Position numbers and translations under genes: made by a program
Notes under the pieces: generated by a model
What the model saw: the letters and a program-made list of their open reading frames with translations, nothing else
Told to the model about the DNA's origin: nothing
Databases searched by the model: none
Shown: positions 1 through 64,000 of the stretch, in pieces
Layout of the letters: each line of letters opens with the position of its first letter
Position numbering within the stretch: position 1 is the first letter of the stretch
Assembly: GCF_038002825.1 (NCBI RefSeq)
Contig: NZ_JBBODF010000001.1
Location: 5,580,001-5,644,000 of the forward strand
From: Paenibacillus sp. FSL H8-0048
Lineage (GTDB): Bacteria; Bacillota; Bacilli; Paenibacillales; Paenibacillaceae
Direction: 5' to 3'
DNA length: 64,000 nucleotides

Positions 1-2826
1 GTGCTGGATGATACCCGTCCGGTGATGGTGGAAGGAGATAACCGTCTGGTCTCCAAGCAGCAGACCGAGGTGGAGAGCCGTCATTATAACATTGACGGCA
101 CGATCGCGCAGTGGGACCGGAAGGTTCCGCTCACCTTCGGCGAGCATGGCGGCTGGTGGTACATCTGCCCGCAGAACAGCAGTATGTACTCAGGAATGGA
201 GGTATATAAGGATTCGGACGCAAGTGCAGCCGGGCTGGCCCACAAGGAGCGGCTGTTTGTGGAATATGCACGGCGGCAAGGCGTCTCAGGGATCTCCACC
301 TTTAACTTTGTCCACTACTTCATGCGGGCCATGCCGGAGCAGGAGTTGAAGCTGCCGCAGGCCGACCTGACCACACCCGGCCCTAAGCCTGCTGTGATTC
401 CGGCCTACTCGCTTTCGCTGAACAACGGGCTGCTGCCCGAGGAGTATCCGGTCTACCTGCCTAATCCTGCTTTTGCCATTATGGCTGCGGCCTTCAAGCC
501 GGTCACGCTGATTGCAGCCGAATACAACCGCTGCTTCTTCGATGATGCGCCGGTCTCCCGCAGCTTCGATGTCTATAACGATACGCTGTCCGCGCAGGAT
601 GTGACGATTGAATGTGAAGTTATGCAGGGCGGGCGCAGGGTACACAGCGAGGCCTTCCGCTTCCGTCATGAGCCTGCTCAGCGCCGGAGCATCCGGCTGG
701 AGTGGATGCCGGACCCGGTCAATGGTGAAGGAACTGGGCCAGCAGCAGGAGATGGGGCTGAAATAGACGCAACGGCAAGTGAAGGCGAAGCTACGCTGTC
801 TGCCCGGCTGTTCCATGGCAGTGAACTGATGCATGAGCTTGAGGTAAGCTACCGCCTGGTGTCCGGGAGCTGCCGGACGGAGCGGGTAGAGATCGCTCTG
901 CCCGCAGCATACATCGGCTCAGACCGGGACTTCCAGGCGATTCACGTGCTGGTGCCTGCGCTGGTCCGGGCAGAGCCGGAAGCGGTAGATAAGCTTGCGG
1001 CCGGAACCCTGTTGATTGTCGGCAGCAAAATGCAGGATAAGGACGGGGCGCTGGACCGGAGGCTGAGAGGCTTCGTGCAGCGGGGCGGCCGGCTGCTGCT
1101 GCTGGAGCAGCTTCAGCTCTCTCCTGGCCGGCTGCCGCTCAACCGCCGGGAATTCATCCGCGCACATAGCGGGGATTACGGACATCCGGTGCTCCGGGGA
1201 TTAGGCGCGGAGGATCTGATGTATTGGCATGGGGAGCTGCGCGAGGACGGGCCGCTGCCAATCATCCGGGCGGCATTCGAGAAGCCGGTAACCGGCGACT
1301 TCACCCTGCTGCTGGAATGCAGCGCAGGGGACTTCGGAGACGGCGGCGATCTGTGGTCGCCGCTGCTCGAATACCGCAGCGGTGCGGGCATGCTCCTGGC
1401 GAATCAGCTGGAGATTATGGATCATCTCCAGCGGGTTCCCCAGGCACAGCTGCTGCTGCGCAGCCTGCTGCAGTACGCGGGCCGCACGGTCCACGCGGCT
1501 GCACCCCCGGCTGCGCGTTCCGCCGCAGCCAAGCCAGCCGCCGCGCTGGCGCCCGCGGCGGCTGGGTCCGCTGTGGTCTGGGTCCGCAGCGGCGGCATGG
1601 CGGAGGCTTTGCTCAGCAAGCTCCGCCTCAAGGGCCACAGGCTGGACAGCGCCGCAGGCTTGTCCGGCCTGCCCCCCGGCCTCCTCGTCGTGGAGGCCGC
1701 ACTGCTGGGCGCGCCGGGCGCAGCGGAAGCTGTGCGCCAGGCGGCCCTGGCCGGCGGCAGCGTGCTGGTGCTGCCGGCGGAGCCCGGCGGGCAGGAGGCA
1801 CTCGCCCGCCTGCTGGATGCTCCCGTGCGCATCGCGCCGCACGGGACGTATCATCTGGCGGCGGACTATGCGCACGCCGCCATGCAGGGCATCAGCCCGG
1901 TCGACCTGTTCGGCTTCGACAAGGTGCATCTCTCGCCCCGGGATGTCGTCAACCGGGAGCTTGCCGTTTGCAGGCTGGAGGTGCCGGACGCGGAGGTGCT
2001 GTGCACCAGCGTCGAAGGCACAGCCTGGAAGGACTATTTCGCCGGGCAGCATACGGCGGAATACAGCCGGCTGGCGCTGGTCGAGCTGAACCGCCGCCAG
2101 GCCGCTGCTCCCGGGGCTTTTGTAATCCGGCAGACGGCCGGAGCGGGAGAGATCATCTGCTCGCAGCTGCTCGCCGATCCGGACAGTGACAAGAGTCTCA
2201 GGCTCTACACCCGCCTGCTCGGCAATCTCGGAGCCTCGTTCGCCGATGAGCTGCTGCTTCATGACAAGGAGGATGCGCAGTGGGCGGTGGAGGCCGCAAT
2301 GACGTTGTTCTGTCCGCCGCACATCGACTACGAGGCGATGAAGGATTACTATACCGACCCCGAGTTCTCCCTGAACAATCTGGGGGAAGGCCTATACGGC
2401 TGGATGAAGAAAAAAGAACGCCGCCCGGACGGAACCTTCCTCATCCCCGCACCGGAAGGCCGGCCCCTGTTCCTGAGCTGCTTCGTATACCTGCCGGAGA
2501 TGGCGGGCGCAGCTGCTACCGAAGTTGCAGCCACTACCGAAGCCGCAGTCGCAGCCGCAGCCACAGGCAGCGGGAAGCCGGACGGCACAAGAACCGGCAG
2601 ACTCCGGGTGAACTCGGCCTGTGCTTTTGACATCTACATGAATGGCCGGTTAGTGCCGGAGCCTGAACAGGAGATTACGCTGACAAGCGGAATCAACCGC
2701 CTGATCGCCATCGTCCGGGGAGCGCAGGAGGATATTGCCTTCGGCATGGTGTTCCTGAATACAGACGGCACGTATATGAATGATCTGGAATTCCGCCTGA
2801 CGATGGATGAGGTGGAGCCCAAGTGA
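1..2826 (+). CDS. glycoside hydrolase-like protein, 5' end outside window
   Basis: The frame is open from the first base, so the visible 941 residues are probably only the C-terminal part of a larger protein. The early segment (residues about 45-110, with FGEHGGWWYICPQNSS and STFNFVHYFMR) looks like the end of a TIM-barrel of clan GH-A type, and the rest is beta-rich accessory domains. The partner gene downstream is a GH94 phosphorylase, which supports a role in beta-glycoside breakdown; family and substrate are inferred. Residues about 490-640 are Ala/Gly/Pro-rich with extreme GC at third positions, and residues about 840-865 form an Ala/Thr/Glu low-complexity stretch. Its stop TGA overlaps the GTG that precedes the next gene. 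Confidence 0.55.
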   Translation: MLDDTRPVMVEGDNRLVSKQQTEVESRHYNIDGTIAQWDRKVPLTFGEHGGWWYICPQNSSMYSGMEVYKDSDASAAGLAHKERLFVEYARRQGVSGISTFNFVHYFMRAMPEQELKLPQADLTTPGPKPAVIPAYSLSLNNGLLPEEYPVYLPNPAFAIMAAAFKPVTLIAAEYNRCFFDDAPVSRSFDVYNDTLSAQDVTIECEVMQGGRRVHSEAFRFRHEPAQRRSIRLEWMPDPVNGEGTGPAAGDGAEIDATASEGEATLSARLFHGSELMHELEVSYRLVSGSCRTERVEIALPAAYIGSDRDFQAIHVLVPALVRAEPEAVDKLAAGTLLIVGSKMQDKDGALDRRLRGFVQRGGRLLLLEQLQLSPGRLPLNRREFIRAHSGDYGHPVLRGLGAEDLMYWHGELREDGPLPIIRAAFEKPVTGDFTLLLECSAGDFGDGGDLWSPLLEYRSGAGMLLANQLEIMDHLQRVPQAQLLLRSLLQYAGRTVHAAAPPAARSAAAKPAAALAPAAAGSAVVWVRSGGMAEALLSKLRLKGHRLDSAAGLSGLPPGLLVVEAALLGAPGAAEAVRQAALAGGSVLVLPAEPGGQEALARLLDAPVRIAPHGTYHLAADYAHAAMQGISPVDLFGFDKVHLSPRDVVNRELAVCRLEVPDAEVLCTSVEGTAWKDYFAGQHTAEYSRLALVELNRRQAAAPGAFVIRQTAGAGEIICSQLLADPDSDKSLRLYTRLLGNLGASFADELLLHDKEDAQWAVEAAMTLFCPPHIDYEAMKDYYTDPEFSLNNLGEGLYGWMKKKERRPDGTFLIPAPEGRPLFLSCFVYLPEMAGAAATEVAATTEAAVAAAATGSGKPDGTRTGRLRVNSACAFDIYMNGRLVPEPEQEITLTSGINRLIAIVRGAQEDIAFGMVFLNTDGTYMNDLEFRLTMDEVEPK

Positions 2827-2855
2827 GCAAGAGCAATAGAGAGGAGCAGACCGAT

Positions 2856-5372
2856 ATGAACGCCAATGAACCGGTACCATCCGCAGCATCTGCATCACCC
2901 GCACCGTCCACATCATCCGTACCACCCGTAGACTCATCTGGCCACGCACAGAGTAACAATACTGTAGAACCGCCTTATGGGAACAATTTGCTTGCCCGCA
3001 CTGCTGAGCTTGACCAGTATTTTGCCTTCAACGATGAGGCGAGGGAGGTGGAATTCAAGCGGCATGATATGCCGACTCCCTGGCTGAACTATTTATCCAA
3101 CGGGACCTTCCATACGATGCTGTCCCATGCAGGCGGCGGATTGGCCTTCTATAAATCTCCGCAGATCTGGCGGATTACCCGCTACCGTTTCTTCCATCTG
3201 CCCACCGACCGCTCCGGCCCTTATATTTATTTGCAGGATGCCGGTACAGGCAGCTACTGGTGTCCTACCTATGAGCCGGCCTTCCAGAAACCTCAGGAGT
3301 GGAAGAGCAGCCACGGAATGGGTTATACCCGCTTTGAAGCGCAGGCGGATGAGCTGGCGGCGAAGACAGTTTATTTTGCCGGGCCCCATGAGAATTCCCT
3401 GATCTGGAATCTGACGCTGACGAACCATAGCAGCAAGGTCAAGGAGCTGAACGTGTATGCCTACGCCGAATTTGGGATGATGGAATTCATGCGCGAGCTG
3501 CAATGGCAATGCTATAACAAGCATCAGGTGTCGGTGCAGTACCATGACAAGGAAGCACTGATCTACAAATACGGGGTGGAGAATCAGCCCAAGCCGGACG
3601 AAACCCCGCTGGTCTATATGATGTCCGATGCACCGCTCGCCGGGTATGACGGAGACCGTGAAGAATTCATCGGCAGCTACCGCAGCGAATCCAATCCGGC
3701 CGCTATTGAGCAGGGGGGCTGCACCGGTTCGTCCATTCTGGGTGGCGACCCCTGCGGCGCACTCCAGGTCCGGGTAACGCTTGCGCCCGGCGAGACCCGC
3801 ACCGTGAACTTTTTCCTGGGGACAGCGATGAACGAGGAAGAGATTGTACGGGCCATCGGCCATTCGCGGGAGGCAGATTTCGTCACCCGTTCCTATGCGG
3901 CGCTTCAGGAGAACTGGGAGCGTTACCTCGGGGCGTGGAGCTGTGAGCTGCCGGATCAGGATGCGCAGCGTATGCTCAACACCTGGAATCCGTACCAGTC
4001 GCAGCGGAACTTCCTGTTCTCGCGCAATATTTCGTATTATGCCACCGGCACCTTCCGGGGTGTAGGCTACCGGGATACGGCCCAGGATATTCTGGCGGTT
4101 GTACCCTACGATCCGGAGGCCGCCAAAGATAAAGTCCGCCTGCTCCTGGGGCAGCAATATCAGGACGGGCATGTGAATCATTACTTTTTCCCGAATGAGG
4201 GATGGGACCCGGTGACCAGCATCCACTCGGATGATCACCTGTGGACGGCGCTGGCGGTATGGGACATTCTTGCCGAGACCGGGGATGCCTCATTCCTCCA
4301 GGAAAATATTCCATTCTATGACGGCGGTGAAGCGACGCTCTATGATCATTTGAAGCGGGCGGTGGACTTCACCGTCTCCCGGCTGGGACCGAACGGCTTC
4401 CCGCTGATGCTGCGCTCGGACTGGAATGACCAGCTCTTCCGTGTATGCCGTGAGGGCAGGGGGGAAAGCATCTGGACAGCGATGCAGTTCGGGACGGTGC
4501 TGCTGCGCATGAAGGATCTGGCGGCGGCCTCCGGTTACCCGGAGCATGCGGCGGACTATGAGCGGCTCTACGGGGAGCAGAAGTTACTCGTGAACACGCT
4601 GGGCTGGGACGGCCAATGGTTCCGGCGTGCGGTGATGGATGACGGGCGGTATCTGGGTACCGCTGAGCATGAGGAGGCCCAGATCTGGCTCAATGCCCAG
4701 ACCTGGGCTACCCTGTCCGGGATGGCTGAGGCTGACAAGGGGCTGAAGGCGATGGATAGTGTGCGCGACATTCTCGATACAGAGCTGGGCATCAAAAAAC
4801 TGCATCCGTCCATCACCACCTTCCCCGATCCCGCCGATCCGCTAACCAACTATAACAAAGGAACCGGGGAGAACGGTGCCGTCTTCTGCCACGCCAATAC
4901 CTGGGCGATTATTGCGGAGTGTATGCTGGGCAGAGGGGACCAGGCGTATAAATATTACCGTCAGCTCATCCCGAACATCGCCATGGAGCAGGCCGGAATC
5001 CGGCGCTACAAAGCGGAGCCGTATGTTTATGCCTCGAACCTGTTCGGGCCGGAGTCCGACAGATTCGGTCTGGCGAATGTCTCCTGGCTGACCGGGACGG
5101 CCGCGTGGATGTATGTGGCCGCTACGCAGTATATTATGGGCATCAAGCCGGTGCTGGCCGGACTGTCCATTAACCCGTGCATCCCGTCTGCCTGGGAGGG
5201 CTTCTCGGTCACCCGGCGGTTCCGTGGCTGCGAGTATGAGATTACCGTGAAGAACAACAGCCGTGTCTGCTCAGGCGTACAAGAAATCCGGGTGGATGGC
5301 GAACGGCTCGAAGGCACAGTCATCCCCTCATACCCGCACAAACCATCAGTGAAAGTGGAGGTCATAATGTAG
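2856..5372 (+). CDS. GH94 family glycoside phosphorylase
   Basis: Predicted to split a beta-glucoside-type disaccharide or oligosaccharide with phosphate, releasing a sugar 1-phosphate, in the cytoplasm. The family call rests on the N-terminal beta-sandwich signature (NGTFHTMLSHAGGGLAFYKS), the catalytic-region motif RSDWNDQL near residues 522-525, and the phosphate-pocket motif GTGENGAVFCHANTWA; length (838 aa) is normal for GH94. The frame extends back to a GTG at 2823 that overlaps the upstream stop, but AGGAG at 2842-2846 is correctly placed for ATG 2856, so I use that start. The first 25 residues are Ser/Ala/Pro-rich. Exact substrate (cellobiose, laminaribiose, chitobiose or other) cannot be told from sequence alone. 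Confidence 0.85.
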   Translation: MNANEPVPSAASASPAPSTSSVPPVDSSGHAQSNNTVEPPYGNNLLARTAELDQYFAFNDEAREVEFKRHDMPTPWLNYLSNGTFHTMLSHAGGGLAFYKSPQIWRITRYRFFHLPTDRSGPYIYLQDAGTGSYWCPTYEPAFQKPQEWKSSHGMGYTRFEAQADELAAKTVYFAGPHENSLIWNLTLTNHSSKVKELNVYAYAEFGMMEFMRELQWQCYNKHQVSVQYHDKEALIYKYGVENQPKPDETPLVYMMSDAPLAGYDGDREEFIGSYRSESNPAAIEQGGCTGSSILGGDPCGALQVRVTLAPGETRTVNFFLGTAMNEEEIVRAIGHSREADFVTRSYAALQENWERYLGAWSCELPDQDAQRMLNTWNPYQSQRNFLFSRNISYYATGTFRGVGYRDTAQDILAVVPYDPEAAKDKVRLLLGQQYQDGHVNHYFFPNEGWDPVTSIHSDDHLWTALAVWDILAETGDASFLQENIPFYDGGEATLYDHLKRAVDFTVSRLGPNGFPLMLRSDWNDQLFRVCREGRGESIWTAMQFGTVLLRMKDLAAASGYPEHAADYERLYGEQKLLVNTLGWDGQWFRRAVMDDGRYLGTAEHEEAQIWLNAQTWATLSGMAEADKGLKAMDSVRDILDTELGIKKLHPSITTFPDPADPLTNYNKGTGENGAVFCHANTWAIIAECMLGRGDQAYKYYRQLIPNIAMEQAGIRRYKAEPYVYASNLFGPESDRFGLANVSWLTGTAAWMYVAATQYIMGIKPVLAGLSINPCIPSAWEGFSVTRRFRGCEYEITVKNNSRVCSGVQEIRVDGERLEGTVIPSYPHKPSVKVEVIM

Positions 5373-5413
5373 CTGCAGGCTTTCTGTAGAGACAGAGTGT
5401 ATAAGCAGTATGT

Positions 5414-5465
5414 AAAAGTGTCCCGTGGGCGGCCTCTAGCATCGCCCGTACGGGGCACTTTTTTG
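5414..5465 (+). terminator. intrinsic terminator after GH94 gene
   Basis: AAAAGTGTCCCGTGGGCG pairs with CGCCCGTACGGGGCACTTTT around a short loop and ends in a T run, 40 bp after the GH94 stop. Confidence 0.85.
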
Positions 5466-5541
5466 GCGTTCAACGATCAGCCGATTGATGCAAACAGGAA
5501 CTGCGCACCTGGCCCCACCACTTGAAATCGCTGGATCAATG

Positions 5542-5559
5542 AGGTGCAGAAGTGCACCT
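5542..5559. repeat. 18-bp mini-hairpin repeat, single copy
   Basis: AGGTGCA-GAAG-TGCACCT is a perfect 7-bp inverted repeat. The same unit, with compensating variation, occurs three times in tandem at 62102-62221. It lies in a 660-bp intergenic gap with no convincing gene. Confidence 0.6.
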
Positions 5560-5718
5560 GAATTCGCAGGTGAACCAGAAATTACTGTTAATGACGTTAA
5601 ACAAATTCCCAAGCACCTTCAATAACTCCCTAACCCGAATTCTCTTCATCCGCCCCAGCAACCCTTACCCTGTCTCCAGGCCAACCCTCTCTCCTCAAAA
5701 ATCAGGCTTGCCCCCGGG

Positions 5719-5808
5719 TTTACTTTTACGCCTTGCGTGGTATAGTATAGGTATAAGTTGCACGAAGGAAATATAGTTGCTCTATCGCAACAATGATTAT
5801 CATTCTCA
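5719..5808 (+). promoter_or_regulatory. candidate promoter and Fur-like box upstream of P1B-4 ATPase
   Basis: A sigma-A-like pair TTTACT, 16 nt, TATAGT lies at 5719-5746. TGATTATCATTCTCA at 5794-5808 matches the Firmicute Fur 7-1-7 consensus (TGATAAT-N-ATTATCA) at 12 of 14 informative positions. A weaker related copy, TGGCTCTCATTCTCA, sits at 5981-5995 about 40 bp before the ATPase start. Functional assignment is inferred from the consensus and from the metal-ATPase gene that follows. Confidence 0.5.
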
Positions 5809-5848
5809 TTCATCTCTCAGTCATTCATTTATCTCTCACTCTCTTCCA

Positions 5849-5886
5849 GGCATGACTATCTTCCAGTCATCACTTTGAGTCATGCC
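5849..5886. repeat. inverted repeat in ATPase leader
   Basis: GGCATGACT (5849-5857) and AGTCATGCC (5878-5886) are perfect inverted arms around a 20-nt centre that itself contains CAGTCAT. It lies between the Fur-like box and the strong hairpin at 5926 and could form in the leader RNA or be a protein site. Confidence 0.5.
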
Positions 5887-5925
5887 ATCATCCCAGTCAT
5901 TATCCTCAACAACCATACCTATTCA

Positions 5926-5958
5926 ACATGCTGTCCCGGCGATGCCGGGGCAGCATGT
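5926..5958 (+). terminator. strong leader hairpin, possible attenuator
   Basis: ACATGCTGTCCCGGC (5926-5940) pairs with GCCGGGGCAGCATGT (5944-5958) around GAT, with one G-T pair, followed by GTCATTTT. The weak T-tract leaves open whether it terminates transcription. It lies 75 bp before the ATPase, within the same leader as the Fur-like box. Confidence 0.5.
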
Positions 5959-6033
5959 GTCATTTTAAGGGTGTTAATAATGGCTCTCATTCTCAAGTGT
6001 GCGCTTAACCAAAACCATTCAGGAAGGTGATTT

Positions 6034-7992
6034 ATGATGCAAGCAACCTCGAAATCAATGCCCAAATCCATAGCGCGTCAAGGAGGGGCGCAGCAGCCCC
6101 GGACTCCGGGACCGCGCCGCTTCGATCCGCTGGCGGTGCTTAGTAACTCCGAAATGCAGGCTGCTCTGGGGAGCGGGCTGATTATGCTGGTAGCCTGGGC
6201 TGCCAGCGGCTGGTCGGAGGTCTTATCCGTAATTCTCTACGTGATCTCTTATACACTGGGCGGCTGGATGAAGGCGAAGGAAGGCGTGGAGACGCTGGTC
6301 AAAGAGCGTGACCTGGATGTCAACCTGCTGATGATTGCTGCAGCATTGGGTGCCGCCTCCATCGGATACTGGAATGAAGGGGCGATGCTCATCTTCATCT
6401 TTGCCCTGAGCGGAGCGCTGGAGAGCTATACGATGGAACGCAGCAAAAAGGATATCTCCTCTCTGCTGGCCCTCAAGCCGGCTACCGCTGTGCGCATTGA
6501 GCAGGGAGCGATGAGCGAGGTGCCCATTGATCAGCTTGTGCTGGGCGATCTGCTGCTGGTCCGTCCGGGTGAGCTGGTTCCCGCTGACGGCAAGGTATGC
6601 CGGGGGGAATCCTCTGTGAATCAGGCCTCTATCACGGGAGAATCGCTTCCCGTAGACAAAGCTGCCGGCAGTGAAGTATTCGCCGGTACCGTCAATGGAG
6701 AAGGCCCCCTCTATATAGAAGTGACGAAGACTGCCGAGAATACACTGTTCGCCAAAATCATCCGCATGGTGGAAGAGGCGGAGAACGAAGTGCCGGATTC
6801 GCAGCGTTTTATCAAACGGCTGGAATCCGTATATGCCCGGGTTGTGGTGGCTGCCACAGTCCTGCTGATTACCTTGCCGCCGTTTGTGCTGGACTGGAGC
6901 TGGAGCAATACGTTCTACAAGGCAATGGTCTTCCTGGTCGTGGCATCCCCGTGTGCGCTGGTATCCTCAATCATGCCTGCCATGCTGTCGGCCATCTCCA
7001 AGAGCGCCCGCAAAGGCATCCTGTTCAAAGGCGGAGTTCATCTGGAGAATATGGCGCGGACTTCGGTCGTTGCTTTTGACAAAACCGGTACTTTGACGGA
7101 GGGAATTCCGCAGGTCACGGACTTCATCGCCGGAGAAGGGTATGTGCGGGAAGAGCTGCTGGCCGTGAGTGCATCCATCGAGAAGCTGTCGGGGCATCCG
7201 CTGGCAGAAGCCATTGTCGCGCTGGCAGAAGCGGAGCAGATCGGACTGCGTGAGATTGAAGAGAGCCAGTCGGTTACCGGCTGGGGAATTGAAGGCGTCA
7301 TAGACGGCCAGCTGTGGCGTATCGGCAAGTCGAATCTGCTGGATGAAGCAGAAGGGGCGGCTGCGGACCATTGGAAGGCTCTGCGCAGCAGGCTGGAACA
7401 GGAAGGCAAAACGGTATCGCTGATCCTTGCCGGCGAGACCATCGCCGGAATGATTGCCCTGCAGGACACCGTTCGCCCCCAGGCGGCGGCGGCCGTGCGC
7501 AAGCTGCATGCTCTGGGGATCAAGGTAGCGATGCTGACCGGAGACCGCGAGGCTACAGCCCGGGTCATTGCGGGGCAGAGCGGCGTTGATTTCGTGTTCG
7601 CGGGACTTTTGCCGGAAGATAAGGTATCGCATGTCAAGGCGCTTCGGGAGCAATACGGTCATGTCATCATGGTAGGCGACGGGGTGAATGATGCACCTGC
7701 ACTCGCTACCGCAACGGTTGGCATGGGCATGGGAATGAAGGGCAGCGGGGCTGCCCTGGAGATTGCCGATGTGGTGCTGATGAATGACAACATTGAAGAG
7801 ATTGCCGGGACGATTGCCCTGGCGCGCCGGACGCAGCGGATTGTGAAGCAGAATATGATTTTTGCCGTAACGGTCATTGCCACCTTGATGATCAGCAACT
7901 TTGTGCAGGGGATTGCGCTGCCGTTCGGGGTGGTTGGGCATGAGGGAAGCACGATTCTCGTCATCCTTAACGGATTGCGTCTACTGCGTTAA
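6034..7992 (+). CDS. P1B-4-type heavy-metal-transporting ATPase (PfeT-like)
   Basis: Membrane pump that exports a transition metal using ATP. Residues 305-307 are SPC in the metal-binding helix instead of the CPC of copper and zinc pumps, and the last helix carries HEGST followed by NGLRLL; together these define P1B-4 pumps, whose characterised members move Fe(II) or Co(II) (B. subtilis PfeT, Listeria FrvA). DKTGTL with the phosphorylated Asp349, TGES and GDGVNDAP are all intact. There is no N-terminal CXXC metal-binding domain. Length 652 aa. The Fur-like box upstream fits iron efflux. The C terminus ends three residues after the NGLRLL helix, as in relatives. ATG at 6034 or 6037 are both served by AGGAAGGTGA. 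Confidence 0.85.
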   Translation: MMQATSKSMPKSIARQGGAQQPRTPGPRRFDPLAVLSNSEMQAALGSGLIMLVAWAASGWSEVLSVILYVISYTLGGWMKAKEGVETLVKERDLDVNLLMIAAALGAASIGYWNEGAMLIFIFALSGALESYTMERSKKDISSLLALKPATAVRIEQGAMSEVPIDQLVLGDLLLVRPGELVPADGKVCRGESSVNQASITGESLPVDKAAGSEVFAGTVNGEGPLYIEVTKTAENTLFAKIIRMVEEAENEVPDSQRFIKRLESVYARVVVAATVLLITLPPFVLDWSWSNTFYKAMVFLVVASPCALVSSIMPAMLSAISKSARKGILFKGGVHLENMARTSVVAFDKTGTLTEGIPQVTDFIAGEGYVREELLAVSASIEKLSGHPLAEAIVALAEAEQIGLREIEESQSVTGWGIEGVIDGQLWRIGKSNLLDEAEGAAADHWKALRSRLEQEGKTVSLILAGETIAGMIALQDTVRPQAAAAVRKLHALGIKVAMLTGDREATARVIAGQSGVDFVFAGLLPEDKVSHVKALREQYGHVIMVGDGVNDAPALATATVGMGMGMKGSGAALEIADVVLMNDNIEEIAGTIALARRTQRIVKQNMIFAVTVIATLMISNFVQGIALPFGVVGHEGSTILVILNGLRLLR

Positions 7993-8000
7993 TATTTTAA

Positions 8001-8098
8001 AAATATAAGAATTTTTAGGTTTCACTCTATAAATTATCCTTCTATTTCCCGCTGAAACGGTACCGTCCTCCATAGGGCCGGCAAAGCCGGTTCAACTT
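8001..8098 (+). repeat. dispersed ~95-bp intergenic element, copy A
   Basis: AT-rich head AATATAAGAATTT, a GTTTCA box, then GCTGAAACGGTACCGTCC and a GC-rich inverted repeat ending GCCGGTTCAACTT. Shares spacing (49-50 nt from head to GCTGAAAC) with copies at 11199, 14771 and 30991. It fills the gap between the ATPase and the trxB promoter. Confidence 0.8.
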
Positions 8099-8154
8099 AA
8101 TTGCTTAAAATTGAATTGTTCACAAAAAGGAGCGTTTACAACGGTTCTGACATA

Positions 8155-8183
8155 TTGACAACTCCCCTTGAGGTGATCATAAT
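8155..8183 (+). promoter_or_regulatory. sigma-A-type promoter of trxB
   Basis: Perfect -35 TTGACA (8155-8160), 17-nt spacer, -10 CATAAT (8178-8183). CCCCTTGAG at 8164-8172 within the spacer is the inverse of CTCAAGGGG at 8236-8244, which overlaps the trxB ribosome binding site. Confidence 0.65.
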
Positions 8184-8253
8184 AAATACTAGATTATAAT
8201 TATTTTAAATAAGGAACGGCGTCTTTTCCGTCCATCTCAAGGGGGATATCATC

Positions 8254-9195
8254 ATGTACAAATCAATTATTGTCGGTACTGGACCGGCCGGATTGACAGC
8301 TGCTATATATTTGGCCCGTGCGAACCTGAACCCGCTCGTTATCGAAGGTCCGCAGCCTGGCGGACAGCTTACAACTACAACGGAGATCGAGAACTTCCCG
8401 GGCTTCCCGGAAGGCATTCTGGGTCCCGATCTGATGGATAATATGCGCAAGCAGGCAGAGCGTTTCGGTGCACAGTTCGTGACCGGCTGGGTGAACAGCG
8501 TGGAGCTGGGCGACCGTCCGTTCAAGCTGAATGTGGAAGGCATGGGCACGCTGATCACGGATACTTTGATTATCTCCACGGGTGCTACGGCCAAGTATCT
8601 CGGGATTCCCGGGGAGCAGGATAACATCGGACGCGGGGTCAGCACTTGTGCCACCTGTGACGGATTTTTCTTCCGCGGCAAAGAGATCGTGGTGGTCGGC
8701 GGCGGCGATTCCGCGCTTGAAGAAGCGGGCTTCCTGACACGTTTTGCCTCCAAGGTAACCCTGGTACACCGCCGTGAAGAGCTGCGGGCCTCGAAGATTA
8801 TGCAGGACCGTGTCCGCGATAACGCCAAAGTGAGCTGGGGACTGAACCGCACCCCTGTTGAAGTGGTTGCCGGAGACAAGGGGGTAACCGGGCTGAAGGT
8901 GGTCAACAACGAGACAGGCGAAGAAGAGTTCATTGAAGCCAGCGGGGTATTCGTGGCGGTCGGCCATCATCCGAATACGGCATTCCTGGGCGGACAGATT
9001 ACTACGGATGCGAACGGTTATATTGTATCGAACCCCGGAACCTCCGAGACGAACATTCCCGGCGTATTCGCCTGCGGCGATGTGCAGGATACCCGTTACA
9101 GACAGGCCATCACGGCTGCAGGCAGCGGCTGTATGGCGGCTATGGATGCCGAGAAATATATCGAGAGCCTGGAGCACAGCGCAGTAATTATGTAA
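8254..9195 (+). CDS. trxB: thioredoxin reductase
   Basis: Flavoenzyme that passes electrons from NADPH to thioredoxin in the cytoplasm. All landmarks are present: N-terminal FAD site GTGPAG, redox-active CATC (Cys132 and Cys135) followed by DG, the NADPH-binding GGGDSA, and the C-terminal FAD motif with CGDVQD and RQAITAAGSG. Length 313 aa is standard. The start has AAGGGGG upstream at 8240-8245. A glutaredoxin-like gene follows 83 bp later with its own likely promoter, suggesting a small thiol-redox locus next to the metal pump. Confidence 0.97.
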   Translation: MYKSIIVGTGPAGLTAAIYLARANLNPLVIEGPQPGGQLTTTTEIENFPGFPEGILGPDLMDNMRKQAERFGAQFVTGWVNSVELGDRPFKLNVEGMGTLITDTLIISTGATAKYLGIPGEQDNIGRGVSTCATCDGFFFRGKEIVVVGGGDSALEEAGFLTRFASKVTLVHRREELRASKIMQDRVRDNAKVSWGLNRTPVEVVAGDKGVTGLKVVNNETGEEEFIEASGVFVAVGHHPNTAFLGGQITTDANGYIVSNPGTSETNIPGVFACGDVQDTRYRQAITAAGSGCMAAMDAEKYIESLEHSAVIM

Positions 9196-9204
9196 GTCTG
9201 GCAT

Positions 9205-9234
9205 TTGGAGAAGCAAGGATTCCGGTGCTACAAT
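9205..9234 (+). promoter_or_regulatory. candidate promoter of glutaredoxin-like gene
   Basis: TTGGAG (9205-9210), 18-nt spacer, TACAAT (9229-9234), located between trxB and the glutaredoxin-like gene, with the ribosome binding site GAGGAGG downstream. Confidence 0.4.
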
Positions 9235-9278
9235 AGATCTCAGAGTCTAATACTTAGATACGAGGAGGAAATCATACT

Positions 9279-9515
9279 ATGGAGAATGTAATTGTATACA
9301 CATCGACGAATTGCCCGCATTGCCGTCAGGTGAAAAGCTTCCTGAGCGATAAAGGGGTAGCGTACGAAGAACGCAACATCGAGCAGAATGAAGAGTACGC
9401 CCAGCAGGTGTGGGATATGGGCATGAGAGCCGTGCCGATTACGGTGATCGGGGATATGAAGATCGTCGGAATGAACAAGACCAAGTTCGACAAGGCTCTG
9501 GCTGCAACGGAATAA
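9279..9515 (+). CDS. glutaredoxin / NrdH-like redox protein
   Basis: A 78-residue thioredoxin-fold protein with the dithiol active site CPHC (Cys12 and Cys15) after a first beta strand, a cis-Pro loop (RAVPITVIGD) and a C-terminal helix. Small proteins of this form act as glutaredoxins or as NrdH-type reductants for ribonucleotide reductase. NrdH proteins are reduced by thioredoxin reductase rather than glutathione, so the position directly after trxB favours that role; no nrd gene is in the window to confirm it. Ribosome binding site GAGGAGG precedes the ATG. A strong terminator follows. Confidence 0.85.
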   Translation: MENVIVYTSTNCPHCRQVKSFLSDKGVAYEERNIEQNEEYAQQVWDMGMRAVPITVIGDMKIVGMNKTKFDKALAATE

Positions 9516-9536
9516 TAGCCGGCAATCCTGAAATAT

Positions 9537-9569
9537 AAAGAGCCGCTTCCCGGTGGGAGGCGGCTCTTT
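9537..9569 (+). terminator. intrinsic terminator after glutaredoxin-like gene
   Basis: AAAGAGCCGCTTCCC pairs with GGGAGGCGGCTCTTT around GGT. Confidence 0.85.
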
Positions 9570-9692
9570 GCGTACGGCGGCGGAAAAACAACATTTAAAT
9601 CTGCCCATGGGTCTGACTTGTTTTAACGAATATGAACAATCTTAAATACTGCTTCTCCACTTGCTTGCGTTGTTACTGTCTGCTTGCAGGCC

Positions 9693-9887
9693 TCAGGTAA
9701 GAGACATGAACATCTGAAAGACAGCATAAACGGCAATGCCGCTGGCGATAAGGAGGAATCCCGATTTCTTCCGCGACTGGAACAGACGCAGGACACCGAG
9801 GCTGACGAGCGGAGCAATGACGATGAGCAGCAGCAGCACCGCGATGAACATCTTCGCCGAAATATCAGACGTATCAACATAAGTCAT
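9693..9887 (-). CDS. small two-helix membrane protein, unknown
   Basis: Not recognised as a named family. The product (64 aa from the preferred start) begins MTYVDTSDISAKM and has two hydrophobic segments: one rich in Leu/Ile/Val (FIAVLLLLIVIAPLVSLGVL) and one C-terminal (GFLLIASGIAVYAVFQMFM), separated by a basic RLFQSRKKS turn. The frame runs further upstream, but GGAGAGAG lies just before ATG 9887, which decides the start. It sits alone between the glutaredoxin terminator and the convergent end of xylR. Confidence 0.55.
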   Translation of the reverse strand: MTYVDTSDISAKMFIAVLLLLIVIAPLVSLGVLRLFQSRKKSGFLLIASGIAVYAVFQMFMSLT

Positions 9888-10018
9888 GGATTCTCTCTCC
9901 ATTTCAAAAAAAGGGGTATGGTGACAAATGTCACACAAGTATCCTTATTATATAGGATAGCTACTCCCTTTAGAGCAGGAAATGCAGAAAAAAATGCGGC
10001 GATTTTACGTCAATTCGT

Positions 10019-11179
10019 CTATAGGGTCACGCGAATGTTGCCCAGGAAATGCATAACCGCTGAAAAACCCGCTCCAATCATGGTTCCCCGGCTTCCCAGC
10101 CTGGAGAAGGTGATTTCGAGCTGCTGCTTGTGGTAGGGGAGGGTACGCTCAGCTACCACCCGGCGCAGCGGCTCGCCGAGCCAAGGCTCCGCCTCCGATA
10201 AAGCGCCGCCGATAACGATCAGCTCGGGGTTGAAGCTGTTGATCAGATTGGTAACTCCGATCCCCAGATACTCGCCAATGGAGTTGAAATGGCTTAACGT
10301 ATCGGGCTGCCCCTCAAGTGCATACTTGACCAGTCCGGTCGTAGTACGGGCCGGGAGGGAGAGGCCGGGGTTATCATAGGTTTTCTCGGAGGCGTACAGC
10401 TCCCAGCAGCCCCGGCTGCCGCAGCTGCAGGGCTTGCCTTCCGCTTCAATCGTCATATGTCCTGTCTCACCGGCATAGCCGCGCGCGCCCTTGTACAGCT
10501 CTCCGCCAATAATAATCCCCGACCCGATCCCCGACCCCGCACTGATATACAGCAGATGGCGTACATCGCGGGCCGCTCCGAAGTTCAGCTCACCCTGGGC
10601 GCCTGCATTGGCCTCATTATCAATGGTGACCGGCACCGCGAAGGCGCTTTCCAGAATCGAACGCAGGTCTACCATCTCCCAGCCCAGGTTGGGCGCGAAC
10701 AGGACAACACCTTGCTCATCGACCATTCCCGGGACGCCGACACCAATGCCGACGAGCCCGTAATGAGAAGGCGGGGCCGTAGCAATCAGCTCTGAGATCA
10801 TCTGCTGCATCTGCCCGAGCACATAAGGGAAGTCGTGGGTCTCCAGCACACTGTCCCGTTCATGAAGAATGCCGCCCCCCAGGTCGCAGAGTACAGCCTT
10901 AAGCTGTTTCACCCGCAGCTCGATCCCGATCACACTTCCCGCCATTTCGTTAAAATGCAGCATCAGCGGCTTGCGCCCGCCGCTGGATTCTCCGGGTCCG
11001 GCCTCAGTAACCAGCTGCTGTCCGCATAGCTCGGCTACCAGATTGGAGACGGTGGCTTTATTAAGGCCTGTCACCCCGGATACCTTGGCCCGTGAGATAG
11101 GGGAATGCATACGGATGGTATGTAAAATAATCGATTTGTTTATTTTTTTGACCAGCGCCTGATCACCGGTAACTTTCAA
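10019..11179 (-). CDS. xylR: ROK-family xylose repressor
   Basis: Represses xylose genes until xylose binds. An N-terminal winged helix (residues about 10-75, SPISRAKVSGVTGLNKATVS) is followed by a ROK sugar-kinase-like domain with IGIGVGVPGMVD and the zinc-binding segment CSCGSRGCWE. Divergent from xylA, with a matching inverted-repeat operator between them. I chose the TTG at 11179 because GAAGGAAG lies 8 nt upstream; the frame remains open to 11200 from another TTG that lacks such a site. Length 386 aa is normal for XylR. Confidence 0.9.
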   Translation of the reverse strand: MKVTGDQALVKKINKSIILHTIRMHSPISRAKVSGVTGLNKATVSNLVAELCGQQLVTEAGPGESSGGRKPLMLHFNEMAGSVIGIELRVKQLKAVLCDLGGGILHERDSVLETHDFPYVLGQMQQMISELIATAPPSHYGLVGIGVGVPGMVDEQGVVLFAPNLGWEMVDLRSILESAFAVPVTIDNEANAGAQGELNFGAARDVRHLLYISAGSGIGSGIIIGGELYKGARGYAGETGHMTIEAEGKPCSCGSRGCWELYASEKTYDNPGLSLPARTTTGLVKYALEGQPDTLSHFNSIGEYLGIGVTNLINSFNPELIVIGGALSEAEPWLGEPLRRVVAERTLPYHKQQLEITFSRLGSRGTMIGAGFSAVMHFLGNIRVTL

Positions 11180-11198
11180 GCGGCACACTTCCTTCTGC

Positions 11199-11290
11199 AA
11201 TATAAGAATTTATAGGTTTCACACTATAACCTAACGTTCTAATTCCCGCTGAAACGTGAGCGTGAAGACGCTCTCCGCTGCGCGGGTATG
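11199..11290 (+). repeat. dispersed intergenic element, copy B (diverged tail)
   Basis: Head AATATAAGAATTTATAGGTTTCACACTATAA-like and the GCTGAAACG junction match the other copies, with identical spacing. The tail differs but still folds (GAGCGT-GAAG-ACGCTC). It begins 20 bp from the xylR start, so it lies in the xylR 5' region. Confidence 0.65.
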
Positions 11291-11442
11291 CCCCCTAGTC
11301 TAGAATGAAGAGCGCAAAAATGCAACTGCATCCATTGAATTAGGACGATCCGGATGTTACATATTTTTAAATATAAGGAACTTATAGAGGTGGGAACAGG
11401 TACCGGGATCGCTCAATACAGCGGGAAAAATAAAAATAAAAA

Positions 11443-11469
11443 AACTTTGTTTAACCAATATACAAAGTT
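11443..11469. promoter_or_regulatory. xyl operator (XylR site)
   Basis: AACTTTGT (11443-11450) and ACAAAGTT (11462-11469) are perfect inverted arms separated by 11 nt, in the intergenic region between xylR and xylA. Size and arrangement fit Bacillus-type xyl operators, which have TTTGTTT/AAACAAA-like arms. The exact promoter hexamers for xylA could not be fixed. Confidence 0.75.
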
Positions 11470-11492
11470 AAAGAGATGTGTTAAGATGATGC

Positions 11493-11506
11493 TGTAAACG
11501 CTTGCG
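11493..11506 (+). promoter_or_regulatory. cre site for CcpA
   Basis: TGTAAACGCTTGCG matches the catabolite-responsive element consensus TGWAARCGYTWNCW at 13 of 14 positions. It lies downstream of the operator and 33 bp before xylA, a position suited to blocking transcription when preferred sugars are present. Confidence 0.75.
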
Positions 11507-11538
11507 GGCGAAGCAAAATATCGAGGAGGATTTTACAA

Positions 11539-12858
11539 ATGGCTTATTTTGAAACAGTGAGCAAGATCTCTTACGAGGGAAGCCGTTCCACCAACCCTTA
11601 TGCATTCAAATTCTACAATCCTACAGAAATCGTAGCCGGCAAAACAATGGAAGAGCACCTGAAATTTGCAATGGCTTACTGGCATACATTAACAGCTGGC
11701 GGTTCCGATCCGTTCGGCGCTGAAACTGCAGTCCGCGCTTGGGACAAACTGAGCACACTGGACAAAGCTAAGGCACGTGCGGAAGCAGCATTCGAATTCA
11801 TGGAGAAGATGGACCTGCAGTACTACTGCTTCCATGATGTGGACATCGCTCCTGAAGGCGCGTCCTTGCGTGAATTCTACAGCAACATCGATACTATCGT
11901 AGACATCCTTGAACAAGGCATGAAGGCTTCCGGCAAAAAATTGCTGTGGAACACTGCCAACATGTTCACCAACCCGCGCTACATGCACGGTGCAGGTTCT
12001 ACCTGTAACGCTGACGTATTCGCACACGCTGCTGCACAAGTGAAGAAAGGTCTGGAAGTGGGTAAACGTCTGGGCGCTGACAACTATGTATTCTGGGGCG
12101 GCCGTGAAGGTTATGAAACTCTGCTCAACACCAACATGCAACTGGAGCAAGACAACATTGCCCGCCTGTTCAGCATGGCTGTTGATTATGCGAAGGAAAT
12201 CGGCTTCGACGGACAATTCCTGATCGAGCCTAAGCCGAAAGAGCCTACCAAGCACCAATATGACTTCGACGCTGCAACCTGCATCGCGTTCCTGCAGAAG
12301 TACAACCTGGATAAGCACTTCAAGCTGAACCTTGAAGCGAATCATGCTACACTGGCCGGCCACACCTTCGAGCACGAGCTGCATGTAGCCCGTATCAACG
12401 GTATGCTGGGATCACTCGATGCGAACCAGGGCGATCCATTGCTCGGCTGGGATACAGATGAATTCCCTGCAAGCATCTACGATGCTACACTGACTCTGTA
12501 TGAAGTACTGAAGAACGATGGTCTGGGCAAAGGCGGAATCAACTTTGACTCCAAAGTACGCCGTCCTTCCTTCGAGCCTGAGGATCTGTTCCTGGCACAC
12601 ATCTCCGGTATGGACGTATACGCTAAGGGCTTGAAGGTAGCTGCTAAGCTGCTGGAAGACGGCGTATTCGAGAACTTCATCGCTGAGCGTTACAGCAGCT
12701 TCAACGAAGGCGTTGGCGCTGACATCGTATCCGGCAAAGCAACACTGGCTTCGCTGGCTGACTACGCGCTGAACAACGAGAGCCCGCGTCCGAACAAATC
12801 CGGACGTCAGGAACTGCTGAGAGCTACACTTAACCAATACATCCTGACTGCTGAGTAA
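11539..12858 (+). CDS. xylA: xylose isomerase
   Basis: Converts D-xylose to D-xylulose in the cytoplasm using divalent metal. The 439-residue protein has the class II xylose isomerase signature motifs [16 protein letters not shown] and [15 protein letters not shown], the [10 protein letters not shown] active-site His region and the [11 protein letters not shown] metal-binding segment. Ribosome binding site GAGGAGG. Expression is likely controlled by the operator and cre site upstream. Codon use is noticeably more biased to preferred codons than in neighbouring genes, suggesting high expression. Followed by a strong terminator, so xylB is transcribed separately or by read-through. Confidence 0.97.
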
Positions 12859-12913
12859 GACGCTGCCGGATTTGCGGGAGTGCCCGCAGATTCATTAGAG
12901 AATACACGCAACG

Positions 12914-12953
12914 GGGGTTGCTGAAGAGAGCATTCTTCGGCAGCCCCTTTTTT
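12914..12953 (+). terminator. intrinsic terminator after xylA
   Basis: GGGGTTGCTGAAGA pairs with TCTTCGGCAGCCCC around GAGCAT, followed by TTTTTT. Confidence 0.9.
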
Positions 12954-13200
12954 AATACTGAGATGGTAGGGTTTGCTGCGAAGCAGGGCATCAGGATTGC
13001 AGAAGTGAAGTTATTCCGTAAACGCGGTAAGTATGAAGTATGGCTCAAACTGTGTGAGTGTATTTTGTGCAATAGAATGCTCTAATTTCGCTGGAAAATA
13101 GCGGAGAAGTTTCATAAGAAGAAATGCTTCATATAACTAAGCGTATGCTTACGAAGCGAGTTTTGCTTGAAGTGAATACAGGATGCGGGCCCCCGCAAAA
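12954..13200. other. xylA-xylB gap, no gene seen
   Basis: No supported ORF. AGTGTATTTTGTGCAATAGA around 13049-13070 resembles the AGTGTATTCTGTACAACTAA unit at 16561, suggesting a degenerate copy of the short repeats found near the IS1182 insertion. No clear xylB promoter was identified. Confidence 0.4.
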
Positions 13201-13217
13201 CTTTTAGGAGGATAACT

Positions 13218-14714
13218 ATGAAATATGTAATTGGTGTCGATCTGGGAACCAGCGCGGTAAAGACTGTACTGGTAGATCCTCAGGGCAAGGTGGCTTTTGA
13301 GCACTCTGAAGCGTATCCGCTCAGCAGACCCCAGCCGAACTGGAGTGAGCAGAATCCGGAGGATTGGGTGAAGGGAACCATCGCCAGTCTGAAGCGTCTG
13401 ATGGAAGTATCCGGCGCTAAGCCTGAACAGATCGACGGTATCAGCTTTTCCGGCCAGATGCACGGGCTTGTGCTCGTTGACGGCGAAGGCAAGGCGCTGC
13501 GTCCCGCCATTCTATGGAATGATACGCGTACAACTGCGGAATGCCGCAAGATTGAGAAGAAGCTCGGCAGCAAGCTGATCGATATCGCCCGGAACCGTGC
13601 GCTCGAAGGCTTCACGCTTCCGAAGATTCTGTGGGTCCAGGAGCATGAGCCGGAGGTGCTTGCGAAGGCTGAATTATTCCTGCTGCCGAAGGATTATGTG
13701 CGCTACCACCTGACAGGTGATTACGCCATGGACTACTCCGATGCAGCCGGAACTCTGCTGCTCGACGTTGGAGCGAAGCAGTGGAGTGCGGAGATTGCCG
13801 GGGCGTTCGATCTGCCGGTCTCCCTCTGCCCGAGACTCGTGGAATCCTTCGAGCAGACCGGAACCCTGCTTCCGGCAGTTGCCGAAGCCTCCGGCTTGCT
13901 GCCTACCACCAAGGTGTTCGCCGGCGGGGCAGACAATGCCTGCGGCGCACTGGGTGCCGGCATTCTGGGTGAAGGCCGGACGATGTGCAGCATCGGAACC
14001 TCCGGTGTGGTGCTGTCCTACGAGAGCAATAAGGATCTTAACCTCGAAGGCAAGGTGCATTTCTTCAACCACAGTGAGAAGGATGCCTTCTATATCATGG
14101 GTGTTACCTTGGCGGCAGGACACAGCCTGACCTGGTTCAAGGAGACCTTTGCAGCGGACAAGAGCTTTGACGAATTGCTTAAGGGTGTGAACGAAATCCC
14201 GGCCGGCAGCAGCGGGCTGCTGTTCACCCCTTACATCAGCGGGGAACGTACACCGCACCCGGATGCGAGCATCCGCGGCAGCTTTATCGGCATGGATTCC
14301 GGACATACTCTGTCCCACTTTACCCGGGCTGTGCTGGAAGGCATCACCTTCTCGCTGCGTGAATCCATCGAGATTGTGCGTGAATCCGGCAAAGAGATTA
14401 CCGAGGTTGTAGCGATCGGCGGCGGGGCCAAGAATGAAGCCTGGCTGCAGATGCAGGCGGATATCTTCGGTGCTACGATCATCAAGCTGGAGAGCGAGCA
14501 GGGTCCGGCTATGGGCGCAGCTATGCTGGCAGCCTATGGCGCAGGCTGGTTTGAATCCCTGGGTGCATGTGCGGAAGCCTTCATCCGTCCTGCAGAGACC
14601 TATACCCCTAATGCAGATCAGGCGGCGCTATATGACGGGATCTTCGCTTTGTATCAGGATGTATACGGCCAGACCCGCGAGCTGAATGAGAAGCTGGCTT
14701 CTTACCGTAAATAG
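13218..14714 (+). CDS. xylB: xylulokinase
   Basis: Phosphorylates D-xylulose to xylulose 5-phosphate for the pentose phosphate pathway. FGGY-kinase fold: N-terminal ATP loop GVDLGTSAVKTVLVD, substrate motif SGQMHGLV, WNDTRT, catalytic-Asp region GGADNACGALGAG, and C-terminal AIGGGAKNEAWLQMQADIFG. Length 498 aa is standard. The start is preceded by TAGGAGG. It completes the xylA-xylB pathway; a xylose transporter is not in the window. Confidence 0.97.
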   Translation: MKYVIGVDLGTSAVKTVLVDPQGKVAFEHSEAYPLSRPQPNWSEQNPEDWVKGTIASLKRLMEVSGAKPEQIDGISFSGQMHGLVLVDGEGKALRPAILWNDTRTTAECRKIEKKLGSKLIDIARNRALEGFTLPKILWVQEHEPEVLAKAELFLLPKDYVRYHLTGDYAMDYSDAAGTLLLDVGAKQWSAEIAGAFDLPVSLCPRLVESFEQTGTLLPAVAEASGLLPTTKVFAGGADNACGALGAGILGEGRTMCSIGTSGVVLSYESNKDLNLEGKVHFFNHSEKDAFYIMGVTLAAGHSLTWFKETFAADKSFDELLKGVNEIPAGSSGLLFTPYISGERTPHPDASIRGSFIGMDSGHTLSHFTRAVLEGITFSLRESIEIVRESGKEITEVVAIGGGAKNEAWLQMQADIFGATIIKLESEQGPAMGAAMLAAYGAGWFESLGACAEAFIRPAETYTPNADQAALYDGIFALYQDVYGQTRELNEKLASYRK

Positions 14715-14732
14715 AATATCCGCACGGAATGA

Positions 14733-14769
14733 CTGCCATCCTGTACAGGGTGGCAGCTTATTTTCTTTT
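14733..14769 (+). terminator. intrinsic terminator after xylB
   Basis: CTGCCATCC pairs with GGGTGGCAG around TGTACA, followed by the T-rich tract CTTATTTTCTTTT. Confidence 0.8.
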
Positions 14770-14770
14770 A

Positions 14771-14869
14771 AAATATAAGAATTTATATGTTTCACACGAT
14801 AATTTATCCTTCTATTTCTCGCTGAAACGGTACCGTCCTTTAAAAGGACGGCAATGCCGTTTCCACTTG
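14771..14869 (+). repeat. dispersed intergenic element, copy C
   Basis: Best-preserved copy: AAATATAAGAATTTATATG, GTTTCACAC, then GCTGAAACGGTACCGTCC, a CCGTCCTTT/AAAGGACGG hairpin and the closing arm CCGTTTCCACTTG. GAAACGG can pair either with CCGTTTC downstream or (as TGAAAC) with GTTTCA upstream. It starts immediately after the xylB terminator and ends 62 bp before the response regulator. Confidence 0.85.
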
Positions 14870-14931
14870 TATAGGTTATGGTATAAGCTTGCTGTAATTT
14901 TTGTAATAAGCTCTGTGAAGGGAGGCCCCCA

Positions 14932-16476
14932 TTGATCAAAGTACTGATTGTGGATGATGAGCCCAAGCTGAGGGAAGGGATGCGCACCTTGATTCCCTGG
15001 GAGGAAGAGGGGTATACCGTGGTGGCGACAGCGGCTAACGGTTATGAAGCGCTGGACAAATTCCGTGAGCTGAAGCCTGGACTTGTAATGGCGGATATCC
15101 GCATGCCGGGCATGACCGGACTGGAATTGATCGCTGAACTGCGTAAGGAGAATCCAGGCTGCCATGTGCTGATTCTGAGCGGCTATGCCGATTTTGAATA
15201 TGCGAAGCAGGCCATCTCCTATCATATTGACGGCTACTTGCTGAAGCCGGTGGATGAGGAGGAGCTGATCAGCTACCTGCAGGAGCTGCGGGAGAAGATC
15301 AGCCTGGAGGAACGGATCAATGAATGGCAGGCGCTGGAGCCGGCAAGAACTACCGAGGTGCTGGTGCGGGAGCTGCTGCAGTCGAAGGAAGCCGGAGAGT
15401 CGGCGGCCGAGCTGGGCCTTAAGGACAGCAGCTGCGAAGTGGTGCTGCTGGAATTGAAAGGGCTTAACAAGGGCGAGGATACCCGCGAAGATGCAGTGAA
15501 GCGGCTGATGGAGCGGCATTGGCAGGAGGAGGAGCGCGGCTTCTTCTTCACCCTTCCCCCGTACATGGGAATTCTGCTGAAGGAGCCGCTCCTGGATGAA
15601 CGTGCACGGGCAGCGCTCTGGCAGGAGCTGCACCAGCTGATCTCGAAGGAGGGGCTGGAGTTCGTGGCCGCAGCGGGCGGAGCAGCTGTCCGGCCGGAGG
15701 AGGCCGGACAGTCCTTCGCGGCTGCACGCGACCGGCTGGACGATGCCTTCTTCGGGCAGAAGAATACCCTCCTCTGCGGAATACCGGACCTGTGGGAGGA
15801 GCCTGCACAAGGCGCGGTGGAACTGGAGGAGGAGCCGGACCCCGAGCGTGATATTGAGGTGCAGCTGTTACTGGCAGTGGAGGCTGGAAGCAGCGAGGTG
15901 GCCAGGGAGCTTACGCTGCAGATTATCCGCCAGCTTGTGCTTACCCAGCGGGATGAGACTTACATCAAGGATCAGCTGCTGCGGATTGTCAGCAGTACCA
16001 TTGCCCGGCTGGAGGCGGCGAGTCCTGAGCTGCGCCCGCTGATTGCCGGACAAGCCTCGCCGATGGGCGAGGTGTACAGCAGCAGGTACCTGCATGATAC
16101 AGAGCGGCTGGTGTCGGGCTACATGGAGCAGCTCTCCCGGCTGACGGGCAGTGGAGGCGGACGCGGCGATGAGATTAAGCGGATCACGGATCTGATCCAG
16201 CGCCGGTATAAGGAGAATTTGAAGCTGGGCACACTTGCGGAAATTTTTAACTACAATAGTGCTTATTTGGGTAAAATGTTCAAGAACCAGGTGGGCGAGC
16301 ACTTCAACACGTATCTGGATAAGGTACGGATCGAGAAGGCTAAGCAGCTGCTGACCCAGGGCATGAAGGTCTATGAGGTGGCCGAGCAGGTTGGATACAT
16401 GAACTCCGACTACTTCAACGCCAAATTCCGCAAATATGTCGGCGTCTCCCCTAGCGCGTACCGTAAGGAGAACTAG
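14932..16476 (+). CDS. YesN-type response regulator with AraC DNA-binding domain
   Basis: Transcription regulator activated by a partner kinase. N-terminal receiver (IVDDEP, MADIRMPGMTG with the phospho-acceptor Asp, LSGYADF, KPVD), a middle linker of about 250 residues, and a C-terminal AraC/XylS double helix-turn-helix (YKENLKLGTLAEIFNYNSAYLG and AEQVGYMNSDYFNAKFRKYVGVSPSAYR). The start is TTG at 14932 with AAGGGAGG 6 nt upstream. The likely partner is the YesM-type kinase at 18682, but an IS1182 insertion now lies between them. Target genes are presumably the ABC importer and GH95 gene further on. Confidence 0.9.
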   Translation: MIKVLIVDDEPKLREGMRTLIPWEEEGYTVVATAANGYEALDKFRELKPGLVMADIRMPGMTGLELIAELRKENPGCHVLILSGYADFEYAKQAISYHIDGYLLKPVDEEELISYLQELREKISLEERINEWQALEPARTTEVLVRELLQSKEAGESAAELGLKDSSCEVVLLELKGLNKGEDTREDAVKRLMERHWQEEERGFFFTLPPYMGILLKEPLLDERARAALWQELHQLISKEGLEFVAAAGGAAVRPEEAGQSFAAARDRLDDAFFGQKNTLLCGIPDLWEEPAQGAVELEEEPDPERDIEVQLLLAVEAGSSEVARELTLQIIRQLVLTQRDETYIKDQLLRIVSSTIARLEAASPELRPLIAGQASPMGEVYSSRYLHDTERLVSGYMEQLSRLTGSGGGRGDEIKRITDLIQRRYKENLKLGTLAEIFNYNSAYLGKMFKNQVGEHFNTYLDKVRIEKAKQLLTQGMKVYEVAEQVGYMNSDYFNAKFRKYVGVSPSAYRKEN

Positions 16477-16569
16477 TAGACCATCAGATTTAAACAAGTG
16501 ATTTCATTCCATAAATGCGGTAAGGGATGAAGCTGTGTTCGTAGCAAAAAAACAGGGATAAGTGTATTC

Positions 16570-16680
16570 TGTACAACTAAAAATAGTAAAACGGGTGGAC
16601 TTCCTCGTCGAATTGTAGTCTGTACAACTAAATTTGCCCGGATTGGTGAAAATCCAGATATAGAGGCATTTTAATTGTAG
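16570..16680. repeat. TGTACAACTAAA repeat units, left of IS
   Basis: TGTACAACTAAA occurs at 16570-16581 and 16621-16632, the second preceded by AATTGTAG. The third unit, begun by AATTGTA at 16673, is split by the IS and continues as TACAACTAAAC at 18350. A reverse unit TTAGTTGTACA lies at 18388-18398. Spacers differ in sequence and length, so this is not a CRISPR array. Confidence 0.55.
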
Positions 16681-16684
16681 GAAA

Positions 16685-18344
16685 GAGTCAATTTCATAAT
16701 TCAGTTTACTGAAAAGCAAGATTGGTCCAAAATCTAAGGTCATATTTTTTAAAAAAATCAGGCCACTTGCTGGGAGTCTCTCAACTGCTGATTCAATTTG
16801 TCTAATGCAAACTTACTCAAATTGTACGCGAGCGTACTGAGCTGGAAATCGACACTTGCCCGGACACCCCGGTGACGTGTGCGTTTCATCCCGAAATACT
16901 CTTTGAGATAGGCAAACACACGCTCCACGGCCGTCCGCTTGTTGTACAGGGTGGTAAAACTTTCGCTACCTCTGGCGGGATAAGTGTGCAACCGCAAATC
17001 CGTTTGCATGCGAATTTTAAACACTTTTTGGCAATCGGAACCGGAAAGCTCACAGCCTTTGCATTCGCTAGGCCGGGTGTACTTCAGGGTCTCATACTTG
17101 GCATCAAAACTGTCGTAACGGTACGTATGTCCTTGAGCGCACACCGGCGTGTAATCCAGATTCATTCCTGCAGGCGGGTCTTTATGGTGAATCAGGGAAA
17201 TCGCAGGATAGGCGCCGAGCGTATGAATCAACTGGTAGATTGCCGCGCAGTCGTAGCCTTTGTCGCCCAAGATATGCTTGACCTTTAGCATCGGAAACTT
17301 TAGGAGCAGGCCTTTGAGAAGGACGACCGCCATACGCTGGTCATTCGGATTGGCCGAACTAAAGAGCCCACTGAGGATATACTGGCTGTCCGTGTCGACT
17401 AGCAGATTCGCCTTGAACCCGTAATAGCTGGTCATTCGGCCCTTCGTATTTTTCTTATCACAACGCGCAGCATGCCGGGGCAACTCGGTCAGCAGTTCAT
17501 CGTACGTGTACGGCAACATCGCTTCAATGGTTTTCTGGAACGGTCCGAGACTTTGTTCATAGGCTTCCATTTCCTCGCGCCGACGTTCCTTTTCGGCCTG
17601 GGATGGACGACCTGGCTTGCTGTACCTGGGTTTCTTCAGCGGCGCGTTCACCGCCTTCGGCTCAGGCTCTTGATGTTCGAGCTGAAGTTGTTCGGCCCCC
17701 GGAGCTTCGCCTTTCTTTTGCTCCCGGCGAGCCGCACGACGCTTGGAGGCTGATTCGCTAAATTGGCAATCCCATGCCTCAACCATCGAGGAATCCACAG
17801 CCAGATGGGTGCCGCTCACAAAACCTTCTTCTAGGGCAGAGGTGACTAGGCGATCCTGAAGTTGTTCCAGCATTCCCGTTTGCGCTAGGGCGTGAATCAA
17901 ACGAGAATAGGAGGCCTGACTGGGAATATTGTCCGAGCCCGTAAACCGGCACTGGACTCGAAATTCGTGGCTATGATTCAATCGCCGGACCAAGGCAGAG
18001 ACAAACTCGATGTTCTCCATTTTGGCAATCAGCAGCGAGTAGATCATGGCAGGTACGTTTAGTTTTTCAGGCCGTCCACGGTGGCTCTTTTTCCGCAGTG
18101 CGAACAGAACTGGAGCTAAATGTAAGTGTTCAAAGATTTGGCTATATTTATCTTCCGGAGCCATCTGGAGCAATTCCTCAAAGGAAAACAGTTCTTCTTG
18201 TCGAATAGAATAGATAGGGATTACCTCTTTTCTTCTCGGGTGTTGGTTTCGTCACCTATAACTTCGAGAATTTGGGGAGGTACTCCTTTTTCTATGCTCA
18301 AAAAAACCAGGTATAGCAAGGGTTTTGAATTATGAAATTGTCTC
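16685..18344 (-). mobile_element. IS1182-type insertion sequence
   Basis: The 1660-bp element has terminal inverted repeats GAGTCAATTTCATAATTCA at the left and the inverse of GAGACAATTTCATAATTCA at the right (15 bp perfectly shared, CAATTTCATAATTCA). Both ends are flanked by GGAAA (16680-16684 and 18345-18349), a 5-bp target duplication. Rejoining the flanks gives TTGTAGGAAATACAA, so the target was a small palindrome. One transposase gene on the minus strand fills it. Intact ends and matching duplications indicate a fairly recent insertion. Confidence 0.85.
16758..18164 (-). CDS. IS1182-family DDE transposase
   Basis: Moves the surrounding IS. N-terminal DUF772-like region (residues about 25-130, RGRPEKLNVPAMIYSLLIAK and SYSRLIHALAQTG), a first acidic motif HLAVDSSMVEAWD, a charged Lys/Arg/Glu-rich insertion, then the DDE core with ILGDKGYDCAAIYQ and a C-terminal YNKRTAVERVFAYLKEYFG carrying the glutamate. 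CXXC-type cysteines occur near the end of the core (ECKGCELSGSDC). The frame opens upstream through TTG 18173, but GAGGA is well spaced for ATG 18164, giving 468 aa. No internal stop or frameshift is seen. Confidence 0.88.
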   Translation of the reverse strand: MAPEDKYSQIFEHLHLAPVLFALRKKSHRGRPEKLNVPAMIYSLLIAKMENIEFVSALVRRLNHSHEFRVQCRFTGSDNIPSQASYSRLIHALAQTGMLEQLQDRLVTSALEEGFVSGTHLAVDSSMVEAWDCQFSESASKRRAARREQKKGEAPGAEQLQLEHQEPEPKAVNAPLKKPRYSKPGRPSQAEKERRREEMEAYEQSLGPFQKTIEAMLPYTYDELLTELPRHAARCDKKNTKGRMTSYYGFKANLLVDTDSQYILSGLFSSANPNDQRMAVVLLKGLLLKFPMLKVKHILGDKGYDCAAIYQLIHTLGAYPAISLIHHKDPPAGMNLDYTPVCAQGHTYRYDSFDAKYETLKYTRPSECKGCELSGSDCQKVFKIRMQTDLRLHTYPARGSESFTTLYNKRTAVERVFAYLKEYFGMKRTRHRGVRASVDFQLSTLAYNLSKFALDKLNQQLRDSQQVA

Positions 18345-18349
18345 GGAAA

Positions 18350-18603
18350 TACAACTAAACGAAGATTTGGCAGCATATCAGACGACTTAGTTGTACAAAT
18401 TGCAATTAAGTCTCCACCTGCACACTAAATGGGGCGCGGTAAACCTGCTGCAAGCCATATAATCAACAACATCTGGAGACACAGCGGCCGTAACTCCAAA
18501 TGTTCACCGCAGTGACGACCAAGCTTTGAGTTCGAATTTTTTAGTGCGCTTTCGTTAGACCAGTGGCAAGCTTGCAGAAAATCAGGTATGAGGCTTATGA
18601 TAT
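18350..18603. other. gap between IS and kinase, no gene seen
   Basis: Contains the interrupted repeat unit (TACAACTAAAC, 18350) and an inverse unit (TTAGTTGTACA, 18388-18398). No supported ORF or clear promoter. Confidence 0.4.
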
Positions 18604-18646
18604 ACAGGCTGTTCCCCTTCTTGCAGAAGATTCGGGAGCAGCCTGT
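18604..18646 (+). terminator. terminator-like hairpin before kinase
   Basis: ACAGGCTG and CAGCCTGT arms enclose a CCC/GGG inner pairing and are followed by TTGTATAG. It lies just before the kinase ribosome binding site (AGGGGAG), so it may end transcription from the response regulator side or attenuate entry into the kinase gene. Confidence 0.5.
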
Positions 18647-18681
18647 TTGTATAGAGAGGGGAGATTGATATCAAGAAGCTG

Positions 18682-20478
18682 GTGCGGATGGTCAATAACA
18701 TGAAGCTGAAATACAAGCTGATCTTCTTTTATATCATAGTGGTGATGATTCCCGTGCTGATTGCCGGGATTATTCTGACGAATTATTTTCGGGAGGGAGC
18801 CTTGAACAGAGCGATAGATCAGGCCACCAACAATGTGGAAAAGATCAAAAGCCAGCTGTACAGCAAGCTGCGGGTTCCTACAGATATTTCGAATCTGCTC
18901 TATTTCGATGAGGATCTGGAGCGGCTGGTCAATACGCATTATCCGAGTATCCTGGAGCTGACCAAGGCTTACCTGAATTATACCGACCTCAAGGAATATG
19001 TGCTGCGGTACCGGGAAATCTCCAATATCCGCTTTTTCATCGATAATCCCACACTGGTGGACGATATGTCCATCGCACCGGTAACGCCGGAGATCCGCAC
19101 GAGAAACTGGTATACACAGGCTATGCAGAACAATCAGATCTACTGGATGTATATCCACGACAAGGACCCTTATTTCAACAGTCCCAAAGGAACGATCAAC
19201 AAGCTGAGCCTGGTCCGCCAGGTGCCCTACCCGGAATACAGCAAGTCAGGAATTCTGATGGTGCAGGTGAATCAGAATGAGCTGAACCAGATGCTGCACC
19301 AGGAGCCGTTCGAGACCATTATTATCGATGAGCAGGGCTATATTGTATCCGCTAAGAATCCGCAGCTGGTGGGCAGCACGGTGGATGCTTTCGACATAGG
19401 GATTGATGTGCAGGCGCAGACCAAGGGTGTGTTCACGACCCAGGTGAAGGACAAGGATTCCTACGTCATCATCGATGAGATGATCCCTGAGCTGAGTGTC
19501 AGCAAGCTGAAGATTATCTCGGTATTTGAGACTAAAAGTATTCTGAGCGATGCCAACAAGGTGAGTCAGCTGGGCCTGCTTATCGTAATCGGGGTGCTGC
19601 TGGTTGCGCTTGTACTGGTCTATACGATCTCGCTGCTGACCAGCAACCGGCTGCTGCGGCTGAGCCGCCAGCTCAATCAAGTGGCCCTCGGGAACCTGAA
19701 TGTCGTCTCCCACATAGACGGAACAGACGAGATCGGCCAGCTGTCGCGCCAGTTCAACTACATGGTAGCCAGCATCAACCAGTTGATTAACCAGGTGATA
19801 GAGAGCAATGAGAAGAACAGTACACTGGAGATTGCGCAGCGGGAGATTAAGCTGAAGATGATGGCCAGCCAGATTCATCCGCATTTTCTGTTCAACGCCC
19901 TGGAGTCCATCCGTATGAACGCCCATCTGCGGGGAGAGAAGGAGATTGCCAATATTGTCAGGCTGCTGGGCAAGCTGATGCGCAAGAATCTGGAAGTAGG
20001 CCGGGAGAGAGCGCCGATCAAGGAAGAGATTGAGATGATCCGCTCCTATCTGGATATTCAGAAGTTCCGCTACGAGGACAGGCTGGAATATGAGATTACC
20101 TGCGATCCTGCCGCCGCTGAGGTGATGATTCCGCCGCTGATTATCCAGCCGCTGGTGGAGAATTCGGTCGTTCATGGTCTGGAGAACAAGGAGGGCACCG
20201 TGCATGTCAGCATCGCTGTTACCCTCACAGAGAATCAGGAGATTCAGGTGATTGTAATGGATGACGGGATCGGCATGAGGGAAGGACGGCTGTCCGAGAT
20301 TATGGAGGTCATCGCCAAGGTGGAGGAAGAGGAGCAGGGCAGGATCGGGCTGCGTAATGTGCAGCAGAGACTGACTCTGTATTACGGAGCGGAGCACGGG
20401 CTGAACATCTCAAGCCGGGAAGGAGAGGGGACCCGGATTACATTTTCAATCCCGAAGGACAGTGATTTGAAGGCTTAA
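18682..20478 (+). CDS. YesM-type sensor histidine kinase
   Basis: Membrane sensor that phosphorylates a response regulator. Domains in order: transmembrane helix (about residues 10-35), extracellular Cache-like sensor, second transmembrane helix (about 290-315), HAMP linker, HisKA-type box QIHPHFLFNAL with His399, and an ATPase domain (LVENSVVHGLENK, MDDGIGM, GLRNVQQRL). This is the LytS/YesM kinase class that partners YesN regulators like the one at 14932. The start is uncertain: GTG 18682 or ATG 18688/18700; the AGGGGAG site is 20 nt upstream. The sugar importer follows, a usual arrangement for carbohydrate sensing. Confidence 0.9.
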   Translation: MRMVNNMKLKYKLIFFYIIVVMIPVLIAGIILTNYFREGALNRAIDQATNNVEKIKSQLYSKLRVPTDISNLLYFDEDLERLVNTHYPSILELTKAYLNYTDLKEYVLRYREISNIRFFIDNPTLVDDMSIAPVTPEIRTRNWYTQAMQNNQIYWMYIHDKDPYFNSPKGTINKLSLVRQVPYPEYSKSGILMVQVNQNELNQMLHQEPFETIIIDEQGYIVSAKNPQLVGSTVDAFDIGIDVQAQTKGVFTTQVKDKDSYVIIDEMIPELSVSKLKIISVFETKSILSDANKVSQLGLLIVIGVLLVALVLVYTISLLTSNRLLRLSRQLNQVALGNLNVVSHIDGTDEIGQLSRQFNYMVASINQLINQVIESNEKNSTLEIAQREIKLKMMASQIHPHFLFNALESIRMNAHLRGEKEIANIVRLLGKLMRKNLEVGRERAPIKEEIEMIRSYLDIQKFRYEDRLEYEITCDPAAAEVMIPPLIIQPLVENSVVHGLENKEGTVHVSIAVTLTENQEIQVIVMDDGIGMREGRLSEIMEVIAKVEEEEQGRIGLRNVQQRLTLYYGAEHGLNISSREGEGTRITFSIPKDSDLKA

Positions 20479-20592
20479 GGGGATACTGGCGGGGAGAATG
20501 TCTAATTTCTATAGGTTTTTACGTGAAATCTGTTGGGTATTCTCGCCCCCGGCGCTGGGATAAGATAAAGCTATCAAAGCGAAGGGGGAATA

Positions 20593-21579
20593 TTGATCGT
20601 GAAAGCGCTCACTGAAAACGGTGTTACAGCAAATGAAAGCGTAACCCCCCGCCCACCTGCGAAACGGAATAGTGGATTTTGGAAAAGCGTACTCCAGCAA
20701 AAGTACTTATACCTGATGTCCCTTCCATTCGTAATCTGGGTATTTATTTTCAGCTATGTACCCATATGGGGATGGCTAATGGCCTTTCAGAATTATAAGC
20801 CGGTCAGATCGTTCAGCGAGCAGAAATGGGTCGGATTGGACAACTTCAGGGAGCTGTTCCAGGACGAACGCTTCTATCTCGTATTAAGAAATACACTGGC
20901 GATGAGCATGCTGGGACTGATCTTCGGCTTCGTGGTTCCTATCCTGTTCGCCGTGATGCTCAACGAGTTGCGCGGGAACGTCTTCAAGAGAACGGTCCAG
21001 ACGATCTCTTACCTGCCCCACTTTGTATCCTGGGTCGTTGTAGGAGGGATTGTCTACAAGACGCTTGCCATCGACGGAGGGATCGTGAATGATCTGCTGC
21101 TCTGGACGAATCTTATTGATGAGCCGATTCAGTTCATGGCCCAAGGGAAATACTTCTGGGGAGTCCTAACAGCTGCTGACATCTGGAAGGAAACGGGCTG
21201 GAATGCGATCATCTATCTGGCAGCGATTACAGGCATTGATAAAGAGCTGTATGAAGCGGCCAAAGTGGACGGTGCAGGACGGGTCAAGCAGATGTTCAAT
21301 ATTACGCTGCCGGGTATCCGCACAACGGTGATGGTGCTGCTGATTATGAATATCGGCCATCTGGTCGGCATCGGCTTCGAGAAGCAATTCCAGCTGCAGA
21401 ACAACATGGTTACCGATTATTCGGAAGTGCTGGATTTGTATGCGCTTAAATACGGGATACAGATTTCACGGTTCTCCTACGGTACAGCGATAAGCATGTT
21501 CACCTCGGTAGTCAGTGTCATCCTGCTGTTTACCGCCAACGGTCTGATGAAGAAATTTGCTAAAGAAAGCATTATGTAA
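20593..21579 (+). CDS. ABC sugar transporter permease, LplB-type
   Basis: One of two inner-membrane subunits of a carbohydrate importer. After a cytoplasmic N terminus (about 35 residues) come six transmembrane helices, with the permease EAA motif EAAKVDGAGRVKQMFNITLPG that contacts the ATPase. The start is TTG 20593 with AAGGGGG nearby; GTG 20599 is also possible. The second permease follows after 14 bp and the binding lipoprotein after that. No ATPase subunit is in the cluster, as is common for this group, where a shared MsmX-type ATPase serves several importers. Confidence 0.92.
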   Translation: MIVKALTENGVTANESVTPRPPAKRNSGFWKSVLQQKYLYLMSLPFVIWVFIFSYVPIWGWLMAFQNYKPVRSFSEQKWVGLDNFRELFQDERFYLVLRNTLAMSMLGLIFGFVVPILFAVMLNELRGNVFKRTVQTISYLPHFVSWVVVGGIVYKTLAIDGGIVNDLLLWTNLIDEPIQFMAQGKYFWGVLTAADIWKETGWNAIIYLAAITGIDKELYEAAKVDGAGRVKQMFNITLPGIRTTVMVLLIMNIGHLVGIGFEKQFQLQNNMVTDYSEVLDLYALKYGIQISRFSYGTAISMFTSVVSVILLFTANGLMKKFAKESIM

Positions 21580-21593
21580 GGAGGGGATCAACT

Positions 21594-22493
21594 ATGGGTG
21601 GCAAAGCATTCCAAATGTCAAAAGGTGAACGTGTCTTCGATATTTTTCTCTACATCGCTCTAATCCTGGTTATGATTGTGACGTTATATCCCTTTCTGAA
21701 CGTGCTGGCAATTTCCTTCAATGAATCTACAGATACAGTCCGGGGCGGCATCTATATCTTCCCGCGGGCCTGGACTCTGGAGAATTACCAGCGGATCTTC
21801 AGTTATACAGGGCTGATTCAAGGCTTCAAAATATCGATTCTGCGTACTATTTCCGGTACTCTTCTAGGGCTAGTCAGTGCTTCCATGCTGGCCTTTACGC
21901 TCAGCCGTCCGGAGTTCAGAGCCAGAAGATTTGTCTCGGTATTCCTGGCCCTGACCATGTATTTCTCTGGCGGTATGGTGCCGATGTACATTCTCATGAA
22001 GGACTTGAACCTGATCGGAACGTTCTGGATTTACATCCTGCCGGGTATGGTATCCGCGTTCAACGTCTTCATTATCCGCTCCTTCATGGACGGCCTGCCG
22101 TTTGCCTTGCAGGAATCCGCCAAGCTGGACGGGGCGAATGACTTTATGATTTTCTACAAAATCATTCTTCCGCTCTGTAAGCCGGTGCTGGCGACAATCG
22201 CCTTGTTCCTGGCCGTGGGGCAATGGAATGAATGGTTCACTACCTATCTCTACAACGGCAACAAGCCGCATCTGACTACGCTTCAGTTCGAGCTGATGAA
22301 GGTCCTGTCTTCGACCAATCAGGGCAGCGGCATGGTGAATGCGAATGATATGGCCAGACAGATGGCCCAGATTTCACCGGAGTCGATCAAGATGGCGATT
22401 ACCATTGTCGTAACCGTGCCGATTCTCGTGGTTTATCCGTTCCTGCAAAAGTATTTTGTCGGCGGGATGACGCTGGGTGCAGTCAAGGCATAG
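21594..22493 (+). CDS. ABC sugar transporter permease, LplC/YtcP-type
   Basis: Second membrane subunit of the importer. 299 residues with six predicted helices and the EAA loop ESAKLDGANDFMIFYKIILPL. The conserved N-terminal cytoplasmic stretch, FPRAWTLENYQRIF and C-terminal KYFVGGMTLGAVKA are typical of the YtcP/LplC group. AAGGAGGGG precedes the ATG and the gap to the first permease is 14 bp, so the two are co-transcribed and probably form a heterodimer. Confidence 0.92.
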   Translation: MGGKAFQMSKGERVFDIFLYIALILVMIVTLYPFLNVLAISFNESTDTVRGGIYIFPRAWTLENYQRIFSYTGLIQGFKISILRTISGTLLGLVSASMLAFTLSRPEFRARRFVSVFLALTMYFSGGMVPMYILMKDLNLIGTFWIYILPGMVSAFNVFIIRSFMDGLPFALQESAKLDGANDFMIFYKIILPLCKPVLATIALFLAVGQWNEWFTTYLYNGNKPHLTTLQFELMKVLSSTNQGSGMVNANDMARQMAQISPESIKMAITIVVTVPILVVYPFLQKYFVGGMTLGAVKA

Positions 22494-22519
22494 GCCTTAA
22501 CCCAGAGCGACAGGGGAGA

Positions 22520-22551
22520 AGCTGCCGGGTTCAGTGCAGAGCCGGGCAGCT
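22520..22551 (+). other. intercistronic hairpin before binding protein
   Basis: AGCTGCC and GGCAGCT arms with inner GG/CC pairing around TTCAGTGCAGA, without a T tract. In importer operons such hairpins often stabilise or separate the more abundant binding-protein message; here that is inference. Confidence 0.5.
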
Positions 22552-22684
22552 AACCCGCTGTGGGTGAAGTGTTAATTAGTGGGAACTTATATTTATAGTA
22601 GTTTTGCAAGCGTTCACAATGGTATATTCAGGTCTCACCTGATATGCATAAAGGCAACATATTAAGATATAAGGGGGATACACA

Positions 22685-24427
22685 ATGAACCGCAAGAGTA
22701 CCAAGACGATCTTCACGCTCCTGCTGATGAGCTCGATGCTGATCGCTGGTTGTGGAGGCAACAGCAATAATGCAGCCAACAATACGACGCCTAACAACTC
22801 AGGAACTACACCTGATGCTACTGCTGCAGCAGATGATACGGCTCTAGATACCTCACCGGCTACGTTCACCTTCTTCGGAGCGGATGCCAGCCCGAACTGG
22901 AACAAGATGCAGGATGATGTCGGTAAAGCCATCACAGAAAAGACAGGCGTCACCCTTGAGGCAGAATTCGATGTAGGCAGCGGCGGCGGTGACCAAAAAA
23001 TCGCCATGATGGCGGCCAGCGGCGACGTTCCTGATATTATTTTCGCTAAAGGAAGTCTGAGTACCCTGGTGGATGCCGGCCTGATCATTGATATGACGGA
23101 CCTGATTGACAAATATGGCCCCAACCTCAAGAAAGTCTACGGCGAGAACATGAACCGTCTGAAGTACAGCCTGGACGATCAGAGTATCTATCAGATTCCT
23201 ACGAATATGGGTGTCGGCCAGAAATCCTTCGATGCCACAGGCGGATTTGAAATTCAGCATCGTGTGCTTAAAGAACTGGGCTATCCGAAAGTGCGTACAG
23301 TAGCTGATTTTGAAAAGGTGCTGAAGGATTATGTCGCCTTGCATCCGGAAACCGATGGGCAGCCTACCATTCCGTTGACGCTAAATGCCGATGACTGGAA
23401 GATTATGATCACCGTGACGAACCCGGCCTTTATTACAACCGGTGCACCGGATGATGGTGAATATTATGTGGACCCTGAGACCTTTGAAGCGAAGCTTCAT
23501 TATAAACGTACTGAAGAAAAGGAATATTTCCGCTGGCTGAACGGCATGTATAACCAGGGCCTGCTGGATAAAGACACCTTCGTGCAAAAAGATGACCAAT
23601 ACAAAGCGAAAGTGGCCAGCGGGCGCGTGCTCGGTCTGATCTCCCAGGAATGGGAGTACCAGGATGGCGAAAATGCGCTGAAGGCTGCTGGTAAAGACGA
23701 GTATACCTATGGACACTTCCCTGTAACTCTGTCCGAAGAGTATAAGGATCATTCCTTCATGCAGACGGGAATCGACGGCTACGGGATTGCGATCACTACG
23801 GCTGCCAAAGATCCGGAGCGGATCATCAAATGGCTGGACTGGATGTCCTCCGATGAAGGCCAGATCCTGAGAACCTGGGGGATTAAAGACAAGCACTATA
23901 CTGTGGATGCGAATGGCAAACGTGAGGTTCTGCCTGAAATCCGTGACGGCTTAGCCAATGATACAGCGAACACTCAAAAAACAACCGGGATCGGCCAGTA
24001 CCTGATCTTCGGTGCCCGTTACGGCGACGGAGTGAAGGATTCAACAGACAACTACTACACCACAAGCTTCCCTGAGCAGATTGTTGCTTCGTACTCCGAA
24101 GCTGAGAAGGAATCCCTTGCCGGATACAAGGCGACTACCTGGAAGGATCTGTTCCCGAAAGAGGATGAATTCCCTGTAAAAGAAACAGGTGCCCTGTACA
24201 ACCTGCCGGTTCCGACAGACGGCAAATATCAGGTCATCTTCAAAAAGACCCAGGATATCGTACGTAAACGTATCCCGGAAGCGATTCTGTCCAAACCGGG
24301 TGATTTCGATAAAGTCTATGATGCCTTCCTGGCCGAGCTGGACAAAGCCGGCGCTCAGGATATGGAAAAAGAATTCACTGAGCTGGTGAAGAAGAGAGTA
24401 TCCCTGTGGACAGGCAAAAATCTGTAA
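22685..24427 (+). CDS. extracellular sugar-binding lipoprotein of ABC importer
   Basis: Captures the substrate outside the cell and hands it to the permeases. A signal peptide ends in the lipobox LIAGC, giving a lipid-anchored cysteine at residue 23, followed by a low-complexity Asn/Thr/Ala-rich linker to about residue 60. The mature part has the two-lobe family 1-type fold, with MMAASGDVPDIIFAKG in the first lobe and GIDGYGIAITTAAKDPERIIKWLDWM in the second. 580 aa matches LplA-type proteins that accept oligosaccharides. Start ATG follows AAGGGGG. A terminator lies downstream before the GH95 gene. Confidence 0.92.
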   Translation: MNRKSTKTIFTLLLMSSMLIAGCGGNSNNAANNTTPNNSGTTPDATAAADDTALDTSPATFTFFGADASPNWNKMQDDVGKAITEKTGVTLEAEFDVGSGGGDQKIAMMAASGDVPDIIFAKGSLSTLVDAGLIIDMTDLIDKYGPNLKKVYGENMNRLKYSLDDQSIYQIPTNMGVGQKSFDATGGFEIQHRVLKELGYPKVRTVADFEKVLKDYVALHPETDGQPTIPLTLNADDWKIMITVTNPAFITTGAPDDGEYYVDPETFEAKLHYKRTEEKEYFRWLNGMYNQGLLDKDTFVQKDDQYKAKVASGRVLGLISQEWEYQDGENALKAAGKDEYTYGHFPVTLSEEYKDHSFMQTGIDGYGIAITTAAKDPERIIKWLDWMSSDEGQILRTWGIKDKHYTVDANGKREVLPEIRDGLANDTANTQKTTGIGQYLIFGARYGDGVKDSTDNYYTTSFPEQIVASYSEAEKESLAGYKATTWKDLFPKEDEFPVKETGALYNLPVPTDGKYQVIFKKTQDIVRKRIPEAILSKPGDFDKVYDAFLAELDKAGAQDMEKEFTELVKKRVSLWTGKNL

Positions 24428-24471
24428 TCATTAATGAGATGTAGCATGATTTAGAGTAGAGCAGGAGGCAG

Positions 24472-24499
24472 AAAGGCCCGACTTAGGTCAGGGCCTTTT
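24472..24499 (+). terminator. intrinsic terminator after binding protein gene
   Basis: AAAGGCCC and GGGCCTTT arms around GACTTAGGTCA, followed by a short T tract. Confidence 0.8.
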
Positions 24500-24538
24500 G
24501 CTGTATTCAGAACTCTTAGCAGGAAGGATGAGGAGAAT

Positions 24539-26926
24539 ATGGAAACTGAACAAAGGAAATCCGCGTGGAAGCTTAGTTACAGCCAGCCCGCAGCCGCCTG
24601 GGAAGAGGCGCTGCCGCTGGGGAACGGGCATATGGGAGCTATGGTATTCGGCGGTACCGCCAGAGAGCTGATCTCGCTGAATGAGGATACCTTATGGTCC
24701 GGGTTCCCCCGGGATACCAATAATTACGAAGCGCTCAGGTATTTGAAAAGAACCCGGGAGCTAATTGCTGCAGGCCACTATGGCGAGGCCGAGGATATGG
24801 TGAATGCCCATATGCTGGGGGTCAACGCCCAGGCCTACATGCCGCTCGGGGACCTGATTCTTACGCAGCCGGGCGCAGAGAACTGTACGGCCTATGAAAG
24901 AGAGCTGGATTTAGATAGCGGGGTTGCCAAAGTGACTTATCAGACGGAGCAGGGCAACTTCACCCGTGAAGTATTCATCAGCACGCCGGACCAGGTCGGT
25001 GTCGTGTATCTGACAAGCGATCAGCCGCGGGGAATTCAGTTAGAGCTGGAGCTGGACAGCCAATTACAGCATAGCGTTAGCCCATTGGAGGGGAACGGGC
25101 TTGGGCTTGTAATGCAGGGCCGCTGTCCCTCACATATTGCCGACAATTACCGCCAGGATCATCCGCTTGCGGTGCTCTATGAGGAGGGGCTTGGAGTTGC
25201 GTTCGAGCTGCACCTGCATGTACAGGCCACCGGGGGAAGTATCCGGCATTCCGCAGACAAGCTTGTAATCAATGGCGCGGAGCGTGTGCTGCTGTTGCTG
25301 GCTGCCGGAACGGACTATGAGGAGGTGCGGTCAAGAGCAAGCCATAGAGCCGCAGCGCCAGCTCAGTATTCCACAGCTATGCTAAGTCCGGCAGAGCTGT
25401 GCGCCAGCAGATTAAGCGCTGCGGCGGGTAAGACTTATGAGGAGCTGCGGAGAAGGCATACCGGGGAGCATCAGGCGATCTTCTGCCGGATGGATCTGGA
25501 TCTGGGCGGTCACGAGGCGGAGGAGCGGCCAACCGATGAACGTTTGGCTGCATATCAGGAGGGGGCAGAAGACCCGGCGCTGGAGGCCCTATTGTTCCAA
25601 TATGGCCGCTATCTGCTGATGGGCAGCTCACGGGCCGGAACACAGGCAGCGAATCTGCAGGGGATCTGGAATCCCCATGTTCAGCCACCATGGAACAGCA
25701 ATTACACGACCAATATCAATACACAGATGAACTACTGGCTGGCGGAGGTCTGCAATCTCAGCGAATGCCACGAGCCGCTCCTTGAGTTAATTAAGGAGCT
25801 TAGTGAGACCGGAGCCAGAACGGCGGCTATTCATTACGGGGCGCGCGGCTGGGTGGCTCATCATAATGTGGACCTGTGGAGGGCCTCCACACCGTCGGGC
25901 GGAGATGCCAGCTGGGCCTTCTGGCCAATGGGCGGCGTGTGGCTATGCCGTCACCTGTGGGAGCATTACGAATTCAACCCCAATTTGGAGTATTTGGGCG
26001 AGAGCGCTTATCCGCTAATGAAAGGAGCAGCCCTCTTCTGCCTGGATTGGCTGGTGGAAGGACCGGAGGGCCGGCTGGTTACCAGCCCGTCTACTTCGCC
26101 GGAGAACCGGTTCATCGCGGAGGACGGCAGAGCTTGCAGTATATCTATGGGCTCGGCCATGGATATGAGCCTCATCGCTGAGCTGATGCAGCACTGCCTG
26201 GAGGCTGCTCGTATTCTTGGCGTAGACGCTGAGTTTCAGGAGGAGCTGGAACAGACACTCGTACGTCTGTCTCCGCTGAAGATCAGCAAGAGCGGACGGG
26301 TGCAGGAATGGCTCTATGACTTCGCCGAAGCTGAGCCGGGGCACCGCCATGTCTCCCACCTGTACAGCCTGTATCCGGGCAACCGGATTAACAGGCGGGA
26401 CACGCCGGAGCTGCTGGAAGCCAGCCGCATAACACTGGAGCAGCGGGTTGCTTCCGGCGGGGGACATACCGGCTGGAGCTGTGCCTGGCTGGTCAACCTC
26501 TATGCCCGGCTCGCAGACGGCGCTGCGGCTTACGGCTATGTGCGCACGCTGCTAACCCGCTCCGTCTACACCAACCTGTTCGATGCACATCCGCCGTTTC
26601 AGATTGACGGTAATTTCGGTGCGGCCGCCGGAATCGCAGAAATGCTGCTGCAGAGTCATCTCGGGGAGCTTACGCTGCTCCCGGCGTTGCCGGGAGTCTG
26701 GAAGAACGGATCTATCAGCGGCCTGAAGGCGCGCGGAGGGTATACGGTCGACATGGAATGGCAGGCTGGAGTACTGGTCTCCGCGCGAATTACAGCCCGG
26801 TTCGATGGAACACTTCGTCTCAGGTATACGCAAGAGCTGAAGTTACAGCTTGCAGACGGCCGCCGCCAGGCGCTGAACGATGTGCTTGAGGTTACGGCTG
26901 GCGGGGTGTACTTTGTGGGGGTGTAA
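24539..26926 (+). CDS. GH95 family glycosidase (alpha-L-fucosidase type)
   Basis: Cytoplasmic exo-glycosidase predicted to remove alpha-1,2-linked L-fucose or L-galactose. GH95 markers: N-terminal beta domain [15 protein letters not shown] and [10 protein letters not shown], the (alpha/alpha)6 barrel with [16 protein letters not shown] (catalytic Asn region), GHTGWSCAW and the acid-carrying [15 protein letters not shown]. Length 795 aa is normal. No signal peptide, so it acts on material imported by the ABC system just upstream. ATG is preceded by GAGGAG. GH95 also includes L-galactosidases, so sugar specificity stays open. Confidence 0.88.
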
Positions 26927-26966
26927 GGATGAGGGAGACCTATATACAAAATATGTAAGCTGTTGC

Positions 26967-27004
26967 TGCCGCAGTTCCCTGATGGTGACCTGGAAGCTGC
27001 GGCA
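26967..27004 (+). other. hairpin after GH95 gene
   Basis: TGCCGCAG (26967-26974) and CTGCGGCA (26997-27004) can pair; no T tract follows, so termination is uncertain. Confidence 0.35.
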
Positions 27005-27060
27005 TTACTTGATGAGGAATCTGTCTGTACTTAATATTTCATATAGATTAAAAAAATCAA

Positions 27061-27651
27061 CTACAGCAAGTAAAGAATATCTTCTGCAGGAAATAATCTC
27101 AAGCCGTCGTATTCATAGCCAAGACGCCAATCTGATATTACTTTATCACTCTTTTTGATGTCTGCCTTGATCTGTCTTCTTAAGGCATCTGAAAGACCTA
27201 TTCCTTTAATGCAAGAAGAAAAAGATTCAAGATAGGTTTTTAATGCAGCTGGGATTGATCCAACTGCTGCGGAGATAGTTGCCGCTGGACCAATAACGCT
27301 AGAAGCAGTAGCTGCAGTGTATACGACATTTGTAGCTAATGCCGATGCGGTCAAGTGGCATCGTTCCAATTCACTCTTTACAGCAGATTCTAAACTTTCT
27401 GGATAAACAACTTCAGCATATACTCGAAACTTGCTCTTTCTGGTTTGAGTACATGGCAGTTTTATATCTTGCCTACACATACGTCCAGGGTTACTCCATG
27501 TTGGACAGGGGACATTGGTCCAACCAGTTACACACATTGCTACCTTAAACTCAGGATAATCAAATGAAAAAAGATCTTTTTGCATTACCCCAGGAGCACG
27601 GAGGATAGAGTGGTTTGTAGAGTCAACATATACTTGATGATAGTTATTCAA
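27061..27651 (-). CDS. orphan hypothetical protein with Cys-rich and Ala/Gly-rich parts
   Basis: No family recognised. The 196-residue product has a Cys/Trp/Pro-rich N-terminal half (cysteines in CVTGW, VPCPTW, MCRQ and LPCTQ) and a hydrophobic, small-residue-rich stretch (residues about 105-145: ALATNVVYTAATASSVIG then AAVGSIPAALKTYLESF), ending in a charged tail. No signal peptide. The start is TTG with AAAGGAG 11 nt upstream. The gene and the 300 bp beside it are clearly more AT-rich than neighbours, suggesting acquisition by transfer. A membrane-active or structural role would be a guess. Confidence 0.6.
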   Translation of the reverse strand: MNNYHQVYVDSTNHSILRAPGVMQKDLFSFDYPEFKVAMCVTGWTNVPCPTWSNPGRMCRQDIKLPCTQTRKSKFRVYAEVVYPESLESAVKSELERCHLTASALATNVVYTAATASSVIGPAATISAAVGSIPAALKTYLESFSSCIKGIGLSDALRRQIKADIKKSDKVISDWRLGYEYDGLRLFPAEDILYLL

Positions 27652-28000
27652 CTGATGCTCATCTCCTTTATATTAGTCATATGTTTTATGGTATTGTGAT
27701 GGAGCCCAATTGGTGCAATATTTCACATTAAACTTCGTTTTTTTCATTTCTGCTATTTTTTTTGATAATACATCTAGCGTGATTGTCAGAAGTAAAATCG
27801 AGCGAGTAACAAATTTCCCTACTAGAGCTTCAAAATTAAATGGGAGAGATTTGCTTATGATGCAGGGAGAGGGCAGAGCCGATATAATGTAATGGAGAGT
27901 ACAGGCACGACCGCCTGCCTATTCTTCAGGTTGAAGTTGTAATTAGGGCATTATTGGCATTTAATATAGAGTATACGGCTATGGCCGATAATATAGATTG
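27652..28000. other. AT-rich gap, no supported gene
   Basis: Carries the ribosome binding site of the orphan gene on the minus strand and long T runs. A 60-codon frame at 27710-27892 has no ribosome binding site and no recognisable product. Composition matches the orphan gene rather than the flanks. Confidence 0.35.
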
Positions 28001-28019
28001 CAGGAGGCGCGCGGATCAT

Positions 28020-29159
28020 ATGGGGAAGAGATATAGATCGCTGATGAAGACGGCGGTTGGACTTATGCTTGTGTGTGCAGCTATTCCGCCTGCGATGTAC
28101 TGGGGATACGAGCATGCGTATGCTGCAGCGGATTCGGCGGTGGTGCAGACGACACAAGGAATGACGCAGAAGCTGGCCGGAGCGATGAGTAACCGCAGAG
28201 AGACGATTACCTTCACTTATCAGGGTAAGACTGCCAAGCTGAAAAGTGAGATCCAGACGGCCATTAATCAGGCGATGGGGAGCGACCCGTACCTGTATTA
28301 TATTATTGACAGCTATGCTTTCTCTTACCGTGGAAGCACGCGGGCTGTTTATGTGACGGTTCAGGTGGAATACCGGGAGACGCTGCAGCAGACGGCATAT
28401 GTTAACAAACAGGTGAAGGCTATTCTGCAGCAGATCATAACACCGGGCATGAACAATCACCAGAAGGTAAAAGCGATTCACGACTGGGTCGTGCTGAATT
28501 TGGAATATGATCACTCGCACCGCAAATACACCGCTTATGAGGGACTTCAGACCGGAAGTGCGGTCTGCCAGGGCTATACGCTGCTAACCTATAAGCTGCT
28601 GCTGGGAGCGGGCATTCCGAACAGAATTGTGGAAGGGACGGCCAGGGCGGCAGACGGTGTGACCCAGTCCCATGCCTGGAATCTGGTGCTCTTGAACGGG
28701 GCATGGTATCACCTCGATACCACCTGGGATGACCCGGACCCGAGTCCGGAGGGCGGAATCAGCACGCTCTATTATATGAGGACCGATGCCCAGATGCGGC
28801 TTGACCACACTTGGACCAAGTCCTATCCGGCGGCCTCCACCAGTTATGCCCAGACCTTGACTAAGCTGGTTAATCAAGGGGACCAGGGGGTGGAGGCATA
28901 CAAGACGCTGCAGAAGGACCTGAACTACTGGCTGTACGAGGAGAATCAGGTGGTTTCGTCGGCGGAACAGCTCAAGGCGCTTGCGAAGCAGGCGGCAGAG
29001 GCCGGACAGCAATCGCTGCTGTTCCGCTATCGCGGAAGCGACAAGCTGCTTAGGGAGGATCTGCAGGTGCTTTACGGGCTGGGACTGAACAACCTGGCCT
29101 TCAACAGCTCGCCGTTCGAGAATACAGGAGATCTTAAGGTATATGTGACCTGGAAATAA
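28020..29159 (+). CDS. secreted or membrane-anchored transglutaminase-like protein
   Basis: Transglutaminase-superfamily (papain-like) domain with the full triad visible: Cys in TGSAVCQGYT, His in QSHAWNLVLL, Asp in HLDTTWDDPD. An N-terminal hydrophobic segment (about residues 9-35, KTAVGLMLVCAAIPPAMYWG, then AYAAADS) looks like a signal peptide or anchor. The C-terminal 130 residues are a separate unrecognised region. Such proteins often act as cell-wall or secreted proteases, but the reaction here is not known. The frame begins earlier at 27954, yet AGGAGG at 28002 favours ATG 28020 (379 aa). Confidence 0.8.
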   Translation: MGKRYRSLMKTAVGLMLVCAAIPPAMYWGYEHAYAAADSAVVQTTQGMTQKLAGAMSNRRETITFTYQGKTAKLKSEIQTAINQAMGSDPYLYYIIDSYAFSYRGSTRAVYVTVQVEYRETLQQTAYVNKQVKAILQQIITPGMNNHQKVKAIHDWVVLNLEYDHSHRKYTAYEGLQTGSAVCQGYTLLTYKLLLGAGIPNRIVEGTARAADGVTQSHAWNLVLLNGAWYHLDTTWDDPDPSPEGGISTLYYMRTDAQMRLDHTWTKSYPAASTSYAQTLTKLVNQGDQGVEAYKTLQKDLNYWLYEENQVVSSAEQLKALAKQAAEAGQQSLLFRYRGSDKLLREDLQVLYGLGLNNLAFNSSPFENTGDLKVYVTWK

Positions 29160-29203
29160 AAGAGTGTCAGCTGTCCGGCGAACCAGCCAGGGTGGAGTTT
29201 ATT

Positions 29204-29527
29204 TCAGGCCTTGGTCTCCAGGAACTGAATTGTCTGAAGCTTGTTTGTGGAAGGGTTGAAGCGGACCATCACGACTACGCCGAATTCCCGGCCCGCCTTG
29301 CTGCGGACCAGCAGCTTGAACTTCTCTTCTGCAAGCTTCGGCTGGATCTGGGTCCGGCCGATGTGCTTGTAATCGATGATCTCGGCGTTGTATTTCTGCT
29401 GCGTCTCCTTCACGGCGATGGTACCCCACCGGGCATAGTCAGGTGCAGCGGAGCTCCGGCTAATTGGAGCGGCGGTGACAAGCAGGAGCATCAGCAAGGC
29501 TATCATCCAGTTTTTTTTCATTTTCAT
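29204..29527 (-). CDS. DUF3889-family secreted protein (YqzG-like)
   Basis: Small exported protein of unknown function. A signal peptide (MKMKKNWMIALLMLLLVTAA, then SRSSAA) precedes a DUF3889-like domain: WGTIAVKETQQKYNAEIIDY, a charged loop, then EKFKLLVRSKAGREFGVVV and VRFNPSTNKLQTIQFLET. 107 aa. AGGAGG immediately upstream selects ATG 29527 over the longer frame, which would overlap the MerR gene. It converges with the transglutaminase-like gene. Confidence 0.75.
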   Translation of the reverse strand: MKMKKNWMIALLMLLLVTAAPISRSSAAPDYARWGTIAVKETQQKYNAEIIDYKHIGRTQIQPKLAEEKFKLLVRSKAGREFGVVVMVRFNPSTNKLQTIQFLETKA

Positions 29528-29606
29528 AGCGGCCTCCTTGGGGTGTGAATACTGGTTAGCGTATCCCTTCGAAGGCGCTTCTATGCCTGGATTGCTTCTT
29601 ATGAAT

Positions 29607-29972
29607 TCAGGTTTTCCCGAACCCGTTCTCACACGTGATGTTCATATCCAGAATCTCGTACAGAGATTGCTTGGAAGCCTCCATTTTTTTCTGCGCGTCT
29701 TCAATCTCTGCTATTTTGTGATGTATAATGCGTGCTTGCTCATTCTTGGATATTCCATGCTTGGCAATCATGTCTTTAATGTCCTGAATTGAAAATCCGA
29801 CCGCTATACAGTTCTTTACCACTTCAATATATTGAACGATTTCCGGGACATAATTCCGGTAATTATTCTCTTCTCTGAGGATATACTCCTCCGTAATGAT
29901 GCCCATTTTCTCATAATAACGCAGGGTTGAAATAGGAAGACCGACCTTTGTTGCGACTTCACTGATCTTCAT
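29607..29972 (-). CDS. MerR-family transcription regulator
   Basis: 121-residue regulator: N-terminal winged helix KISEVATKVGLPISTLRYYEK and GIITEE, followed by a long dimerisation coil (NEQARIIHHKIAEIEDAQKKM). The C terminus is short, with one cysteine (ITCENGFGKT), so no obvious metal-binding loop; relatives of this length sense oxidative or xenobiotic stress through other means. Divergent from the nitroreductase gene, whose promoter carries a MerR-style operator in a 19-bp spacer, making that gene the probable target. Confidence 0.88.
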   Translation of the reverse strand: MKISEVATKVGLPISTLRYYEKMGIITEEYILREENNYRNYVPEIVQYIEVVKNCIAVGFSIQDIKDMIAKHGISKNEQARIIHHKIAEIEDAQKKMEASKQSLYEILDMNITCENGFGKT

Positions 29973-29994
29973 GCCATCACCTCATGGTTTGTTC

Positions 29995-30025
29995 TTGCTA
30001 TGAACTATAGTTTATAGTTTACAAT
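29995..30025 (+). promoter_or_regulatory. MerR-type promoter/operator of nitroreductase gene
   Basis: -35 TTGCTA (29995-30000) and -10 TACAAT (30020-30025) are 19 bp apart, the over-long spacer typical of MerR-activated promoters. The spacer is filled by the palindrome AACTATA-GTT-TATAGTT (30003-30019). Confidence 0.8.
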
Positions 30026-30079
30026 TCTCCTAGTGATGATTCAACATCAGCACATTATATACAAAGGAGAGAAATAACC

Positions 30080-30730
30080 ATGAGCACAACGACAGGTAAA
30101 TTCCGCACAACCAATGATTTCAACACAATTGTCCTGGAGCGCCGTTCCGTGAAGGTCTATGATCCTGAGGTGAAAATCAGCAGAGAGGAAATGACCGAGA
30201 TTCTGGCGGAAGCCACCCGTGCCCCATCCTCCATTAACATGCAGCCATGGCGGTTCCTCGTCATTGACAGCGCTGAAGGCAAAGCAAAGCTTGCGCCGCT
30301 GGCCTCCTTCAACCAGACCCAGGCACTCACATCCGCTGCTGTAATTGCGGTATTCTATGATGCTAACAACACTGAATATATGGACGAAATTTTCGGCAAA
30401 GCTGTAGAGCTTGGGTACATGCCCCGCGAGGTAATGGAAATGCAGCTGCAGCAGGTCAAACCTTATTATGCCAACATCTCAGCGTCCGAATTGCGGGATG
30501 TGAATCTGATTGACTCGGGGCTTATTTCGATGCAGTTAATGCTGGTGGCCCGCGCCCACGGATACGATACCAATCCGATGGCCGGGTATGACAAGGAGCA
30601 TATTGCCGAAGTATTTGGCCTTGACAAGGAACGGTTCCAGCCGGTCATGTTAATTTCGATTGGCAAGGCTGCCAAGGAAGGCTATCCATCTTACCGCCTG
30701 CCGGTCGATACGATCACAACCTGGGCGTAA
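30080..30730 (+). CDS. nitroreductase-family flavoprotein
   Basis: FMN-dependent oxidoreductase that uses NAD(P)H to reduce nitro compounds, quinones or similar. 216 aa with the family N-terminal motif ERRSVKVYDPE, FMN-contacting RAPSSINMQPWRFLVID, and C-terminal SIGKAAKEGYPSYRLP. The middle AHGYDTNPMAGYDKEHIAEVFG is typical of the YodC/YdgI group. Ribosome binding site AAAGGAG. Likely induced by the divergent MerR regulator through the 19-bp-spacer promoter. Confidence 0.9.
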   Translation: MSTTTGKFRTTNDFNTIVLERRSVKVYDPEVKISREEMTEILAEATRAPSSINMQPWRFLVIDSAEGKAKLAPLASFNQTQALTSAAVIAVFYDANNTEYMDEIFGKAVELGYMPREVMEMQLQQVKPYYANISASELRDVNLIDSGLISMQLMLVARAHGYDTNPMAGYDKEHIAEVFGLDKERFQPVMLISIGKAAKEGYPSYRLPVDTITTWA

Positions 30731-30760
30731 GCAACAGTTGCAGGAATTCCCACGAATATC

Positions 30761-30830
30761 TAACGGACCGGAGAGAATCTTATCCCCGCGAAAACGCCAC
30801 TTTTTGCAGCTTAATGGACTCAGTCCGTTA
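30761..30830. repeat. TAACGGAC/GTCCGTTA inverted-repeat element
   Basis: TAACGGAC (30761-30768) is inverted as GTCCGTTA (30823-30830); TAATGGAC (30812-30819) adjacent to the right arm can also pair with it around TCA. It follows the nitroreductase gene; no gene lies in 30731-31099. Confidence 0.5.
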
Positions 30831-30941
30831 CGCGAAGCCAAACGCCCCTGAAGAACAAGACCCGCTTGGAAAAAGATGTAATTTGAAGGGGGATTGCATC
30901 TGTTCCACTATTTTAAATCTGATAACGTACTAGCTATATTT

Positions 30942-30987
30942 AAAAGACCGGTTTTGGCCCGCTGCTGCGGATCAAAACCGGTCTTTT
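30942..30987. terminator. bidirectional intrinsic terminator
   Basis: AAAAGACCGGTTTTG and CAAAACCGGTCTTTT are perfect inverted arms with A and T runs on both sides, suited to ending nitroreductase transcription and lysP transcription from the other side. Confidence 0.85.
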
Positions 30988-30990
30988 GCT

Positions 30991-31087
30991 GAAAAATAAA
31001 AATCCATATGCTTCACGCTATAATTACCTTATCTTATCCGCTGAAACGGTACCGTCCTTAAACGGACGGCAATGCCGGTTCCACTTA
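30991..31087 (+). repeat. dispersed intergenic element, copy D
   Basis: Diverged AT-rich head, GCTTCAC box, then the invariant GCTGAAACGGTACCGTCC, a CCGTCC/GGACGG hairpin and CCGGTTCCACTT. It lies 13 bp beyond the lysP stop, on the strand opposite to lysP, so it cannot be a leader for a gene here. Confidence 0.8.
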
Positions 31088-31099
31088 TGCTGCAATGAA

Positions 31100-32587
31100 T
31101 CAGTCTGCGCGGGTGCTCAGATCACACTTCTCCAGCGGGATCAGGCTGCTTTTGCGGAACCATCCATAGCCCAGCCAGATCAGCAGGAACAGCGGCACGC
31201 TGACATAGGAGACCAGAATGCCGTACCAGTCGATCTTCGCACCGGTGAAGGCGCCCATGTTCTGGCCGAATACGGCGACCATACACAGAGCGAAGGCAAA
31301 CAGCGGACCGAACGGGAACCATCTTGCCCGGTAAGGCAGCTCCTTCAGGGAATGGCCTTGCTTCACGAAGGCCCGGCGGAAACGGTAATGGCAGACGGCA
31401 ATCCCGAGCCAGTTGATGAAGCCGCACATCCCGGAAGCGTTAAGCAGCCAATTGTACACCGCGCCGTCTCCGAAGAAGGAGGCAAGGAAGGCGAGCATGC
31501 CGACAGCAGTCGTCACGAGCAGTGCGCCTACAGGAACACCTCTGCGGTTCAGCTTGCCGAGCGCGCGCGGTGCCATTCCATCCTTGGCCATGGCGTACAG
31601 GACACGGGTGGAGGCGTACATCCCGGAGTTCCCGGCAGACAGCACGGAGCTGAGAATTACGGCATTCATTACCGAAGCGGCAATCGCCAGCCCTGCTTTG
31701 TTGAAGACGATGGTGAACGGGCTGACGCCGATATCATCAATACCGCCGCGGAGCAGATCGGGATTCGTATAAGGAATCAGCATACCGATGACGGCAATTG
31801 CAAAAATATAGAAGATCAGAATGCGCCAGAATACCTGGCGGATCGCGATCGGCACATTGCGGCGCGGGTTCTCGCTCTCTCCGGCGGCTACGCCCACCAG
31901 CTCCGTTCCCTGGAAGGAGAACCCGGCGGCCATGAAGACCCCGACGAAGGCGAAGAAGCCGCCATGGAAGGAGCTGCCTCCGAGGTGGAAGTTGCTGAAG
32001 CCCACCGCCTTGCCGCCCAGAATTCCGAAGATCATCAGGACGCCGACCGTCAGGAAGACGACCACCGTAATAATCTTGATAATGGCGAACCAGTATTCTG
32101 ACTCACCGTACCCCCGCGCAGACAGGAAGTTCAGGCCGAACATGAGCGCCAGGAAGAGCAGACTCCACAGGAAGGAAGGACTGTCCGGGAACCAGTACTT
32201 AATGATAACGGTAGCTGCAGAGAGTTCGGCTGCAATGGTCACTGCCCAGTTGTACCAGAAGTTCCAGCCGATAGCGAAGCCGAAGGCGGGACTGACGAAC
32301 CGTGTGCCATAGGTGCTGAAGGAACCGGAATCGGGCAGGTAGGTGGCCAGCTCCCCAAGGCTGGTCATCAGAAAATAGACCATAATGCCGACGGCCGTGT
32401 AGGCGAGCAGGGCTCCGCCCGGACCGGAGGAGGCAATGGCCCCGCCGCTGGCGAGGAACAGTCCGGTTCCGATCGAGCCGCCGAGGGCGATCATGGTCAG
32501 ATGTCTTGCTTTGAAGGATTTGCGCAGGCCCGGCGTATTGGCGTTACCCGCCTGTACTGCCGGCCGTTTAGGCTGCTGTGCTTGCAT
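31100..32587 (-). CDS. lysP: APC-family amino acid permease, probably lysine-specific
   Basis: Membrane importer with about 12 transmembrane helices. The N-terminal helix motif MIALGGSIGTGLFLASGG is the substrate-carboxylate-binding loop of amino acid permeases, and GWNFWYNWAVTIAAEL and GVAAGESENPRRNVP fit the LysP subgroup. The assignment to lysine rests mainly on the lysine riboswitch in its leader. The open frame extends 57 codons further upstream, through the leader terminator, but AGGGAGTG precedes ATG 32587, giving 495 aa. Only the permease is controlled; no lysine biosynthesis gene is adjacent. Confidence 0.88.
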   Translation of the reverse strand: MQAQQPKRPAVQAGNANTPGLRKSFKARHLTMIALGGSIGTGLFLASGGAIASSGPGGALLAYTAVGIMVYFLMTSLGELATYLPDSGSFSTYGTRFVSPAFGFAIGWNFWYNWAVTIAAELSAATVIIKYWFPDSPSFLWSLLFLALMFGLNFLSARGYGESEYWFAIIKIITVVVFLTVGVLMIFGILGGKAVGFSNFHLGGSSFHGGFFAFVGVFMAAGFSFQGTELVGVAAGESENPRRNVPIAIRQVFWRILIFYIFAIAVIGMLIPYTNPDLLRGGIDDIGVSPFTIVFNKAGLAIAASVMNAVILSSVLSAGNSGMYASTRVLYAMAKDGMAPRALGKLNRRGVPVGALLVTTAVGMLAFLASFFGDGAVYNWLLNASGMCGFINWLGIAVCHYRFRRAFVKQGHSLKELPYRARWFPFGPLFAFALCMVAVFGQNMGAFTGAKIDWYGILVSYVSVPLFLLIWLGYGWFRKSSLIPLEKCDLSTRAD

Positions 32588-32681
32588 GAATAAGACACTC
32601 CCTTTAGATTGATGGTTCTGTTCACAGGGGGAGTGCCGCTGCCTGCATGGGCCGGTGTCTTCTTCCCGGCATGCTGCACGC

Positions 32682-32710
32682 AAAAAAACCGCAGACGGAC
32701 GCTGCGGTTT
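32682..32710 (-). terminator. riboswitch-controlled terminator of lysP leader
   Basis: Read on the minus strand, AAACCGCAG and CTGCGGTTT enclose CGTCCGT and are followed by seven Ts. It lies 34 nt after the lysine aptamer and 95 nt before the lysP start. Confidence 0.88.
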
Positions 32711-32743
32711 CCTGATTATAGGCTCCGCATCATACTCCCTGTT

Positions 32744-32978
32744 AAGATAGCGCAACACGGTGCAGCTCCCGCAGTCTCCTGACAGGCGGCATGCACAGTG
32801 ACAGTTCCGCGCCTTTCGGCAAACGGCCCCAATCGTAACTGCGGATTAAGAGCAGCAGTTAACGATTTCGGCGGATATTCCTTTGGGCGCGTATCACCGA
32901 TGGCTCTTAGGCATCTCCACGCGCTTACTCTTCTTATCCGCGACCTCTACCTCATCCTAGGTATGATGAGGCTATCTT
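32744..32978 (-). promoter_or_regulatory. lysine riboswitch (L box)
   Basis: On the minus strand the leader shows the L-box order: P1 arms AAGATAGC and GCTATCTT (about 235 nt apart), GAGGTAGAGGTCGCG, AAGAGTAAGCGCGTGGAG, the CGCCGAAAT segment, GGGGCCGT, and GGAACTGTCA. These match the conserved core of the B. subtilis lysC leader as I recall it. Together with the terminator downstream this is a transcription-off switch: lysine binding would favour termination before lysP. A T box was considered and excluded because there is no TGGNACCGCG motif. Confidence 0.88.
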
Positions 32979-33054
32979 TGAACGATATGAACAACAGGAA
33001 TCAGTATAAGGCATAGCGGCTTCTCAGGCAATGACAAAATACGGCAGGTTCACG

Positions 33055-34188
33055 TCAGCTCCGCCGGCGCTCAGACATCTGCTGCCAGACCGTACCCGCT
33101 GCTTCCTCGCCGGACAGAATCCGCTCCAGTGCCATCTTGGCCTGGAGCCCGACCTCGAATTCGGGGTCTTCGGCAGCAACGCTAAGCGCTTCCTGGGCCT
33201 CGGCTGTGCCGACTTCGTAGAGGAAGCGTGCCGCCCGCCAGCGCACCAGCTTGCTCGCATCACTCAGCGACGCCGTCATCACCGGCGTCGCCGCCGGGTC
33301 GCCGATGTCGGAGAGCGTGTCCCCGGCGGTGCGCCGCACGGCCGGGGCGCTGTCCTTCATCGCCTCATAGAGCAGCTCCATCGCGCCCGGGGTGCGGATA
33401 TCGCCCAGGTACACGACCGCCAATCTGCGAATCTGCAGCTTGGGGTCGTGCAGCGCCGCCCGCAGCTCCGGCAGGAGCTGCTCGCCCGGCGCCAGATCCT
33501 CCAGCGCGGCATAGCGCACGCGCCAATCCGCATCGTGCAGGTCCCGCAGCAGCTCGGCCTGCTCTTTCTTGTGCCGCTGCTCGACGAACTCGCCGGCAGC
33601 CCCGTGCGCGATGGCCTGCTGCACGAGGGAGTCGAGGCGTTCCTGCGGATACGCCGCCTCCAGCTCCTGCTCGACCTCGCGGGCAATCTCCGGCGGCACG
33701 CCGTAGCGTACGCCGTAATCGCTGAGCTTGCGCTCCTTGATCATCACAGCGCTGGCCACATCAGTCACCGCCTGGGTGAAGCGGCTGGAGAGGGCGATGC
33801 GCTCCTCCTTCGCGCCGGTCTTGACGCGTATTTGAATCGGAATACCGCGGAACATCTGCACGAACACCTGGGACTCCCCGAAGTGGGCGCCGTCATTCTC
33901 ATCGCCAAGACTATATTCCGCGCTGAGGCCATCCGCCCCGAAGCGGTTCTGGACCTCGCGCAGAATCGCCGCCCAGTCCGCGCTGCCCTTGCGCTCCAGC
34001 GCGGCGAAGTCAGCGGCATGATAAATACTGGTCACGCCCGGAATCTCCAGCATCTCCTGCGCCCAGGAAGGGGCGGAGCGCCGGGTCTCCGGGGTATACG
34101 TCCGGCGGATCCCGGGGGCAAGGCTTTCGTCCAGATGAAGCTTCATGGTATTTGGACTCGGGGTTGGTTCAATAAAGGTAATCTTCAT
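33055..34188 (-). CDS. CvfC-like protein: Nfu N-terminal-type domain plus HEAT repeats
   Basis: 377 residues. The N-terminal 90 residues (ITFIEPTPSPNTMKLHLD, then IPGVTSIYHAADFAALERKG) resemble the scaffold Nfu/NifU N-terminal domain, without the CXXC cluster-binding module. The C-terminal half is a run of HEAT-like repeats (WRVRYAALEDLAPG, LQIRRLAVVYLGDI, PAVRRTAGDTLSDIGDP, KLVRWRAARFLYEVG). This architecture is that of staphylococcal conserved virulence factor C homologues. Function is not established; HEAT repeats suggest protein binding. Central coding sequence is unusually GC-rich. Confidence 0.75.
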   Translation of the reverse strand: MKITFIEPTPSPNTMKLHLDESLAPGIRRTYTPETRRSAPSWAQEMLEIPGVTSIYHAADFAALERKGSADWAAILREVQNRFGADGLSAEYSLGDENDGAHFGESQVFVQMFRGIPIQIRVKTGAKEERIALSSRFTQAVTDVASAVMIKERKLSDYGVRYGVPPEIAREVEQELEAAYPQERLDSLVQQAIAHGAAGEFVEQRHKKEQAELLRDLHDADWRVRYAALEDLAPGEQLLPELRAALHDPKLQIRRLAVVYLGDIRTPGAMELLYEAMKDSAPAVRRTAGDTLSDIGDPAATPVMTASLSDASKLVRWRAARFLYEVGTAEAQEALSVAAEDPEFEVGLQAKMALERILSGEEAAGTVWQQMSERRRS

Positions 34189-34736
34189 ATGTCAGCTCCT
34201 CTTCTAAGTAGCATAAGCACCGTTTGCTTTACCCGCATTTTACCTCATTTAAGCAAGTGAATACAAAGGGGCGGACGCGAACCCTCTAAAATTTTAAATA
34301 TTGTTGAATTAGCAACTCAAACGGAAAGTGTTGCACTTTTTGCAATTTTGACTTCATATATAACCGGGTTGTTGGGGAATGTTGCATAAAATGAAGGAAA
34401 TGTCCCGCTAAGAACCCACGGTGGAGTAGAAATGCTGATATTTATGCAATAATCTTGGGTATGAGGCTGAAGATAGGGAGGGGATGTTGCAATCCGTGCA
34501 GGATTTCATCCTTCCCCATACCGTCCCCTCCCGCCCGATACCGCCGCTAAGTCCGCAACATCCCTGACAAAAGATGCCCCGACGTTTCCCGCCCACCCAT
34601 TTGGGTACAATTTGTAGTAAGCGTCCCGCAGAGCCCTGTAATTTTGCAAATGATTCTGCGGAACCCTATAGTTAAGATATGTGGTTTGCCGCCCGGCAAC
34701 AGAAACGGCAAATCTGCTATAAGGAGTGGTTCTTGC
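34189..34736. other. 548-bp gap with nested inverted repeats
   Basis: No supported gene. GGGAGGGGA (34476-34484) is inverted as TCCCCTCCC (34524-34532), and overlapping GGGATGTTGC (34481-34490) is inverted as GCAACATCCC (34555-34564), so two alternative pairings share one left arm. TTGCA-rich AT sequence precedes it, and TTGGGTACAATTTG near 34610 could be a promoter for the downstream hydrolase. Confidence 0.45.
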
Positions 34737-35735
34737 ATGGCCAGAATACGTTACAACAACATCGACAATGTCAGCACCGATAAAACACTTAAGGAATTCC
34801 GCCAATGGCGTGAGGAGCGCCGCAGGAAAAAGAAGGATTACAGCTATAAAGTGCCGAATCATCCGCCGCGCCTCGACTATCTGGCCGGGAACCGGCTGGA
34901 GACGACGATTACGTGGATCGGGCATTCTACCTTTTTTCTGCAATATGAAGGGTTTAATATCATCACCGACCCGATCTGGGCGCGGCGGCTGGGCTTCGAG
35001 AAGCGGATCGGTCAGCCGGGCATTCCGCTCGCGGATATCCCGCCGATCGACCTGATTCTGATCTCCCATTCCCATTATGACCATCTGCATATAGCGTCCA
35101 TCCGCAAGCTGTACCGGGCAGGGACAACCATTGTGGTGCCTGCGGGGCTTAAGCGCAAAATGCTCCGCAAAGGCTTCCCGAACTGCCGGGAAATGCAGTG
35201 GTGGCAGGAGATTACGCTGGGTGCCGTCAAGCTGACATTTGTCCCGACCCAGCACTGGACGCGGAGAACGCCGTTCGATACGAATTCCTCGCACTGGGGC
35301 GGTTATGTGCTTCAGCCGGCAGATCCGCAGAAGCACCCGGAGGGGGAGGAGGGCAAGGCGCAGCATAAGCTGCTTCCGCCGAACCTCTATTTTGCCGGAG
35401 ACAGCGGCTTCTTCCCGGGCTTTAAGGAGATCGGCAGACGCTTCAAGCTGCATGTCGCGCTGATGCCGATTGGCGCTTATGAGCCTGAATGGTTCATGAA
35501 CTCCCAGCATGTGAATCCCGAGGAGGCCGTGCAGGCCTTCCTGGATGTAGGCGCCGAGCTGATGATTCCGATGCACTTCGGAACCTTCAGGCTGGCCGAT
35601 GATACCGCGCGCGAAGCGCTGGACCGGATGGAGCAGGCGAGGGTAGCGCAAGGGCTTGGTGAGGAGCGTATCCGTACCTTGGGCTATGGGGAGACGCTGG
35701 TCGTCCAGCCCGAAGAACGCCCGGAGGGGCAATAA
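34737..35735 (+). CDS. metallo-beta-lactamase-fold hydrolase (NAPE-PLD/UlaG-like)
   Basis: Binuclear-metal hydrolase. The fold is shown by TTITWIGHSTFFLQYEGFNI near the N terminus, the metal motif SHSHYDHLH, and later ligands in TQHW, FAGDSGFF and PMHFG. 332 aa, with a basic N-terminal stretch (EFRQWREERRRKKKDYSY). The closest characterised architecture is N-acyl-phosphatidylethanolamine phospholipase D, but bacterial relatives are mostly uncharacterised, so the substrate is open. AAGGAG at 34721 selects ATG 34737 rather than the earlier in-frame start at 34644. Confidence 0.85.
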   Translation: MARIRYNNIDNVSTDKTLKEFRQWREERRRKKKDYSYKVPNHPPRLDYLAGNRLETTITWIGHSTFFLQYEGFNIITDPIWARRLGFEKRIGQPGIPLADIPPIDLILISHSHYDHLHIASIRKLYRAGTTIVVPAGLKRKMLRKGFPNCREMQWWQEITLGAVKLTFVPTQHWTRRTPFDTNSSHWGGYVLQPADPQKHPEGEEGKAQHKLLPPNLYFAGDSGFFPGFKEIGRRFKLHVALMPIGAYEPEWFMNSQHVNPEEAVQAFLDVGAELMIPMHFGTFRLADDTAREALDRMEQARVAQGLGEERIRTLGYGETLVVQPEERPEGQ

Positions 35736-35852
35736 CCCGGAGAAGGCTTGTATTAAACACTTCTACTTAAATAAGAGCCGTAATAAGGGCCATTTTGCTT
35801 AGATTTATGCTATAATGAGCCGGAACCTATGTGAAAAGGATGGTAATGCTTA

Positions 35853-37478
35853 ATGATTAGCACAAGCGGTATAACACTCCGCTACGGAAAACGCGCACTA
35901 TTTGAGGATGTAAACATAAAATTCACACCCGGCAACTGCTACGGTCTGATTGGCGCGAACGGCGCCGGCAAATCGACCTTCCTAAAGATTCTGTCCGGAG
36001 AGATCGAAGCGAACATCGGCGATGTGCATATCACACCCGGTGAACGGCTGGCCGTACTGAAACAGAACCATTTCGAGTATGACGAGTTCCAGGTGCTGGA
36101 GACCGTAATTATGGGTCATACCCGCCTGTATGAAATTATGAAGGAGAAGGATGCTCTGTACGCAAAGAGCGACTTCACTGAAGCAGACGGACTTCGTGCC
36201 GGTGAGCTGGAAGGCGAATTCGCGGAGTTGAACGGCTGGGATGCTGAGCCTGACGCTGCTGCTATGCTGATAGGTCTTGGGATCATGCGTGAGATGCATG
36301 ACAAGAAAATGGCCGAACTCAGCGGCAACGAGAAGGTGCGGGTCCTGCTGGCCCAGGCCCTGTTCGGTCGCCCGAACAACCTGCTGCTCGATGAGCCTAC
36401 CAACCATTTGGATCTTGAATCGATTGGCTGGCTGGAGAATTTCCTTATGGATTACGAAGGCACCGTTATCGTGGTATCCCATGACCGTCACTTCCTGAAC
36501 AAGGTCTGTACGCATATTGCGGATATCGATTTCGGCAAAATCCAGATGTATGTCGGCAACTACGACTTCTGGTATGAGTCCAGCCAATTGGCCCAGGCGC
36601 TGCAGCGCGATGCCAACAAGAAGAAGGAAGACAAGATGAAGGAGCTGCAGGCCTTCATTCAGCGCTTCTCGGCCAATGCTTCCAAATCGAAGCAGGCGAC
36701 TTCCCGTAAGAAGCAGCTTGAGAAGATTACCCTGGATGACATCCGTCCGTCCAACCGTAAATATCCGTTCCTGAACTTCAAGCCGGAGCGTGAAGCCGGC
36801 AAGCAGCTGCTGACGATCAGCGGCCTGACCAAGGCAGTGGACGGTGAGAAGGTACTGGATGAAATCAGCTTTGTAGTCAACAAAGGAGATAAAATCGCTT
36901 TTGTAGGACCGCATTCCCAGCCTAAATCCCTGCTGTTCGATGTGATTATGGGTGAGAAGGAAGCAGATGCAGGCGAGTATACTTGGGGAGTGACAACTAC
37001 CCAGGCGTATTTCCCTAAGGATAACTCCAGCTACTTCGACGGGGTGAACATGAACCTGGTGGAATGGCTGCGCCAATACTCCAAGGATCAGGACGAGACC
37101 TTCCTGCGCGGGTTCCTGGGCCGGATGCTGTTCGCCGGCGAAGAGGCACTGAAGAAGGCAAGCGTACTGTCCGGGGGCGAAAAGGTCCGCTGTATGCTGG
37201 CCAAGATGATGCTGAACGGAGCCAACGTGCTGGTATTCGATGAGCCGACCAATCACTTGGACCTGGAATCGATCACCGCGCTCAATAACGGCCTGATCGA
37301 TTTTGACGGCACAATCCTGTTCACCTCCCATGACCATCAGTTCATCCAGACGATTGCCAACCGCATCATTGAGATTACTCCGGCTGGCATCATTGACCGT
37401 ACGATGAGCTATGACGAATATCTGGAGAACCCGGAGATCAAGGAAATGCGGGCCCGGATGTACCCTGTAGAGGCTTAA
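35853..37478 (+). CDS. ykpA: ABC-F family ATPase, YkpA/YbiT type
   Basis: Soluble twin-ATPase protein of the ribosome-associated ABC-F group; no membrane segments. First nucleotide-binding domain: Walker A GANGAGKST, signature LSGNEKVRVLLAQALF, Walker B LLLDEPTNHLD. A charged linker rich in Lys and Gln (about residues 245-290) separates it from the second domain, whose signature LSGGEKVRCMLAKMML and Walker B VFDEPTNHLD are intact but whose Walker A reads GPHSQPKSLL. 541 aa equals B. subtilis YkpA. Its role (translation factor versus antibiotic protection) is not settled for this subgroup. Confidence 0.9.
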   Translation: MISTSGITLRYGKRALFEDVNIKFTPGNCYGLIGANGAGKSTFLKILSGEIEANIGDVHITPGERLAVLKQNHFEYDEFQVLETVIMGHTRLYEIMKEKDALYAKSDFTEADGLRAGELEGEFAELNGWDAEPDAAAMLIGLGIMREMHDKKMAELSGNEKVRVLLAQALFGRPNNLLLDEPTNHLDLESIGWLENFLMDYEGTVIVVSHDRHFLNKVCTHIADIDFGKIQMYVGNYDFWYESSQLAQALQRDANKKKEDKMKELQAFIQRFSANASKSKQATSRKKQLEKITLDDIRPSNRKYPFLNFKPEREAGKQLLTISGLTKAVDGEKVLDEISFVVNKGDKIAFVGPHSQPKSLLFDVIMGEKEADAGEYTWGVTTTQAYFPKDNSSYFDGVNMNLVEWLRQYSKDQDETFLRGFLGRMLFAGEEALKKASVLSGGEKVRCMLAKMMLNGANVLVFDEPTNHLDLESITALNNGLIDFDGTILFTSHDHQFIQTIANRIIEITPAGIIDRTMSYDEYLENPEIKEMRARMYPVEA

Positions 37479-37521
37479 GAATCAGATATAGACAGAATGA
37501 ACAGTTATGAGTTCATATGAA

Positions 37522-37561
37522 AAACGGCTGCGTCGTCCCCGGAGGGATAACGCAGCCGTTT
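37522..37561. terminator. bidirectional terminator between ABC-F gene and small gene
   Basis: AAACGGCTGCGT (37522-37533) and ACGCAGCCGTTT (37550-37561) are perfect inverted arms between two convergent genes. Confidence 0.85.
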
Positions 37562-37579
37562 CCACTTGAAATCTAAGGT

Positions 37580-37765
37580 CTAGGAACCGCCAGTCCGGCG
37601 GCGCTGATTGTTAGGCTTCTTGTTATTCTGGCTTTTCAGCGGCTTCGCGGAGCCGGCCTGGAAGGTTGAACCCGGTTTTCCCGAAGCATGCTGTTTCTTC
37701 TGCTCCAGCTTCTGGCGGATGGCATCAGCCAAATTAATTTTTGGTTTCTCGTTGTTCTCGCTCAT
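37580..37765 (-). CDS. small basic, disordered protein
   Basis: 61 residues, unrecognised. A short helical start (NLADAIRQKLEQKK) leads into a Lys/Asn/Gln/Gly/Ser-rich tail ending NNQRRRTGGS, probably disordered and possibly nucleic-acid binding. The ATG is preceded by AAGGGGG, and a bidirectional terminator lies directly downstream, so this looks like a real gene. Confidence 0.6.
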   Translation of the reverse strand: MSENNEKPKINLADAIRQKLEQKKQHASGKPGSTFQAGSAKPLKSQNNKKPNNQRRRTGGS

Positions 37766-37894
37766 TATGTTACCCCCTTAGGCAGCAAGTCCTTTTCCTT
37801 ATTCTAAATGTTTTTAAATGCTGCTACAAGGGCAAGAATAACTCAAAGAAAGTTTTCCTGTATTTATGCGGCAGGAATAGGGAGAGAGGCAGAG

Positions 37895-38764
37895 ATGACC
37901 GATATTTATGAAGATATTCGCAAGGGTGAGAAGGGTGCGCTGGTCAGTATCGCCGCTTATCTGATTCTGTCAGCCTTTAAGCTGATCTGCGGCTATCTGT
38001 TCGCCTCCAGTGCGCTCCTGGCGGACGGATTCAACAATTTAACCGATATTGTGGCCTCGCTGGCGGTGCTGATCGGGCTGCGCATCTCGCGGAAGCCGCC
38101 GGATTCCGATCATACCTACGGGCATTTCCGGGCCGAGACGATTGCGGCGCTGATGGCCTCTTTTATTATGGCGCTGGTGGGCATTCAGGTTATTGTGGAG
38201 GCGGTGCGCTCGCTGTTCGAGGGCGGGAAGGCCACGCCGCAGCTCTGGTCTGCCGGCGTTGCGCTGGTGTGTGCAGTAGCGATGATGGGGGTATATATAT
38301 ATAACAAGCGTCTGGCAGAGCGAATTAATAACCATGCGCTGATGGCTGCAGCGAAGGATAATTTTTCGGATGCCATTGTAAGCGTAGGGGCGGCTGTAGG
38401 CATTGTTGGGGCGCAGTTCGGACTGCCGTGGATTGATTCGGCGGCTGCCATCGGAGTCGGCTTGCTGATTATCAAGACAGCCTGGGATATTTTCCGCGAT
38501 TCCACGTACCGGCTGACAGACGGCTTTGACGAAGATAAGCTGCTTGACCTGCGAAGCACCATTGCCCGGACCCCTGGCGTAGAGGGTATCAAGGATTTAA
38601 AAGCCCGTGTACACGGCAATCATGTGCTGGTGGATGTAGTCGTAGAGGTGAATGCCCGCATGACAGTCATGGAAGGGCATGAGATCAGCGATTCGATTGA
38701 AGAGCGGATGACCAAGCTGCATAATATCATGCATGTGCAAGTTCACGTGGAGCCCAAGGACTAA
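37895..38764 (+). CDS. cation diffusion facilitator family metal exporter
   Basis: Membrane antiporter exporting a divalent metal. 289 aa with six hydrophobic helices; metal-site motifs are in helix 2 (ADGFNNLTD) and helix 5 (AAKDNFSDAIVS), with the CDF signature HTYGHFRAE between helices 2 and 3. The C-terminal cytoplasmic domain ends with HEISDSIEERMTKLHNIMHVQVHVEP. The DxxxD/DxxxD pattern is that of manganese or iron exporters such as B. subtilis MneP rather than the HxxxD of zinc exporters, so manganese or iron is more likely than zinc. GGGAGAGAGG sets ATG 37895 rather than the earlier in-frame start at 37808. Confidence 0.88.
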   Translation: MTDIYEDIRKGEKGALVSIAAYLILSAFKLICGYLFASSALLADGFNNLTDIVASLAVLIGLRISRKPPDSDHTYGHFRAETIAALMASFIMALVGIQVIVEAVRSLFEGGKATPQLWSAGVALVCAVAMMGVYIYNKRLAERINNHALMAAAKDNFSDAIVSVGAAVGIVGAQFGLPWIDSAAAIGVGLLIIKTAWDIFRDSTYRLTDGFDEDKLLDLRSTIARTPGVEGIKDLKARVHGNHVLVDVVVEVNARMTVMEGHEISDSIEERMTKLHNIMHVQVHVEPKD

Positions 38765-38773
38765 CATTCCATG

Positions 38774-38818
38774 ATTTCTCCTAGTTAGCTGTAATTTCCA
38801 CCAAATCCAAGGAGAAAT
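38774..38818 (+). other. inverted repeat after exporter gene
   Basis: ATTTCTCCT (38774-38782) and AGGAGAAAT (38810-38818) flank 27 nt; no T tract follows. Possible weak terminator or repeat. Confidence 0.4.
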
Positions 38819-38870
38819 AGCGACTTTAGACCTGCATGTTACCATAAGATGGAAAGGTTTTTTGTGAAAT

Positions 38871-38906
38871 TTGGAGCATGTTCCAAATCCCGGGCCAGCC
38901 TATAAT
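38871..38906 (+). promoter_or_regulatory. palindromic operator and -10 of NlpC/P60 gene
   Basis: TTGGAGCATGTTCCAA (38871-38886) is a 16-bp palindrome with one mismatched pair. It overlaps the expected -35 zone of a consensus -10 TATAAT (38901-38906), 70 bp before the start codon. No good -35 hexamer is present, which suggests an activator or a repressor site. Confidence 0.5.
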
Positions 38907-38976
38907 GAGGGCAGAAAGCAACAAACGTAGCGCGCGCCGTTGTTGAATTTCTTAATACGCTAAGCGGGGGAACGCT

Positions 38977-40068
38977 ATGATCGTATCACGCAAGAAAATT
39001 ACAGCATCGTTATGGGTTTCCGCATCACTGGCATTATCCTTGGGAGTGTTCAGTCCAAGTCAGGCTTTCGCTGCAACCGATTCATCGATTACAACACTTG
39101 CGGCCTCCACTGGACAGACAGGCCTTATTCAAGCTTCGGTCCGGCTGCGTACAGATCCGTCTACCAGCAGCACGGTACTGAAATATCTAAATAAAGGCGA
39201 CCAGGTCGTTATTCTGGAAGCTGCGAACAGCTACTGGTACAAAGTAAGAACGGCAGAGGGCATTGTGGGGTATATGAGCTCGGGAGATTCCTACATCCGA
39301 TTGCTTACGGCTTCCGCACCTGCGTCCCGGACAGCAGTGATTCAGGCCACGGTCCGTGTAAGGGAGACCCCTGCAACCAGTGGTCAAGTGGTTGGATATC
39401 TCTATAAGAATGATCAGGTAACCATCCTTGAAGAGACCAACAGCTATTGGTACAAAATAAGAACGGCAAATGGGACGGTGGGTTATACCAGCTCATCCTA
39501 TCAATATATTACAGCGGGTGCTTCATCGCCGTCTGCTCCAGCAACTCCAGCTCCAACACCGGTACCTGTTCAGACGCCGGTGCCGGCGCCTGTTCCAACA
39601 CAGGCACCTGTACCTACAGCCGGTCAGACGGCCGTGATTGAACGTGTGATCGCAGCGGGGATGGGCTATCTGGGTACACCGTATGAATTCGGTTCCAGCC
39701 GTAATGATACGAGTACCTTCGATTGCTCGGATTTCATCCGCCAGATCTTCATGGATGCAGCGAACCTCAAGCTGCCTGCCGATTCCCGGCAGCAAGGGGA
39801 CTGGGTGAAGCAGAACAGCGGTGTAACTACGGATATCTCCGGCTTGAAGCGCGGTGATTTGATGTTCTTCATGGATTATAAAGGAACTTCGCCCTCTGCT
39901 TATGCCGGAATCAACAAGTCTACGGCAAGAATTACGCATGTCGCTATGTATTTGGGTGACGGGAAGCTGCTGCATACCTATTCAGTAAGCTCCGGCGGTG
40001 TAAGAGTAGATAATCTTAGCGCTTCTTGGATGAACCGTTTCCTGTACGGAGGCTCGGTCATCCGCTAA
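38977..40068 (+). CDS. secreted NlpC/P60 peptidoglycan hydrolase with two SH3b domains
   Basis: Exported cell-wall endopeptidase. Signal peptide with likely cleavage after SQAFA; two SH3b repeats (QASVRLRTDPSTSSTVLKYL and QATVRVRETPATSGQVVGYL), a Pro/Thr/Val linker (about residues 180-215) and a C-terminal NlpC/P60 domain with Cys in FDCSDFIRQIF, His in ITHVAMYLGDG and His in KLLHTYS. 363 aa. SH3b domains bind the wall, and the catalytic part typically cuts gamma-D-Glu to diamino acid bonds. It has its own promoter and a strong terminator. Confidence 0.93.
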   Translation: MIVSRKKITASLWVSASLALSLGVFSPSQAFAATDSSITTLAASTGQTGLIQASVRLRTDPSTSSTVLKYLNKGDQVVILEAANSYWYKVRTAEGIVGYMSSGDSYIRLLTASAPASRTAVIQATVRVRETPATSGQVVGYLYKNDQVTILEETNSYWYKIRTANGTVGYTSSSYQYITAGASSPSAPATPAPTPVPVQTPVPAPVPTQAPVPTAGQTAVIERVIAAGMGYLGTPYEFGSSRNDTSTFDCSDFIRQIFMDAANLKLPADSRQQGDWVKQNSGVTTDISGLKRGDLMFFMDYKGTSPSAYAGINKSTARITHVAMYLGDGKLLHTYSVSSGGVRVDNLSASWMNRFLYGGSVIR

Positions 40069-40144
40069 TATATACAGCCAGGACAGCAAGAAGCGACAGG
40101 CAGTACAAGTTTGTGACGGGTGAACTACAAGCGGGTGTATGGCG

Positions 40145-40191
40145 GGGTTATCCCTTCAGTAGAAGATTCTGCTGAAGGGATAACCCTTTTT
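40145..40191 (+). terminator. intrinsic terminator after NlpC/P60 gene
   Basis: GGGTTATCCCTTCAG pairs with CTGAAGGGATAACCC, followed by TTTTT. Confidence 0.9.
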
Positions 40192-40261
40192 CACATGAAT
40201 TAGACACAAAAAAAAGGCCGTTTGGATTGGCGTCCACGTGCCTTGTCAGGGTACATCCGTT

Positions 40262-40301
40262 GAGTCATAGCTGCAGCATAGGAGTGGAGCAGCTATGACT
40301 C
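40262..40301. terminator. long hairpin at 3' end of secreted-protein gene
   Basis: GAGTCATAGCTGC (40262-40274) and GCAGCTATGACTC (40289-40301) are perfect 13-bp arms, 17 bp beyond the stop of the minus-strand gene. The flanks have no strong T run. Confidence 0.6.
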
Positions 40302-40317
40302 TTATGTGTCGAATCGC

Positions 40318-40722
40318 TTATGGATTGATTACGTATGCGGAAGCAGGAACCTTGATCCAGGCTTTACCCAGCCAAGTGTAGATTTCTCTCCATTCGTTGC
40401 CCATAGTGTCTCTCGTGATCACACCAGTAGTATCAACAGTCTGTGCACCCAGCCAGCCAATAGCAGTCGTGCTTCCCGCAGAAAGATGGAATGCTGTGAG
40501 TTTGGTCAGAATGATCTGAGGAGTTGCAGGCTTGACATTAGCTGCAGTAATGACCGGGTCTGCCGGATTCAGGTAAGTTGCTCCGGTTACAGTGGTTACT
40601 GCATCGGAAGAAGTGGTTTTGGTAGTTGCTGTTGTTCCTGTTACTACCTCAGCAGCGGAAGCTGTTGCTGCCAGGGAAGCCATAAGACCCATTGCTACTG
40701 TTAAACTGGCTAATTTTTTCAT
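40318..40722 (-). CDS. small secreted protein of unknown function
   Basis: 134 residues with a clear signal peptide (MKKLASLTVAMGLMASLAAT, cleavage after ASA). The mature part begins with a Thr/Val/Ser-rich stretch (GTTATTKTTSSDAVTTVTG) and ends with an Asp/Trp-containing segment (DTMGNEWREIYTWLGKAWIK). No cysteines and no recognised domain. The C-terminal Trp/Tyr-rich part faintly resembles wall-binding SH3-like modules, but this is only an impression. ATG preceded by AGGAGGA. It converges with the NlpC/P60 gene. Confidence 0.65.
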   Translation of the reverse strand: MKKLASLTVAMGLMASLAATASAAEVVTGTTATTKTTSSDAVTTVTGATYLNPADPVITAANVKPATPQIILTKLTAFHLSAGSTTAIGWLGAQTVDTTGVITRDTMGNEWREIYTWLGKAWIKVPASAYVINP

Positions 40723-40926
40723 CGATGATTCCTCCTAGGTATGTTGGTGTGATGTTCTATGTTCTTGCTGTGCTAATATGGATGTAAACATAATTTGCAT
40801 TGAATGAACCAGCGTAACCAAGAAATTTTATTTTTCTTGTCCAGCTTGACGGGAACCGCTTCATCCGGTCTGAATCACCGATGACATTCTGAGCGGAAAG
40901 GCCTATACTTTTTGAAGGGCAGCAAG

Positions 40927-40963
40927 AAGCCCGGAGGCTTCCTGACGAAGAACTCCGGGCCTT
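40927..40963 (-). terminator. terminator of DUF1328 gene
   Basis: On the minus strand AAGGCCCGGAG and CTCCGGGCTT pair around a 16-nt loop and are followed by CTTGCTG; the T tract is weak. It lies 40 bp beyond the DUF1328 stop. Confidence 0.6.
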
Positions 40964-41003
40964 GAGCACTGCCTGGCCGGCAGTCAGTTAACGGTATGCT
41001 TAC

Positions 41004-41171
41004 CTACATGGATCGTCCCCTGCGCCCCATAAAGAGTGAGACCACGAAGAGGATCAGGAAGATGTAGAACAATACTTTGGCGATGCCGACAGCCGCCGCC
41101 ACGATATTGAAGAAGCCGAAGATACCGGCAATCAGGGCCACTACCAGCAGAATTATGGACCATCTGAGCAT
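41004..41171 (-). CDS. DUF1328 small membrane protein
   Basis: 55-residue protein reading MLRWSIILLVVALIAGIFGF at the start and ending LFMGRRGRSM, with two hydrophobic helices and a GFFNIVAAAVGIAKVLF core. This matches DUF1328/YtjA small membrane proteins in length and pattern (N-terminal MLRW, AKxLF, C-terminal GRR). Function unknown; relatives are stress-associated. AAAGGAT lies 9 nt before the ATG. A sigma-B-like promoter is found 39 bp upstream on the minus strand. Confidence 0.8.
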   Translation of the reverse strand: MLRWSIILLVVALIAGIFGFFNIVAAAVGIAKVLFYIFLILFVVSLFMGRRGRSM

Positions 41172-41209
41172 GAGATGTCATCCTTTCTGTACGTTGATGT
41201 AGTCATTGT

Positions 41210-41235
41210 TTAAACGGGGCTTATCCATTTGAAAC
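41210..41235 (-). promoter_or_regulatory. candidate sigma-B promoter of DUF1328 gene
   Basis: On the minus strand GTTTCA (41235-41230), 14 nt, GTTTAA (41215-41210). The -35 and the 14-nt spacing equal those of the rsbV promoter; the -10 deviates from GGGTAT, so this is weaker evidence. Confidence 0.45.
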
Positions 41236-41273
41236 AGGGAGGAAAGGAAGAGGATTCCAGGTGCTTGGCCTTT

Positions 41274-41299
41274 GTTTCGGCCGAATTCTGTAAGGGTAA
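41274..41299 (+). promoter_or_regulatory. candidate sigma-B promoter of DUF948 operon
   Basis: GTTTCG (41274-41279), 14 nt, GGGTAA (41294-41299) compares with the sigma-B consensus GTTTAA, 12-15 nt, GGGTAT, and with GTTTCA, 14 nt, GGGTTA ahead of rsbV. It lies 61 bp before the DUF948 gene. Confidence 0.65.
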
Positions 41300-41359
41300 C
41301 TATGCAGTATCACACAGGGCAAACCGACAATTTAAACATTTTGGAAGGGGTTATCTGCT

Positions 41360-41866
41360 ATGATCATTGAACTTAGCGTTGCACTGGCTGCTATCGCCTT
41401 TGCAGTACTCGTATTCTTTTTAATCAAAACCTTGAAATCGGCGAAGGACTCGCTCGACAAGGTCAGCCAGACGCTGCAGGAGGTTCAGAAGACTATCGAT
41501 GAGCTTACCTATGAAGTGAAAACAACAGTCCGGCATGCCAATGACATCACTGCCGATGTCCAGGGCAAAATCCAGAAGATTGACCCGATCGTGGATTCCG
41601 TGAAGAATCTGGGCGATGTTATGAACGAGCTGACATTGACCGTGAAGCAGGTATCGGTAACGGTAATTGAGAAATTCCGTAAATCACGTGAACTGAAGGA
41701 TAAGGCAAAATCGGTATCTATCGCAGAAGTCCCGTTAACACCGGCGGAGGAGAGAACCGTTCAATCCTATGAGGCAGTGAGTTCAACCAAACCCAAGGGC
41801 AAGATTGCTGCAGCCCTCAAAGGCGTGGATGCAGCCGCCGCGATCTGGCAGAAATTCCGCCACTAA
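41360..41866 (+). CDS. DUF948 membrane-anchored coiled-coil protein (YtxG-like)
   Basis: General-stress-type protein. An N-terminal transmembrane helix (VALAAIAFAVLVFFLIKTL) is followed by a long heptad-patterned helix (about residues 28-110, KSAKDSLDKVSQTLQEVQKT, EVKTTVRHANDITADVQGK), as in DUF948/YtxG. 168 aa; the Ala/Lys-rich C terminus (KGKIAAALKGVDAAAAIWQKF) is also family-like. B. subtilis ytxG belongs to the sigma-B regulon, and a sigma-B-like promoter precedes this gene. First gene of a likely three-gene operon. Confidence 0.85.
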   Translation: MIIELSVALAAIAFAVLVFFLIKTLKSAKDSLDKVSQTLQEVQKTIDELTYEVKTTVRHANDITADVQGKIQKIDPIVDSVKNLGDVMNELTLTVKQVSVTVIEKFRKSRELKDKAKSVSIAEVPLTPAEERTVQSYEAVSSTKPKGKIAAALKGVDAAAAIWQKFRH

Positions 41867-41936
41867 TACCTTAATGAAATGATATACGGCGGGGCACAGG
41901 ACGGGGCAATACCAGCACATGAAAGGCGGGAACTCT

Positions 41937-42473
41937 ATGAAAATGGTTATTCTCTTGCTTAGTCTGCTTGCTCCCTTCATTTCTGCACCGCCGCAAGGAG
42001 AGACGGTTACGCCCGGTCCCGTTACCGCCGCACAGCTGCCGGCAATGTTCGCCTTCGGGCATAGCGCAGTTGCCGATCCTTACATAAGCAGCTTCGATTC
42101 CCTGTCCGGGATTAGCTTATATATGACAGAAGAGAAGCTGCAGCAGGCCAAAGGAACGCCTCAGCAGATTGCTGAAGATCCTTGGGCGGGCTGCCTTGAA
42201 TATCAATATGCCGATCTCTCGGCGGGGGTATGTGGCGGTGTGGTCCTCTATGTACATGTTTCCCCTGCCCAGGCAGGGCAATACGGTCTGAGCCTTAACG
42301 GGCTGATGCTCCATCCCCGGACGATGAATGTGCAGGATATGCTGGGAGCGCCTGATTTTGAAGCCGAGGATGGGGATGTTTACATTAGAGGAGAGGCCGC
42401 GCTCAAGATCTACCGTAATATGAAGAACGGCGAATGGGACGGCTTGGATTTGTTCGACGCATATTCCTTCTGA
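41937..42473 (+). CDS. exported protein of unknown function
   Basis: 178 residues. Short signal-peptide-like start (MKMVILLLSLLAPFISAPP) then a globular part with two cysteines (WAGCLEYQYADLSAGVCGGVVLYVHV) that could form a disulphide and a C-terminal LKIYRNMKNGEWDGLDLFDAYSF. No known family. AAAGGCGGG precedes ATG 41937; an ATG at 41919 is in frame but lacks such a site. Its place between two stress-type genes suggests expression under the same sigma-B promoter. Confidence 0.65.
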   Translation: MKMVILLLSLLAPFISAPPQGETVTPGPVTAAQLPAMFAFGHSAVADPYISSFDSLSGISLYMTEEKLQQAKGTPQQIAEDPWAGCLEYQYADLSAGVCGGVVLYVHVSPAQAGQYGLSLNGLMLHPRTMNVQDMLGAPDFEAEDGDVYIRGEAALKIYRNMKNGEWDGLDLFDAYSF

Positions 42474-42564
42474 GGCTGATTCAAATACGGCGGTATTGGT
42501 TAATGAATGGTCAGTCATCTATCCGGTGGCTGGGCCCTTATTCATTATAAAGGAGAGTGATTTC

Positions 42565-42912
42565 ATGGATTCAACCGGTACACAGGCTTATGCCAAGCTG
42601 CTGGAGAACGGCGTTCAAGCGATAGAAGAAGTGAATCGGCTCCGCAGCAGCGGCTACACCAGAGAGGATCTTTATGTGATCAGTCACGATGAAGACCGCG
42701 AAGGGCGTATCGTAGACGCCGCAGATACTAATGAAGTGGGGCTGAGCGAAGAAGGGCTGTTCGGTGCCATTGCCAACCTCTTCCGTTCGCGTGGCGACGC
42801 TTTACGCTTCAAGATTACTTCACTGGGCTTCAGCGCAGCGGAGGCGGCATTTTACGAGAAAGAGCTGGATACTGGCAAGGTTCTGGTGATTGCCAAAAGA
42901 AACCCACAATAA
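42565..42912 (+). CDS. YflT-domain general stress protein
   Basis: 115-residue cytoplasmic protein with the heat-induced stress protein YflT pattern: N-terminal helix (AKLLENGVQAIEEVNRLRSSG), YTREDLYVISHDEDR strand and loop, a middle GLSEEGLFGAIANLF, and C-terminal LGFSAAEAAFYEKELDTGKVLVIAK. B. subtilis yflT is sigma-B dependent. Function unknown. AAGGAG selects ATG 42565; the frame opens earlier at 42496 without a site. Ends the operon that begins at 41360; a strong terminator follows. Confidence 0.82.
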   Translation: MDSTGTQAYAKLLENGVQAIEEVNRLRSSGYTREDLYVISHDEDREGRIVDAADTNEVGLSEEGLFGAIANLFRSRGDALRFKITSLGFSAAEAAFYEKELDTGKVLVIAKRNPQ

Positions 42913-42950
42913 TCGCGGGTCAGCTTCGTTGACCTCAATAGTACAATAGC

Positions 42951-42996
42951 GTAACCTCCAGTCCCACTAAACGTAGTGGAGCTGGAGGTTACTTTG
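42951..42996 (+). terminator. intrinsic terminator after YflT-type gene
   Basis: GTAACCTCCAG with CCCACTA pairs with TAGTGG and CTGGAGGTTAC, followed by TTTG. Confidence 0.8.
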
Positions 42997-43120
42997 TTGA
43001 AACCGGAACCTGTTTATGCCAATATCTAGCTGGATGGTAACAGGCCGTGTAAATATCGTATGATAGAACGATAGAGTTGCGGGTTTATGGTCTTAATATC
43101 ATTCGCGTGAGGTGAAGAGC

Positions 43121-44293
43121 TTGAGAATATTAATCGTAGACGACAATCCTACCAATGTAATTATCATTCGTGAGATCCTCAAGAAGGAAGATTACCGGAA
43201 TTTCATAACGGCTTCGTCCGCTAAAGATATGCTGAAGCTGCTCGGCGTCGGTGCAGGGGAAGAGAACGGGCAGCCCCGGCCGTCTGACGTGGACCTGATT
43301 CTGCTGGATATGATGATGCCGGAGATGGATGGGATTGAAGCCTGCCGTGTAGTTCAGCAATATGAGCATCTGAAGGATATTCCTATTATTATGGTTACGG
43401 CTGTAGGTGACTCTAAGAAGCTTGCCGAGGCGCTGGATGCCGGAGCGGTGGATTATGTGACGAAGCCCATCAACAAGGTGGAGCTGATGGCCCGCATCCG
43501 CCTCGCGCTGCGGCTGAAGCGTGAGAAGGACTGGCATAAGGAGCGGGACCAGCGGATACAGGATGAATTGAAGCTGGCTGCCCTGGTGCAGAATGCGGTA
43601 CTCAGTTTGCCGCTGGCCGAGGAGAGCCTGGAGGTGCATGCCATCTATCAGCCTTCCTTCGAGCTGGCCGGAGATCTGTATGCCTGGTATCCGCTGGGGG
43701 ACGGGCGTTATGCGGTGATTCTGCTGGATATGATGGGCCATGGGATCTCGTCTTCCCTGTTCTGTATGTTCCTGGCCTCTGTGCTGAAGGATACTGTAAC
43801 TACGTATGTGGAGCCGGAAAAAGTCATTCAGGAGCTGAACAGACGATTCAATCAGCTCTATATTGAGAAGCAGCTGGTCCAGTATTATTTCACGGCCATT
43901 TATCTTGTCATTGATACCCGCATGAAGCGGATTAATTATGTGAATGCCGGGCATCCGCCGGCGCTGTTCTTTGAAGGGAACGCTAAGACTCCGGTGCTGC
44001 TTGAGAGCAATTGTCACCCTGTGGGCCTGTTTGACCGGATCGATATCCAGCAGCAGAGCCTTAGCTATGAGGATGAGGGGCATCTGGTGCTGTTCACGGA
44101 CGGCCTTTTGGAGATGGTGGAGGGAGGTCAGGAGGAGCAGCTGCAATTCATGATCGGACATTTGAATACCACTCATGACTGGCAGGAAGAACTGGTACGC
44201 GCTGCATTCCTGAGCGAGCCTGTTAACGCGGACCGGGATGACGATAAATGTCTGGTCTGGATCTCGCTGAAGAAAGGAACCGATATGGAATGA
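43121..44293 (+). CDS. receiver-PP2C phosphatase, RsbY-like sigma-B activator
   Basis: Predicted to dephosphorylate RsbV and so release sigma-B. N-terminal receiver (VDDNPTN, phospho-acceptor Asp63 in LLDMMMPEMDG, Thr in MVTAVGD, Lys in TKPINK), a short coil, then a SpoIIE-type PP2C domain (about residues 150-385) with metal-binding acidic residues in AGDLYAWYP, LLDMMGHG, FTDGLLEM and DRDDDKC. This is the layout of B. cereus RsbY. The start is TTG 43121 with GAGGTG 6 nt upstream; GTG 43112 is in frame but overlaps that site. Its stop overlaps the next gene's start (ATGA). Confidence 0.87.
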   Translation: MRILIVDDNPTNVIIIREILKKEDYRNFITASSAKDMLKLLGVGAGEENGQPRPSDVDLILLDMMMPEMDGIEACRVVQQYEHLKDIPIIMVTAVGDSKKLAEALDAGAVDYVTKPINKVELMARIRLALRLKREKDWHKERDQRIQDELKLAALVQNAVLSLPLAEESLEVHAIYQPSFELAGDLYAWYPLGDGRYAVILLDMMGHGISSSLFCMFLASVLKDTVTTYVEPEKVIQELNRRFNQLYIEKQLVQYYFTAIYLVIDTRMKRINYVNAGHPPALFFEGNAKTPVLLESNCHPVGLFDRIDIQQQSLSYEDEGHLVLFTDGLLEMVEGGQEEQLQFMIGHLNTTHDWQEELVRAAFLSEPVNADRDDDKCLVWISLKKGTDME

Positions 44294-47200
44294 AGATAAA
44301 GGCTAAACTGCTGATCGGGTTCAGTGCCATGCTGGCAATTATGCTTGCGCTGACCCTGATCGGGTATGACAGGCTTCATTATATGAGCAGCCAGCTGGAC
44401 AGCTACCAGGAGAGATACAGCAAGGGCCGGGCTTCTTCAGGACTTCGCGGGGAAGTGAACGACATGGCAAGGATATTGACCACCTCCATGCTTAATGCCG
44501 ATACTGTAACCCTGGAAGCGCAGAAGGCGGAGATTGACAGCAAGGTTCTCAAGTCAGCGGAGCATCTGAAGAACATTAAGGCTTCGCTGAAGACCGCAGA
44601 GGAACTGCAAATATTATCCCGGATTGAGAACTCCTATTCTGCGTATCTGAAATATCAGGATAAGGTTCTGGAGATGCTGGGAGCCGGATACTTTCAGAAT
44701 GCCAACACGTACCGTAACGCAGAAGGGCAGGACGTTCAGAACGAGGTGCTGAACAGTCTGAATGCGTTGTCTGATTATAATGCCTTCCGCATGACCGAGG
44801 AGACGGCCAATGCCCAGGAGGCTTCGAGCCGATCGATTCAGATGGTCACACTGATCATGGTCTTGGGGCTGCTGCTGGGGCTGGGTGTCATTCTGTGGGT
44901 GATACCGAGTATCACACGCGGCCTAAGCGTCGTCTCCATGATGATTACCAGCTTCGGCAACGGCAAGATGCGGGCGATCCGCAGGATCAAGGTGAAATCG
45001 AAGGATGAGATTGGCGATGTAGCACGGGTATTCCAGCGGATGGCTGAGGATATTGAGCAGAAGCAGGAGCTGGAGAGATCCTATTCCCAGGCACAGAGTG
45101 ACCAGGCTTGGCTGAATGCCAACATTGCCCGGATTACCGAGCTGCTGCGCGGTGTCAGCTCACTGGATCAGGTATCCCAGACCTTCATCAGTGAGTTCAC
45201 GCCGGTGCTGGGAGCACAGTATGGTGCCGTCTACCTGAAGAGCCAGGACAATCCGAACCTGCTGGTCAGCAGTGCCTTTTATGCCGGTGAGGAGGGGGTT
45301 ACGCCGAAGGAGAGCTTCGAGATTGGCCAGGGCCTAATCGGGCAGAGCGCCTTGGATAAGCTGCCGATCAAGCTGACAGAGGCGCCTGACAACTATATCT
45401 CGGTGTCTTCGGGATTCGGGGAAGCGCATCCGAGTTATATTTCCATTCACCCGCTTTTATTCGAGGATGAAGTGCTGGGTGTAGTAGAATTCGCATCCTT
45501 CACACCGTTCTCGGTGCTGCAGAATGAACTGCTTCATCAGCTCTCCAGTAATCTGGGGATTATTCTGAACAACATCAGCCGCAGGCTAGTGGTTGAGGAA
45601 TTGCTGCGCGAATCGCAGGCACTGACCGAAGAGCTGCAATGCCAGTCGGAAGAGCTGCAGACCCAGCAGGAGGAGCTGCGCCGCTCCAACGAGAATCTGG
45701 AGGAGCAGACGGATGCCCTGAAGCGTTCAGAGGAGCTGCTGCAGCGCCAGCAGGAAGAGCTGGAGCATTACAATACAGAGCTGGTCGCCAAGACCCGTGC
45801 ACTGCAGGATCAGGTGCAGGAGGTTGAGGAGAAGAAGGATGAAATCGAGCATGCCCGCATGCAGTTGGAGAAGCAGGCTATGCAGCTTGCAGTAACCAGC
45901 AAATACAAATCCGAATTCCTGGCCAATATGTCCCATGAGCTGCGCACACCGCTGAACAGCCTGCTCATTCTCTCCCAGCTCCTTACGGAGAATAAGGAAG
46001 GCAATCTGAGCGAGAAGCAGGTGGAATTTGCCCATACCATCTATATGTCAGGTGCAGATCTGCTTAAGATGATTGACGAGATTCTTGATTTGTCCAAGGT
46101 CGATGCCGGCAAAATGGAGCTGAATCACGAAGAGATTCCGCTGATTGAGCTGAAGACCTTCGTGAAGCAGAACTTTGCTCCGCTGGCTGCGAAGAAGGGG
46201 CTGTCGCTGCGCCTGTCCTTTGACGAGCCGCTGCCGGACAGCGTATATAGCGACAGTCACAGACTGAAGCAGATCCTGCGTAACCTGTTGTCCAATGCCT
46301 TCAAATTCACCAGCGAAGGGTATGTGGAATTCTCTGTCAGCCGTGCGGACGTCAAGCGGCTGCCTGCCTATCTGCCGCATGATTATGATTATATTGCCAT
46401 AGCCGTTAAGGACAGCGGCATCGGTATTCCGTCCGATAAGATGGATATCGTCTTCGAGGCGTTCCAGCAGGTGGATGGGACGACGAGCCGCAAATATGGC
46501 GGCACGGGGCTTGGTCTCTCAATCAGCCGCGAATTAGCCCGCCTGATGGGCGGAGCCATCGGACTGGAGTCCCGCGAAGGGCAAGGAAGTGTATTCACAC
46601 TGTATTTGCCGGTTCAGGGGAACTTCAGCCTGTTGCCGGGAGCGGTAGAAGCCGCTCCTGCCGGGGAGCCCTTGCAGCTTGAGGAGTTCCGGGAGGAACT
46701 GTCATGGGATAGAGCAGGGGATATCGCGCCTACACCTGTTATGCCTGTAGTTGTGGAAGATGACCGCGATTCTCTGGCCAGCGGCGACAAGGTGCTGCTG
46801 ATTATTGAGGATGACGAGAGCTTTGCCAAGATTCTGCTGGGCATGGCCCGCGGGCGCGGCTTCAAGGGACTGGTAGCCCTGCAGGGCGATACCGGCCTGC
46901 AGATGGCGAAGACTCTGCTGCCGGACGCGATCATTCTCGACATCCAGCTGCCGGTCATGGACGGCTGGTCGATTCTGAGGGAGCTTAAGAGCGACTCCCA
47001 GACACGCCATATTCCGGTGCATGTGATCTCTGTGAATGATGAGATGAAGCAGGGGCTCATGATGGGAGCGATGGCCTATCTTAGAAAGCCGTCCTCGCGT
47101 GAAGCGCTGGACCGGGCCTTCTCGCAGATTGAGAATTACACCGCCAGCACGATGAAGCATCTCCTGATCGTCGAGGACGACGATATCCAGCGCCGCTCTA

Positions 47201-47958
47201 TTGAGGAGCTTATCGGACATGATGATGTAGTGATTACGGCGGTGTCTTCAGGTCAAGAGGCTCTGAATGAACTGCACAAGCAGAGATATGATTGTATGGT
47301 GCTTGATCTGATGCTGGATGATATGACCGGCTTCGAGCTGCTGGATCAGATCCGTGACGATGAGGAGCTAAACGATCTGCCGATTATTATATATACCGGC
47401 AAGGATCTGGACAGCAAGGAAGAGACCAAGCTGCGCAAATATGCGGAATCCATTATCATCAAGGATGTCCGCTCGCCGGAACGGCTTTTGGATGAGACAA
47501 CGCTCTTCATGCACCGGGTAGAAGCAAATCTGCCGGAGGATAAGCGTAAAATCCTGCAAAAGCTGCACAATAAAGAGGAGCTGTTTGACGGCAAAAAAAT
47601 TCTGCTCGTCGATGATGATATCCGCAACGTCTTTGCCCTCTCCAGTGTGCTCGAAGGCTATCACATGGAAGTGAAATTTGCCGAGAACGGCCGCGAGGCC
47701 ATCGACATGCTTGTCGAACAGACTGATTATGACCTGGTGCTGATGGATATGATGATGCCCGAGATGGACGGGTATGAAGCGATGCGCCGCATCCGGCAGA
47801 TGCCGCAGTACCAGAAATTGCCGATTATCGCCCTCACAGCCAAGGCTATGAAGGAAGACCGGGCCAAGTGTATTGAAGCCGGAGCCTCCGATTATATGAA
47901 GAAACCGATCAGTACAGATCAGCTTCTTTCGTTAATGCGCGTCTGGTTGTATTCGTAA
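44290..47958 (+). CDS. hybrid sensor histidine kinase with three receivers, RsbK-like
   Basis: Membrane sensor kinase of 1222 aa. Order: transmembrane helix (about 5-28), extracellular four-helix-type sensor, second helix (about 190-215), HAMP, GAF (about 280-435), a Glu/Gln-rich coiled coil (about 440-540), HisKA with His549 in NMSHELRTPLNS, ATPase domain (LLSNAFKFT, DSGIGIP, GGTGLGLSIS), then receivers with Asp884, Asp1006 and Asp1153. In the third, LLVDDDIRNVFALSSVLE is typical of stress-type hybrids. Start ATG 44290 overlaps the phosphatase stop. Position between an RsbY-like phosphatase and a CheR-type methyltransferase parallels B. cereus RsbK; that protein has fewer receivers. Confidence 0.87.
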   Translation: MKIKAKLLIGFSAMLAIMLALTLIGYDRLHYMSSQLDSYQERYSKGRASSGLRGEVNDMARILTTSMLNADTVTLEAQKAEIDSKVLKSAEHLKNIKASLKTAEELQILSRIENSYSAYLKYQDKVLEMLGAGYFQNANTYRNAEGQDVQNEVLNSLNALSDYNAFRMTEETANAQEASSRSIQMVTLIMVLGLLLGLGVILWVIPSITRGLSVVSMMITSFGNGKMRAIRRIKVKSKDEIGDVARVFQRMAEDIEQKQELERSYSQAQSDQAWLNANIARITELLRGVSSLDQVSQTFISEFTPVLGAQYGAVYLKSQDNPNLLVSSAFYAGEEGVTPKESFEIGQGLIGQSALDKLPIKLTEAPDNYISVSSGFGEAHPSYISIHPLLFEDEVLGVVEFASFTPFSVLQNELLHQLSSNLGIILNNISRRLVVEELLRESQALTEELQCQSEELQTQQEELRRSNENLEEQTDALKRSEELLQRQQEELEHYNTELVAKTRALQDQVQEVEEKKDEIEHARMQLEKQAMQLAVTSKYKSEFLANMSHELRTPLNSLLILSQLLTENKEGNLSEKQVEFAHTIYMSGADLLKMIDEILDLSKVDAGKMELNHEEIPLIELKTFVKQNFAPLAAKKGLSLRLSFDEPLPDSVYSDSHRLKQILRNLLSNAFKFTSEGYVEFSVSRADVKRLPAYLPHDYDYIAIAVKDSGIGIPSDKMDIVFEAFQQVDGTTSRKYGGTGLGLSISRELARLMGGAIGLESREGQGSVFTLYLPVQGNFSLLPGAVEAAPAGEPLQLEEFREELSWDRAGDIAPTPVMPVVVEDDRDSLASGDKVLLIIEDDESFAKILLGMARGRGFKGLVALQGDTGLQMAKTLLPDAIILDIQLPVMDGWSILRELKSDSQTRHIPVHVISVNDEMKQGLMMGAMAYLRKPSSREALDRAFSQIENYTASTMKHLLIVEDDDIQRRSIEELIGHDDVVITAVSSGQEALNELHKQRYDCMVLDLMLDDMTGFELLDQIRDDEELNDLPIIIYTGKDLDSKEETKLRKYAESIIIKDVRSPERLLDETTLFMHRVEANLPEDKRKILQKLHNKEELFDGKKILLVDDDIRNVFALSSVLEGYHMEVKFAENGREAIDMLVEQTDYDLVLMDMMMPEMDGYEAMRRIRQMPQYQKLPIIALTAKAMKEDRAKCIEAGASDYMKKPISTDQLLSLMRVWLYS

Positions 47959-48033
47959 GGGTGATTTCGGGGTAATACCTATACAGCAGGTTCAAACCAA
48001 GTACGGAAATAAGGCGCAGGCAAGGGAGTATTG

Positions 48034-48909
48034 ATGACAATGGCAGCGATGGAGCACGGATATGAGGGGCAGGGGAATCCGCCGGAGAACAAGCAGGAGC
48101 TTGAACAGATTGAGATTGAGCTGCTTCTGAACGGAGTACACCGTTTGTATGGATATGATTTCAGGAATTATGCCCTGCCCTCCTTGAAGCGGCGCATCTG
48201 GCATCATGTCCATGCAGAGAGCTTACCTACCATTTCTGCCCTGCAGGAAAAGGTGCTGCATGACCGTGCATGCTTCGAGCGGTTCGTGTACAGTCTCTCG
48301 ATCCCTGTGACAGAGATGTTCCGTGATCCCGGACTCTTCCTGACCTTCCGTCAGAAGGTCATTCCGCTCCTGCGGACCTATCCTTATATCCGGATCTGGC
48401 ACGCCGGCTGCTCCACAGGCGAAGAGGTCTACTCGATGGCAATTATGCTGCATGAGGAAGGACTGTATGACAAGGCAAGAATTTATGCCACGGACATGAA
48501 CGCCCGTTCCTTGCAGCAGGCCAAAGAAGGCGTGTACGAGATCGGCAAGATGAAACAATACACCAAGAACTACCTGGAGGCCGGAGGCACAGGTGTCTTC
48601 TCGGAATACTATACAGCGAAATATAACTCAGTGATTCTGCAGCCGTATTTGCGCAAGAATATCATTTTTGCAGAGCATAATCTGGCAACGGACACTTCCT
48701 TCAATGAATTCAATGTGATCCTGTGCCGGAACGTAATGATCTACTTCAACGATGAGCTCCGCGATCATGTGCATGGCTTGTTCCATGAGAGCCTCAGCCG
48801 GTTCGGAGTGCTGGTCCTCGGTTCCAAGGAATCCATTCATTTCACTCGCTACAGTGACAGCTATGAGCCTCTGGACCGGGTTGAGAAAATATACCGCAAA
48901 AATAAATAG
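48034..48909 (+). CDS. CheR-type protein methyltransferase, RsbM-like
   Basis: S-adenosylmethionine-dependent methyltransferase for glutamate side chains. 291 aa with the CheR core: VTEMFRDP, cofactor motif [21 protein letters not shown], and the [13 protein letters not shown] block ending in LGSKESIHF. No chemotaxis receptor gene is in the window; the neighbouring hybrid kinase with its Glu/Gln-rich coiled coil is the natural substrate, as RsbM methylates RsbK in B. cereus. AAGGGAG supports ATG 48034; TTG 48031 is the longer alternative. Confidence 0.85.
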
Positions 48910-48926
48910 CGGGTAAGGAGGGACCT

Positions 48927-50597
48927 ATGGGGGTTCAGGAACCGATTCATATACTGCTGGTTGACGACCGTCCCGAGAATTTGCTGGCACTCGAAGCCGT
49001 CCTTGAGAGTCAGCATTACAAGCTTGTCAAAGCCAATTCTGGAGAAGAAGCACTGCGGTGCTTATTGAAATATGAATTCGCCGTGATTGTTCTGGACGTT
49101 CAGATGCCAGGTATGGACGGGATCGAAACCGCCAAATTAATCAAAGCCAGGGAGAAAACCAAGGATATTCCGATCATCTTCATCTCAGCCAACAGCCGGG
49201 AGTCGGAGCATCTGTTCGCAGGGTATTCTGCCGGCGCCATTGATTATATGGTCAAACCGTTTATCCCGCAGATTCTGAAGTCGAAGATTGAAGGCTTTGT
49301 GAATATGTATCTGACCAGCAAGAAGCAGCAGATTCAAGCGATGCAGCTGCAGCAAAAGACGCTGGAGCTTGAGCGTATGAACGGCGAATTAATCAAAGCC
49401 AAGGAAGAAGCAGAGATCGCGGCTAAGGCCAAGACCGAGTTTCTGGCGATGATGAGCCATGAGATCCGCACGCCGATGAATGGTGTAGTGGGGATGATTG
49501 ATCTTTTGATGGAGACCGAGCTTGCTCCGGAGCAGAAGGAATATACAGAGATTATACGTAAAAGTGCGGACACCCTAATAACCGTGATTAATGATATTCT
49601 TGACTTCACCAAGATGGAATCGGGCAAAATGGAAATGGAAGAGCAATTATTCGAGCTGCATACCACCGTTCAGGAGGTATTTAGCCTGTTTTCGGCGGAA
49701 GCCGGCAAAAAAAATCTGGAGCTGGCCTATTTCATCGACCAGAAGCTGCCGCGGCTGATCTATGGCGATATGGCCCGTCTGCGTCAGGTGCTCATTAACC
49801 TTGTATCCAATGCGGTGAAATTTACCAACCAGGGCGGCGTGTATTTGGTTGCTTCCAGCCTGCCTGCAGCGGATAATAAACTGGTAGTGGAATTTACGGT
49901 TAAAGATACCGGCATCGGAATCTCGCCGGAGAAATGCGACCGGCTGTTCCAGCCCTTCTCCCAGCTTGATTCCTCCATGACACGTAAGTACGGAGGAACG
50001 GGCCTCGGCCTCGCCATCTGTAAATCCCTCGTAGGCATGATGGGCGGAGATATCCGTGTAGAGTCAATGGAAGAGAAGGGGGCTACCTTTGTATTCAATA
50101 TTCAGGTAGCCGTGCCTGAGCATGAGCTGGAGGGCAGCAGCGGGGAAGAGGAAGGCACAGCGGCCCAGGCAGACGAGGCAAACCGGAGCAAAGTGCTGGT
50201 CGTGGATGACCATCCGATTAACCAGCGGCTTATGGTTAGCATGCTGGATAAGCTCGGGTACCGGGCCGATGTGGCCGAGGACGGGAATCAGGCTGTTGAG
50301 CTGGCCCGGAAATCGGCTTATGATTTTATCTTCATGGACCTGCAGATGCCGGTGATGGATGGACTGGAAGCAACTTCCCTGATCCGTCAGGAAGGCAGCG
50401 GTTCTCCGGACAAGACAGTGATCATTGCGATGACTGCGAATGTGATGGAGGGGATTCAAGACCGCTGCACCGCTGCCGGGATGGACGGATACATCAGCAA
50501 GCCGCTCAAGCTTAGCAGCATCAAACAAATGATCTCCAGATATTCAGGCAGAGATAATCCCGCCACCCAGCGGAACACTTCACTTTTTAATGCTTGA
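48927..50597 (+). CDS. cytoplasmic hybrid kinase: receiver, HisKA/ATPase, receiver
   Basis: Soluble signalling protein of 556 aa without membrane helices. N-terminal receiver ([12 protein letters not shown], Asp57 in [14 protein letters not shown]), coiled linker (about 130-170), HisKA with His178 in [12 protein letters not shown], ATPase domain ([34 protein letters not shown]) and a second receiver ([12 protein letters not shown], Asp471 in [11 protein letters not shown]). It could relay phosphate between the large kinase and the RsbY-like phosphatase. This component goes beyond the B. cereus RsbK/RsbY/RsbM set. GGAGGG precedes the ATG. Confidence 0.88.
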
Positions 50598-50633
50598 CCC
50601 ATGAATTACCAGCGCCGGCATTGTCCCTTTATT

Positions 50634-50659
50634 GTTTCAAGCCTAGGCTATTAGGGTTA
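50634..50659 (+). promoter_or_regulatory. sigma-B-type promoter of rsbV-rsbW-sigB
   Basis: GTTTCA (50634-50639), 14 nt, GGGTTA (50654-50659), 36 bp before the rsbV start. Autoregulation of this operon by sigma-B is the rule in Bacillus, which supports the call. Confidence 0.75.
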
Positions 50660-50695
50660 TTGGTAAAGAAAACATTTAAACCAGGAGAGTTGTCT

Positions 50696-51034
50696 ATGAA
50701 TACACATAAAAGCGAAAAGTTTCACGCAAAGACCGAAACCGTTGGTTCGGTATGTACGGTTTATCTTGTAGGTGAACTCGATCTGTCTGTAGCGCCTGAC
50801 TTTCGTCTGGTGATGGAACCGCTAGTGGGAGACACGGGGCTTGATCTCGTGATTAATCTGAAGGATCTGAAATACATTGACAGCACAGGTATCGGAATCC
50901 TGTTGTCGATTCTCAAAGCAAGACATGGAATGGACGTCAAATTCACCGTTGCTGAAGTTCCCCCGCAAATACAGAAGCTGTTTGACATGACCGGCATTTC
51001 CAAGTTTTTTGCCTCCCAAGAGAATTCCCACTAG
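50696..51034 (+). CDS. rsbV: anti-anti-sigma factor (STAS)
   Basis: Binds RsbW when unphosphorylated and frees sigma-B. 112-residue STAS domain with VYLVGELDLSVAPDF and the phosphorylation loop YIDSTGIGILLSIL, where the Ser is the RsbW target. AGGAGAG selects ATG 50696; the open frame upstream overlaps the previous gene and is not used. Followed by rsbW after 18 bp. Confidence 0.93.
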   Translation: MNTHKSEKFHAKTETVGSVCTVYLVGELDLSVAPDFRLVMEPLVGDTGLDLVINLKDLKYIDSTGIGILLSILKARHGMDVKFTVAEVPPQIQKLFDMTGISKFFASQENSH

Positions 51035-51052
51035 GAAAGGATCGAACTAAGA

Positions 51053-51505
51053 ATGAGTGATGACATACAAAGAGTAGTTCTTCAGTTACCCGCCAGTGCA
51101 GAATATGTCGATATTGTCAGACTTAATTTATACGGCATTGCCTCCAAGATGGGTTTCACTTATGAAGACATTGAAGATATGAAGGTAGCCGTCTCAGAAG
51201 CGTGTAATAACTCCGTGCTCTATGCCTATGGGCAGGCAGACGGTATGGTTGATGTAATCTTTGAGGTAGGAACAAGCGTCTTATCCATTACTGTCAAAGA
51301 TGAGGGGGAGAGCTTTGATAGTTTGGATGCGTCCGGAGAACGTCTGACGCTTCATGACAAGGAGCTGAATGATGTTCAAGTGGGCGGACTCGGATTCTAT
51401 TTAATGCAGGCGCTGATGGATGACGTTAGCGTCGTTAGCGAAGCAGGGAAAGGGACAGTCGTTACCCTGACTAAACGGCTCAATTTCAGCGAGGAGAAAG
51501 TATGA
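51053..51505 (+). CDS. rsbW: anti-sigma factor and serine kinase
   Basis: Holds sigma-B inactive and phosphorylates RsbV. GHKL-type small kinase of 150 aa: N box AVSEACNNSVLYAY, G1 box VKDEGESFD, and GGLGFYLMQALMDDV as G2. Length and motifs fit RsbW/SpoIIAB. Its TGA lies inside the ATGA overlap with sigB (51502), so the two are translationally coupled, which keeps the pair in balance. Confidence 0.93.
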   Translation: MSDDIQRVVLQLPASAEYVDIVRLNLYGIASKMGFTYEDIEDMKVAVSEACNNSVLYAYGQADGMVDVIFEVGTSVLSITVKDEGESFDSLDASGERLTLHDKELNDVQVGGLGFYLMQALMDDVSVVSEAGKGTVVTLTKRLNFSEEKV

Positions 51506-52272
51506 ATGACAAAGTGACTCCCCCAGAGTCCATGAATGAAGCGGTAAGCCTGATCTGGGAATACCAGCAGACGAAAGACAATGAAATTGCAACAGTGCTC
51601 ATCCGCAAATATGAACCCATGGTGAAGATGGCCGCCGGCAAAATTGCCCGTAACCGTCCGGATCTCTACGAGGATCTGTACCAGGTGGGGCAAATGGCGC
51701 TGATCCGGCTGCTGCAGCAATACGACATCAGCTTGGGGATTCCCTTCGAGCCGTATGCGATGAAGAGCATGATTGGACATATGAAAAACTTCCTGCGCGA
51801 TAAATCCTGGTACATACAGGTTCCGCGGCGGATTAAGGAAAAAGGCGCGCTTGTTCAGCAGGCCATTGATGAACTGACCATCCGGCTCGAACGTTCTCCG
51901 GCGGTTGAAGAGATCGCCCATTATCTGGATCTTACTGTAGAAGAAACTGTAGAAGTACTGGCCGGCAGAGAGTGTTATCATTATGTCTCTCTGGATTCAC
52001 CGCTCTCCCAGGAAGAGAGTGGAGCTACACTCGGTGAATTGATCAGCTCCGATGCGAATGACTACGAGACGGTGGAGAAGCGTATGGATCTCCAGCAGGC
52101 GCTCGGACAGCTGAAGGAGCAGGAGCAGCAGGTGCTGCTCTTGGCCTTCCAGGATGGTCAATCCCAGCGGGCTATTGCCCAGAAGCTGGGCGTCTCGCAG
52201 ATGAGTGTCTCCCGTATCCAGAAGCGGGCCACCGAGAAGCTGAAGCAGATCATGGCTAATTCATCCTATTAA
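51502..52272 (+). CDS. sigB: general stress sigma factor
   Basis: RNA polymerase sigma factor of the SigB/SigF/SigG group, 256 aa. Region 2 (PDLYEDLYQVGQMALIRLLQQYD and FEPYAMKSMIGHMKNFLRDKSW), region 3 (RRIKEKGALVQQAIDELTIR) and region 4 with its helix-turn-helix (GQSQRAIAQKLGVSQMSVSRIQK). Sporulation SigF is the main alternative, but SigF is co-transcribed with spoIIAA/AB and lacks PP2C/kinase neighbours; the stress cluster and sigma-B-like autoregulatory promoter favour SigB. A strong terminator follows. Confidence 0.9.
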   Translation: MNDKVTPPESMNEAVSLIWEYQQTKDNEIATVLIRKYEPMVKMAAGKIARNRPDLYEDLYQVGQMALIRLLQQYDISLGIPFEPYAMKSMIGHMKNFLRDKSWYIQVPRRIKEKGALVQQAIDELTIRLERSPAVEEIAHYLDLTVEETVEVLAGRECYHYVSLDSPLSQEESGATLGELISSDANDYETVEKRMDLQQALGQLKEQEQQVLLLAFQDGQSQRAIAQKLGVSQMSVSRIQKRATEKLKQIMANSSY

Positions 52273-52296
52273 ATATCAATGCCATTATATTTATCA

Positions 52297-52337
52297 GGGC
52301 AGGCTCTATCCCTTATGGGATGGAACCTGCCCTTTTT
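52297..52337 (+). terminator. intrinsic terminator after sigB
   Basis: AGGGCAGG with inner ATCCC/GGGAT pairs with CCTGCCCT, followed by TTTT. Confidence 0.9.
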
Positions 52338-52351
52338 ATGCGTCGTAGCAA

Positions 52352-52399
52352 CATCCCTCCTGCAGTCTATTCACGGTAGAGTAGGCTGCAGGAGGGATG
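52352..52399. terminator. long hairpin at 3' end of DUF5665 gene
   Basis: CATCCCTCCTGCAG (52352-52365) and CTGCAGGAGGGATG (52386-52399) are perfect arms, extended by CTA/TAG with one mismatch. It lies 15 bp past the stop of the minus-strand gene; no strong T run. Confidence 0.6.
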
Positions 52400-52413
52400 C
52401 GCGGGAAATGTAT

Positions 52414-52743
52414 TTAGTTCGCATCGATATACTTTTTGATTTCTCCAAGATATTCCCCGATAACCGGTACATTGAGAAACAAACTGAGAATATAGCCAAG
52501 AATACCGAGAATGAGAAAGGTACCGAGTGAGAGGCCCAGGCCTCTGGAGATGCCGGCCATCAGATTGGTGATGATCCGCTTCTTGGGGTCTGTATAGTTC
52601 TCCAGGATATCCTTGAACTCGGATTTCTCCAGTGAGTCAGCGATCTTGTCCAGCCTCGCATTCAAGCGTTTGACCTCATGCCGCAGCTCGAAGGGATGCT
52701 CATCTACGTCATAAGCTTTGGTTCTGTTGTCCGCTTCTCCCAT
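52414..52743 (-). CDS. DUF5665-type membrane protein
   Basis: 109 residues. A charged N-terminal helix (EVKRLNARLDKIADSLEKSEF), NYTDPKKRIITNLMAGISRG, then one or two hydrophobic helices (LGTFLILGILGYILSLFLNVP) and a C-terminal GEYLGEIKKYIDAN. The PKR..NLMAGISRGLG pattern matches DUF5665 proteins, function unknown. ATG 52743 chosen over the longer frame to 52797; the site AGGTAC is weak. It is the last gene before the convergent sigB operon. Confidence 0.65.
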   Translation of the reverse strand: MGEADNRTKAYDVDEHPFELRHEVKRLNARLDKIADSLEKSEFKDILENYTDPKKRIITNLMAGISRGLGLSLGTFLILGILGYILSLFLNVPVIGEYLGEIKKYIDAN

Positions 52744-52805
52744 AAGGCGTACCTGCTTTCTGTAGCCTGAACCAGGCTTTAATGGAATATAAGGCATGCA
52801 TAAAT

Positions 52806-52842
52806 AGAGAGCAGCCAGCTATAGACGATCTGGCCGCTCTCT
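52806..52842 (-). terminator. terminator of ytxH-like gene
   Basis: Minus strand AGAGAGCGGCCAG and CTGGCTGCTCTCT pair, followed by ATTTATG, 30 bp past the ytxH-like stop. Confidence 0.75.
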
Positions 52843-52871
52843 TGAATGTCTATTCAGCCGGAGCCCCGGCT

Positions 52872-53375
52872 TCAATAGGAGGATTTGTAAGTGCTCTTAA
52901 CTTCCTCTTTAGCGTCCTTCGCCTCGTCTGCAACTTCTTTGGAAGCATCCTTCGCCTTGTCGGCTACCTCGCCGGAGGCATCCTTCACGTTCTCCGAAAT
53001 ATCCTTGGAAGCATCCGTTACTGTTTCGCCAATCTTTTTACCGGTTTCCGCAAGAGTAGCTGCGATCTGCTGTTTGCTGTCACTAACGGTTGTGAAGATA
53101 TCAGAGGCCTTGGCGGATACTGTGCCGGCCAGATCGGTAGCCTTTTCGCTAACTGTTGTAGCCAAGGATTTGGTTTTGTCCGTTACCGTTCCGGCAACCT
53201 CTTTAGTCTTGTCCGTAGCTACAGTCAGCTTATCTGACAGATCGCTACGCATCTCGCGTCCAGGCTTTGGTGCGAATAACAGGGCCGCTGCTGCTCCGAG
53301 CAGACCGCCGATGAAGATCCCTTTAAAGAACGTGCTGCCGCTTTCTACCGGAAATTCCTTCTCTGCTTTATTCAT
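52872..53375 (-). CDS. YtxH-domain stress protein, apolipophorin-like helical repeat
   Basis: 167 aa. N-terminal glycine-rich membrane segment FFKGIFIGGLLGAAAALLFAP followed by KPGREMR is the YtxH signature. The rest is a long amphipathic helix of roughly 11-residue repeats rich in Ala, Asp, Lys and Thr (EVAGTVTDKTKSL, EKATDLAGTVSAKASD, EVADKAKDASKEVADEAKD), similar to LEA-like desiccation proteins. Function unknown, stress-related. AAGGAG 9 nt upstream selects ATG 53375. A sigma-B-like promoter lies 67 bp upstream on the minus strand. Confidence 0.82.
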   Translation of the reverse strand: MNKAEKEFPVESGSTFFKGIFIGGLLGAAAALLFAPKPGREMRSDLSDKLTVATDKTKEVAGTVTDKTKSLATTVSEKATDLAGTVSAKASDIFTTVSDSKQQIAATLAETGKKIGETVTDASKDISENVKDASGEVADKAKDASKEVADEAKDAKEEVKSTYKSSY

Positions 53376-53408
53376 TATCAATCACTCCTTATCAGAATTG
53401 TCATTCAA

Positions 53409-53426
53409 ATTCAGGTTAGCCTGAAT
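53409..53426. repeat. inverted repeat in ytxH-like leader
   Basis: ATTCAGG-TTAG-CCTGAAT is a perfect 7-bp inverted repeat between the candidate promoter and the start codon; could be a small operator or leader hairpin. Confidence 0.4.
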
Positions 53427-53441
53427 GTTCTTACTTCGTAT

Positions 53442-53467
53442 ATAAACTTTGGGCTATCGGCTGAAAC
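53442..53467 (-). promoter_or_regulatory. candidate sigma-B promoter of ytxH-like gene
   Basis: On the minus strand GTTTCA (53467-53462), 14 nt, GTTTAT (53447-53442). Same -35 and spacing as the rsbV promoter; -10 shares the GTTTA form with the DUF1328 promoter. Confidence 0.5.
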
Positions 53468-53698
53468 AGCGGAACAGCTTGGCAAAGATTGCCGGAGAAT
53501 AAAGAAGCATGGCTGTCAAAAACGTGCTTTAGTAACCCTTTTCCGCAGAATTTGCGGCTTTACAATGTTGATTGACCTGGAAAAGAAGGGGGTAAGAAAT
53601 AGTAAATTATAGCGCCCATATACATCTCATATTAAGGAGCATTCATTTCCCTGCTTAGGATATTGATAAGTTTCTAACATCTATGGAGGTGCATTATT

Positions 53699-54418
53699 AT
53701 GATTAAAGTAGTTACAGCAGCCGAGCGTCATACTTCGAATAGAGAATGGATACACAGTGAATTCAGCTTCTCCTTTGCCGATTATGATGACCCCAGCAAT
53801 GCCCACTTCGGTGCGCTGCTGGCGCATAATGACAATGAGTTGAAGCCGGAGCAAGGCATGCATGAGCATCCGCATCATGATCTGGAGATTATCACGTACG
53901 TAGTGTCTGGTGTGCTCAAGCATCAGGATAGCCTGGGGAATCATGCAGATCTGCAGGCGGGCAGTGTGCAGCTGATGAGCGCAGGAACAGGCATTAATCA
54001 TTCGGAGACGAATCCCTCAGGCCATGGGGATGTCCGGTTCCTGCAGATCTGGCTTTTGCCCGACCGGCCCGGGAAGGACCCGAAATGGGATGCCCGGTTC
54101 TTCCCGGCAGAGCTTAAGCTCAACCACCTGCTGCCTGTGGCTTCAAGCGAAGGGCTTCAGGGCTCGCTGCAGCTGGAGAATGACGTTAACATCTACTTGT
54201 CCGTGCTGCAGACGAACCGTGAGCTGTGTTATCCCCAGCAGGAGGAGCGGCGCACCCATCTGTATGTCATTTCCGGGAATCTGGAGATCTCCTGCGCGGA
54301 TGGTACATTCCAGCTCCAGCAGGGGGATGCGGCGCGTATCCGCAAGAGCTGTGAGCTTACACTCAAAGGCATCAGCAGCTCAGGAGATGCAGAATTCATT
54401 CTGATTGATCTTCCATAA
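53699..54418 (+). CDS. pirin-family cupin protein (YhhW/YhaK-like)
   Basis: 239-residue double-cupin protein. The N-terminal cupin has the metal-site motif MHEHPHHDLEIITYVVSG and later GTGINHSETNP, giving three histidines and a glutamate; the C-terminal cupin lacks these. Members of this group have shown quercetin 2,3-dioxygenase activity in vitro, while the in vivo role is unclear. Start ATG with GGAGG. Transcribed alone and ending in a bidirectional terminator. Confidence 0.9.
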   Translation: MIKVVTAAERHTSNREWIHSEFSFSFADYDDPSNAHFGALLAHNDNELKPEQGMHEHPHHDLEIITYVVSGVLKHQDSLGNHADLQAGSVQLMSAGTGINHSETNPSGHGDVRFLQIWLLPDRPGKDPKWDARFFPAELKLNHLLPVASSEGLQGSLQLENDVNIYLSVLQTNRELCYPQQEERRTHLYVISGNLEISCADGTFQLQQGDAARIRKSCELTLKGISSSGDAEFILIDLP

Positions 54419-54458
54419 CAGCCGGAGCGTGACAGTAAGAGTATTATTGCAGCATATA

Positions 54459-54515
54459 AAAGCCCTTCAGCTTCAACGTCCGGATTTACGGACAATGAAG
54501 CTGAAGGGCTTTCTT
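54459..54515. terminator. bidirectional terminator between pirin and DUF1128 genes
   Basis: AAAGCCCTTCAGCTTCA and TGAAGCTGAAGGGCTTT are perfect 17-bp arms, with TCTT on the right. Confidence 0.9.
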
Positions 54516-54526
54516 ATGGGCTGGTG

Positions 54527-54751
54527 TTATTTCTTGCGCAGACGTCCAAGCTCTGAGACCAGTGCCTCCACCTGGGAGATGCTGAGCCGGTCACTGCCCA
54601 TCGCCACCTCGTAAATATCCTGGATATCCTCATATTGCTCCACCGAAAAGGCTGAGGCCTGCATGGCAGCAGCACTGGCCATTTTCAGCTTGTTTTTGAT
54701 GCCTTCAATCATATATTCAACGTTCTCCTGGCTTGGGTTAGACAAATCCAT
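54527..54751 (-). CDS. DUF1128 protein (YfkK-like)
   Basis: 74 residues matching the small DUF1128 family: NVEYMIEGIKNKLKMASAAA, then FSVEQYEDIQDIYEVAM and a C-terminal SQVEALVSELGRLRK. All-helical, cytoplasmic, no known function. It ends at the bidirectional terminator shared with the pirin gene. Confidence 0.85.
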   Translation of the reverse strand: MDLSNPSQENVEYMIEGIKNKLKMASAAAMQASAFSVEQYEDIQDIYEVAMGSDRLSISQVEALVSELGRLRKK

Positions 54752-54912
54752 TGAGTATAACCGTCCTTCCTGAGTAATATAGAATGTGAATTGATATAGT
54801 TCAAATATCTTATCATGTCGGGCAGCAGATGACCATTTTTTTGTCCAGATCCCGCAAACATGTTAAATTAAAGATAAATATAACAGGCTGCTTAGCAAGG
54901 AGGAGAGAGTCT

Positions 54913-55440
54913 TTGGCCATCAGAGAAGAAGAGAGCAGAAAGCGGCGTAAAATGAATGCCGGGGAGCTGGCGGCTTTCTTCCGCGGAATCGCAGATGTGT
55001 ATTCCGCTGAGCAGCTGACCTTTCTCTGTATCGGAACAGACCGCTCCACCGGAGATGCGCTGGGACCGCTGACGGGAAGCCGCCTGCTGGAGTACGGATT
55101 TCCGAATGTAACGGGTACGCTTCCGGCGCCCTGCGATGCGGATAATCTGGTCCAGCGGATAACAGAGATTCCGGAAGGGCAGATTATTATCGCTGTCGAT
55201 GCCTGCCTGGGACCGCCGGCCGCACTGGGCTGTTATTTTGCGGCGGCGCAGCCGCTGCGTCCGGCAGAATCGGTAGGAGGACTCCTGCCAGCTGTTGGGA
55301 ATTACAGTCTGGCAGCAATCGTTGACGTGAACAGTCCGCGCCCTTACCGGACGATACAGACTACCCCGCTCTACCGGGTAATGGTTATGGCAGATCAGAT
55401 TGCCAAGGCAGCTGCACAGGGATTCAGACTTACGGATTGA
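54913..55440 (+). CDS. yyaC: spore protease-like YyaC protein (DUF1256)
   Basis: Sporulation-associated protein of the germination-protease-like fold. 175 aa: FLCIGTDRSTGDALGPLTGS at the active-site loop, then a DNLVQ segment and IIIAVDACLG with the Asp, and VGNYSLAAIVDV. The family is found across endospore formers, so this supports a spore-forming host. TTG 54913 has AAGGAGGAGAGAG before it; the frame extends upstream to 54829 without a site. Confidence 0.85.
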   Translation: MAIREEESRKRRKMNAGELAAFFRGIADVYSAEQLTFLCIGTDRSTGDALGPLTGSRLLEYGFPNVTGTLPAPCDADNLVQRITEIPEGQIIIAVDACLGPPAALGCYFAAAQPLRPAESVGGLLPAVGNYSLAAIVDVNSPRPYRTIQTTPLYRVMVMADQIAKAAAQGFRLTD

Positions 55441-55508
55441 GAGCGTTTCAAATCAGCCTGTTCTAGCTTATTAATATAGACCACTACATAGAAAGAGGGT
55501 AAACAGCC

Positions 55509-56294
55509 ATGGAAAATGTTCGATGCGAGGGAAGCAACATCTGCTACAGTGATCAAGGCAAAGGGGATGTAATCGTGCTGCTGCATGGATTCTGCGGGAG
55601 TGCCGAGTACTGGGAAAAGGTGATTCCAAGCCTGACTGACAATTACCGTGTCATTGCCCCGGATCTGCGCGGGCATGGGGCTTCGGATGCTCCGCTTGGA
55701 GCCTATACCATCGAGCAGATGGCTGATGATGTGCTGTCGCTGCTGAATGCCTTGGAGATTCAAGAATGTTATCTGCTGGGACATTCGCTCGGAGGCTATA
55801 TTACCCTCTCGTTTGCCCAGCGCCATGCCTCCCGGTTGAAGGGCTTCGGGCTGATTCATTCCTCCGGGTATCCGGACAGTGAAGAAGCCAAGGAGAACCG
55901 GCTGAAGAGCGTCACCATGATCCAGAGCGAAGGCATCTTTGCTTTTGTGGATCAGCTGGTGCCCGGACTCTTTGCCCCTGGTGCGGAATCCAAGCTGCTG
56001 GAACGTGCCAAGGAGATTGGCTACAAGACTCCGCCGCAAGGTGCGGTTGGCGCGTCCTTGGCTATGCGTGAGCGCCCGGACCGCCGCGATGTGATCTCGG
56101 CAACGGCGCTGCCGGTGCTGCTGGTTGCCGGAGCAGAGGATTCGAAGGTGACACCGGAGCGCACGTTCACCTCAGACAACCGGAACATCACCAAGGTGAC
56201 GCTGCCGGGTGTAGGCCATATGGGGATGTTTGAAGCACCGGAGCAGTTGGCGAAGATTATTAAGGATTTCGTATATTCGCCTGTGAAGAAGTAA
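55509..56294 (+). CDS. alpha/beta-hydrolase
   Basis: 261-residue hydrolase with oxyanion region LLHGFCGSAEYW, nucleophile elbow GHSLGG (Ser), the catalytic Asp region LVAGAEDSKV and the catalytic His in GVGHMGMFE. No signal peptide, so cytoplasmic. Substrate unknown; the fold includes esterases, epoxide hydrolases and peptidases. Independent gene with its own ribosome binding site (AAAGAGG) and a strong terminator. Confidence 0.88.
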   Translation: MENVRCEGSNICYSDQGKGDVIVLLHGFCGSAEYWEKVIPSLTDNYRVIAPDLRGHGASDAPLGAYTIEQMADDVLSLLNALEIQECYLLGHSLGGYITLSFAQRHASRLKGFGLIHSSGYPDSEEAKENRLKSVTMIQSEGIFAFVDQLVPGLFAPGAESKLLERAKEIGYKTPPQGAVGASLAMRERPDRRDVISATALPVLLVAGAEDSKVTPERTFTSDNRNITKVTLPGVGHMGMFEAPEQLAKIIKDFVYSPVKK

Positions 56295-56313
56295 ATGACA
56301 TCAGGCATTAAGG

Positions 56314-56361
56314 ACAGAAGGCAGCACTTCCGCTCTCCGGCGGGTGCTGCCTTCTGTTTGT
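56314..56361. terminator. terminator between hydrolase and MFS genes
   Basis: ACAGAAGGCAGCAC and GTGCTGCCTTCTGT are perfect arms, followed by TTGTTG; lies between convergent genes. Confidence 0.85.
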
Positions 56362-56391
56362 TGTGCAAAGCTGTTTCCGCTTGCCTGGATT

Positions 56392-57696
56392 TTATTGAAA
56401 CTTACGGATCGCCGGAACGCACAGCACCAGGGCAACACAAGAGAGGCCCAGGCCGGAAAAAATAATAATGGTCGGTACTCCTCCGATCCGGTCGGCCAGC
56501 CAGCCGACTAAGATATATCCGACCGGCAGCAGGGCGAAGGACCCGAACATATCCAGACTGGCTACCCGTCCGAAGGCTTCCTTCGGAACAAGCTCCTGCA
56601 GGCTGATCTCCCAGATCAGTCCGAAGATCATTAATCCAAAGCCTTCTACGGCAAATAAGGTGACGGCTGCTGCCGGAGTGCCTGCGAACGGGAGCAGCAG
56701 CAGAGCAGCCCCGCTGATCATGGCGCCGCCGTAAGCCAGGATGCCGCGGTGATTCCATTTCGGCCGCAGGCCGTATAGCAGGCCGGCCGCTATGGCCCCG
56801 ACACCGGAGAACGTAACGGCCAGGCCATAGAAATAGGGAGGCCAGCCGTGATGGACCTTGAACAGCCAGGGAAGAAGGACGCTGATTACCCCTGTATAAC
56901 ATATATTGACGAAGCAAAAGGCGAGAATTGTAATCCAGAGCCAGGGCTGGCTCCGGAGAACAAGTATTCCTTCGGCGAAATCCTTCCTCCAGTGCGGAGT
57001 GGCAGAGGTCCCGGCAGCAGGCTTAGCCGGGATTTCCGTCTCAACGGCAGCAGATTGCAGCCGGGCCATCATCACTCTGCGCAGATAGATCAGGCAGATG
57101 AGGGAGATAAGATAGGTGAAGGCATCAATTCCGAAGCCGATGCCCGCGGACAGGCGGGTAATCAGCAGTCCCCCTAACGCGGGACCGATCAGCCGCACGG
57201 ACTGGGTTGTGATCTGAGTTAGAGAATTCGCTGCTACGCGGATATCCGGAGTGAATACGGTAGCGCGGACGGCAGCGTAGGCAGGCTGGAATAAGCCGTC
57301 CAGCAGGCCGTAGCAGGCAACAAGTCCATAGAGCAACGGAATGCTCAGCACTCCGGTCAAGGACAGCACAGCCGTCGTAATCATAACGACGAACCGGGCA
57401 ATATCGGCCAGCATCATAATCCGTACACGGTCGTAGCGGTCGACAATATGGCCGGATACCGGCAGCATAATTACATTAGGCAGCATATAGGCGGCCATGA
57501 CCATCCCCATAATGGTGGTGGAGCCGGTCAGGGAATAGACCAGGACAGGCAGGATAACCATGGTTACCGAGCTGCCCAAAAAAGAAACTAAATGTCCCAG
57601 CCACAGGTAAGGAAAGGCGCGGGATTGCCGGAAAGGGGCCGCGAAGCCTTCAAGCGGATGATGCTTCAGTTGTCCGGAAGGGCCAGTGGTGCTCAT
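56392..57696 (-). CDS. MFS transporter, macrolide-efflux-like
   Basis: Membrane exporter of 434 aa with 12 predicted helices. The N-terminal half has LWLGHLVSFLGSSVTMVILP and the loop GHIVDRYDRVRIMMLADIAR, the MFS motif A equivalent; a second copy occurs as GWLADRIGG near the C terminus. The pattern resembles MefA/BacE-type efflux proteins of the enterobactin exporter family. Its ATG follows the regulator's TAG without a gap, so the two are translationally coupled and the regulator probably controls export of its own ligand. Confidence 0.87.
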   Translation of the reverse strand: MSTTGPSGQLKHHPLEGFAAPFRQSRAFPYLWLGHLVSFLGSSVTMVILPVLVYSLTGSTTIMGMVMAAYMLPNVIMLPVSGHIVDRYDRVRIMMLADIARFVVMITTAVLSLTGVLSIPLLYGLVACYGLLDGLFQPAYAAVRATVFTPDIRVAANSLTQITTQSVRLIGPALGGLLITRLSAGIGFGIDAFTYLISLICLIYLRRVMMARLQSAAVETEIPAKPAAGTSATPHWRKDFAEGILVLRSQPWLWITILAFCFVNICYTGVISVLLPWLFKVHHGWPPYFYGLAVTFSGVGAIAAGLLYGLRPKWNHRGILAYGGAMISGAALLLLPFAGTPAAAVTLFAVEGFGLMIFGLIWEISLQELVPKEAFGRVASLDMFGSFALLPVGYILVGWLADRIGGVPTIIIFSGLGLSCVALVLCVPAIRKFQ

Positions 57697-58257
57697 CTAT
57701 TGCTGTGCCTCCTCTTCCCGCTGTGCAGCAGCATCGACAGACTGCAAACGGCCCAGCATCACTTCTACGCCGTATTCGTCACCTTCCGTTACCTTGGACT
57801 CCCAGGCGGTAATCAGCTGCAGCAGCTCCTGGTGGAACTCCGCAAGCTCCTGAGGAGAGAGAGTAAGTCTGGTAGTGAAATGCCGGGTTTGGTCTTCTTT
57901 GCGGAAGTTAAGGCTGCGAAGCGCTTCCGAGTGGAACATCGTACCTTTGGAACGGTAAAATTTCTGGATGATGCCTCCTGCGGCTTCTGTACGGACAAGC
58001 TCCAGCAGACCGCCCTCATAGAGCTTGACGATATGGTAGTGAATATTACCCGGAGTCTTGTTCAGCTTCTCCGCAACCTGCTTGGATGTAAGCGGCTCTG
58101 CCGACAGCGTGTGCATAATTTTAATCCGTAAGGCGCTCTCCAGCAGCTTATCCTGTTCCGGGGTAACGTTCAAAAGCCGGTTGCTTGCCTGCAAGTCCGG
58201 TTGAGCTGAAACGGCTGTTGTGAAGGAGTCTTGCATTTTGCCGGTTGGTTTGGTCAT
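57697..58257 (-). CDS. ArsR-type winged-helix transcription regulator
   Basis: 186-residue regulator. DNA-binding domain about residues 35-105 (ESALRIKIMHTLSAEPLTSK, NKTPGNIHYHIVKLYEGGLLELV), the ArsR-like fold with IHYH at the recognition helix, followed by a C-terminal helical part that may bind ligand. No ArsR-type metal-binding cysteines are present. ATG 58257 has AGGAGG upstream. It precedes the MFS gene and its leader contains two copies of a CTGTA/TACAG palindrome, indicating self-repression. Confidence 0.87.
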   Translation of the reverse strand: MTKPTGKMQDSFTTAVSAQPDLQASNRLLNVTPEQDKLLESALRIKIMHTLSAEPLTSKQVAEKLNKTPGNIHYHIVKLYEGGLLELVRTEAAGGIIQKFYRSKGTMFHSEALRSLNFRKEDQTRHFTTRLTLSPQELAEFHQELLQLITAWESKVTEGDEYGVEVMLGRLQSVDAAAQREEEAQQ

Positions 58258-58293
58258 CAATAAGCCTCCTATGCAGGGTCCGTATTAACAGGT

Positions 58294-58306
58294 ATACAGT
58301 CTGTAT
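58294..58306. promoter_or_regulatory. operator 2 of ArsR-type regulator
   Basis: ATACAG-T-CTGTAT, a perfect 6-bp inverted repeat. It shares CTGTA/TACAG arms with operator 1, 41 bp away centre to centre (about four helix turns). Confidence 0.65.
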
Positions 58307-58333
58307 CCAATTTACGGTCTGTTAAATAGTTCG

Positions 58334-58348
58334 ATCTGTAATACAGAT
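58334..58348. promoter_or_regulatory. operator 1 of ArsR-type regulator
   Basis: ATCTGTA-A-TACAGAT, perfect 7-bp arms. It lies 12-26 bp downstream of the -10 on the minus strand, covering the transcription start region. Confidence 0.7.
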
Positions 58349-58359
58349 TGGGTAACTGG

Positions 58360-58388
58360 ATTATAGTTCATCGTTATAGTGTGGTCAA
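58360..58388 (-). promoter_or_regulatory. sigma-A promoter of regulator-MFS operon
   Basis: On the minus strand TTGACC (58388-58383), 17 nt, TATAAT (58365-58360): near-perfect consensus, strong unless repressed. Confidence 0.85.
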
Positions 58389-58566
58389 GACTTAACTCCG
58401 CAGAGTGGCGCCGGAGAGACGAATAGTTTAACCCTCAGTTGACAGAATTCTCCCATCTTCTTTAAGTGGGGGATGAATGGAAACGGTCTAATCTACATGG
58501 ATTCTAACCGCCTGAGATGCTATAATTAAAGTGTTCAGTCGTATCTTGGGAAGGTCGGTGAAGTTA

Positions 58567-58968
58567 ATGAAATTAGACTCAAATAACCATTCAGTGTTCT
58601 CCCTTCACTTTCACCTTATTCTAGTCATCAAGTATCGTAGGAAAGTCATTACAGATCCCATATCCGAACGTCTGAAAGAGATATTTGCATCCATTCAGCC
58701 TACTTACAATGTGACTTTGCAGGAATGGAATCATGACAGGGATCACGTTCATATTTTAATGAAAACTCATCCTAATACCGACATTTCTAAATTTCTCAAC
58801 GCTTATAAGAGTGCATCATCTAGGCTGATCAAGAAGGAGTTTCCTACCCTCCGAACATCACTTTGGAAAGAGGCTTTTTGGTCACGCTCCTATTGCTTGC
58901 TTACAACGGGTGAAGCGCCAATAGACGTCATTCAAAAATACATCGAAACCCAAGGGGGGAAAGGGTGA
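58567..58968 (+). CDS. tnpA: IS200/IS605 transposase TnpA (Y1 HUH)
   Basis: Single-strand DNA transposase of 133 aa. HUH metal motif in HDRDHVHILM, nucleophilic Tyr at about residue 125 in QKYIETQGGKG, and N-terminal SLHFHLILVIKYRRKVI. Complete, with no frameshift. ATG 58567 chosen over the longer frame from 58531. tnpB follows after 6 bp. Confidence 0.92.
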   Translation: MKLDSNNHSVFSLHFHLILVIKYRRKVITDPISERLKEIFASIQPTYNVTLQEWNHDRDHVHILMKTHPNTDISKFLNAYKSASSRLIKKEFPTLRTSLWKEAFWSRSYCLLTTGEAPIDVIQKYIETQGGKG

Positions 58969-58974
58969 TCACCA

Positions 58975-60048
58975 TTGCTGAAAGCCTACAAATACCGTAT
59001 CTATCCAAGCCATGGGCAACAACACTACTTCGCTAAAGTGTTCGGATGCGTTCGCTTCATCTACAACAGAATGCTTGCAGATAAAATGGAACATTACAAG
59101 CAAACGGAAACGATGCTGAGGAATACACCCGCACAATACAAAAAGGAATTCGACTGGCTGAAAGAAGTCGATAGTCTTGCCTTAGCGAATACACAACTGA
59201 ATTTAGACAAGGCTTATACGAATTTTTTTCGGGATCAGAAAACGGGATTTCCTAAATTCAAGAGCAAGAAGACGAATCATCATAGCTTCACAACGAATAA
59301 CCAAAATGGAGCAGTGGCCATAGAGGATGGATATCTCAAGATTCCAAAGCTAAAAACGGGCATCAAAATCAAGCTACACCGCCCATTCGGGGGGCTGATC
59401 AAATCATGCACGATTTCAAAAACACCAACGGGAAAGTATTATGCTTCCGTATTGGTTGAAACGGATATCGTCCAGTTGCCCAACATGCATACGAAGATTG
59501 GCGTTGATCTTGGGCTGAAAGACTTTGCGATAACTTCAAATGGCGAAATCCTATCCAATCCTAAATACTTGCGTACGTCTGAAAAGCGGTTAGCGAAGCT
59601 GCAAAAGGATGTATCACGGAAGAAGAAGGGAAGCCATAACCGTCATAAGGCTAGGCTGAAAGTGGCCAAGCACCATGAAAAAATAGCGAATCAGCGTAAA
59701 GACTTCTTGCATAAAACGTCTGCCCAAATGATAAACGAAAACCAAGTTATCGTGATGGAAGACTTGCGTGTAAAGAATATGCTGAAGAATCACAAACTTG
59801 CAAAAGCGATTAGCGAGGTATCTTGGAGTATGTTCCGTTCGATGCTTGAATATAAGGCTCAATGGTATGGCAGAGAGCTTATTATTGCCCCTAAGCACTA
59901 TGCAAGCAGTCAGCTTTGCTCCTGTTGCGGTTATAAGAACGCAGAGGTGAAGAATCTCGCCTTGCGAGAGTGGACTTGTCCAGAATGTAACGTGCATCAT
60001 GATCGGGATGTAAATGCTGCTCAAAACCTACTGAAACTAGCCATGTGA
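58975..60048 (+). CDS. tnpB: TnpB RNA-guided nuclease of IS605 type
   Basis: RNA-guided endonuclease, ancestor-type to Cas12. 357 aa. RuvC-like catalytic residues appear intact: Asp178 in GVDLGLKD, Glu262 in VMEDL, and Asp343/Asp345 in [11 protein letters not shown], with a zinc-ribbon CSCCGYKN and CPEC between. N-terminal [13 protein letters not shown] and the helical lobe [12 protein letters not shown] are family-like. In characterised elements the guide RNA overlaps the tnpB end and the right element end; here that would be about 59950-60110. The start is TTG. Confidence 0.9.
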
Positions 60049-60127
60049 TATTGCAAGGATTGGGCTAGGGACTAGCCTTTGAGCTTGATACAGAAGAGAA
60101 GCAACTGCGTAACGAAAGGAGCTCGGT

Positions 60128-60790
60128 ATGTTCCGGAGAGATTATATTGTACGGATGATTGAGGATATGACGGCGATGGTCGCCAAGGTGCTGACCTTGA
60201 AGCAGGATAAAAAAACAACGGAGGCGCTGTGGGAGGTAGATGAGCTGCTGATGCGGCATTTTCGCCTGAATTCGCGTCTGCTTAATTCGTTGTCTGTAGA
60301 GGATATTATTGATATGTTTCGTCTCGGAGGAGTGCTGGAGGCTGATAAGCTGCAAGGAGTAGCCCGGCTGCTGAAGGAGGAAGGCGGGATTTACGCGGCC
60401 AAAGGAGACCGGGATGCAGCCCTGTTCAGGGCGATGCGTTCCCTGCATTTATTCATCTATGCCGATCTTCATGGTGCGGACCGTGAACTGCTGAACATGA
60501 CGGAAGAGATCCATGAGCTGCTTGAGGAGGTGGGGCCGTATCGCCTTCCCGCCAAGACCGAACGCCTCCTGATGGCTTACCACGAATCCCGGGGACTATA
60601 CGCCAAGGCGGAGGACAGTCTCTACCGGCTCTGGGAGCAGGGGGAGAATGTAGCGGAGGAAGGCAGGGCGCTGTATGAACGCCTGCTGCTGTTATGTCCG
60701 GAGCAGTTAGACCAGGGCGGTCTTCCGCTAGAGGAAGTGCGGCAGGGCATGGAAGAATGGAGCAAGCTTACCGTTAATGCTATAATGTAA
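60128..60790 (+). CDS. DUF6483-type helical protein
   Basis: 220-residue all-helical protein without membrane segments or signal peptide. Begins YIVRMIEDMTAMVAKVLTLK, continues with LWEVDELLMRHFRLNSRLLN and a TPR-like C-terminal half (SRGLYAKAEDSLYRLWEQGEN, EGRALYERLLLLCPEQL). I associate the N terminus with DUF6483; function unknown. GGAGCTCGG is a weak ribosome binding site, preceded by AAAGGAG. The methyltransferase gene follows after 18 bp, suggesting an operon. Confidence 0.65.
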   Translation: MFRRDYIVRMIEDMTAMVAKVLTLKQDKKTTEALWEVDELLMRHFRLNSRLLNSLSVEDIIDMFRLGGVLEADKLQGVARLLKEEGGIYAAKGDRDAALFRAMRSLHLFIYADLHGADRELLNMTEEIHELLEEVGPYRLPAKTERLLMAYHESRGLYAKAEDSLYRLWEQGENVAEEGRALYERLLLLCPEQLDQGGLPLEEVRQGMEEWSKLTVNAIM

Positions 60791-60808
60791 CGATATTCAG
60801 GAGACTAC

Positions 60809-62029
60809 GTGCTCTATTTTATGAACCCGAAAGTGAGATGTACCCATTTGGAAGCGTTGAAGGACTTGATCGAGCAAGTGATGACCGGCCGCACTCTGAT
60901 TACGGCTACACTAAGCCAACTGCGCAGCAAGGGCGACGCCCCCTACAATAAAGTGCAGGTTAAGCCTGTTGAGCTAAAAGGAAAGCTGCATTATCAGTTT
61001 GCCTATTACATCGGCCCTAAGGTCGAACACCGCAACATTCCCGCAGAGGAGGCCGCTGGAGAGATGCTCTCTTTGCTGAGGGACACCTTCCGCCAAGGTC
61101 TGCTGTGTACGGCTGGTGCCGACTACCAAGTGCTGATCAGCAAGAAATACAAGGTATCTATTCTGACCAAATCCGCCAGCAAACAGGAAGCGCCGGATCT
61201 GGCCCATAACCGCCGGAAGCAGTATGTGCTGGATGAAGGGGAGCCGGTGCCATTCCTGGTCGAGCTTGGCATTATGAACAGCGAAGGCAAGGTGCTGGCC
61301 AAGAAATATGATAAGTTCCGCCAGATCAACCGGTTCCTGGAGATGGTTCAGGATGTGCTGGGCGATCTGCCGGCAGGCCGGCCGCTGACGATTGTGGATT
61401 TTGGCTGCGGCAAGTCTTATTTGACCTTCGCGTTGTATCACTATCTCGCCGTCCGCGAGCAGCGGGAGCTGAATATTGTCGGCCTTGACCTTAAGGCGGA
61501 TGTCATTGCGCACTGCGATGCGCTGGCTGCCAGGCTGGGCTATGACCGGCTGAAGTTCCTGGTGGGCGATATCGCGGACTATAATGAGCTGGATCAGGTG
61601 GACATGGTGGTCACGCTGCATGCTTGTGATACCGCCACCGATGCTGCACTGGAGAAGGCCGTGCGCTGGGGCGCATCGGTAATCCTCTCGGTGCCCTGCT
61701 GCCAGCATGAGCTGTTCGCGCAGGTCGAGAGCGAGGTGCTGAATCCGCTGCTGTCACACGGCATCCTGAAGGAGCGGTTCTCGGCGCTCGCCACCGATGC
61801 GATCCGGGCGAAGCTGCTGGACCTGATGGGCTACCGCAGCCAGCTGCTGGAATTCATCGACATGGAGCACACCCCGAAGAACATCCTGATTCGCGCCGTC
61901 CGCAGCGACAGCGGCGATCAGGCCGCCAAATGGCGCGAATACACGGCATTCCGCGATTTCCTCGGCGCGAAGCCTTATCTGGAGCGCGTCTGCTCCGACC
62001 TGCTGCCCGCCGGCAGTCCGGAAGCTTAA
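60809..62029 (+). CDS. class I SAM-dependent methyltransferase
   Basis: 406-residue methyltransferase. N-terminal half (about 1-180) is a separate module beginning with a helical LEALKDLIEQVMTGRTLITA; the Rossmann core starts at TIVDFGCGKSYLTFALYHYL (cofactor motif), with VGLDLKADVI, VGDIADYNELD and VTLHACDTATDAAL, then SVPCCQHEL. The HACD and PCCQH motifs are those of the METTL25/Methyltransf_32-like group, thought to act on RNA or protein. The start is GTG with CAGGAGA. The C-terminal coding region is GC-rich. Confidence 0.8.
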   Translation: MLYFMNPKVRCTHLEALKDLIEQVMTGRTLITATLSQLRSKGDAPYNKVQVKPVELKGKLHYQFAYYIGPKVEHRNIPAEEAAGEMLSLLRDTFRQGLLCTAGADYQVLISKKYKVSILTKSASKQEAPDLAHNRRKQYVLDEGEPVPFLVELGIMNSEGKVLAKKYDKFRQINRFLEMVQDVLGDLPAGRPLTIVDFGCGKSYLTFALYHYLAVREQRELNIVGLDLKADVIAHCDALAARLGYDRLKFLVGDIADYNELDQVDMVVTLHACDTATDAALEKAVRWGASVILSVPCCQHELFAQVESEVLNPLLSHGILKERFSALATDAIRAKLLDLMGYRSQLLEFIDMEHTPKNILIRAVRSDSGDQAAKWREYTAFRDFLGAKPYLERVCSDLLPAGSPEA

Positions 62030-62101
62030 TTTATGTGATGAATAGTTAAGGGTATGACAGAACGGCTGCTTCCTGATGGGGGCGGCTGTTTTTGTGCTGC
62101 T

Positions 62102-62250
62102 AGGTGCATAAGTGCTCCTCAATTGAGCGTGATAGCTGTGTTTGGTGGAATGAGGAGCATAAGTGCTCTTCATTTGAGCGTGTGAGCTACTTTTGGTTGA
62201 ATCAGGTGTATAAGTGCCCTTCATTCGCGCGTTTGAGTTAACTTAGGGGG
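62102..62250 (+). repeat. three tandem 51-bp units with mini-hairpins
   Basis: Units begin at 62102, 62153 and 62204 (period exactly 51 bp). Each starts with an 18-bp hairpin of the form AGGTGCATAAGTGCTCCT, then TCA-TTGAGCG and a TTTGGTTGAAT-like tail; the third unit is diverged. The hairpin equals the single copy at 5542. The region lies between the methyltransferase and the O-antigen-ligase-like gene. Confidence 0.8.
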
Positions 62251-62322
62251 ACCAGTTGCCTCTTCTGTTTTCCAGTATATATGGGCAGACTGTTAAGCAT
62301 CATGAGTAATAGGAGATTTAGG

Positions 62323-64000
62323 ATGCGCGTGAAAGGGTATGAACGGCAAAGTGAATGGTTGGTTACTTTGGTTTGCGGGTTGGCGTTAATAGCAGCGGGG
62401 ACAGCGGCCTGTGTGCTGAGAGGTTTCTTTTTCACCGGGGAGATGTATTTGTTCTTGACGGTGTGGTTTGGCTTGTGCGGGGTCTTGCTGGGATTGGTAA
62501 TTATCTATATGGCGGCTGGCAGAGGGGCTGGGCTGAGGCTGCACAAGGTAGATCCGAAGTTGTCTGGTGGTTACTTAAATAGGACGCAAATTGAGGAACA
62601 GTTTGAACGCAGAGAGAATACCCGGGAGTTGGCTGGCAGTATAGGTAGAGTAAGGGGGCTGGCTGTCTGGGGGTTACTCAGCGGTTGTGTGCTACTATGT
62701 CTCTTGTATGCTATTCAATCACTGGGCAGTCCCGTATCCGCGCAAGGAACGCTAAATGAAATGCTGCGCTCAGGCTTCTACACCAGCTTTATGATATTTG
62801 CTTTGTTGGCGGCACGAACCCGTCGGGGAGGGGCCCTTCTTGCGGCAGTGTGGCATCTGCTTGGAATTGCTATTAGTTTGTCAGCCCTTTTGGCGGTCTG
62901 CGGAGGTCTGCCGGTTCCTTATGCGGTGGCTTATACCCAATCGCCCGGGGTCAGTGCTACTGGTGCCAGGCTGGCCGGACTGCTTCAGTATCCGAATGCC
63001 TTTGGTGCGGTGATGGCGGTGTATCTGCTGGAACGGCTGTTTGCTGCCGCTTATAGCTTCTGGCCTGGAGAGTCTCAGGAAGGTGCGGGCAGCAGTGCGG
63101 TGCGTGCGAGTGTCAGCGGAGCGGGTGAGGTAGGGGCAGAAGGTGCGGGGGCGGGAAATATTGCTGAGCGTACGGATGTTAGCAGAGCGGGTGAGGTAGG
63201 TACAGAAGGTGTGAACGCGGGCAATAATTGGGTATGCACGGGTGTCGGCGGAGTAGATGAGTCAGGTGCAGAAACTGCGGGTGCGGGCAATAATTCGGTA
63301 CGTTCAGGTGTCGGCGGAGTAGATGAGTCAGGTGCAGGAGATGCAGGCATCATTGCAAAGCGGACCAGAGCCTGGTCCGCTTCGCAATGGCTAAGAGCGG
63401 CGCGCCTGCTGCCGCTCTTCCCGTACGCCGCCGCGCTGCTGCTCAGCGAGTCGCGCGGCGCATGGCTGGCTGCGGCTGCCGCCGGTGCCGCAGCCCTTCT
63501 CCTGAAGCGGCAACTGTTCGTGCCGCTTCTAATCACCGGCGCCGCCCCCGTTGCCGCGGCGGCGCTGCTCTACCGCCAGCTGGCCCGCTCCGGGCTGGCG
63601 GCAGAGCCCCTGCCCGGCCTGCTGCTGCTGGCCGGGCTCTGGGCCGGCGCGTGGCTGGCCGGCCTATGGCTGCACCGCCGCAGCTGCCATGCGGCGGGCG
63701 GGGTCCGCGCCGCCGTGCTGGCGCTGGCGGCGGCGGGCTGGACGGCGGCGGCCAGCGCCGTCCTGCTGCTGGTACGCGCGCGGATCACCGGGCCGTCACC
63801 GACGGCCGCCGCGCGCGGGCTGTTCTACCGCGATGCCTGGAAGCTCGCGGCAGAAGCGCCCTGGCTGGGGCGCGGGGGCGAGACCTGGCGGCATACGTAC
63901 CTTGCCGCCCAGTCCCGCCCCTACGTAGGCAGCCAGGTGCACAGCGGTTACCTCGACATCCTGCTGAACCTCGGGATGGCGGGTCTGGCTGCGGTCCTCC
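62323..64000 (+). CDS. O-antigen-ligase-like membrane protein, 3' end outside window
   Basis: Open from ATG 62323 (AGGAG 7 nt upstream) to the window end, so at least 559 residues. Hydrophobic helices alternate with loops; QYPNAFGAVMAVYLLE, SESRGAWLAAAAAG, LGRGGETW and SQVHSGYLDILLNLGM are the pattern of O-antigen ligase/Wzy-type polymerases, which join sugar repeat units at the outer face of the membrane. Residues about 255-345 are an unusual soluble insert of 22-residue repeats. The first third is Thr/Leu-coded with moderate GC; after about 63390 GC rises sharply. ATG 62302 is an in-frame alternative. Confidence 0.72.
   Translation, partial: MRVKGYERQSEWLVTLVCGLALIAAGTAACVLRGFFFTGEMYLFLTVWFGLCGVLLGLVIIYMAAGRGAGLRLHKVDPKLSGGYLNRTQIEEQFERRENTRELAGSIGRVRGLAVWGLLSGCVLLCLLYAIQSLGSPVSAQGTLNEMLRSGFYTSFMIFALLAARTRRGGALLAAVWHLLGIAISLSALLAVCGGLPVPYAVAYTQSPGVSATGARLAGLLQYPNAFGAVMAVYLLERLFAAAYSFWPGESQEGAGSSAVRASVSGAGEVGAEGAGAGNIAERTDVSRAGEVGTEGVNAGNNWVCTGVGGVDESGAETAGAGNNSVRSGVGGVDESGAGDAGIIAKRTRAWSASQWLRAARLLPLFPYAAALLLSESRGAWLAAAAAGAAALLLKRQLFVPLLITGAAPVAAAALLYRQLARSGLAAEPLPGLLLLAGLWAGAWLAGLWLHRRSCHAAGGVRAAVLALAAAGWTAAASAVLLLVRARITGPSPTAAARGLFYRDAWKLAAEAPWLGRGGETWRHTYLAAQSRPYVGSQVHSGYLDILLNLGMAGLAAVL
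63097..63350 (+). repeat. in-frame 66-bp tandem repeat inside O-antigen-ligase-like gene
   Basis: About four units of 22 codons (Gly/Ala/Glu/Val-rich, e.g. SGAGEVGAEGAGAGN and GVGGVDESGAETAGAGN). GGTGTCGGCGGAGTAGATGA recurs at 63241 and 63307, exactly 66 bp apart; earlier units are diverged. Confidence 0.8.
63351..63389. repeat. 39-bp hairpin inside the coding region
   Basis: CATTGC-A-AAGCGGACCA and TGGTCCGCTT-C-GCAATG are inverted arms (one mismatch) around GAGCC. It directly follows the tandem repeat and marks the shift to very GC-rich sequence. Confidence 0.7.

Follow-up and report, generated by a model that had tools for sequence, protein, structure and literature searches.

The 22-residue repeat described here lies in the window, a 64,000-nt stretch of the genome of Paenibacillus sp. 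FSL H8-0048 (G000), and is probably one of many lineage-specific, in-frame minisatellites that were born repeatedly in a permissive cytoplasmic linker that joins segments TM6 and TM7 in a membrane protein of the Wzy_C (O-antigen ligase) family. The array comprises four head-to-tail copies of a 66-nt unit at positions 63082-63345 of the plus strand (spacing 66/66/66, a single family in the repeat search): unit 1 (63082-63147, GAGSSAVRASVSGAGEVGAEGA), unit 2 (63148-63213, GAGNIAERTDVSRAGEVGTEGV), unit 3 (63214-63279, NAGNNWVCTGVGGVDESGAETA) and unit 4 (63280-63345, GAGNNSVRSGVGGVDESGAGDA). Each unit corresponds to 22 codons in frame with the ORF starting at 62281, as an earlier note on this DNA had claimed for about four units, and 4 x 66 bp arranged head-to-tail beyond chance constitute a minisatellite (units of at least 10 bp). 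The lag-66 score of 96, against a null of ~11, was matched by 0/100 and then 0/200 codon shuffles. Scores of at least 96 were reached by 9 of the 362 long ORFs, the window ORF included, in 464 kb (the window together with 20 segments of 20 kb each); such arrays are therefore rare, though not unique, in this genome. Judging from their sequences, several of the other high-scoring ORFs resemble collagen-like or repeat-domain proteins or frames across intergenic arrays.

Tandem Repeats Finder, run at a score of 40, did not report the 66-bp array because the units have diverged. Units 3 and 4 are identical at 54/66 bases (82%), units 1 and 2 at 51/66 and the remaining pairs at 41-48/66; the best 66-base stretch at lag 66 reaches 56/66. 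The earlier note had described the last two units as almost identical and recently duplicated. Given the 54/66 match and the presence of the same four units, in unchanged order, in the nearest relative, G098 (90% DNA identity), this was an overstatement. The shared unit order indicates that the duplication is not very recent, and it took place before the nearest sister species branched off.

At the 3' end of the array, beginning 5 bp past it, is an 18-bp inverted repeat with a 3-nt loop (63351-63389, no strand assigned). Its arms differ, with matching changes, among the long forms of G000, G098 and G097; the inverted repeat is shorter in G042, G096 and G059, and the long loop-2 hairpin is limited to some lineages. 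We considered and rejected the hairpin as a dispersed element: a search of its own genome returned only the hairpin itself, folded on its own arms. A separate, intergenic tandem array with a period of 51 bp (62102-62237) lies immediately upstream of the Wzy_C gene, and arrays with a period of 51 or 102 bp were seen at five more sampled sites in the genome (L133, L140, L143, L144 and L145). Some of these share a VIGFPIT-like frame and possibly form a dispersed 51-bp minisatellite family.

The Wzy_C gene occupies 62281-64000 of the window on the plus strand and encodes 868 aa, running beyond the window to ~G000:C1:5644887. The earlier assignment to an O-antigen-ligase-like membrane enzyme was borne out by PF04932 (Wzy_C), which scored 42.9 bits for the part within the window and 40.7 bits for the whole protein against a cut-off of 31.7. 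By contrast, the window protein scored only 18.2 bits against the cut-off of 188.1 for TIGR03097 (exosortase-A-associated O-glycosylation ligase). A Pfam search of the window protein yielded no TPR family at E 0.1, and phmmer against the PDB returned zero matches at E 10. For the P. monticola orthologue, AlphaFold2 predicted paired C-terminal helices, mostly with pLDDT 74-89, for which the top Foldseek matches were mostly TPR proteins (E 3e-4 to 1e-3); overall pLDDT values of 42 (window part) and 51 (P. monticola orthologue) make the models usable for the C-terminal helices only. These models suggest a TPR-like C-terminus, and we predict an enzyme of the Wzy_C-TPR type, a glycan ligase or one resembling O-oligosaccharyltransferases. 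The gene was matched in 61 of 61 sampled genomes of the genus, and a broader search with the window DNA stretch as query matched 64/100 genus genomes. Within the window, no glycan genes were recognised adjoining the Wzy_C gene; a 145-aa ORF and its 357-aa neighbour (58531-60048) presumably encode a transposase of the IS200/IS605 type and a TnpB-like protein, which they resemble by eye.

To place the array in the protein, we reasoned the topology by counting hydrophobic segments from the positively charged N-terminus and the conserved catalytic loop; the AlphaFold2 models were discarded as a source of topology, their overall pLDDT being too poor. Loop 2, which carries the array, sits between LLERLFA and LLPLFPYAAALLL-SESRGAW, and is predicted to face the cytoplasm, as are loops 1 and 3. 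Thus, where the earlier note had allowed for either an extracytoplasmic or a cytoplasmic loop, this reasoning favours the latter and speaks against the former. The TM6-TM7 linker is probably also disordered. Loop 1 (62521-62655, plus strand) varies in length among relatives, some of which carry insertions or arrays there. Insertions of at least 15 aa were found in 27 (loop 1, main site), 40 (loop 2) and 69 (loop 3) of 76 rows, one duplicate included, and significant arrays in 5/20 long versions of loop 1 and 14/53 of loop 3, for example the HSATAPLQPPR-type repeats in loop 3 of G007. The standard deviation of length is 30, 44 and 34 aa for predicted inner loops 1-3, at most 1.6 aa for every outer loop and 1.4 aa for the TPR part; the value of 11.6 aa for inner loop L10-11 is due to a few insertions. 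The arrays are restricted to the three predicted inner loops and the predicted outer loops are kept free of them; hence the term 'permissive' applies to these three loops only.

For the comparison of loop 2 across relatives, 80 records plus two more yielded 76 full-length sequences, from which P. phytohabitans L036 was dropped as a presumed duplicate of G077, its contig being of equal length (it is still counted in the 76-row totals). The remaining set consists of P. sacheonensis and 74 genomes of the genus. Loop 2 was bounded by YPNxFGA and SESRGA, with the ends trimmed before a cut-off of at least 30 aa was applied. The loop is about 41-57 aa long in many orthologues, with others extending to as much as 210 aa, and its trimmed form reaches at least 30 aa in 37 of the 75 full-length orthologues. 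Among these 37 long versions, 26 contain a significant tandem array, the score of which was reached by 0/200 codon shuffles; the other 11 show no array at this threshold. The best lags range from 24 to 144 bp and every one is a multiple of 3. Flanks of equal length on both sides of loop 2 gave no array signal in the first genome set. Beyond the genus, loop 2 is 38-54 aa long in all 17 orthologues that could be parsed among 19 loci examined.

The arrays recur, and their units are unrelated between lineages. At least 14 array-bearing unit families unrelated in sequence were distinguished, read by hand at a linkage score of at least 27; links at this level among the 41 loops compared gave 8 multi-genome groups and 9 singles. 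Under single-linkage clustering, the chaining of groups through weak links (20-26) reduces the loops to 11 components. By parsimony, the array state changed at least 14 times on the core-column tree, a quick tree with 39/72 branches starred. In G061 and G026, the repeat unit was copied from the neighbouring membrane segment, a clear case of local duplication. Within the 66-bp family, compared in one genome per species, the six sister species have 4 (G000), 4 (G098), 5 (G097), 2 (G042, by threshold; a third, degenerate unit is arguable), 3 (G096) and 6 (G059) units, and a two-unit (132-bp) higher-order repeat occurs inside the 66-bp array of G097 (L120). The gain or loss of units anticipated by the earlier note is thus seen between close relatives: across species, the number is not fixed, nor is the insert missing from every relative.

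The site after the YPN motif is a trouble spot for sequencing or assembly in relatives. The draft contigs of G019, G045, G050, G071, G072 and G078 end in the Wzy_C gene just past this motif, and in G030 the motif is followed shortly by Ns.

Substitution patterns point to weak constraint on the loop. Across ten sister pairs, which are partly non-independent, loop-2 dN/dS was 1.02, 1.02, 0.82, 0.94, 0.46, 1.12, 0.83, 0.70, 0.83 and 0.88 (median ~0.85), values that within repeats depend on the alignment, compared with 0.24-0.46 in the remainder of the gene; loop 2 had the greater value in 10/10 pairs. With dN/dS near 1 in most pairs and with the relatives' repeats unrelated, the loop sequence appears largely unconstrained. 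It is not strictly neutral, given the dN/dS of 0.46 in the G077/G084 pair and a G-over-C bias of the coding strand. This bias was found in 20/20 genomes for loop 1 and in 37/37 for loop 2, and the third-position excess of G over C is above expectation in 19/20 and 31/37, respectively. The G000 loop contains 20 C-ending codons against 35.6 expected from the codon usage of 241 control genes. Strand skew is mixed in loop 3, being positive in 17/53. In strand composition, some loop-3 arrays are the opposite of loops 1 and 2: C-rich arrays on the coding strand, with units of ~10 and 20 residues, were observed in loop 3 at L003:4178-4276 and in the orthologues of G007, G058 and G001.

A separate surprise is found 3' of the loop, where a coding island spanning TM7 to the catalytic loop (63391-64000, plus strand, extending slightly past the window to ~G000:C1:5644011) is GC3-rich, structure-prone and constrained at synonymous sites, suggesting selection on silent positions within a membrane-enzyme gene. 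Median GC3 over 75 genomes is 0.57-0.65 before the loop, 0.90, 0.89, 0.88 and 0.83 along the island, and then 0.72 and 0.63; in the window genome, the 130-codon GC3 maximum of the island (0.92) is a level attained in 1 of 241 control genes. When 21 sister pairs are pooled, fourfold sites diverge by 0.08, 0.06, 0.07 and 0.11 in the island, about threefold less than in the upstream region or the TPR part (0.19-0.23). Five windows of the island folded with more stability than their synonymous shuffles, at z-scores (means of up to 12 genomes) of -2.2, -3.5, -1.3, -1.6 and -2.1, as against ~0 for two windows upstream; 150 random control windows averaged -0.2 (s.d. 1.2). The GC3 step was also found in genus g7 and in g18, where it is clear in 2/3 genomes, and was absent from g10, g13 and g15; being common to g7 and g18, the step is older than the repeats.

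To characterize the folding, we used an alignment (A3) of 70 genomes. G009 (N) and P. sacheonensis were left out, as were G010, G021 and G041, which gives 70 of 73 references. A 49-pair structure, derived from this same alignment plus one hairpin drawn by eye, has 94.9% of its cells paired across the 70 genomes, against 91.7% in shuffled and 30-65% in slid versions. Its doubly changed cells number 91 against 25.5 +/- 3.8 in shuffles, although such pair-change counts are inflated by relatedness and a GC-rich codon set favours palindromes. The structure comprises seven hairpins on the plus strand. Hairpin 1, over SESRGA (63430-63459), is nearly invariant in the 70 genomes; hairpin 2 (63470-63493) has a third-position pair that is GC in 38, UA in 20 and CG in 6 of 70; hairpin 3 is at 63506-63530; hairpin 4 (63540-63564) has two such pairs (GC 45, CG 13 and GU 9 of 70; CG 51, GC 7, UG 5 and UA 3 of 70); hairpin 5, over LYRQLAR.GLA.E (63567-63607), has 13 pairs with 84% of cells paired; hairpin 6 (63612-63637) comprises helices 6 and 7; and hairpin 7 (63645-63661, helix 8) has one pair that is GC in 64 and CG in 5 of 70. 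As a comparison of RNA structure with DNA palindrome, the 49 pairs contain 124 G-U versus 54 A-C cells, one pair supplying 57 of the former and another 32 of the latter. Rfam 15 gave no match at the gathering score and two sub-threshold matches (E 0.42 and 0.87). An overlapping gene was rejected: frame +2 of the island is open in 61/70 sequences, with 0.17 stops per sequence versus 0.42 in synonymous shuffles, yet its starts and stops are scattered.

The succession of array, hairpin and island raises the question of whether the arrays result from their surroundings. The GC3-rich island and the 18-bp hairpin may stall replication or transcription and thereby generate tandem duplications beside them, a possible reading that we would not put first. 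It fits with the direct adjacency of the three elements, with the greater folding stability of island windows relative to synonymous shuffles, where upstream windows stay at ~0, with the rise in median GC3 from 0.57-0.65 before the loop to 0.83-0.90 after it, with the co-varying arms of the long hairpin in G000, G098 and G097 and with the G-richness of the coding strand in loop 1 (20/20) and loop 2 (37/37). However, the island also occurs next to a short loop 2 in many genus genomes and in genus g7 (GC3 0.76-0.83 after versus 0.60-0.72 before the loop), the expansions of loop 1 lie far upstream of it, and only some lineages have the long hairpin. Stalling of this kind would be compatible with the permissive linker, as the source of a high birth rate. 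A more far-reaching and rather doubtful version is that the seven small hairpins, with their compensatory changes at synonymous sites, form a selected in-frame array (~600 bp) that both fixes synonymous codons throughout the genus and, through replication or transcription stalling, turns the adjoining permissive loops into minisatellite nurseries; if so, a single structural island would freeze and destabilise neighbouring parts of one gene.

An effect on the enzyme is where the earlier note had looked, proposing that the repeats may tune surface polysaccharide synthesis. Loop length or charge might adjust partner binding or chain transfer, with repeat number as a contingency dial by analogy to TolA. 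Repeats have indeed been retained recurrently in many lineages, P. silagei (G059) has 6 units where its relative G096 has 3, and tolA repeat number is described as giving graded stress phenotypes, with contraction at 6.9e-5 (PMC3477136). The near-unity dN/dS in most of the ten pairs and the unrelated repeats of relatives nevertheless leave the tuning claim unsupported, and we regard it as improbable, considering also that the families share no common motif, that loop net charge spans -16 to +22 and that the loop is short in 17/17 parsed orthologues beyond the genus. Antigenic or phage-receptor variation of a surface-exposed loop is very improbable: Wzy_C enzymes work on the external side of the membrane (general knowledge; also described in PMC12004945), whereas segment counting from the N-terminus and the catalytic loop places loop 2 inside, and several relatives have strongly basic loops (+17 to +22). 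That the array reflects misassembly or a decaying gene can practically be dismissed. Although several draft contigs of relatives terminate in the gene, the window genome consists of 2 contigs and is 99.99% complete, single-contig relatives give the same picture, and the frame is open throughout the full-length set.

We therefore favour recurrent repeat birth in the permissive inner linker. A local segment would be duplicated by slippage or by recombination between short direct repeats; selection would then purge frameshifts, stops and hydrophobic or membrane-like insertions, retaining frame and hydrophilicity, and would otherwise be nearly blind to the loop sequence, so that units could expand, contract, diverge and be replaced, presumably with weak or no effect on the enzyme. 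Intragenic minisatellites are usually studied at a single locus. Here, ~75 orthologues offer many independent births at one site, where position, frame and hydrophilicity are inherited and the unit is not. With these parts separable, the question of neutral versus adaptive coding repeats becomes directly testable. Among titles and abstracts of the open-access literature, the scope of our search (subscription papers lay outside it), we recognised nothing on repeats in this protein and found neither the adjoining synonymous-constrained island nor a case in which repeats arise again and again, independently, in the same few loops of a single enzyme throughout a genus.

In-frame minisatellites in envelope genes are already known from the accounts in PMC3477136, PMC2884548 and PMC2639597. 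Those of E. coli tolA and of Legionella pneumophila genes are likewise in frame and variable in copy number, as far as described in PMC3477136 and PMC2639597; unlike them, the repeats reported here have units unrelated between lineages and births recurring in three loops. Intragenic microdiversity loci, the in-frame variable segments that PMC2884548 describes as enriched in membrane-protein genes, come in that account from strain comparison across whole genomes, whereas here a single gene is a repeated hotspot throughout a genus. As for the enzyme, the Wzy_C domain is common to WsfB, PglL, WaaL and the present protein, which scores above the PF04932 cut-off. WsfB of Paenibacillus alvei is described as a predicted S-layer O-oligosaccharyltransferase, and WsfB and PglL as having a C-terminal TPR (PMC2943079); the likeness of the Wzy_C domain followed by a TPR-like C-terminus is one of described architecture rather than of alignment. 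The parts of PMC2943079 that deal with WsfB and PglL do not mention a repeat loop such as the window protein has.
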